From a bacterium (GTDB taxonomy: Bacteria; Patescibacteriota; Doudnabacteria; UBA920; VMFF01), in the NCBI GenBank assembly GCA_021811585.1, contig JAJZOG010000006.1, positions 1 to 32,595 on the forward strand: DNA of 32,595 bases. Reading direction: 5' to 3'. The position numbers were made by a program, and so were the translations under genes. The first letter of the stretch is position 1. Each line of letters starts with the position of its first letter. Below are positions 1-32,595 of the stretch, piece after piece. The notes beneath the pieces were generated by a model that was not told the DNA's origin, ran no database searches, and saw only the letters and a list, made by a program, of their open reading frames with translations.

Positions 1-8
1 AAAAATCT

Positions 9-644
9 TTGTTTGAAGATATGTTTTTTTGGATGCTTGTGGCTGGTTTTATTGGCGCGCGCTTTTATTATGTGCTTTTTTACCCGCAGTATTTCCAAGG
101 CAATTGGCTGACAGCGCTCGAAATTTGGCGCGGCGGTATTTCAATTTACGGAGGCGTTTTGGGAGGGCTTTTGGTGCTTTGGGGTTTTGCGCGGAAAATA
201 AAGTGGCAATTCTTGAAACTCACCGACATTATTGCTCCGGCCTTGCCCCTTGCCCAGGCAATAGGCAGATTTGGGAATTTTTTTAATTATGAAGCATTCG
301 GCAATCCTACTAATTTGCCCTGGAAAATGTACGTGCCCCTGCAATTTCGTCCGGCAGCTTATGCGCAGTATTCTTATTTTCAGCCCACTTTTTTATACGA
401 AGCCATTTGGGATGTTTTGGTTTTTTTCTTTGTCTTGTGGTTGGGGAAAAAAACAAGCAGAACAGGCGTGCTTACAGCGGCATATCTTTTGTTTTACAGC
501 ATCGGCCGGTATTTTATAGAAGGCCTGCGCCTGGACAGCGCTTTTTTCGGAAATTTTCGCGGAGACCAAATCACCGCGGTTTTGCTTATGATTGCCGCAT
601 TGATTATAATGGTAAGGCAATATGCAAACCGAAACGCAAAGTAA
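9..644 (+). CDS. lgt: Prolipoprotein diacylglyceryl transferase, 5' end probably outside the window
   Basis: ORF with Lgt-like motifs (GARFYYVLFYP, RGGISIYGGVLGG, AQAIGRFGNFFNYEAFG, PTFLYEAIWD); ORF begins with TTG at the window edge, so truncation is likely. Confidence 0.92.
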   Translation: MFEDMFFWMLVAGFIGARFYYVLFYPQYFQGNWLTALEIWRGGISIYGGVLGGLLVLWGFARKIKWQFLKLTDIIAPALPLAQAIGRFGNFFNYEAFGNPTNLPWKMYVPLQFRPAAYAQYSYFQPTFLYEAIWDVLVFFFVLWLGKKTSRTGVLTAAYLLFYSIGRYFIEGLRLDSAFFGNFRGDQITAVLLMIAALIIMVRQYANRNAK

Positions 645-1398
645 GCAAAGAAATTTGAAAGCGCGGGCTTTGGCGACTATAAACAGGCAAACCGTTGCCG
701 TGGGTTTTGCAGTTTTGTATGTTCTCTTGGCATTTGGCTTTAGCGGCGTTTTCCGTTTCTTTTTTGCGGCCATGGCTTTGTATCTTGTTTTGGTCATGAG
801 CTATAACTTTTTTTCTTTGCGCGCGCAGCGGCTTTATACTTTTTGGTCCTGGCTTAGGCCGCTGTTCTTTTTCGCTTCGCTCTTTGCCATTTATTTTGTT
901 TTGCCTTCAGAGGGGCTGCGCGTTATTTTCTTGATTTTATCGGCTGTGTTCATTTATTTTTCCGAAAGCGCTTTGCATTTAATTTCGGAACAGGCAATTT
1001 TTTTGCAAACGCTATTTTCTTATTTTGGCCTTTGCCTGGGAATTTTTTCCTTGAATTTTTATTTCCTTCCGCAAACAACAATTGTGCTCGCTGCCTTGCT
1101 TTTGGTTACATATCTGCTGGGCAGGGCATCATTCGAGAACGTGCCTCAAACCGCTGCGAAAAAAAATTTTTACGCCTGGCTTATTGCTTTTGGCATGGCA
1201 GAGATCTGCTGGGCATTGCTTTTTCTGCCCCTGCATTTTACGGCGCTGGCGCTGATCTTGTTTAATTGTTTTTATGCGCTTTGGATCCTTTCATATTACC
1301 AGCTTTTTAATAACCTCGGAGGCAAAAAGGTCTCGTTCTATATTATTTTCCCAACAATTATTATTGCGTTAATTTTAATAGTAACTCCTTGGAGATGA
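622..1398 (+). CDS. Multi-spanning membrane protein, unknown function
   Basis: 258-aa hydrophobic ORF overlapping the lgt 3' end, same strand. Confidence 0.75.
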   Translation: MQTETQSKQRNLKARALATINRQTVAVGFAVLYVLLAFGFSGVFRFFFAAMALYLVLVMSYNFFSLRAQRLYTFWSWLRPLFFFASLFAIYFVLPSEGLRVIFLILSAVFIYFSESALHLISEQAIFLQTLFSYFGLCLGIFSLNFYFLPQTTIVLAALLLVTYLLGRASFENVPQTAAKKNFYAWLIAFGMAEICWALLFLPLHFTALALILFNCFYALWILSYYQLFNNLGGKKVSFYIIFPTIIIALILIVTPWR

Positions 1399-1479
1399 AG
1401 AAAACGGCTGTTAATCGCGCTGGCCGGAAGTTTCATTACCAGAACCGCTAATCGCCCCATTCATTATTAATTAAGCAAA

Positions 1480-2616
1480 ATGTTAACAAAAAAAATAATC
1501 TTGTTTGTGGTTCTTTGCAGCTTTATAATTGGCGGCATAGGCGGATGGTTTTTTACTTGGTATTTGATCCCCAAGCTTAATACTGTTTCCTGGCTCGTAA
1601 AATATAATCTTGTGCCGAATTCCGCGCCTTTGGTGATCAATACGATAAAAGAAGTGCGCGTAAACCAAGGCGCGGATACTGTGGCCGCGATTCAGGCAGT
1701 AAGCCCGTGGGTGGTTGGGATTTTGTCAGGCACGGATTTGCAAAACTCTTCGCTCGCTGGCAGCGGAATAGTGTTGACTTCGGACGGCCTGGTTGCTGCG
1801 ACAAAAGCAGCGGTTTCCGCTGCCATGCAAAGCGCCAATTTTTCCGCTGTTGAAAATTCGCAAGGAAGCGTGGCGTTAAATCTTGTCTTGGCGGACGGCA
1901 GCGTTAAGCAGGCCGAATTTCTCGGAGCAGATCCTGCCAGTAATTTGGTATTTTTAAAAATTAACAATGCTTCCGGCCTTTCCGCGGCATCCCTGGGATA
2001 TTCCAAGGATCTGCAATTGGGCGAGCGCGTTTTGGCTCTTTGGCCTTCGCTTGCGCCAAGCCAGGCAAACGACGTTATCGGAAATATAAGCTCGCTTGAT
2101 GATGAAGGAATGGCAGGCCAACTGTATTCCAGCGATCAAATTTATTCGAGCTTTGAAGTCGGCGGCTTGGACCATTCTTCTATTATGAACGGCTCTGCGA
2201 TTGCTTCTCTGGATAATAATATCCAAGGCTTGTATGACAACGGCAAAATTATAAGCGCAGATACTATCCGCAGCGCTTTTGAAGGCCTTGTCCAAAATCA
2301 AAAAGTAGCGCGCTTGTACCTGGGCTTGCATTATGAGTACATCTCGCAAGCAGCCGCGGATTTGTATTACGGCGGCACGCAAGGCGTTTTAGTTTACGGA
2401 GATAAAAAAACCCCGGCAGTGGTTGCGGCAAGCCCCGCTGCAAAGGCCGGGATTTTAGATGGCGATATAATCACTGCCATAGACGGCGCGCCTGTGAATG
2501 CATCCTCGACTTTTGAAGACCTGTTATACAAGCATTCTGCCGGGCAAAGCATTACGTTCACAATTCTGCGCGGCAAAAGCAAATTTGATATTAAGGCTGT
2601 TTTGGGGCAGGAATGA
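1480..2616 (+). CDS. Membrane-anchored HtrA/DegP-like protein with PDZ domain and degenerate protease domain
   Basis: N-terminal TM, trypsin-fold landmarks (VSPWVVGI, GSGIVLTSDG, DPASNLVFLKI, LQLGERVLAL), then PDZ (SPAAKAGILDGDIITAIDGAPVN); catalytic motifs not conserved. Confidence 0.85.
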   Translation: MLTKKIILFVVLCSFIIGGIGGWFFTWYLIPKLNTVSWLVKYNLVPNSAPLVINTIKEVRVNQGADTVAAIQAVSPWVVGILSGTDLQNSSLAGSGIVLTSDGLVAATKAAVSAAMQSANFSAVENSQGSVALNLVLADGSVKQAEFLGADPASNLVFLKINNASGLSAASLGYSKDLQLGERVLALWPSLAPSQANDVIGNISSLDDEGMAGQLYSSDQIYSSFEVGGLDHSSIMNGSAIASLDNNIQGLYDNGKIISADTIRSAFEGLVQNQKVARLYLGLHYEYISQAAADLYYGGTQGVLVYGDKKTPAVVAASPAAKAGILDGDIITAIDGAPVNASSTFEDLLYKHSAGQSITFTILRGKSKFDIKAVLGQE

Positions 2617-3560
2617 AACTTTTAATTACCGGCGGCGCCGGTTTCATCGGTTCAAACTTCGTCCATTATTGGCTTGAAAAACATCCTGCCGATGAAATTT
2701 TGGTGCTGGACAAATTAACTTATGCCGGCAGTTTGGAAAATTTAAAGGGAGCCGCTGACAAAATAAAATTTATCCATGGCGATATTTGCGATAAAGGCCT
2801 TGTTGCCGAAACAATGCAAGACATTGATACTGTCGTGCATTTTGCGGCGGAGACGCACGTGGACAGGTCTATTTTGGGTCCCGAAGAATTTGTGCGTACC
2901 AATGTTTTCGGCACGTTTGTTTTGCTTGAAGCGGCGCGAAACGCCAAAGTGCGCCGTTTCCATCACGTTTCGACAGACGAAGTTTTCGGCATGATTCCCT
3001 TGGACTCAAATTCAAAGTTCAGCGAAGAAACAAAATACGACCCCTCCAGCCCGTATTCCGCATCCAAAGCAGGCGCAGACCATTTGGTGCGCGCGTACTG
3101 CCGCACTTTCGGCCTTCCTGCCACAATCTCAAATTGTTCAAATAATTTCGGCCCCAGGCAATTTCCTGAAAAATTAGTCCCTTTGGCAATTACGAATTTG
3201 CTCGCAGGCAAGAAAATTCCAATTTATACGCCTGGCAACCAGGTACGCGATTGGCTCTATGTTATTGACCATTGCCGCGCCATTGAATTGATTTTGGAAA
3301 AAGGCAGGATAGGCGAAACATATTTAATAGGAGCGCAGCACGAAGAATTAACGAACCTGGAAGTGGTCCAGGCAATTTTGCGCCTTATGGACCTGGGTGA
3401 GGATATGATAGAGTTTGTCCCTGACAGGCCCGGGCATGATGTAAAATACGCTCTGGATTGGAGCAAAATAAAAAATGAGCTTGGTTTTGAGCCGCAATAC
3501 GGGTTTGAAGAAAATTTGCGCAAAACAATCGGCTGGTATAAGGAAAGGCAACAGGCATGA
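2613..3560 (+). CDS. rfbB: dTDP-glucose 4,6-dehydratase
   Basis: GGAGFIGSNFV Rossmann motif, HFAAETHVDRSI, STDEVFG, YSASKAGADHLVRAY, NCSNNFGPRQFPEKLVPL; ATGA overlap with upstream gene. Confidence 0.96.
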   Translation: MKLLITGGAGFIGSNFVHYWLEKHPADEILVLDKLTYAGSLENLKGAADKIKFIHGDICDKGLVAETMQDIDTVVHFAAETHVDRSILGPEEFVRTNVFGTFVLLEAARNAKVRRFHHVSTDEVFGMIPLDSNSKFSEETKYDPSSPYSASKAGADHLVRAYCRTFGLPATISNCSNNFGPRQFPEKLVPLAITNLLAGKKIPIYTPGNQVRDWLYVIDHCRAIELILEKGRIGETYLIGAQHEELTNLEVVQAILRLMDLGEDMIEFVPDRPGHDVKYALDWSKIKNELGFEPQYGFEENLRKTIGWYKERQQA

Positions 3561-4414
3561 AAATTCTCGTGATCGGGTCGTTTGGCATGCTGGGCAACGA
3601 AATAGCGCGGCAACTTGGGAAAAAAGAATCCGTAGACCTTTATGCCTGGGACGTGGGTGATTTGGATATAACGGATTTTCCGCTGACAGAAGAAAAAATT
3701 TCAAACTTGATGCCAAAAGTAATTTTTAATTGCGCGGCTTACAATTTCGTTGATAAGGCCGAGGATGAGCGGGAATTGGCCATGAAAATAAATTTTAAAG
3801 CCGTTGAAAATCTTGCAAAAGTAGCGGAAAAAATCGGTGCAATTTTCGTGCACTACAGTACGGGATATGTGTTTAACGGAGAAAAGGGCGGCGCATACGC
3901 CGAAGATGAAAAGCTGGACCCGCAATCGGTTTACGCCAGGTCTAAATTTTTAGGGGAAAAGGCGGCGCTGGAATTTTGCCGTAAAACTTATTTGATTCGC
4001 TTAAACCAGCTTTTTGGAAAATCGGGCGCCGGCGCGGCTTCGAAAAAAGGGTTTGTCGACATGGTTTTGGAGTTGGCATCTTCCGGTAAAAAAGAATTGG
4101 ATTTTGTTTCTGATGAAATCAGCACGCGCGCGTATGCGCCGGACTTGGCAAAAGCCAGCATTGAACTTGTCTTCGGCAAGTATCCGTTCGGGATTTATCA
4201 TCTTACTAACGAGGGGCAGGCCAGCTGGCATGAATGGGCTTCAGAGATTTTGAAAATCAAAGGCGTGGAAAATGTAAAAATTAATAAGGTGAGCGCAGGG
4301 GCATTTGTGCGGAAAGCCGCGAGGCCGAAAAATTCGTCGCTTGCCAATACGAAATTTCCAAAACAGCGGAAATGGCAGGATGCCTTAAAAGAATATATAA
4401 TGGAGCAGGAATAA
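3557..4414 (+). CDS. rfbD: dTDP-4-dehydrorhamnose reductase family protein
   Basis: GSFGMLGNEIA, NCAAYNFVDKAEDE, YSTGYVFNGEKGGAYAEDEKLDPQSVYARSKFLGE; ATGA overlap with rfbB. Confidence 0.92.
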   Translation: MKILVIGSFGMLGNEIARQLGKKESVDLYAWDVGDLDITDFPLTEEKISNLMPKVIFNCAAYNFVDKAEDERELAMKINFKAVENLAKVAEKIGAIFVHYSTGYVFNGEKGGAYAEDEKLDPQSVYARSKFLGEKAALEFCRKTYLIRLNQLFGKSGAGAASKKGFVDMVLELASSGKKELDFVSDEISTRAYAPDLAKASIELVFGKYPFGIYHLTNEGQASWHEWASEILKIKGVENVKINKVSAGAFVRKAARPKNSSLANTKFPKQRKWQDALKEYIMEQE

Positions 4415-4418
4415 TTTT

Positions 4419-5201
4419 ATGAAAGGCATTATTTTGTGCGGCGGCGCCGGTTCGCGCCTTTATCCGCTTACAAAAATCACATCCAAACAGCTTTTGCCTG
4501 TATACGACAGGCCCATGGTCTTTTATCCCCTGCAAACCCTGCTCTCCGCCGGGATAAGGGAGATTCTCTTTATCGCGGCTCCTGAAAGCGCCGGAGATTT
4601 TTTGCGCTTGCTCGGCTCCGGCAAAGAGTATGGCGCAAAATTCACTTATGAAATTCAAGACCGCCCGGAAGGCCTTGCCCAGGCATTTATTATCGGGCAA
4701 AATTTTATTGATGATGACAATGTCGCTTTGATTTTGGGAGATAATATTTTTGAAGACGATTTTTCTTCGGCAATATCGAAATTTAAAAGCGGCGGCCATA
4801 TTTTTGCGAAAAAGGTGCCGGATCCGGAGCGCTTCGGAGTTGTGCGCTTTAATGAAAAAATGCAGGCAGAAGAAATCGTCGAAAAGCCGCTCGGGCGCAT
4901 TTCCGATTACGCGATTACCGGCTTGTATATTTTCGACAGCCGCGTTGTTGAGGTCGCAAAGAATTTGGAAAAATCCGCGCGCGGCGAATACGAAATAACG
5001 GACGTGCAAAATTGGTATCTCCGAAAAGGGGAACTTCAGGCCACTGCCATAGAGGGGGAATGGATTGATGCCGGAACTTTTGATTCGCTTTTGAAAGCCA
5101 ATAATTATGCGGCGCGAAAGCATGCGCAAGAAGCCCGGCAAGAGAAAACGCAAAATACGCAAGCGCAGGGCGCTCGGAAAATCGCCAACCAAAATGTCTG
5201 A
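4419..5201 (+). CDS. rfbA: Glucose-1-phosphate thymidylyltransferase (short form)
   Basis: MKGIILCGGAGSRLYPLTKITSKQLLPVYDRPMVFYPLQTLLSAGI, LGDNIFEDDF, EGEWIDAGTFDSLLKAN. Confidence 0.93.
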   Translation: MKGIILCGGAGSRLYPLTKITSKQLLPVYDRPMVFYPLQTLLSAGIREILFIAAPESAGDFLRLLGSGKEYGAKFTYEIQDRPEGLAQAFIIGQNFIDDDNVALILGDNIFEDDFSSAISKFKSGGHIFAKKVPDPERFGVVRFNEKMQAEEIVEKPLGRISDYAITGLYIFDSRVVEVAKNLEKSARGEYEITDVQNWYLRKGELQATAIEGEWIDAGTFDSLLKANNYAARKHAQEARQEKTQNTQAQGARKIANQNV

Positions 5202-6108
5202 AAACATACAAAATTTTTCAGCCGCGGTTATAAAAAGACAAAGGATCATTTCAGTCGCGGCGATTTCCATAATTTCTTTTTTGGGGCTTGAAGCGCTGGT
5301 TTACGTCAATAATCTTTATCAGCCAAGAATTTATATTTATCTCAGCATTTTTGTTTATCTCTTTTTGGCTGTTTGGCTTCATTTTTTATTTGATTTGCAT
5401 TTCAAGGAAACGCCGGATTATGCCGTATCCTTTTTAAAGGCCATGAAACGGCGTTTTGCCCATTTCATGTCAGCGGCGTATTTCCGGCACTTTCAAAATT
5501 ACATGGTTTTACCGGCAATATTGTATTGGGCATCGGTAATCATGATCGGCATAAATTTCGGCCATCTCCCGCTTCAGCAATTCGTGGCCATTGTTACGGC
5601 ATTGTGCCTGATTGCCTCTTATTCGCTTTTCAAGGAAATTTTCCATTCCAAATTCGCGCCCGTCCGCGATGCGCATTTCCACGTGCTTGTTTACATAAAA
5701 GTTTATGCCGCCTGGCTCATGTACGCCGCTTCTTTGGGCGTGGTTTGGTATTATTGCTTTTCTCCTTATGTTTTTTATCTCAGCGTTTTTCTGACAACCT
5801 TCCTGCTTTTTTACCAGGCCATGTTTCAAACAGCGCAATTAAGCTTTGACCATGCTTTATCAGCCGTTGTTTTTTCGCTTTTCCTCGCGGGTCTGGCTTA
5901 TTTTGTTTACGGGCTTTGGAATGTTAATTATTTCAGCGCCGGCATTTTTCTGGCAGCCGCATACAATTTTTTGTGGCACATGTTTTTTGCCCTCAATAAA
6001 AAAATGCTGACGCGAAACTTTTTTATGCAGCAGGCGCTCATATTCGCAATTATAATTGTCATGGTTTTCAGCGTTACGAATTTCAGCGCGCGCATAGGCG
6101 GGTGCTGA
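5194..6108 (+). CDS. Multi-spanning membrane protein, unknown function
   Basis: Hydrophobic ORF; ATG at 5194 (MSENIQNFSAAV) preferred over the track start at 5107, which would overlap rfbA by about 95 nt. Confidence 0.7.
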   Translation: MSENIQNFSAAVIKRQRIISVAAISIISFLGLEALVYVNNLYQPRIYIYLSIFVYLFLAVWLHFLFDLHFKETPDYAVSFLKAMKRRFAHFMSAAYFRHFQNYMVLPAILYWASVIMIGINFGHLPLQQFVAIVTALCLIASYSLFKEIFHSKFAPVRDAHFHVLVYIKVYAAWLMYAASLGVVWYYCFSPYVFYLSVFLTTFLLFYQAMFQTAQLSFDHALSAVVFSLFLAGLAYFVYGLWNVNYFSAGIFLAAAYNFLWHMFFALNKKMLTRNFFMQQALIFAIIIVMVFSVTNFSARIGGC

Positions 6109-6109
6109 A

Positions 6110-6835
6110 ATGCCGGGTTCTGTTTCCCAAAACCTGAAAAATAAGCTGCTTGCGGCTGGTGATCGCAAGAAAAGCGTTTCTTTTGCAAAATATTTCAAGA
6201 CAGGAAAAGGCCAGTACGGCGAAGGGGACATTTTCTTGGGCATCGCGGTTCCTGTCCAGCGCAAAATCGCTCTGGAGCACGCCGCGATTCCGCTGCCGCA
6301 ATTGCGTTTTTTTCTGCAAAGCAAGATACATGAATTCAGATTCACGGCTTTGGAAATTTTAGTTTCCAAATATAAAGCCGCTCCGGCAAAAGAAAAAGCC
6401 GCGCTGGTGAAATTTTATCTTAATAATTTGGACTGCGTGAATAATTGGGATTTGGTGGATACTTCCGCCCCGCAGATCCTCGGCAGCTTTTTATTAAACA
6501 AGGACAAAAAGATTCTGATGCGCCTGGCGCACTCCAAGAATTATTGGCATAGGCGGGTTGCGGTTGTTTCCACGCTTGCTTTGATCAGAAGCGGAAGCCA
6601 CGGAGATGCCCTGGAAATAATAGCTTTTTTGCTTTCCGAAAAGCAGCACGATCTTATCAATAAAGCCATGGGCTGGATGCTCCGCGAAATAGGCGATTGC
6701 TCGCGGCAGACCGAATTGGCGTTTTTGCGAAAATATTCAAAAAATTTGCCGAAAATAACTTTGCGCTATGCTTGCGAGCATTTGCCCAAGCACCTTTGGC
6801 GCGGCCTGGCAAAGCCCAAATCCAGCGCGGCGTAA
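6110..6835 (+). CDS. DNA alkylation repair (AlkD-like, HEAT-repeat) protein
   Basis: FLGIAVPVQRKIA, NNWDLVDTSAPQILG, NYWHRRVAVVSTLALIR, AMGWMLREIGD, YACEHLPKHLW typical of the AlkD family. Confidence 0.88.
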   Translation: MPGSVSQNLKNKLLAAGDRKKSVSFAKYFKTGKGQYGEGDIFLGIAVPVQRKIALEHAAIPLPQLRFFLQSKIHEFRFTALEILVSKYKAAPAKEKAALVKFYLNNLDCVNNWDLVDTSAPQILGSFLLNKDKKILMRLAHSKNYWHRRVAVVSTLALIRSGSHGDALEIIAFLLSEKQHDLINKAMGWMLREIGDCSRQTELAFLRKYSKNLPKITLRYACEHLPKHLWRGLAKPKSSAA

Positions 6836-6858
6836 ATGCCTAAAAGTCAACCCGGCTA

Positions 6859-6886
6859 TTGCATTTTTTCTTTTGCGGCCTAATAT
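6859..6886 (+). promoter_or_regulatory. Possible promoter TTGCAT-N16-TAATAT
   Basis: -35-like TTGCAT at 6859-6864 and -10-like TAATAT at 6881-6886, just upstream of the hairpin at 6893. Confidence 0.35.
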
Positions 6887-6892
6887 ATTCAT

Positions 6893-6964
6893 GGGCGGTC
6901 TCGCCAGCATGTTTTAGTTTCCCTCTGGGATTTTTTAAGGCTGCTTAACCGGACCGCCTTTTTT
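6893..6964 (+). ncRNA. Candidate small RNA or extended terminator closed by GGCGGTC/GACCGCC and ending in T6
   Basis: Perfect 7-bp inverted repeat 6894-6900/6952-6958 (extends with G-U pairs), internal TCCC-TCT-GGGA hairpin, T6 at 6959-6964. Confidence 0.35.
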
Positions 6965-7028
6965 GTGCAAATTGCCATTTTTAAAGTTTTTATTTTATAC
7001 TATATGCGTAAGTAAATTACAAACAAAA

Positions 7029-8315
7029 ATGGCAAAAATTTTAAGGTTAACGGCGCGCGAGGTTTTGGATTCGCGAGGAGATCCCACGGTGGAAGCTGAA
7101 CTTGTGCTGGAAGGCGGATTTTTTGGCAGGGCATCTGTGCCGTCCGGAGCTTCTGTCGGCAAGCACGAAGCAGTGGAGATCCGCGACGGGGGGCATAGAT
7201 ACGGAGGCAAGGGAGTGCTTGGTGCGGTTGAGAATGTTAAAAAAACAATAGCCCTGTCGGTAGTTGGGAATGAATTTTCACAAGCCGAATTTGACAGGGC
7301 TTTAATAGAATTGGATGGCACTGAAGATAAAAGTCGCCTTGGAACAAATGCCATTTTGGCGGCTTCGCTGGCTTTTGCAAAAGCCAGCGCGCAATCGGAA
7401 GCGTCGGCGCTTTACGCATATTTTGCTTCCATATCGAAATTGGGAACGGAAAAGAAAATTTTACCGGTTCCCATGATGAATATTTTGAACGGCGGCAAGC
7501 ACGCGCGCGGGTCAACGGATATACAGGAGTGCATGATTGTTCCCGCAGGAGCGCCGAGCTTTAAAGAGGCGCTGCGCTATGGCGCCGAAGTTTTCCATAC
7601 GTTAAAAGGAATTTTGGAAAACCGCGGGTTAAATACCGCTCTTGGCGACGAGGGGGGATATGCTCCGCAGCTTGCCGGCAACGAAGCTGCGCTGGAATTA
7701 ATTTTGGAAGCAGTGGAAAAATCAGGGTACAGGCCCGGCAAGGATATATATTTGGCAATCGATGCGGCTGCCTCGCAGTTTTTTGAAAACGGAAAATATA
7801 ATTTATATAAAGAGGGCGAAGCGCTGGATGCGCAGGGCATGATAGATTTGTACGCCGGGTGGGCTGACAAATATCCGCTGATTTCCATTGAAGACGGCTT
7901 GGCTGAAGATGATTTTGACGGCTTTGCGGCGCTGACAATGAAATTAGGTAAACGGATCCAAATTGTTGGTGATGATTTGTTTGCCACAAATTTCAGGCGC
8001 TTGCAAAAAGGCATAGAGGCACATGCCGCTAACGCGATATTAATTAAGTTGAACCAAATTGGAACGGTTTCAGAGACAATTGATGTGGTTAAAGGAGCAT
8101 ATAAATCCGGTTTCAAATGCATTGTCTCGCATAGATCCGGAGAGACAGAAGATTTTTATATATCTGATTTTGCAGTTGGCTTGGGAACGGGGTTAATAAA
8201 AACAGGGTCTCTTTCTCGCGGAGAGAGAACCGCGAAGTATAACCGCTTGCTTAGAATTGAGGAAGGATTGGGTGAAACAGCATATTTCCCGGGTATAAAA
8301 GCATTTTCTCGATAA
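7029..8315 (+). CDS. eno: Enolase (phosphopyruvate hydratase)
   Basis: REVLDSRGDPTVEAEL, PSGASVGKHEA, MMNILNGGKHA, GDEGGYAP, SIEDGLAEDDF, VGDDLFATN, LIKLNQIGTVSET, VSHRSGETED; start at ATG 7029 (MAKILRLTAREVLDSRG). Confidence 0.97.
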   Translation: MAKILRLTAREVLDSRGDPTVEAELVLEGGFFGRASVPSGASVGKHEAVEIRDGGHRYGGKGVLGAVENVKKTIALSVVGNEFSQAEFDRALIELDGTEDKSRLGTNAILAASLAFAKASAQSEASALYAYFASISKLGTEKKILPVPMMNILNGGKHARGSTDIQECMIVPAGAPSFKEALRYGAEVFHTLKGILENRGLNTALGDEGGYAPQLAGNEAALELILEAVEKSGYRPGKDIYLAIDAAASQFFENGKYNLYKEGEALDAQGMIDLYAGWADKYPLISIEDGLAEDDFDGFAALTMKLGKRIQIVGDDLFATNFRRLQKGIEAHAANAILIKLNQIGTVSETIDVVKGAYKSGFKCIVSHRSGETEDFYISDFAVGLGTGLIKTGSLSRGERTAKYNRLLRIEEGLGETAYFPGIKAFSR

Positions 8316-8372
8316 TTTTTTTGCTTAAATAAGCCAAAAAATACTTAGAATTAGCAAAAATCCCTTTAAATA

Positions 8373-8403
8373 TTGACTTTTTTATTTACGGGTATGCTAT
8401 AAT
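8373..8403 (+). promoter_or_regulatory. Promoter for HU gene (TTGACT, extended -10 TGCTATAAT)
   Basis: TTGACT at 8373-8378, TGC-TATAAT ending 8403. Confidence 0.5.
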
Positions 8404-8429
8404 TAATTTGAGATAATTAATATACAACT

Positions 8430-8717
8430 ATGGGAAAACCAATGAACAAATCTCAACTGCTTCAGACCTTGGCTGAAAAGACAGGTAAGAGCAGGAAGGA
8501 AGTCGCTGAATTGCTGGATTGCTTGGTAAGCACGGCATACAGTGAAGCTAAAAGGAATGGCGAGTTCACCATCCCGGGACTTGGCAAGCTCCAGAAGAAA
8601 GATCGCGCGGCCCGCATGGGAAGAAACCCGGCAACCGGCCAGCAAATCCAAATCCCAGCCAAAACAGTTGTAAAATTCCGAATGGCAAAAGCCGCCAAAG
8701 ACGCAATCTTGGCATAA
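8430..8717 (+). CDS. HU-family DNA-binding protein
   Basis: MNKSQLLQTLAEKTGKSRKEVAELLD, GEFTIPGLGKL, RMGRNPATGQQIQIPAKTVVKFRMAKAAKDAI. Confidence 0.95.
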   Translation: MGKPMNKSQLLQTLAEKTGKSRKEVAELLDCLVSTAYSEAKRNGEFTIPGLGKLQKKDRAARMGRNPATGQQIQIPAKTVVKFRMAKAAKDAILA

Positions 8718-8745
8718 TTGCCGCTAGAAATAAACTCATTTAGAG

Positions 8746-8772
8746 CTCCGCTTTCATATGCAGCGGAGTTTT
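8746..8772 (+). terminator. Rho-independent terminator after HU gene
   Basis: CTCCGCT-TTCATATGC-AGCGGAG stem followed by TTTT. Confidence 0.8.
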
Positions 8773-8855
8773 AAATTTGCGGGATGGCGCATTTTCAAAA
8801 GCTTGCGGATGGTATATTATGTAAGCATAATCAACCATATTTAAATTGGATCAAA

Positions 8856-9296
8856 ATGAAAATTTATAAAAAACGCATTGAGTTGGAAACCAAAAAACAA
8901 TTTGAAATTATAGATATTACGCAGAGCGTGCTCTCTGTTTTGCAGGAGTCAAAAATTGCGAACGGCCAGGTTATTGTATTCGTGCCGCACACAACAGCAT
9001 CCGTGCGCCTGAACCATAATGAGCCCTTGCTTATGCAGGACATTATGAAAATGATGTATCGCTTGGCGCCTGTGGATATAAATTACGCCCACGATGTTTT
9101 TGAAATCCGTGAAAATGTTTCTGTTGCCGAACGTTCCAACGGGCATGCGCACGTAAAAGCCTTTCTGCTCGGATCTTCGGAATCCATTCCTATAGAAAAC
9201 GGAAAGCCGTTACTTTCCGATACTCAAAGCGTTTTCTTTATTGAACTGGACGGTGCAAGAAAACGGAATTACATAGTGCAGGCAATGGGGGAATAG
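8856..9296 (+). CDS. YjbQ/UPF0047 family protein
   Basis: FVPHTTASVRLNHNEP, ENVSVAERSNGHAHVKAFLLGSSESIPIENGKPLLSDTQSVFFIELDG; start at ATG 8856 (MKIYKKRIEL). Confidence 0.88.
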   Translation: MKIYKKRIELETKKQFEIIDITQSVLSVLQESKIANGQVIVFVPHTTASVRLNHNEPLLMQDIMKMMYRLAPVDINYAHDVFEIRENVSVAERSNGHAHVKAFLLGSSESIPIENGKPLLSDTQSVFFIELDGARKRNYIVQAMGE

Positions 9297-9345
9297 CAAT
9301 TGCGGGAATCCCAATTGGCGGATGGCATTGGGTGTATAAAGTTAT

Positions 9346-9825
9346 TTATCGCGTTCCCAAATATTCAACCACAAAATTTGTTGTCTGCCCCTGATACAGG
9401 ATCTGCTTTTCAGCAACGCCGATTTCCGTGAATTCCGGATTCAGGATATTGGCACGGTGTTCCGGACTTTTCATCCAGGCGGCTTCCAAATCAGCCGGCC
9501 CGTAATAATTTTTCGCGAGATTTTCACCCGCGCTTTTGAAATCATAGCCGGCGCGGCGCAAAAAATACCACGGAGTTTTGCCCAGCGGGGAAATGTGCGC
9601 AAAATAAAAATGCTTTTGCATGTCAGCAAGTTTCAGGTTTGCCGCGAGGTCCAGATCCTGGTTTTCTTTTAGGGGCGCAAGCCCGAGTTCTTTTCTGTCT
9701 AAATTTCCAGCGGCAATGATATTTTCATCATTCATGCTTTTTTCCGAATGCGCCTGCGAGGAGGAATAGCTGAACAGGAGCAAACAAAAAAAACCCAAGC
9801 CCAATGTAATATATTTTATTCTCAC
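9346..9825 (-). CDS. Secreted CAP-domain (SCP/PR1-like) protein
   Basis: Signal-peptide-like N-terminus, FYFAHISPLGKTPWYFLRRAGYDFKSAGENLAKNY, AAWMKSPEHRANILNPEFTEIGVA. Confidence 0.88.
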   Translation of the reverse strand: MRIKYITLGLGFFCLLLFSYSSSQAHSEKSMNDENIIAAGNLDRKELGLAPLKENQDLDLAANLKLADMQKHFYFAHISPLGKTPWYFLRRAGYDFKSAGENLAKNYYGPADLEAAWMKSPEHRANILNPEFTEIGVAEKQILYQGQTTNFVVEYLGTR

Positions 9826-9891
9826 TTTTGTTTTTGTTTCGAAAACTTCAAATTTCTGTTATTATTATAGCAGAAAAAAATATTTTTGTCC

Positions 9892-11019
9892 ATGAATTTT
9901 AAAACAGAAAATTTTGGCAGCGGGGGTGGCCCCAAAATGCGAAAAATCCGCGTGATCCCGAGGCATTTTTTTGCCGCGATTTTCATTTTATTCGCCATTG
10001 TTGCTGCCGCGATTTTCATTTTTTATTCCTATTTGCGAAAAGGGATGGATACGCCCTTGAGCGCAAATGCCGCCAAGCGGATGTTCGTTGTTTTACCCGG
10101 CCAGGATGCTCGGCAAGTGGCAGGCGCCTTGTATGGCGGCCATTTTATTGCCAGTGCATTTGCATTTGAAGAATATGCAAATATTACCGGAGAGGCGCAA
10201 AGGATACAGCCCGGGAGTTATGAAATTTCTCCGTCAATGGCACCGCGCCAGATTTTGCTTGAAATTATTGCAGCCCAGGAGAACCAAATCAAAATTACCA
10301 TTCGCGAAGGTTGGGACATTGATGATATTGCCAATTATCTTGCCGCGCAAAATGTCGTTCCCAAAGGCGTGTTTGTCGCGGCTGAAAAAGAAAAAGCGCA
10401 AACTTTCGATTACTTCGGCGAAAATCCCCGCGTGCGCACTTTGGAAGGGTATCTGTTTCCGGATACTTATTTCATCCCCAAAGGCAAGCCGGCAGCCGAG
10501 ACAGCTGATGATATCTTGGATAAAATGCTTGCGAATACTAAGGAAAAAATCAATGCCGCGATGCTGGCACAAATTCACGCTCAGCACAAAACTGTGTATG
10601 ATATTTTAACGTTGGCTTCAATTATAGAAAGGGAAGTCGGCAGAAACAAAAATGTTTTAACTTCAAAAGATGTCAGTGAGCTGCAAAACGAACGTGAAAT
10701 TGTCGCTGGAATTTTTTATAACCGCATTGAGGCGGGCATGCCGCTGCAAAGCGACGCCACCGTTGATTTTGCCAAAAAGATTTTGGGCCTGCCCCAGAGT
10801 ACGCCCGGCGATAAAGTTAATTCCGCGTACAATACATATTTATACGTCGGATTGCCGCCCGGCCCGATTGCCAATCCTTCGCTGAATTCCATAGAGGCAG
10901 CAATTAATCCCGCCAAAACCGATTATCTGTATTTTTTGACCCGCAGCGACGGCACTGCGGTATTTGCCAGGACACTGCAGGAACAGGAGGCAAATGCGCA
11001 GAAATACTTGGGCAGATAA
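9892..11019 (+). CDS. mltG: Endolytic murein transglycosylase MltG (YceG-like)
   Basis: N-terminal TM, LEGYLFPDTYFIPKG, LTLASIIEREVGRNKN, NRIEAGMPLQSDATVDFA, NTYLYVGLPPGPIANPSLNSIEAAINPAKTDYLYFL. Confidence 0.94.
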   Translation: MNFKTENFGSGGGPKMRKIRVIPRHFFAAIFILFAIVAAAIFIFYSYLRKGMDTPLSANAAKRMFVVLPGQDARQVAGALYGGHFIASAFAFEEYANITGEAQRIQPGSYEISPSMAPRQILLEIIAAQENQIKITIREGWDIDDIANYLAAQNVVPKGVFVAAEKEKAQTFDYFGENPRVRTLEGYLFPDTYFIPKGKPAAETADDILDKMLANTKEKINAAMLAQIHAQHKTVYDILTLASIIEREVGRNKNVLTSKDVSELQNEREIVAGIFYNRIEAGMPLQSDATVDFAKKILGLPQSTPGDKVNSAYNTYLYVGLPPGPIANPSLNSIEAAINPAKTDYLYFLTRSDGTAVFARTLQEQEANAQKYLGR

Positions 11020-11090
11020 TTGCAGATAGATATCCGGGGCAACCTAACTGACTTGGAACAAAAGTAAGGAATGAAAGCGGCGAAGCCGGT

Positions 11091-11119
11091 TTGACCGAAA
11101 CCTTTGAAAGTGCTATATT
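11091..11119 (+). promoter_or_regulatory. Promoter of rplJ-rplL operon (TTGACC-N17-TATATT)
   Basis: TTGACC 11091-11096, exact 17-bp spacer, TATATT 11114-11119. Confidence 0.75.
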
Positions 11120-11144
11120 TCTTTTAAGAATAGAATATTCCAAA

Positions 11145-11270
11145 GAAAGTCGGCGCTCTCGGGTAAAACCCAAACAGAGCATAATCCGCAAATGCGGCAC
11201 GCCTACCGAGGAAAACGCGCGCAAATGAATTTTGCGCATGGGCACTCGGTGAAAACCGAGATTTTATTTT
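11145..11270 (+). promoter_or_regulatory. Ribosomal protein L10 leader with attenuator
   Basis: Located 5' of rplJ; conserved-looking GCCTACCGAGG element (11201-11211), hairpin GCGCAAA/TTTGCGC (11219-11237), terminator CTCGGT-GAAA-ACCGAG-ATTTTATTTT (11245-11270). Confidence 0.75.
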
Positions 11271-11322
11271 ATCGGGATATGGTCGGTCTATTCGGCAAAT
11301 AATGGAATTCATTTAAACGCAA

Positions 11323-11844
11323 ATGGCAGTTACAAGAAAGAAAAAAGAAAGCATTTTAGGCGATCTTGAGGCGCGGCTTGAAAACGCGAAATCAATAGTA
11401 TTCGCGGATTACCGCGGCACCACTGTTAAAAAAATAGACGAGTTGCGCAGGAACATGCGCAAAGAAAATGTTTTTGCAAAAGTGGCGAAGGTCACTTTGC
11501 TGAAAAAAGCATTGCAAAAACAGGGCATAGATATTGGCGCGGTTGATTTTAAGGTCCCCGTGGCGGTCGCTGTTTCAAAAGAAGACGAAACCGCTCCGGC
11601 GCGCATTCTTAACGCTTTTGCCAAAGATAATAAAAATATCGGCATCTTGTTGGGAATTGTGGATGGCAAAGTAATCACCGCAGGCGAAGTCATGGCTCTT
11701 GCTACGTTGCCCACAAAACAGGAATTGCGCGGGAAATTAGTCGGCACCATTGCCGCACCAATATCATCGTTCGCAAATGTCCTTGCGGGCAATCTGCGCA
11801 AATTGGTTTATGCCTTAAATGCAATTGCGGAAGTTAAAAGATAA
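11323..11844 (+). CDS. rplJ: 50S ribosomal protein L10
   Basis: SIVFADYRGTTVKKIDELRRNMRKENVFAKVAKVTLLKKAL; immediately upstream of rplL. Confidence 0.95.
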   Translation: MAVTRKKKESILGDLEARLENAKSIVFADYRGTTVKKIDELRRNMRKENVFAKVAKVTLLKKALQKQGIDIGAVDFKVPVAVAVSKEDETAPARILNAFAKDNKNIGILLGIVDGKVITAGEVMALATLPTKQELRGKLVGTIAAPISSFANVLAGNLRKLVYALNAIAEVKR

Positions 11845-11875
11845 AGTCATTAACTATTAATTGAAAGGATTTAAA

Positions 11876-12277
11876 ATGGCAGAGGATGTAAAAGTTGAAG
11901 TACCGGAGAAATTCAAGCCCTTGGTTGACCAGATAGAGAAGCTTTCGGTTTTGGAACTCTCCGAACTTGTAAAGGTTTTGGAAGACAAATTTGGCGTTTC
12001 CGCCGCTGCACCGGTTATGATGGGCGGATCTGCGCCTGCTGCAGCCGGAGCGCCCGCAGAAGAGAAAACAGAATTTACGGTTGAACTTACAGAGGGCGGG
12101 GCGAATAAGATTGGCGTCATTAAAGTTGTCCGCGAAGTCACGGGACTTGGTTTGAAAGAAGCCAAGGATCTCGTTGATGGCGCGCCAAAACCGATTAAGG
12201 AAAATTCTCCAAAAGCAGAAGCAGAGGAAATAAAGAAGAAAGTGGAAGAAGCCGGCGGCAAAGTTGTCTTGAAATAA
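11876..12277 (+). CDS. rplL: 50S ribosomal protein L7/L12
   Basis: [70 protein letters not shown] at 11876 preceded by GAAAGGA. Confidence 0.97.
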
Positions 12278-12296
12278 TTTTTTGCCTTTGGATTTA

Positions 12297-12324
12297 AAAA
12301 CAGCGCCCATTGGGGCGCTGTTTT
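12297..12324 (+). terminator. Rho-independent terminator after rplL
   Basis: AAAACAGCGCCC-ATTG-GGGCGCTGTTTT perfect stem. Confidence 0.9.
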
Positions 12325-12386
12325 AATTTATTCTTAATGCGTGAAAAGTAGAATAAACGCAACATAGAAGCTAACCGCTGTGAAAT

Positions 12387-12944
12387 ATGAAGGCAGACGA
12401 AGAAAAGCGTTTTTTATCCGATGAAGAATTGGCGCGAACCGCCTTGCGCGATCCGAGTGCTTTTTCAAATTTGATGAACAGGCATAGAAAACGGCTTTTT
12501 AGTTTCATCAGCGCTAATTTGATTAAAGATTGGGATCAGGCGGATGATGTTGTCCAGGAAACCTTTATAAAGGCATATTTAAACCTGGATAAATTCGATT
12601 TGGCTAAAAAATGGACTACTTGGCTGTACCGTATCGCTATCAATACCGCGTACAGCCATCTTAAAAAGCCGAAAATCCACAGTTTGGAGAGCTATTATGT
12701 TTATACGCTTTCTACGGGCGATGTACCGGAAAGGGCGGTAGAGAATAAGATGCAAAAGGAGAAAATCGCGCAGGCGATTTTCTCCTTGGAATCCAGGCAC
12801 AAGCTAATATTAAATTTGTACGTTGAGCAGGAGCTTACTTATGAAGAAATGAGCAAATTACTCGATCTTAGCAGGGGCGCAGTTAAAAACAGGGTTGAGT
12901 CGGCATTAAAAAATTTAAGGATTATTCTGGGGCCGCTTGAATAA
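12387..12944 (+). CDS. RNA polymerase sigma factor, sigma-70/ECF-like
   Basis: DDVVQETFIKAYLNLDKF (region 2), WLYRIAINTAYSHLKK, LILNLYVEQELTYEEMSKLLDLSRGAVKNRVESALKNLR (region 4). Confidence 0.92.
   Translation: MKADEEKRFLSDEELARTALRDPSAFSNLMNRHRKRLFSFISANLIKDWDQADDVVQETFIKAYLNLDKFDLAKKWTTWLYRIAINTAYSHLKKPKIHSLESYYVYTLSTGDVPERAVENKMQKEKIAQAIFSLESRHKLILNLYVEQELTYEEMSKLLDLSRGAVKNRVESALKNLRIILGPLE
12756..12787 (+). repeat. Perfect intragenic inverted repeat in the sigma factor gene (14-bp stem, 4-nt loop)
   Basis: AAGGAGAAAATCGC-GCAG-GCGATTTTCTCCTT. Confidence 0.9.
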
Positions 12945-12970
12945 AATTATTGCATTTACTTGAATCGCGG

Positions 12971-14932
12971 CTATTGCATTTTTAAGAGCCAAATATTTTG
13001 GCCGTCAAGGATATAAGCAGATTGTTTTTGTTCATCAATTGCAAAGTTTTGCGGATTTTGCAATTGATCTGATTCATATTGCTTGATTATATTGCCTTGC
13101 TTGTCAAAAACAATTATCCGTTTGAGATTCGGATCCAAAACATAAATAAAATTGGTGGCAGTTGTGGCATAAATTTTGGCTCCTGCCGAGAATGTCATCC
13201 CTGAACTTGCGAATGGCTCCTGCCGGCCCCCCACGTATTTTTGTATTCCTTCCGTGGTTAGCAGGTATATCGGGCCGCCAATGGCAAAATCCAGTGCATT
13301 GCCAAGATTTTCGCTGCTCCTGAAATAGGGGATGTCTTTCCCGCCAGACAGCGGCGTGCTTATAATTTGATTTTGCGATTTATCCATCGCATAAACTTTC
13401 GTAGGTGCGCCGTAAAAAGCCATGCCGGAATCATTCGCGGTTAGCGCGCCTTTTTGTTGCACCGCGGTTTGCGCCGAAGGATTTATAGCGTATAAATTGC
13501 CTTGGCTGTCTTCAGCTATAAAAATGCCGTTAATGCTTCCTATATCTGCCATTTCAGGTATCTGCAGAGTGAAATTTTGGCCCATGCTCTGCGTTTTGAG
13601 GTTAAAAGGCGTAAACAGGCCTGCCTTAATATCTGCCGCAAACAAGTCCCCGTTTGCCAAGAGCAAGGCATTTGCGCGGCTATTAACAGAAAATAATTTT
13701 GTTGCCGTTATATTTTGAATATGCTCAATTAGGTTTTGCAGCTGATCGATTTCGGACTGCAATTTGCCTTTTTGAGAATTTATACTGGCATTTGAGGGAA
13801 TGCCCTTTAATTCCTGTTCGGCCTCGTTTGTCAGCGTCACAGCTTTGCCCTGGTCTTTGAAAACATAGGCAGTATTGGCGCCGTCTATCTTATTTTGGAC
13901 ATCAGTCATTTTTTGCTGCAGAGCTTTTGCGGCCTGCGCCTTGTTTCTGACGTAAACAGTTACTCCGATATTCAGTATAAAAAGGATTACAAACACCGCG
14001 CCCGCGGCAAAGAAGAATTTTTTTGCCTTGGGAAGGTTTTTGATCCTTTGCAGGTCAGTATATTTCTTTGCCTGCTCTTTTATTAAGGCCGCATTTATTT
14101 TGGGCAAATTTATATTTGGCATGCGCTGTTCTTTTGAAAGCAAAACAGTGTGTTTTATAAATTTCCGTATTGCGTTGGCAGATGCGCCCAGAACGGATTT
14201 TGTTTTTTGCATAAAACTTTGCGAACCAGAGAGCGCGGCGATATTCATGATTTTTTCGCTTTCCAAAGCAGGCCCCTCGTTGAATTCCAAAACCAAAGTG
14301 CCGAAAGAAATGCTGTCATCCGCAAGCTCTTTTACCAAATCAACAATCACCTGGCAAGCCGCATTTATAGGCAATTCGCCGAGTATTTTTTGGAGCCGTT
14401 CAATGGAGAGATAATTGAACAGCTGGGAAGTGCTGAGTATCAGGTAATCCTTTTTCTTAATTTTTCCGGCTGCAAAATTTTCGAAGATTTTCAGCGGGTT
14501 TGGCTTTGGGCTGGAATCGGCAATATCGGAAAATTGTTTGTCACGGAAAAGGTAGGCATGCATTTTGCCGCACGTGGAAATGTAAAGATTTTCGTTTTGC
14601 CTCGCCGATACGCAGGAATTCATGTGCCCGAACCAGGTTACTTCTTCGGAGCCGGCCGCAAGTTTTGCCAGGTAATCGTTGATCTGCGCAATGCTGTTTT
14701 CGAAGTTATTCGGATTTTCCCTGCTGAAATTTCTTTTTAATATGTTTTCAATATTTTTAGCAATGCGGTCAAACACGCCTGGTGAGGCCTGTGATCCCGG
14801 AGCAATTTCCATGATAAAATAAATCTCCGAATTGGTTTCCTGTATTTTTTCGGAGAATAATGAAATAAAGCCCTTTGAGAGCCGCTTGCTGCTTATAAAT
14901 ATTTGACCTGCCTGTGTTTCCAATTCTGGCAT
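12971..14932 (-). CDS. Membrane protein: degenerate PP2C-like domain, TM helix, coiled coil, beta-propeller-like C-terminus
   Basis: LYISTCGKMHAYLFRDKQF and KKDYLILSTSQLFNYLSIERLQKIL resemble PP2C strands; TM KKFFFAAGAVFVILFILNIGVTVYV; C-terminal repeats (NGIFIAEDSQGNLYAINP, GPIYLLTTEGIQKYV, ATNFIYVLDPNLKRIIVFDKQGNIIKQYES). Confidence 0.65.
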   Translation of the reverse strand: MPELETQAGQIFISSKRLSKGFISLFSEKIQETNSEIYFIMEIAPGSQASPGVFDRIAKNIENILKRNFSRENPNNFENSIAQINDYLAKLAAGSEEVTWFGHMNSCVSARQNENLYISTCGKMHAYLFRDKQFSDIADSSPKPNPLKIFENFAAGKIKKKDYLILSTSQLFNYLSIERLQKILGELPINAACQVIVDLVKELADDSISFGTLVLEFNEGPALESEKIMNIAALSGSQSFMQKTKSVLGASANAIRKFIKHTVLLSKEQRMPNINLPKINAALIKEQAKKYTDLQRIKNLPKAKKFFFAAGAVFVILFILNIGVTVYVRNKAQAAKALQQKMTDVQNKIDGANTAYVFKDQGKAVTLTNEAEQELKGIPSNASINSQKGKLQSEIDQLQNLIEHIQNITATKLFSVNSRANALLLANGDLFAADIKAGLFTPFNLKTQSMGQNFTLQIPEMADIGSINGIFIAEDSQGNLYAINPSAQTAVQQKGALTANDSGMAFYGAPTKVYAMDKSQNQIISTPLSGGKDIPYFRSSENLGNALDFAIGGPIYLLTTEGIQKYVGGRQEPFASSGMTFSAGAKIYATTATNFIYVLDPNLKRIIVFDKQGNIIKQYESDQLQNPQNFAIDEQKQSAYILDGQNIWLLKMQ

Positions 14933-15034
14933 TCTATTTTCGCTGCTCTTAAAATATCACAAAAATAGCAAAAATTCAAAGAAAATTTAAATTTCCGCGC
15001 TACTGTGGTATACTTGTCTGGCGGAAGAAAAACT

Positions 15035-15589
15035 ATGATAGAAAAGATTATTCCAAACAAAAAACAGCAGAGAATTATGATTTTTATGCTGGCCTGGCCA
15101 AGGCGCGCTTTTTTTGCGGGAGAAATAAAACATAAAGTTGGCGCATCAGGATTTGACCAGGCGCTTTCGGCATTGGCAAAATCCGGTTTTATTTCATCAT
15201 TCAAAAAACGCGGCAATAAATACGTCATGGTTAATGCCAGGCACGGTTTTTATAACCAGCTGCGCGCAGAGGCGGTTAGGATTTTGCGGAATAAGACAGA
15301 CGATGAGCTTTCAAAAACGCTTAAAAATTTAAAAGGGTTAAAAGCGGCCGTGCTTTCCGGAATTTTTGCCGGGAATGCGAGCGGGGATTGTGATTTGGTC
15401 CTGGTGGGAAACTTGCCGCAGAACAGGGTGAATAAGGTTGTGGGCAAAATCGAGCACTTGGTGGGACAGGAAATAAATTATGCGGTATTTGAACCTGCGG
15501 AATATAATTACAGAAAAAATATTTTTGACCGTTTTATGAAGGATATTTTCGAGAATGAGCATTTGGTGCTCATGGATAAGGTGAAGTGA
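15035..15589 (+). CDS. HTH plus nucleotidyltransferase-like domain protein
   Basis: Winged-helix-like N-terminus (RRAFFAGEIKHKVGASGFDQALSALAKSGFISSFKKRGNKYVMVN) then LSGIFAGNASGDCDLVLVGN resembling the NTase Gx...D.DL motif; ATG at 15035. Confidence 0.6.
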   Translation: MIEKIIPNKKQQRIMIFMLAWPRRAFFAGEIKHKVGASGFDQALSALAKSGFISSFKKRGNKYVMVNARHGFYNQLRAEAVRILRNKTDDELSKTLKNLKGLKAAVLSGIFAGNASGDCDLVLVGNLPQNRVNKVVGKIEHLVGQEINYAVFEPAEYNYRKNIFDRFMKDIFENEHLVLMDKVK

Positions 15590-15630
15590 TTGATAAGGTA
15601 GGGTTATTGATAAGGGAAGTTATTTTACAA

Positions 15631-15660
15631 AAAACCAGGTTCTAAGGAGAACCTGGTTTT
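15631..15660. terminator. Bidirectional intrinsic terminator between convergent genes
   Basis: Perfect 13-bp stem AAAACCAGGTTCT-AAGG-AGAACCTGGTTTT. Confidence 0.9.
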
Positions 15661-15673
15661 AGCTTGGTGGCCG

Positions 15674-16294
15674 CTATTGCGGCCGGCAATCAGGTAGCCA
15701 GTGTGGAGCGATTATCCACCCTGGCCCCTGCAGCGACACCGTGGGTCTTAACCCACGAGTGTCGCCGTTTGAACAGCGAACCGTGGGCTCGGCGCCGCTG
15801 GAAACAGCGATGCTGCTACCAGGGCCGACTTTTTTCCGTTTCCCGTCCACATATAGGTGGACTGGAAAAGAAAAAAAATTATAGACGATTTCGGTGCCGC
15901 TTTGGAGCGGTTGAGCTTGGCTCTGGTATTGTCGCTGCCGCGGCTGTGCCTGACCTTGATATTGTTGTTGCCGCGCTTGCCGCTGCCGCGTTTGGTGTGC
16001 CGTTTGCTCGCACTGCGCACAATATATACTATTATGAATTTGCTGCACCTCCCGCGGCGTGCGGTTGGACTGCAACGCAAGCGCAAAATTTTGTGCCGCT
16101 AAACTATTTTTTTGCATGTTTTGATAGGTTCTGCCGATGAGCAGGGTGTTCAAAACCCCGCCGGCAAAACTTAAGGCGCAATTCCCTAAGGTACTATAAC
16201 AACCGTTATAGTACTGCGGAAAATATTGCGCCTTGGCGGCAGGCGGTGCCATCATGGCAACAAAAAAAACAACAAACAAAATGAACTTTTTCAT
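15674..16294 (-). CDS. Secreted Gln/Arg-rich, Cys-containing protein, unknown function
   Basis: Signal-peptide-like MKKFILFVVFFVAMMAPPAAKAQ; perfect AGGAGG SD upstream of ATG; consensus promoter TTGACA-N17-TATATT on the minus strand; low-complexity QYQGQAQPRQRQYQSQAQPLQ. Confidence 0.75.
   Translation of the reverse strand: MKKFILFVVFFVAMMAPPAAKAQYFPQYYNGCYSTLGNCALSFAGGVLNTLLIGRTYQNMQKNSLAAQNFALALQSNRTPREVQQIHNSIYCAQCEQTAHQTRQRQARQQQYQGQAQPRQRQYQSQAQPLQSGTEIVYNFFSFPVHLYVDGKRKKVGPGSSIAVSSGAEPTVRCSNGDTRGLRPTVSLQGPGWIIAPHWLPDCRPQ
16173..16234. repeat. Nested inverted repeats inside the secreted-protein gene
   Basis: Outer AAGGCGCAAT (16173-16182)/ATTGCGCCTT (16225-16234); inner GTACTATAAC (16191-16200)-AACC-GTTATAGTAC (16205-16214). 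Confidence 0.9.
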
Positions 16295-16348
16295 TTTTCC
16301 TCCTGAATAGGACTGGAATCAGAATTTTCCCTTTTTCAGAGAAATGCA

Positions 16349-16377
16349 AATATACTATAAAGTATACCGTCTGTCAA
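16349..16377 (-). promoter_or_regulatory. Minus-strand promoter TTGACA-N17-TATATT for the secreted-protein gene
   Basis: Reverse complement reads TTGACAGACGGTATACTTTATAGTATATT. Confidence 0.75.
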
Positions 16378-16442
16378 GCAAAATAATTTGTACAAAGTCC
16401 GTAAACTTCCTATAATGTATTCAGTAAAAATAAAAAGAACAG

Positions 16443-16676
16443 ATGAGCTCAATTTATCAAATTTATAATCAATTTCTAAGCTATTTTCCAACAGGCCTCC
16501 ATCCATTCATTTCTCTGCTTTTGGGAATCCTGATAATTTACGGCATAATCAAAGTTCTTCAGCGCGATTTTATTTATATAATTTTGCTTATAATTTTGCT
16601 CCCAGCATCAGTGCCAATCCTGGAAAATATTTGGAAATCATTAGCCAATATTATTACCTTCCTTTTAAAAAAATAA
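16443..16676 (+). CDS. Small membrane protein, unknown
   Basis: 77-aa ORF with two hydrophobic stretches; promoter-like TTGTAC-N17-TATAAT upstream. Confidence 0.6.
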   Translation: MSSIYQIYNQFLSYFPTGLHPFISLLLGILIIYGIIKVLQRDFIYIILLIILLPASVPILENIWKSLANIITFLLKK

Positions 16677-16721
16677 ATAAGCCCCAAAAAGGCAACCCAA
16701 GTGGGTTTTAAGGACAAGAAT

Positions 16722-16892
16722 ATGTCATATGGCAATTCGTATGATACTGTCCGCGGGGAAGATACGGATAACCGCAGCTGCGGAATTTGCGGCAGGCGGT
16801 TGGATTCTTCTAATAGGTCCTCGCAAAATTCCGAGTACTGCAAATATTGCATGCCCGGAGATGGCGAAGAATTGGAAGATGGTGATTTGTAG
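16722..16892 (+). CDS. Zinc-ribbon-like microprotein
   Basis: CGICG...YCKYC paired CxxC motifs; followed by a terminator; upstream GTG start at 16701 is an alternative. Confidence 0.55.
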   Translation: MSYGNSYDTVRGEDTDNRSCGICGRRLDSSNRSSQNSEYCKYCMPGDGEELEDGDL

Positions 16893-16901
16893 CTATGGTT
16901 T

Positions 16902-16926
16902 AAAAAGACGCATGGAGCGTCTTTTT
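16902..16926 (+). terminator. Rho-independent terminator
   Basis: AAAAAGACGC-ATGGA-GCGTCTTTTT. Confidence 0.85.
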
Positions 16927-16994
16927 AATTGCAAGCGCGTTTTTAGCTGTGGATAATTTTTTTCATTTACTTGGTTTCTTAAGGATTTATAGGA

Positions 16995-17023
16995 TTGACA
17001 TAAAGTGAACGTTCGTTTACTAT
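16995..17023 (+). promoter_or_regulatory. lexA promoter with embedded LexA/SOS-box-like operator GAACGTTCGTTT (17007-17018)
   Basis: TTGACA (16995-17000), 17-bp spacer, TACTAT (17018-17023); GAAC-N4-GTTT in the spacer resembles the Gram-positive SOS box GAAC-N4-GTTC. Confidence 0.7.
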
Positions 17024-17042
17024 TGCTATGTAAACGTATTAT

Positions 17043-17657
17043 ATGCAGGAATTGAGTGAAAAACAATCCAAGGTTTTGGGTTTTATAATTTCGGAAATTC
17101 GGGAAAAAACATTACCCCCGTCATTTTCGGAAATAGCCAAGTTTTTAAGAGTGGCATCGAAAAATTCCGTTGCTAAAATTTTGAAAGTCCTTGAGGACAG
17201 TGGTTATATAAAAACAAGCGGAAAAGCCAGGGGCATTGAAGTTTTGGATTCAAATGGCCAATCAATTCTTAAAGGAATTGTTTCAGTCCCAATTTTGGGA
17301 AATATTCAGGCAGGCCTGCCCACTTATGCAGAGCAAAATATAGAAGATTGGATAAATCTTCCGCAGACACTGGTGAAAACCAGGAGGGATGTTTTTTTGC
17401 TCCGCGTGCGCGGGGATAGTATGAAAAATGCTGGAATTTTGGCAGGCGATCTTGTTATAGTAAAACCAACCAAAGAAGCGGTTCATGGGGATATTGTGGT
17501 TGCTTTATTGCACGATGAGGCAACGGTTAAACGTTTTATTAAAATTCAGAATAGGGCATATTTAAAACCGGAGAACGAGAATTATAAAAACATATACCCA
17601 AAAGAAGAGTGGACAATCCAGGGTAAAGTAGTTGGTGTAATTAGAAACTTGGAATAA
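17043..17657 (+). CDS. lexA: LexA repressor
   Basis: HTH plus S24 peptidase: PILGNIQAGLP with Ala-Gly cleavage site, LRVRGDSMKNAGILAGD (Ser), HDEATVKRF (Lys). Confidence 0.94.
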   Translation: MQELSEKQSKVLGFIISEIREKTLPPSFSEIAKFLRVASKNSVAKILKVLEDSGYIKTSGKARGIEVLDSNGQSILKGIVSVPILGNIQAGLPTYAEQNIEDWINLPQTLVKTRRDVFLLRVRGDSMKNAGILAGDLVIVKPTKEAVHGDIVVALLHDEATVKRFIKIQNRAYLKPENENYKNIYPKEEWTIQGKVVGVIRNLE

Positions 17658-17663
17658 ACAAAA

Positions 17664-17846
17664 ATGTCGGAATTCGAAAAAATAAAAGACATATTAATTA
17701 AAGACATGCAAAAGCTTTGCGCGCATTGTAGCAGCGGCAATTTTCCTCACGAGTGTCCGATAAAGCATATTTCCGCGGAACTTGCGGGAATAAGAGGCGT
17801 ACCGCTTATGGTTAATAGTGAATTTCGAGGCATTATTTTTAAATAA
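17664..17846 (+). CDS. Small Cys/His protein, unknown
   Basis: 60-aa ORF 7 nt after lexA; CAHCSSGNFPHEC possible zinc ligands. Confidence 0.6.
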   Translation: MSEFEKIKDILIKDMQKLCAHCSSGNFPHECPIKHISAELAGIRGVPLMVNSEFRGIIFK

Positions 17847-18094
17847 TGTTTACTGATGTAAATGAAGCAGTTGAAGTTGCGGTAATTTTCAAGAAAGATT
17901 CGGTTCGCCCGTCTATTTTAAAATGGGGCGGCCGTATTTATAAGATTGAGAAGATTAATATGGTCCACAAATTCCTTGTCGGGCAAACCTTGACTTATTG
18001 CTTTTCGGTTTCAGACGGCCATAATTTTTTCAAGCTTTTATTTGATACGCAAAAACTGCGTTGGGAGCTGGAGCAGGTCTATCACGAAGGGTAA
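17846..18094 (+). CDS. Small protein, unknown
   Basis: 82-aa ORF overlapping the previous stop (TAATG); RPSILKWGGRIYKIEKI ... KLRWELEQVYHEG. Confidence 0.65.
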   Translation: MFTDVNEAVEVAVIFKKDSVRPSILKWGGRIYKIEKINMVHKFLVGQTLTYCFSVSDGHNFFKLLFDTQKLRWELEQVYHEG

Positions 18095-18096
18095 CC

Positions 18097-18819
18097 ATGA
18101 GTTTTTATTTAAAAGACCTCCCGGCTTTAGAAAGGCCGCGTGAACGGTTGTTGCAGAGCGGCGCCGGTTCGCTTTCATTGTTTGAATTATTCGAAATTAT
18201 TTTTTCACAGGGCAGTAAGAAAAATAATGTTTTTCAGATTTCCAATAATTTGCTTGCTCAATATGGTTCGCTGGCGCAAATGCGGCAAGCCACTATTCAG
18301 GAATTGTGCCAGATTCAGGGTATTGGAGAGGCAAAGGCAGCGCAATTGCATGCGGCAATTGAGCTTGGCAGAAGGTTGTTTGCGGAAAATAATACTCCGA
18401 AATCAGGTGCCATATTGGATACTAATCATGCCTCTAAGCTCGCACTTTCATATTTAAAAGATAAAAAGAAAGAACATCTCTTGTTGTTTTGCTTGGATTC
18501 CAGATCCCGGCTTATCGTGCGCCCGCAAATAATATCAGTAGGCACTTTAAATTCTTCGCTTGTGCATCAGCGGGAAGTGTTTGATTGCGCAATCAGAAAT
18601 CATGCCGCGCAGATTATGCTGGCACACAACCATCCGTCAGGGGACTTTACGCCTTCATTCGAGGATTTTGAAACCACAAAAAATATTGCCCTTGCAGGCA
18701 ATATAATGGGCATAAATTTGCTGGACCACATTGTTATCGGCGCTGATAATTTTTCCAGCATTAGAGTGGCAAATCCTGAAATCTTCGATGTTCAGAAAAC
18801 AAACGCCATACGATATTAA
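18097..18819 (+). CDS. radC: RadC/JAB-domain DNA repair family protein
   Basis: HhH LCQIQGIGEAKAAQLHAAIELGRR; JAMM motif AHNHPSGDFTPSFED; start at ATG 18097. Confidence 0.94.
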   Translation: MSFYLKDLPALERPRERLLQSGAGSLSLFELFEIIFSQGSKKNNVFQISNNLLAQYGSLAQMRQATIQELCQIQGIGEAKAAQLHAAIELGRRLFAENNTPKSGAILDTNHASKLALSYLKDKKKEHLLLFCLDSRSRLIVRPQIISVGTLNSSLVHQREVFDCAIRNHAAQIMLAHNHPSGDFTPSFEDFETTKNIALAGNIMGINLLDHIVIGADNFSSIRVANPEIFDVQKTNAIRY

Positions 18820-20234
18820 ATTTTTCTTAGCTTTGTGCCTTCAGGCGTGTCCAGAATTTCATATCCTTTGCTTTCGATTTCTTGGCGAAGCTTGTCCGAG
18901 GTGGCAAAATCCTTGTTTTTCCTTGCATTGTTGCGCCTGCGCAATATTTCTTTGATCTCCCGGCTAAGCTTGTTAGCGGAAATAAATTCTTTTTGCAATG
19001 CCGCATTTCCAAGCTCAAGCCCAAGTACCTTGTCGAATTCCAAAAGCGTGGCAAATTTATTTTCGGGCTTTTCGCTTGCTCCCAAAAGTTCGTAGGTTAT
19101 GGCAAGCGCTTCAGCTGTGTTCAGATCATTATTAATGGCTTGCTCGAATTTTTCATATGCGCCTTGGATTATTTTTCCCGAATCGCCATGCGCCTGAATT
19201 TTTAATTCAGCCGCTTGGTCTTGGAGCTTCACAAAGCCGTTTTTAGCCGCTTCCATGGATTGTTTTGTGATGTTCATTTGGCTGCGATAATGCGATTGCA
19301 AAACCAAAAACCTAAATTGCAATCCCTCTAATTCTCCGGCTTTTTCAAGCTCATCCAGAATTAGAAAATTGCCCAAGCTTTTTGACATCTTTTTGTTTTC
19401 AACCAGTATGTGCTCCGAGTGCATCCAGTAGTTTACAAAGGGCTTATAAATTGGCTGGGCCTGAGCTATTTCATTAGTGTGGTGCGGAAAAAGCAGGTCA
19501 ATGCCGCCGGTGTGAATATCTGTGCCGCTTCCGAAAGCATCATGATTTATGACTGTACATTCAATGTGCCATCCCGGCCTGCCTTGGCCCAAAATCGGAT
19601 GATCCCAAAAAATTCCTCCATCGCTTTTATCGCGCGCCTTCCAAAGCGCGAAATCCGAAAGATCATCTTTGTCATATTCATCCACTTTTACGCGCGCGCC
19701 TATTTTTTTGCCTTCCAGGAATTTGCCGCCCACAAGCGCTCCATAGTCCCCGAAATCATTTTGGTATTTTTCGATGCTAAAATATGTGGAGTTGTCTTCT
19801 GCTTTGTAGGCATAACCTTTTTCCATGAGGCGCAGGATAAATTCCTGAATTTTTGGAATTTTCTCCGAAACCTTCACAAAACGTATTTGCGCCGCATCAA
19901 TATTAATCCTGGAAAGGTCGGAAAGAAATCTTTCAAAATATTCCTGCGTAAAACGCGAAAGTTCCTGCGTGCCCGCGCCGGCGCCGTATTTTTTTATGGT
20001 ATTGGCAATGGTTTTATCATCCACATCCGTAATATTCATCACCCAGTCAACTCCATAGCCGTTGAATTCCAGCGCCCGTTTTAAAATATCCGGGAAAATA
20101 TATGCACGCAAATTTCCCAGATGCACAAGGTTGTAGACAGTCGGGCCGCAAGTATAAAGTTTTATTTTTTCGCTTTTGCCGTGCTCAAAAATTTCGTTTT
20201 TGCGGGCAAGCGAATCGTAAAATTTGAAATCCAT
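18816..20234 (-). CDS. cysS: Cysteinyl-tRNA synthetase
   Basis: YTCGPTVYNLVHLGNLRAYIFPDIL, GRPGWHIECTVI, DIHTGGIDLLFPHHTNEIAQ, KMSKSLGNFL. Confidence 0.97.
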   Translation of the reverse strand: MDFKFYDSLARKNEIFEHGKSEKIKLYTCGPTVYNLVHLGNLRAYIFPDILKRALEFNGYGVDWVMNITDVDDKTIANTIKKYGAGAGTQELSRFTQEYFERFLSDLSRINIDAAQIRFVKVSEKIPKIQEFILRLMEKGYAYKAEDNSTYFSIEKYQNDFGDYGALVGGKFLEGKKIGARVKVDEYDKDDLSDFALWKARDKSDGGIFWDHPILGQGRPGWHIECTVINHDAFGSGTDIHTGGIDLLFPHHTNEIAQAQPIYKPFVNYWMHSEHILVENKKMSKSLGNFLILDELEKAGELEGLQFRFLVLQSHYRSQMNITKQSMEAAKNGFVKLQDQAAELKIQAHGDSGKIIQGAYEKFEQAINNDLNTAEALAITYELLGASEKPENKFATLLEFDKVLGLELGNAALQKEFISANKLSREIKEILRRRNNARKNKDFATSDKLRQEIESKGYEILDTPEGTKLRKI

Positions 20235-20288
20235 GGATTAAGTTTAGCAATAGGCGGCTGAATTGACAAAAGCACACTGCCGGCTGCC

Positions 20289-21209
20289 TTAGAACCACTT
20301 TTTCTTTTTGAAAAACAAGAGCATGCAAAGTGATGCCGTTGCGGCGATAATCAGGATTATCCAGAATGCGTTAGGATTTGTTTTTAGCGGCATGTTGTCT
20401 ATGTTCAGGCCGAAGATAAAAAGAATCAGCGTGGCAGGAAGGAAAATGCCGGAAAAAATAGTAATTACTTTTGTAATTTGGTTCAGGCGGTTTGTGGCCA
20501 GCGATTGGTTGGCATCTTGCATGGCTTCCATGGTTTCTTTCTGCGTCGCAAGGATGTCCCAGATGTTTTCGGAATGTTCCAGCAAATTCAAGTAATAATT
20601 TTTGCTTTCGTGAAAAAGCATATACGGTTCTTTGCGGGCCGCGAGTTTTTTTAAAATTAGGTGGTGGGTTTTGGTAATGCGCCTGAAATCTATGATGTTT
20701 GTCTTCATGAGCGAAATTTTTTCAAGCATGGAAACATCAATATCCGAAAAAATGCCGCTTTCAATTTCATTCATGTCTTTGCTGATATGGTCAAGCAGCG
20801 GAAAACTGCGCCTGAAAAGCGATTCCAAAACCTTGTATAGCAGCCAGCCGGAATTTTTTCCCATATATTCCCGGCGAATTTCTTCGTTTTCATCCGCATT
20901 GTTAAATGTGCGAATCATTGTGTACATGGATCCGTCATGGATTGTCAAAAGATAATCCGTGCCGATAAGAAAATCCACTTCAGCGGGGCGTATAACCCTG
21001 GTTTTTTTATTAAATACAGGGAAAAGCAGAACCATGGTATTGTGGCTGCCGTGTTCCTCGAACTTGGCGTGCTGGGATGCTGAGGTGATATCCGTCAGGT
21101 CCAACTCGCCGAATTTGAAATTTTCTTTGAGGTAATCGATTTCCTTTGCGCCAGGGTTTATAACGTCTATCCAGCGCAAATGCTTTGTGTGGATGATTCT
21201 TATATTCAT
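20289..21209 (-). CDS. CorA-like divalent cation transporter with a GLN motif
   Basis: NQITKVITIFSGIFLPATLILFIFGLNIDNMPLKTNPNAFWIILI, two C-terminal TMs and basic tail KKKKWF. Confidence 0.88.
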   Translation of the reverse strand: MNIRIIHTKHLRWIDVINPGAKEIDYLKENFKFGELDLTDITSASQHAKFEEHGSHNTMVLLFPVFNKKTRVIRPAEVDFLIGTDYLLTIHDGSMYTMIRTFNNADENEEIRREYMGKNSGWLLYKVLESLFRRSFPLLDHISKDMNEIESGIFSDIDVSMLEKISLMKTNIIDFRRITKTHHLILKKLAARKEPYMLFHESKNYYLNLLEHSENIWDILATQKETMEAMQDANQSLATNRLNQITKVITIFSGIFLPATLILFIFGLNIDNMPLKTNPNAFWIILIIAATASLCMLLFFKKKKWF

Positions 21210-21381
21210 TTTTGTGTTTATATTTGGTTTCGCTTATTGTGCGGTTGTGTGGATCTTACCTCAGGTTGGCTTGATCCTACCTCGGGCTGTGCAGAGAGGT
21301 CCTCTACATGTCCTGGACTTTTACCTTCGAATATATTATATTTTTTTGTTGGGAAATTAGCAAATATGATATAATCAATTT

Positions 21382-21795
21382 ATGATAAACCAGGAATTTG
21401 AACATATCACCCCGCCTTTTCCGCCTTCGGAAATGCCGGAATTAAAAGCCAAAAGCTCGGAAACCGCGGCAGGTACTGGGGAAGCTTTGCTGGAAACCCC
21501 GCAAAATACAGGGGTTTTGCCTGAGGTTGCCCCGAGTTTGGAAACGCCGGAGGAAAATCGTTCGGCACCAGAAGCGCAAGACGAAAAATATGCGCAAGCA
21601 CTTAGGAATTTGGAACAGATGATTAATGGCGGCGCAAACCCCGCTGATTTTAAAATAGGATCAAATCCGGATAAAGGAGAGATATCGGCAAGCATGCTGA
21701 ATGATGCGGTCTATGGCAACGGCGGCCGAACCGACCATGGCAACGCCGATGGCAATGGCGCCAATAGCGGCAATGGCGGGAAGAAAAACACATAA
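21382..21795 (+). CDS. Low-complexity protein, unknown
   Basis: 137-aa ORF, TATAAT-like box upstream, Gly/Asn-rich C-terminus. Confidence 0.5.
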   Translation: MINQEFEHITPPFPPSEMPELKAKSSETAAGTGEALLETPQNTGVLPEVAPSLETPEENRSAPEAQDEKYAQALRNLEQMINGGANPADFKIGSNPDKGEISASMLNDAVYGNGGRTDHGNADGNGANSGNGGKKNT

Positions 21796-21882
21796 CCAAT
21801 ATACGAGCTTACTAATACACAAGCTTAAATTTTAAAAAGCTTATAAAGCAATTTGAGCCCTGTCCCAAAATAAAAATAAAAA

Positions 21883-24408
21883 ATGCCTGATATCCAAACT
21901 ATTTCTTTTCCGGCCATAGACATGCTGTATTTGTCTTTGGCTGTGCTGCTGGCAATTTTTTGCACAGTATTTTTTTATTTTTGGCGCAGGCACAGAAAAT
22001 ATACCAAACGGCTGCTGCCGCGCGCCAGGGCCTCGGTTTTTCTGGAAATACAGATGCCCAAGGAAAACACGGATAAATCCGAGCAGTCGCCAAGAAGCGC
22101 TGAAGAGCGCAAAGGCCTAATCGCGGTTGCCGAACAAATTTATACGACAATCTCAAAAGCAGGCGAGCATAAAGGGCTTTTCGCCAATCATGATTTTATT
22201 TCTTTTGAAATCGCCGCGGTGAACAAAAAAATTTCTTTTTACATTAACTGCCCGCGCAACCTGCGGGATCTCATAGAAAAGCAGGTGCACGCGCAGTATC
22301 CGCAAGCATACATTGAAGAAGTCCGCGCCTACAATCCTTTCAGCGGCTATAGCGAACAATCTTCAGCCGAGCTGATTTTGAAAAAATCCTATTATTATCC
22401 CTTCCGCACTTACAAGGAGATGGAATCAGATCCGCTTAATGCCATTACCAATGCGATGTCCAAGCTTGATGAAGGGGAAGGAGCTGCGGTGCAGCTGGTT
22501 ATAAGCCAGGCGCCGGCAAAATGGGCGAAAAAACCGCGCCGTGTTGCCTTGGAAATTCAGCAAGGCAAAAATCCGGAAAACGTTGACAAGGGATTTTTTT
22601 CCGGGCTTGTTGACGAGGTTTTCAAATCCGACGCCAGTCCCGATAAAAAAGATTTGAGCGGCGAGAGAATGCCCATACATCTGACGCCCATGCAGCAGGA
22701 AATGGTTAAGCGCTTTGAGGAGAAGGCGAGCAGGCCGGGATTTAAATTTAATTTGCGGCTGATCGCGTCGTCAACTTCCAAGGAAGCGGCTGAAGCGCAC
22801 ATGAGCAACATGCTTTCGTCATTCATGCAGTATTCCATGGATCCTTTCAACGGCCTGAAAGTGAAAAAGAAAAACAGCGGGACCATTATAGTGGATTTCA
22901 TACTGCGCGCTTTTCATGATTACGGCAATTCGAATATCGTAAATACCGAAGAGCTTGCCAGCATTTGGCATTTGCCGACGCCTTTTATAGAGACGCCCAA
23001 CATAAAATGGCTGCTTTCAAAAAAAGCCCAGGCGCCTTTGGATGTGCCAAAAACCGGCGTGCTTTTGGGGCAAAATGTCTATCGCGGCGTGAAAACGGAA
23101 ATTCGCATTGCGCGCGACGACCGCCGCAGGCACATGTATATTATCGGGCGCACTGGAACCGGGAAGTCCCAATGGCTCTCAAACATGGCAATTCAGGATA
23201 TTAAAAACGGCGAGGGGCTTTGCGTGGTTGATCCGCACGGCGATCTTATTGAGGATATTCTGAAACAAGTGCCTGAATCGCGCGCAAAGGATGTTATTTT
23301 ATTCGAGCCCTTTGATACCGAGAGGCCCATGGGTCTGAACATGTTGGAAGTGAAAAGCGAGGAAGAAAAGGATTTTGCGGTTCAGGAAATGATTTCAATT
23401 TTTTACAAGCTGGTTACAGACCCATCGTTCCTTGGCCCGATGTTCGAGCATTATATGCGCAATGCCATGCTCACGCTTATGGCTGACAGCGAATACCCGG
23501 GAACCATCGCGGACATACCCAGGATTTTTACAGATACGGAATTTCAAAAATATAAATCAGCCAAAGTTGCCGATCCTGTTGTCCGCAATTTTTGGGAAAA
23601 GGAAATGGCAAAAACAACCGATTACCATAAATCGGAGATGCTCGGTTATTTAATTTCCAAGGTCGGCCGTTTTGTGGAAAATTCCATGATGCGCAACATC
23701 ATCGGACAGCCGAAATCGTCTTTTGATTTCCGCGAGGTAATGGACACTGGAAAAATTTTGCTTTTGAATCTGGCAAAAGGCAAAACAGGAGAGATTAATG
23801 CGAAGCTCATCGGCTTGATCATGGTTTCCAAATTGCAGATGGCGGCGCTTTCCCGTTCGAATATTCCCGAAAGCGAGCGCAAGGATTTTTATTTGTATGT
23901 CGATGAGTTTCAGAATTTTATCACCGATTCTTTTGCCACTATCCTTTCCGAAGCCCGCAAATACCGGCTTAACCTTGTTATTGCGCACCAATATCTGGGA
24001 CAGCTGGCCCAAGGCGCGGGCGCCCAGGGCGCTGCCACGAACGATTTGCGCGATGCGGTATTTGGCAATGCCGGAACAATGGCCTGCTTCCGCATTGGCG
24101 TTGAGGACAGTGAGGTCATGGCAAAAGAATTCGCCCCTATTTTTAATGAGTTTGATCTAATAAATATTGATCGTTTTAATGCTTATGTAAAATTGATGAT
24201 AAACGGCACTGCTTCCAAACCGTTTAATCTTGCTACCCCTCCGTTAATGATCGGCGGCTCTGTGGAGATTGCCAACAGGATACGCGATCTCTCCCGCGCA
24301 AAGTACGGGCGCTCAAAAGCGGAAGTTGAAGAATATTTGCTTAGGACAAGCCAAATAGGCGAACAATCCGCTGTTTCCGGGGGCATGGAAGAGGGCAGGG
24401 AATTATAA
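21883..24408 (+). CDS. Membrane-anchored VirD4/TraG-like (DUF87-type) ATPase
   Basis: N-terminal TM; Walker A GRTGTGKSQ; VVDPHGDLIEDIL; Walker B FYLYVDEFQNF; SEARKYRLNLVIAHQYLGQL. Confidence 0.88.
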   Translation: MPDIQTISFPAIDMLYLSLAVLLAIFCTVFFYFWRRHRKYTKRLLPRARASVFLEIQMPKENTDKSEQSPRSAEERKGLIAVAEQIYTTISKAGEHKGLFANHDFISFEIAAVNKKISFYINCPRNLRDLIEKQVHAQYPQAYIEEVRAYNPFSGYSEQSSAELILKKSYYYPFRTYKEMESDPLNAITNAMSKLDEGEGAAVQLVISQAPAKWAKKPRRVALEIQQGKNPENVDKGFFSGLVDEVFKSDASPDKKDLSGERMPIHLTPMQQEMVKRFEEKASRPGFKFNLRLIASSTSKEAAEAHMSNMLSSFMQYSMDPFNGLKVKKKNSGTIIVDFILRAFHDYGNSNIVNTEELASIWHLPTPFIETPNIKWLLSKKAQAPLDVPKTGVLLGQNVYRGVKTEIRIARDDRRRHMYIIGRTGTGKSQWLSNMAIQDIKNGEGLCVVDPHGDLIEDILKQVPESRAKDVILFEPFDTERPMGLNMLEVKSEEEKDFAVQEMISIFYKLVTDPSFLGPMFEHYMRNAMLTLMADSEYPGTIADIPRIFTDTEFQKYKSAKVADPVVRNFWEKEMAKTTDYHKSEMLGYLISKVGRFVENSMMRNIIGQPKSSFDFREVMDTGKILLLNLAKGKTGEINAKLIGLIMVSKLQMAALSRSNIPESERKDFYLYVDEFQNFITDSFATILSEARKYRLNLVIAHQYLGQLAQGAGAQGAATNDLRDAVFGNAGTMACFRIGVEDSEVMAKEFAPIFNEFDLINIDRFNAYVKLMINGTASKPFNLATPPLMIGGSVEIANRIRDLSRAKYGRSKAEVEEYLLRTSQIGEQSAVSGGMEEGREL

Positions 24409-24571
24409 AATTTGAATTATCCTCAGTTAATCCTCAATTTAATCCCAAATCAGAGTTTTCTCGTGATTAAGTTTTTGTTATAATTGCCATTGCGATGCCA
24501 TCGTGGCTTTGATACAAAAATAAAAGAAGATCGCAAAATAAAAACAAAATAAAACAAATTAAAGGAAAAAT

Positions 24572-25213
24572 ATGGACAAATTATCGAACCTAGCCCTAAT
24601 TTCCCAAATGATTGAATCCGCGGAAAAAAACATCCAATCCGCAAAACAGCTTCTCCGGGAGATGATGGGCGGCAAGGAAATAAACTACGGCGGCGCAAGC
24701 GGGGCGGCGCCAAACCTGAGCGAGAAAGCGCAGGTGCTTTCAATTTCAGAGGGGGGCAAAATTATTGAGGGAGTTTTTGACGGCCAGAACATGATCGGGC
24801 CGGATAGCAAGCAATATCCAGTGCCGGCAAATTATGCTTCGAAAAGCAAACTTGTGGAGGGCGACGTCTTAAAGCTTACAATTGCGGATGACGGTTCTTT
24901 TATTTATAAGCAAATAGGGCCTGTGGAACGCAGAAAAATTATTGGAACGCTATCAAAGGATGAAAAAGGCGAGTATAAAGTTGTCGCTGAAGGCAGGCCT
25001 TATAAGGTTTTGCTCGCATCGATAACATATTTTAAGGCCGAAGCAGGAGACGATATAACTATTGTTGTGCCCAAGGATCACGAAAGCCAGTGGGCAGCGG
25101 TTGAAAATGTCATTAAAAAAACGGAAAATCCCGCTGATGCTGAAATGAGCGCCGGCGGCATAGGAGAAGGGCAAAAGACATCCTCAGATGAAGAAGAAAT
25201 GGACGAAATCTAA
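24572..25213 (+). CDS. Unknown protein with an apparent internal domain duplication and acidic tail
   Basis: 213-aa ORF; two similar beta-rich segments; C-terminal SSDEEEMDEI. Confidence 0.65.
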   Translation: MDKLSNLALISQMIESAEKNIQSAKQLLREMMGGKEINYGGASGAAPNLSEKAQVLSISEGGKIIEGVFDGQNMIGPDSKQYPVPANYASKSKLVEGDVLKLTIADDGSFIYKQIGPVERRKIIGTLSKDEKGEYKVVAEGRPYKVLLASITYFKAEAGDDITIVVPKDHESQWAAVENVIKKTENPADAEMSAGGIGEGQKTSSDEEEMDEI

Positions 25214-25652
25214 ATTATTCCGGGAGGCCTATAAATTCATATTGGTCGGCATTTTGAACACCGCTCTGGATCTCCTGGTGCTGAATTTGCTAATAGCGAT
25301 AACGCACAGGGGTTCAAAAGGTTTTTACTATTCTTTTTTTAAGGGCGTGGGATTTATTGTTGCCTTGGTGAACAGTTATTTTATGAACAAGGTTTGGACA
25401 TTTGCTTCGCGAAAAAGCAAAAGGGCTTTTGAATTCGGCCAGTTTGCCGTTGTGAGCATTTTGAGCTTGCTTGTGAATGTTTTGTCTTCCTCGTACTTGG
25501 TAAATAATTTCCAGGCGCCTTACGGCCTGATTCGGTACTGGCCGTCGATTGCGGCTGTTGTGGGCACTGCCGCAAGCTTTGTTTTGAATTTTTTGGGCTA
25601 CAAGTTTTTCGTTTTCAAAAAAGAGAAAACAGAGCTCCTGCCGCCGGCCTAG
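25188..25652 (+). CDS. GtrA-like family membrane protein
   Basis: FREAYKFILVGILNTALDLLVLNLL, NSYFMNKVWTFASRK, VLNFLGYKFFVF. Confidence 0.88.
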   Translation: MKKKWTKSKLFREAYKFILVGILNTALDLLVLNLLIAITHRGSKGFYYSFFKGVGFIVALVNSYFMNKVWTFASRKSKRAFEFGQFAVVSILSLLVNVLSSSYLVNNFQAPYGLIRYWPSIAAVVGTAASFVLNFLGYKFFVFKKEKTELLPPA

Positions 25653-25704
25653 TTTGCGCGTTCGCGGCGCGGAGCACCTTTGCGCTTTGTGCTATACTTA
25701 AGGC

Positions 25705-27231
25705 ATGAGTTCATTGTATAGAAATTACCGGCCGCGGACTTTTTCCGAAGTGGTGGGCCAGGAGCACACAAAGCAAACCTTGCGAAACTCGGTGCAGGCC
25801 GGGTCTTTCGGGCATGCTTATTTGTTTTCAGGGCCGCGCGGCACAGGCAAAACATCGCTGGCGCGAATTTTGGCGCGTGCAATTAATTGCGAGAATCCGC
25901 AAAAAGGCGAGCCCTGCAACGGGTGCGATATTTGCCGGCAGTTTTTAAGCGGCACTGGTTTGGATTTGGTGGAGATTGATGCGGCTTCAAACACAGGAGT
26001 GGAGAATATCCGCGAGATCATTGAAAATTTAAAATTCAGCCCCACGCAGGCGAAATACAAAGTTTTTATAATAGACGAAGTGCACATGCTTTCCAAGGGA
26101 GCTTTTAACGCGCTACTCAAGACCTTGGAAGAGCCGCCAAAGCACGCGGTTTTCATTCTGGCAACAACCGAGGCGCACAAAATTCCGCTGACAGTGGTTT
26201 CGCGCACGCAGCGCTATGATTTCAGAAAAATAGAAAATGCTAAAATTTTCGAGCATCTTAAGTTTGTCGCCAAAAAAGAAAAAATCAAAATTGACGATGA
26301 AAGCTTGCAGTTGGTTGCCAATGCTTCCGAGGGGAGCTTGCGCGATGCGCTTTCGATTTTGGAAAAATTGTCGGCTTTCGGGGCAGTCGATTTGGCGCAA
26401 ACAGAACAGTTATTGGGAATAGTGAATGTTGCTGCTTGTCAGAAGTTGCTTGATTTGCTGGCGCAGAAGTCGGCGCGCGGCGCACTGGAATTCATCTCGA
26501 AAATATTTGCCGACGGCACTGATCCGATCCAGTTTAACAAGGATTTCCTGGAATACCTCCGCAAGGTTTTACTCGTCTCCATGGGCGGTGATTTTGCTTT
26601 TGCGCTGGATAAAACACAGCTGGCAGAGCTTGGGAAACAGGCAAAAAATATCCGCCCGGCACAGTTGCTCCACATTATTCGCCTGTTTCTGCGTGCAAAC
26701 AAGGATTTTCAAATAAGTCCGAGCGACGATTTGCCTATACAGATAGCTATTGCGGAAGCGTGCTTGGATACAAGCAGTGCGCCAAACCGCGGCGCTTCAA
26801 ACCAAAGCCAAACAGAAAACAATCCTCCCGAAACCGCTCAAAAAAAAAGCCCTGAAAGCGAAACCGTGGCAAACGAAAATATTTCCAAAGCGGAAGCGGA
26901 TGAATTTTCCGCCGCGCCCGTAAACGAGGACGCGGTGCTTGCCGCATGGCCCGCCATAATGGAGCAGATTAAAGAACAGAAGAGCACATTTTTCATAGTC
27001 ATGAAAAATGTTTCTGTTGCAAGCGCGCGCGGCAATATTTTGGAAATAAAATGCTCTTACAAATTCCACAAAGACAGCATTGATAAAAATAAAGAAGTAA
27101 TTGCCGGAATACTGCGCGAAAGGTTTGGCGCGAATTTCCGGATTAACGCCGTACTGGAAAAGAAAAAATCCGACGAGCTCGGAGATGCTTCCTCGCTGGC
27201 AGTGGAAATTTTCGGCAACGAAGCAGCGTAA
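25705..27231 (+). CDS. dnaX: DNA polymerase III subunit gamma/tau
   Basis: YRNYRPRTFSEVVGQEH, FSGPRGTGKTSLARILARA, CNGCDIC, IDAASNTGVENIREI, IIDEVHMLSKGAFNALLKTLEEPP, ASEGSLRDALSILEK. Confidence 0.97.
   Translation: MSSLYRNYRPRTFSEVVGQEHTKQTLRNSVQAGSFGHAYLFSGPRGTGKTSLARILARAINCENPQKGEPCNGCDICRQFLSGTGLDLVEIDAASNTGVENIREIIENLKFSPTQAKYKVFIIDEVHMLSKGAFNALLKTLEEPPKHAVFILATTEAHKIPLTVVSRTQRYDFRKIENAKIFEHLKFVAKKEKIKIDDESLQLVANASEGSLRDALSILEKLSAFGAVDLAQTEQLLGIVNVAACQKLLDLLAQKSARGALEFISKIFADGTDPIQFNKDFLEYLRKVLLVSMGGDFAFALDKTQLAELGKQAKNIRPAQLLHIIRLFLRANKDFQISPSDDLPIQIAIAEACLDTSSAPNRGASNQSQTENNPPETAQKKSPESETVANENISKAEADEFSAAPVNEDAVLAAWPAIMEQIKEQKSTFFIVMKNVSVASARGNILEIKCSYKFHKDSIDKNKEVIAGILRERFGANFRINAVLEKKKSDELGDASSLAVEIFGNEAA
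26839..26855 (+). promoter_or_regulatory. Candidate dnaX slippery site (A9 tract, -1-frame UGA)
   Basis: GCT CAA AAA AAA AGC CCT GAA in frame 0; -1 shift gives AAG CCC TGA. Confidence 0.55.
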
Positions 27232-27260
27232 TTTTTTATCTCAAATACCTATTTAAAAAA

Positions 27261-27372
27261 TTTCATGAGCACGGGCAAAATAAATGCGCAATTAATGCGC
27301 ATTTTAATATATGACACAAAGATACGGGCGCAACCGAACTGGACAAAAGCGCAAATAGCGAGGCTCATGAAA
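27261..27372. ncRNA. Candidate structured RNA in the dnaX/htrA convergent intergenic region
   Basis: Closing 10-bp inverted repeat TTTCATGAGC/GCTCATGAAA with internal hairpin AAATGCGC-AATTAAT-GCGCATTT (27282-27304). Confidence 0.3.
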
Positions 27373-27444
27373 AAACCGTAGCGAGCGCGCTAAAGCGCGG
27401 CAAAAAGTTAAAAGAGAAATGCACAAGCCAAGCGCAGTTTGCGG

Positions 27445-28416
27445 CTATCTTCCGATAGCGTTTTTAACAACGGCTTTTACAGTATTGATAGGTATTGAAA
27501 AACCGATGTTGTTGGATCCTTGCACTGTCGCGACGTTTATTCCCACAATATTGCCGTTCAAATCTATTAACGGGCCGCCCGAATTCCCGGGGTTAATTGC
27601 CGCATCTGTTTGAATTACTCCTGTAAGCGTCTCCAGGTTTCCATTTTCATCCGATGCCTGAATTGTGCGGTTTAGGCCTGAAACCACTCCCAGCGAAACA
27701 GAATTATTGTATTGCCCCAACGCATTGCCTATGGCAATAACCGTCTGACCAAGCTGAAGCGTTGAAGAATCGCCGAAAATAACCGGCTTAAATCCTGATC
27801 CGGCAATTTTTATAATGGCAATATCGTTATTGGGATCCCTGTATATTACCTGCGCGGTTTCCTGCTTGCCATTTGAGAGCAGAACAGTGTAGCTTGCGGT
27901 TGTGTCCGCAACCACATGTCTGTTTGTCAGAATATATCCGTCAGACGAAATTATAAACCCGGTTCCAGCGCCAACTTCCTGAGATTTCGTCTGCCCGGTT
28001 GGCACATAGACAGGAATTTGTACGCCTGAATTTTGGAAAAAGGGGTCGTCGCCAAAAGGATTTTGATAGACAACTCTGTATTGCGGAACGTCTTTTGAAA
28101 TTACCACCGAAACCACCGAAGGCACTACTTGCGCAACAGCTTCTGTTGCCATTTGGCTTTGGGATTTCTGTTCCACCTGCTGGCGATTGGCAATTTCTTT
28201 TAGTGAAAGAGCCGAGGAGTTGCCTTGCGTGGTTACGGAATCCAGCGCCGAACGCAAGCCGGATATTTGCTTTTGCAGAGCTTCTATTTTCGCATTGTAA
28301 TCGTTTTGGGTTGCTTTTTCCTGCCCGCGCGCCCAATAAATTCCCGCGCCACCGGCGCCGGCAAAGAGAACGGCAACCAGCAAATATGGTATGAGTTTTT
28401 TAATCATGGTTTTCAT
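27445..28416 (-). CDS. HtrA/DegP-like trypsin-type serine protease, membrane-anchored, no PDZ
   Basis: GTGFIISSDGYILTNRHVV (His), DPNNDIAIIKI (Asp), DAAINPGNSGGPLIDLNGNIVGIN (Ser); ORF ends at the end of the protease domain. Confidence 0.94.
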   Translation of the reverse strand: MKTMIKKLIPYLLVAVLFAGAGGAGIYWARGQEKATQNDYNAKIEALQKQISGLRSALDSVTTQGNSSALSLKEIANRQQVEQKSQSQMATEAVAQVVPSVVSVVISKDVPQYRVVYQNPFGDDPFFQNSGVQIPVYVPTGQTKSQEVGAGTGFIISSDGYILTNRHVVADTTASYTVLLSNGKQETAQVIYRDPNNDIAIIKIAGSGFKPVIFGDSSTLQLGQTVIAIGNALGQYNNSVSLGVVSGLNRTIQASDENGNLETLTGVIQTDAAINPGNSGGPLIDLNGNIVGINVATVQGSNNIGFSIPINTVKAVVKNAIGR

Positions 28417-28523
28417 GCTTATATTTTAAAAAACGTTAAAGATTTTTTCAAGCACCTGCCAATGCTGCCTATTAAATATACATTGAAATTTCGCCGAATA
28501 TTTCATTATGATATACTGTGGAT

Positions 28524-29114
28524 ATGAAAGAAATTGAAGTAAAGGCAAAGATTAAAAATAAAGCACTGGTTTTGGGAAATTTGAAGAAACTTGGCTGCAA
28601 AATGTCGCAGCAAATATTCCAAAAAGACGATATTTTCGTGCCGCAGGATGTACGGGAGGTTCCCACGGAAATAGGCGTACCGGTTTTGCGCATCCGCAAA
28701 AACGGCACAAAAAACGTTTTAACTTTGAAAATGCGCCTGAGTAATGGTTTGGATAAATTGGAAAAAGAAACGGAAATTTCCGATCCCAAAGCCATGGAGG
28801 GAATTATTCTGGCGCTTGGGTTTAAAAAAATATCCACAGTTTTCAAAGCGAGGATTAAAAGCAAGTATAAAAATTGGGAGGTTTGCATTGATGAAGTTGA
28901 AGGGCTGGGCCCGTTTATAGAAGTGGAAGAATTATCCGAAGATGGCGATAGTGAGAAAATCCAGAAAAATCTTTTTGCCTTTTTGAAGGGCTTGGGCGTA
29001 AGGGACCAAGACCGCGAGCATCATGGCTATGATGTTCTGCTCTATTTCAAGTCCAAGAAAAAGTTCAAGTCCGGGAAAAAGCAGGCAAAAGGGCGTGCGA
29101 TAAAAATTAAATGA
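28524..29114 (+). CDS. CYTH-domain (class IV adenylate cyclase/triphosphatase-like) protein
   Basis: EIEVK signature (ExExK), LRIRKNG, KEIEVKAKI fold, CIDEVEGLGPFIEVEE. Confidence 0.9.
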   Translation: MKEIEVKAKIKNKALVLGNLKKLGCKMSQQIFQKDDIFVPQDVREVPTEIGVPVLRIRKNGTKNVLTLKMRLSNGLDKLEKETEISDPKAMEGIILALGFKKISTVFKARIKSKYKNWEVCIDEVEGLGPFIEVEELSEDGDSEKIQKNLFAFLKGLGVRDQDREHHGYDVLLYFKSKKKFKSGKKQAKGRAIKIK

Positions 29115-29125
29115 AAGGAATTATT

Positions 29126-29704
29126 ATGGAAACCCAAATTGACAAAGATAAAACAGCGCTGGTTGTAATTGATCTTCAAAAAGGGATTGCCGGCATGGAT
29201 GTGAAGCCGCACGCGGCGGCAGAAGTGATTGCCAATTCCGCGAAGATTGCCGATGCTTTCCGCAAAAACAAGATGCCCGTGTTTTTGGTACACGTGGGAG
29301 CATCCCAGGACGGAAAGGATCGCTTGAATCCTATTGTTGACAGCCCAAATCCATGGGGAAACAGAACGCCATCCGAGGATTGGAGCGATATAGTGCCGGA
29401 GATGGGGCCGGAGCAGGGCGACCAGGTAATTTTAAAAAAACAGTGGGGCGCATTTTACGGCACTGATTTGGATTTGCAGTTGAGACGGCGCGGAATCAAT
29501 ACCATTGTCTTATGCGGCATTTCCACGAACATAGGCGTGGAAAGCACGGCGCGTTTCGCGTTTGAATACGGGTATCAGCAAATTTTTATTGAGGACGCCT
29601 GCTCGGCAATGTCCGCAGACCAGCATAAAAGCACCGTTAAAAATATTTTTGCCAGAATAGGCAGGGTGCGCACCACTCAAGATATTTTGGATGCGTTGGC
29701 ATAA
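29126..29704 (+). CDS. Isochorismatase-like cysteine hydrolase
   Basis: ALVVIDLQKGI, VILKKQWGAFYGTDLDLQLRRRGINTIVLCGISTNIGVESTAR; ATG 29126 with AAAGGA SD (ATG 29111 is an alternative). Confidence 0.92.
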   Translation: METQIDKDKTALVVIDLQKGIAGMDVKPHAAAEVIANSAKIADAFRKNKMPVFLVHVGASQDGKDRLNPIVDSPNPWGNRTPSEDWSDIVPEMGPEQGDQVILKKQWGAFYGTDLDLQLRRRGINTIVLCGISTNIGVESTARFAFEYGYQQIFIEDACSAMSADQHKSTVKNIFARIGRVRTTQDILDALA

Positions 29705-29714
29705 AGGCACTATT

Positions 29715-29744
29715 TTGGTAAGCTTTTAATTGGTAAGCTTTTAA
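29715..29744 (+). repeat. Perfect 15-bp tandem duplication
   Basis: TTGGTAAGCTTTTAA x2, ending just before ATG 29746. Confidence 0.95.
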
Positions 29745-29745
29745 T

Positions 29746-30321
29746 ATGAATCGAAACCCCGAACATTCTGTTCCAAAAGATGCCAAATGTGTCTTTAATG
29801 GCGTGCTTTTTGAGGTCTGGCAATGGCAGCAAAAAATGTACGATGGCAATACGCAAACCTTTGAAATGCTTAAACGGCCTGATACGGCAGTTGTGATTGC
29901 CATAACCCCGGATAAAAAATTTATCGTGCTTGAAGAGGAGCAGCCAGGGAAAGGCAAATTTTTCAGTTTGCCGGGCGGCAGATTTGACGAGGCGGAAAGC
30001 GACGGATTGCTGGCGGCGAAACGCGAACTTTTGGAAGAAACGGGTTATGCTTCCGAGAATTGGGATTTGTATTTTGTGCAGCAGCCGGCATCCAAGATAG
30101 ATTGGCTGATTTATTTTTACATTGCAAAAGAGAGCGTAAAAATTGCCCCGCCCCGCCTTGACGGCGGCGAAAAAATAAAGCCGGATCTTTTAGATTTTCA
30201 GGAATTTATGAAATTCATGCTTGATCCTAAATTTACGGAAGTGGCTTTGCGGATCAAGGCGCTGGAAGCTGCGGCAGATTTATCCAAGCTGGCTGAAATG
30301 AAAAAGAAATTCGGAGTTTAA
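29746..30321 (+). CDS. NUDIX hydrolase
   Basis: LPGGRFDEAESDGLLAAKRELLEETGY Nudix box. Confidence 0.92.
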   Translation: MNRNPEHSVPKDAKCVFNGVLFEVWQWQQKMYDGNTQTFEMLKRPDTAVVIAITPDKKFIVLEEEQPGKGKFFSLPGGRFDEAESDGLLAAKRELLEETGYASENWDLYFVQQPASKIDWLIYFYIAKESVKIAPPRLDGGEKIKPDLLDFQEFMKFMLDPKFTEVALRIKALEAAADLSKLAEMKKKFGV

Positions 30322-30323
30322 AA

Positions 30324-30512
30324 ATGCGGGAATACACGGGAGAAAATAATATTAATTCGCGCGGAGCTAAAAAGATGCATGAGCATGTAAGGCAACTGAA
30401 AATGCAAACTGCACTTGCGATCATTCGCGGCGCTTCACACAATTTTGTTGAAGAAGGGAAGCAGGAAGAGTTTTACAAGGAAACAGTTGGCTGGTTTAAG
30501 GGTTTCCTTTAA
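30324..30512 (+). CDS. Small protein, unknown
   Basis: 62-aa ORF starting right after the NUDIX stop. Confidence 0.45.
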   Translation: MREYTGENNINSRGAKKMHEHVRQLKMQTALAIIRGASHNFVEEGKQEEFYKETVGWFKGFL

Positions 30513-30655
30513 ATTTATACAACCTTACCATTGCCTGCTTGTTTCAAAATAGGCATAAATAATAAAATAGTATAAATATTTTAGAAGGCCTTGCTCAAGA
30601 AGTACTTCTATCGATGGATAAATCCATGCTGGGCGTTTGGAAAATTGTGAATAAA

Positions 30656-30687
30656 AAAAACCGGCGAAACGTAGTTTGCCGGTTTTT
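30656..30687 (-). terminator. Rho-independent terminator for the minus-strand gene 30708-31115
   Basis: AAAAACCGGC-(G)-AAAC-GTA-GTTT-GCCGGTTTTT; T8 tract on the minus strand. Confidence 0.8.
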
Positions 30688-30707
30688 AGCATGAAAACGT
30701 TTTGGGG

Positions 30708-31115
30708 TTATGAGGAGCAATTATAATGCTCGCTCACTTTCCACACGCCGTTTTCGTTTTGTAATAAGATGTACGAATGCGGCTCATCGTGTTTTTTTAG
30801 CATATGGCCGCTGGCATGCAAAAAGAAAATTTCTTCCCTAGTTTGCACGTTGGTTTTTTGGCGGCCTTGGATGATTTTTAAAATTGAAATTTGGTGCTCC
30901 GATCGCCTGATAAGGCGGTTCCTTTTCACCAGGAGCTTGCGCACGGCCTGTTCTGCATCCAGTTCCGCCTGGCTTTCGGGAATGACGCATTGCCGAAATT
31001 GCGCAGCAAAGCATTTGTTTCTCGGCTGCTTTAGCCAGCTCAGGCGTCGCCTGATATATAATTTTAATGCCGCTTCTTCCGGTGACAGCTCGATGCTCCC
31101 CGCCGGCTTTCTCAT
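30708..31115 (-). CDS. Unknown basic protein
   Basis: ATG at 31115 preceded by AAGGAGG SD; extended -10 TGCTATAAT upstream; terminator downstream. Confidence 0.65.
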   Translation of the reverse strand: MRKPAGSIELSPEEAALKLYIRRRLSWLKQPRNKCFAAQFRQCVIPESQAELDAEQAVRKLLVKRNRLIRRSEHQISILKIIQGRQKTNVQTREEIFFLHASGHMLKKHDEPHSYILLQNENGVWKVSEHYNCSS

Positions 31116-31295
31116 TTTGTTTTCCTCCTTGGCGTTTTCAATCTGAAATTTGCCGCAAGCGCATCCTCGTGCCCGCAACAAAAGAAATTATAGCATCTGT
31201 GCAGAATTTTTAAATTTGTGGATATCTTTTTCCACAATTGACGCATTATGCTAAAACTTTATTATTCAGGAAGATTAAAAGGAGATTAAAAATAT

Positions 31296-31541
31296 ATGAG
31301 ATACTTTTATTTCTGGAGCCCGGCTTATGGCTGGGGATGGCTATTTGTTATTGTGTTTTGGGTATTGGTTGTTTTAATTATCGTTGCGATAATCAGGGCC
31401 ATTGCCGGATCAGGATACTATCGTAATTATAGAAACGAGGAGAGTGGAAATACTGCTTTGCAGATTTTGAATGAGCGTTATGCACGCGGTGAAATAGCAA
31501 GAGAAGAATATGAGGCCAAGAAAAGGGATATTTCAGGTTAA
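31296..31541 (+). CDS. Small membrane protein with C-terminal SHOCT-like domain
   Basis: TM VIVFWVLVVLIIVAII; ALQILNERYARGEIAREEYEAKKRDI. Confidence 0.82.
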   Translation: MRYFYFWSPAYGWGWLFVIVFWVLVVLIIVAIIRAIAGSGYYRNYRNEESGNTALQILNERYARGEIAREEYEAKKRDISG

Positions 31542-31570
31542 GGCAAACTCGCGCGCCACGCGCCCGGCTT

Positions 31571-32128
31571 TTATTTCAATTGCTCCGCCAAAAATAGCAG
31601 GTCATCCATATTTCGGAAAAGTATGGACTCAATTTCAAGATTCCGCGCTGCCTCAACGTTCGCGATTCTGTCGTCAATAAAAATTGCTTGCCCGGCCTCA
31701 ACGTCCAAGGCGTTTAAAATAAATTTGAACGCCCTCTCGTCGGGTTTTAGAAAGCCGGTTTCCGAGGAAATGGCAATCCGGTCAAAATAACCCGCAAGCT
31801 TATGGTCATTAAGTATTTTGCGCAGAAAAGTCGCATCAGCGTCCGAAAGCAGCCCTATTTTGTATTTTGACCTCGCTTTTTTGATCAGTTCAATAACCTG
31901 TCCGTTTATAAGAATCTGATTTTTCATATCAGCTAAAACATGTTCAATTGGCTGTTTGGCTTTTTCCGCTACCACGCCGATAAATTGTTCCTCGGTAAAT
32001 TTGCCCAGGTCAATTTGTTTCGAAAACGGTTCGTAATCAAAATCCTTGCCCAGATATTTATCTGCCAAGAAATAATTAATATTCGAGCAAATGACGCCAA
32101 AGAAATCAAAAATTATGGCCTTTTTCAT
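31571..32128 (-). CDS. HAD-superfamily hydrolase
   Basis: KAIIFDFFGVI (motif I, second Asp replaced), LLSDAD, GFLKPDERAFKFIL, AIFIDDRIANVEAA. Confidence 0.85.
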   Translation of the reverse strand: MKKAIIFDFFGVICSNINYFLADKYLGKDFDYEPFSKQIDLGKFTEEQFIGVVAEKAKQPIEHVLADMKNQILINGQVIELIKKARSKYKIGLLSDADATFLRKILNDHKLAGYFDRIAISSETGFLKPDERAFKFILNALDVEAGQAIFIDDRIANVEAARNLEIESILFRNMDDLLFLAEQLK

Positions 32129-32305
32129 ATTATTGTGTGCGTTTTTGGATTAAAATTAAAATACAATCAAACTAGGTTTTCTAACTCTGTTATTGTCTCG
32201 CTATGTTTTTAACTCTGCTATTACCTGCCATTGATAATATTGTAAGGCCTTTTTTGATTTTTTACTAATAAAGCAGTTCCGCATATTTTTGCTCGCGTGG
32301 CGTGG

Positions 32306-32497
32306 TCACGGTTGCAAGCGTTTTACTCCTCTGTAAAGGTAAGTAACCTCGCGTACATTTCCGATATCAAATATTTTCATTAGCATTCTTGTTGGACCGG
32401 GCGCGCACCCGCCATGCGGAGGGCAGCCATATTTAAAGAAATTTAAATAATACTGGACAGATTCCAGAGACTTTGAATTACGAAATAACCCTACTAC
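32306..32497 (-). pseudogene. C-terminal remnant of an archaeal-type aspartyl-tRNA synthetase-like protein
   Basis: Reverse-strand translation: NSKSLESVQYYLNFFKYGCPPHGGCAPGPTRMLMKIFDIGNVREVTYLYRGVKRLQP*, with in-frame stop upstream (TTA at 32498-32500). Confidence 0.6.
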
Positions 32498-32517
32498 TTA
32501 GCCGTTAATCTTAGGCA

Positions 32518-32578
32518 AAGCAAAAACAACTTGGTTTGCCCAAGATCATCGGTTAGGCACAAGTTGTAGTTTTTGTTT
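32518..32578. repeat. Long imperfect hairpin next to the AspRS remnant
   Basis: CAAAAACAACTTG (32521-32533) pairs with CAAGTTG-TAG-TTTTTG (32560-32575), inner TGCC/GGCA. Confidence 0.8.
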
Positions 32579-32595
32579 CTCTAAAATTACGCTAT

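Follow-up and report, generated by a model that had tools for sequence, protein, structure and literature searches.

Does the run of nine adenines (A9) within the dnaX gene of this Doudnabacteria genome allow a single gene to encode two forms of its clamp-loader subunit and, if so, is it RNA polymerase or the ribosome that would slip? The tract lies in a window of 32,595 nucleotides (the whole stretch of DNA analysed), taken from a 748.7-kb assembly (G000) that contains a single full dnaX. Reading from the sequence, we consider it on balance probable that the tract is a site of transcriptional slippage like that of Thermus thermophilus dnaX, giving rise to both tau and a gamma-length DnaX.

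The dnaX gene and its predicted products

The gene product is identified as DnaX by the NCBIfam model TIGR02397 (E=4e-130, spanning residues 2–352) and by Pfam matches to DNA_pol3_delta2, DNAX_ATPase_lid, DNA_pol3_gamma3 and DnaX_C (404–489); its residues 4–352 match the E. coli gamma chain as found in the clamp-loader crystal structures 1jr3 and 1xxi. An AlphaFold2 model, built on a 42-sequence alignment, is mostly confident at residues 1–358 and 397–487, with pLDDT values below 50 at 359–396. MAGs labelled Candidatus Doudnabacteria are among the closest named relatives of the gene in the genome collection, at ~42% identity. The gene upstream of dnaX (window positions 21883–24408) specifies a protein of 841 aa in which there is a TrwB/TraG-like coupling ATPase domain of type IV secretion.

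Table 1. Features of the dnaX locus, in window coordinates
Feature	Position	Strand	Basis
dnaX, DNA polymerase III subunit tau/gamma, 508 aa	25705..27231	+	ORF; TIGR02397, PF13177, PF22608, PF12169, PF20964
Clamp-loader core (AAA+, lid, domain III), residues 1–352	25705..26760	+	Pfam/NCBIfam; PDB 1jr3/1xxi match; high pLDDT
Disordered linker, residues 359–396	26779..26892	+	AlphaFold2 pLDDT < 50; aligns poorly within class
Candidate A9 slippery tract, phase CAA AAA AAA AGC, codons 379–382	26840..26848	+	Sequence, motif search
UGA, -1 frame stop (A10 or A7 transcripts; 383 or 382 aa)	26853..26855	+	Translated length variants
UAA, other out-of-frame stop (A8 or A11 transcripts; 405/406 aa)	26921..26923	+	Translated length variants
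DnaX_C tau C-terminal domain (PF20964), residues 404–489	26914..27171	+	Pfam E=4e-6; model fold 408–506

Codon 379 starts at C26839, and the sequence agrees with the nine A residues that an earlier note on this DNA had placed at 26840–26848, read as CAA AAA AAA AGC; in the AlphaFold2 model they fall in the middle of the disordered linker. When transcripts with altered run lengths are simulated, the products come to 382 (A7), 405 (A8), 508 (A9), 383 (A10), 406 (A11) and 509 aa (A12), the A10 form thus reproducing the ~383 aa, instead of 508, that had been predicted for a -1 shift or one extra A. All of the non-triplet length variants keep the core (1–352) and lose DnaX_C, their out-of-frame products ending inside the linker or at its distal boundary; the truncation is located, as had been claimed, between the AAA+/clamp-loader region and the tau-like C-terminus.

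In the mechanism that we propose, RNA polymerase would slip at the nine A residues to generate a mixture of mRNAs with 8, 9, 10 or more A. Those carrying A9 or A12 would encode full-length tau, with other run lengths bringing in a stop inside the linker, or at its distal boundary, and hence yielding a DnaX of 382–406 aa; a gamma-length protein that should still be able to assemble a clamp loader, without the tau C-terminal domain. Three steps of this scheme are inferred: a useful rate of slippage at the tract, the build-up of the short protein, and its use by the cell.

The predicted stops depend on how UGA is decoded. The only tRNA-Trp among the 42 tRNA genes of the source genome has a CCA anticodon and TGA terminates 6 of the 21 window genes, so UGA is a normal stop here and its reassignment, raised in the earlier note, is ruled out. 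The closeness of the -1 stop is by itself ordinary, and there is no codon-level selection on the UGA: of the codon boundaries in the linkers of Patescibacteria dnaX genes, 43% have a -1 stop within ~5 codons, and synonymous shuffling of the source dnaX downstream of the A-run gave no excess of near -1 stops (P=0.17). On both counts we dropped the near stop as evidence of selection.

Homopolymers are error-prone. Replication slippage is also possible in such runs (PMC1088944), and an assembly artefact or DNA-level phase variation of the A-run might on these grounds be suspected. We regard either as very improbable: only nine (mod 3) A residues keep the 508-aa frame running into a recognisable DnaX_C, which argues against a homopolymer sequencing error, and an independent genome of the same family, G004, has a run of equal length at the same place.

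Transcriptional slippage or a ribosomal shift

The dnaX gene of T. thermophilus has nine sense-strand A residues within an intact tau ORF, with other run lengths stopping nearby to give gamma (PMC5009743, PMC1088944). Our gene resembles it in its sense-strand A9, its intact tau ORF, the gamma-length products of other run lengths, and in the provision of two tRNA-Lys; genes for both tRNA-Lys(UUU) and tRNA-Lys(CUU) are present in G000, a pairing linked in T. thermophilus with slippage rather than frameshifting (PMC5009743). It differs in that the tract is located 75% through the ORF as opposed to about seven-eighths, that the A8/A11 stop is 24 codons off rather than nearby, and that slippage here is a prediction from sequence.

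The known dnaX genes of Chlorobi type, in which two ORFs are joined at 7–10 A, are thought to use transcriptional realignment (Antonov et al. 2013, PMC3711429), and share with ours a poly-A tract between the core and the tau tail. There, however, the shift is required to make tau, and gamma comes from the zero frame (PMC3711429); here it is tau that the zero frame encodes.

A -1 programmed ribosomal frameshift of the E. coli type would instead take place on A_AAA_AAA and end at the UGA two codons on. The heptamer is indeed in phase, followed by AGC, with the -1 UGA at the required distance, and the likeness to E. coli dnaX (A_AAA_AAG) extends to the gene concerned, to a gamma core made without the tau tail and to a -1 stop very near the site. 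The A_AAA_AAG heptamer itself is absent, however; the run is A9 rather than A6G, the A-site codon is AAA not AAG, and A_AAA_AAA is the weaker site of the two (PMC5009743). Nor did we find a Shine-Dalgarno sequence in the 30 nt 5' of the tract, or a stem-loop adjoining it on the 3' side (60 nt, z=+0.84; 50 nt, z=0.02), both of which E. coli dnaX has; whilst the extra tRNA-Lys(CUU) also makes the genome less E. coli-like (PMC5009743). For want of a Shine-Dalgarno sequence and an adjoining hairpin we rejected an E. coli-type cassette, and these two absences, taken with the presence of both tRNA-Lys, make a ribosomal shift of this kind less likely. In the linkers of Patescibacteria dnaX genes, moreover, a near -1 stop accompanies 17/33 A7, 10/19 A8 and 8/8 A9 tracts, which, set against the 43% background, is little or no enrichment at A7 and A8; and the avoidance of A-runs in coding sequence (see below) starts at nine, not seven. 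Ribosomal frameshifting is, we believe, an improbable explanation for the tract. Saying this, there is a stronger fold farther 3' (100 nt, z=-1.74), and one relative, L085, has a fold adjoining its A-run (z=-2.63), so that a ribosomal contribution may exist, above all in L085.

Runs of nine adenines in coding sequence

A9 is rare in the source genome, with 14 tracts on the two strands together, and ~9 of these, dnaX included, are on the sense strand of plausible genes. The others, with gene names taken from reading the translations, are located in pyrG (codon 6), secD (codon 2), miaA (codons 213 and 300), ligA (112), trpS (193) and an O-antigen-ligase-like gene (186), these six being loci L137, L139, L140, L141, L144 and L145, and in one more gene. 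With ~8 other sense-strand examples, A9 is therefore not unique to dnaX in this genome; the nearest -1 stop in the set belongs to dnaX. In the same-family genome G003, a gene resembling that of another clamp-loader subunit, delta-prime (holB), carries an A9 at its codon 41 (L151).

Synonymous codon shuffling provides an expectation for such runs. In 93 other CDS of the source genome (those of the window apart from dnaX, together with loci surrounding tRNA genes) we see no run of nine or more A where 6.3 are expected, and 16 A8 against 11.2; in 281 CDS flanking dnaX in other Patescibacteria (drawn from loci L005–L263) the corresponding figures are 0 against 19.7, and 30 A8 against 27.5. Avoidance of A-runs in coding sequence sets in abruptly at nine, with A8 not avoided—a boundary that could guide searches for programmed slippage in uncultured bacteria towards the few A9 tracts that have escaped purging. 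Scarcity of runs of slippage-prone length elsewhere in the coding sequence, though no defining feature of the Thermus type, is what a slipping polymerase would lead one to expect.

The tract in related and distant dnaX genes

Within the family, G004 has just one A9 on either strand in 600 kb, and it lies in dnaX (G004:C4:8379-8387), at the linker position aligned with the source tract and with a -1 stop after 4 codons. The linker of G001 dnaX (L084, 59% identical to the source dnaX) has no A-run, and dnaX was not recovered from the same-family genomes G002 and G003. The class sample, made up of the same 49 genomes as the order, yields A9 in 4 of 43 dnaX genes (L001, L085, L098 and L113), positioned at codons 364–379 and in all cases followed by a -1 stop within 5 codons. 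Codon shuffling predicts 1.34 such linker tracts (4/400 shuffles), falling to 0.50 (0/400) when the stop within 5 codons is also required, and a uniform expectation from whole-genome A9 counts is 0.067; the class-level excess is modest, and its count includes the index gene. On the class tree the A9 label must have changed at least twice, by origin or by loss, and the A-runs of L001 and L085 are in differing codon phases. Conservation across close relatives, which the earlier note had proposed as a check, is thus partial, the A9 being present in two of three family members but absent from G001 and from 39 of the 43 class genes.

Extending the survey to 168 Patescibacteria dnaX genes, with the linker defined as residues 355–415, we count 8 linker A9 tracts where codon shuffling predicts 9.0, and 1 in the remainder of the same genes where it predicts 10.1; that 8 of 9 should be in the linker has a probability of about 6e-5 (2e-4 without the index gene). 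The linker count does not exceed the codon-shuffle expectation and so indicates only an absence of avoidance, an outcome to be expected of programmed and harmless tracts alike. Some members of the group (Portnoybacteria-, Yanofskybacteria-labelled and other genomes; loci L008, L042, L070, L164, L168, L241, L258, L259 and L261) have a gamma-length DnaX only, of 347–380 aa, so the short form is viable. No significant DnaX_C-like frame was found within 600 nt downstream of these short genes, where that much DNA was present, and we therefore rejected for them a reversed layout with tau made by frameshifting.

These counts bear on whether the tract might be a tolerated accident, A9 drifting into the linker as often as codon usage dictates without being purged, with no selected function for gamma. 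Slippage would on this account do little harm in the linker, and nowhere else in dnaX, since a shortened DnaX would remain functional as a subunit of the clamp loader; and the linker count at its expectation, the patchy distribution of A9, the lack of selection on the -1 stop, and the Patescibacteria with only a short DnaX and no tau domain detected downstream are all consistent with it. Against this are the class excess, a clear excess in other bacteria (see below) and the retention by G004 of A9 in dnaX only, and we judge such an accident to be rather unlikely.

Returning to slippage of the Thermus type, the comparative evidence for a slippage site is, we believe, moderate. The suggestion that the 'same trick' as in T. 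thermophilus or E. coli may work here accordingly divides in two: its Thermus-type part gains comparative support from G004, and from an avoidance of A9 that neighbouring genes show and the dnaX linker does not, whereas its E. coli-type part loses support on the features set out above. The source tract is probably a new example, in Patescibacteria, of known Thermus-type slippage. More tentatively, it is possible that Patescibacteria with minimal, A9-avoiding genomes recurrently build and use transcriptional slippage at the dnaX linker as a switch for the tau:gamma ratio, the switch having been both gained and lost independently in several families. Searches in a library of non-subscription papers found none joining the candidate phyla radiation with programmed ribosomal frameshifting, or Doudnabacteria with DNA polymerase III. 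If our reading is correct, a classic case of recoding would extend from Thermus to Patescibacteria, and even very reduced replication systems would make two forms of a clamp-loader subunit, by way of polymerase slippage.

Outside Patescibacteria, the linkers of 54 dnaX genes contain 12 runs of nine or more A as against 3.3 expected (0/400 shuffles), 11 of them with a near -1 stop; the set may include a few Patescibacteria among its unlabelled records (L048 has 2 of the 12 tracts, and L004 belongs to the class). Three Fibrobacter loci (L064, L066 and L080) carry A10 at codon 385, and linker runs of A9–A11 with near stops are found in Bacteroidota (L047, L069, L077, L078 and L079) and Neomarinimicrobiota (L081); the tracts of all three groups, enriched over the codon expectation and with stops nearby, are likely slippage cassettes. 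In Geobacter/Desulfuromonadales (L037, L049 and L056) an A9 with a near -1 stop is located late, at codons 530–542 of a 571–594-aa dnaX, where it would remove just the final 40–50 residues of DnaX.
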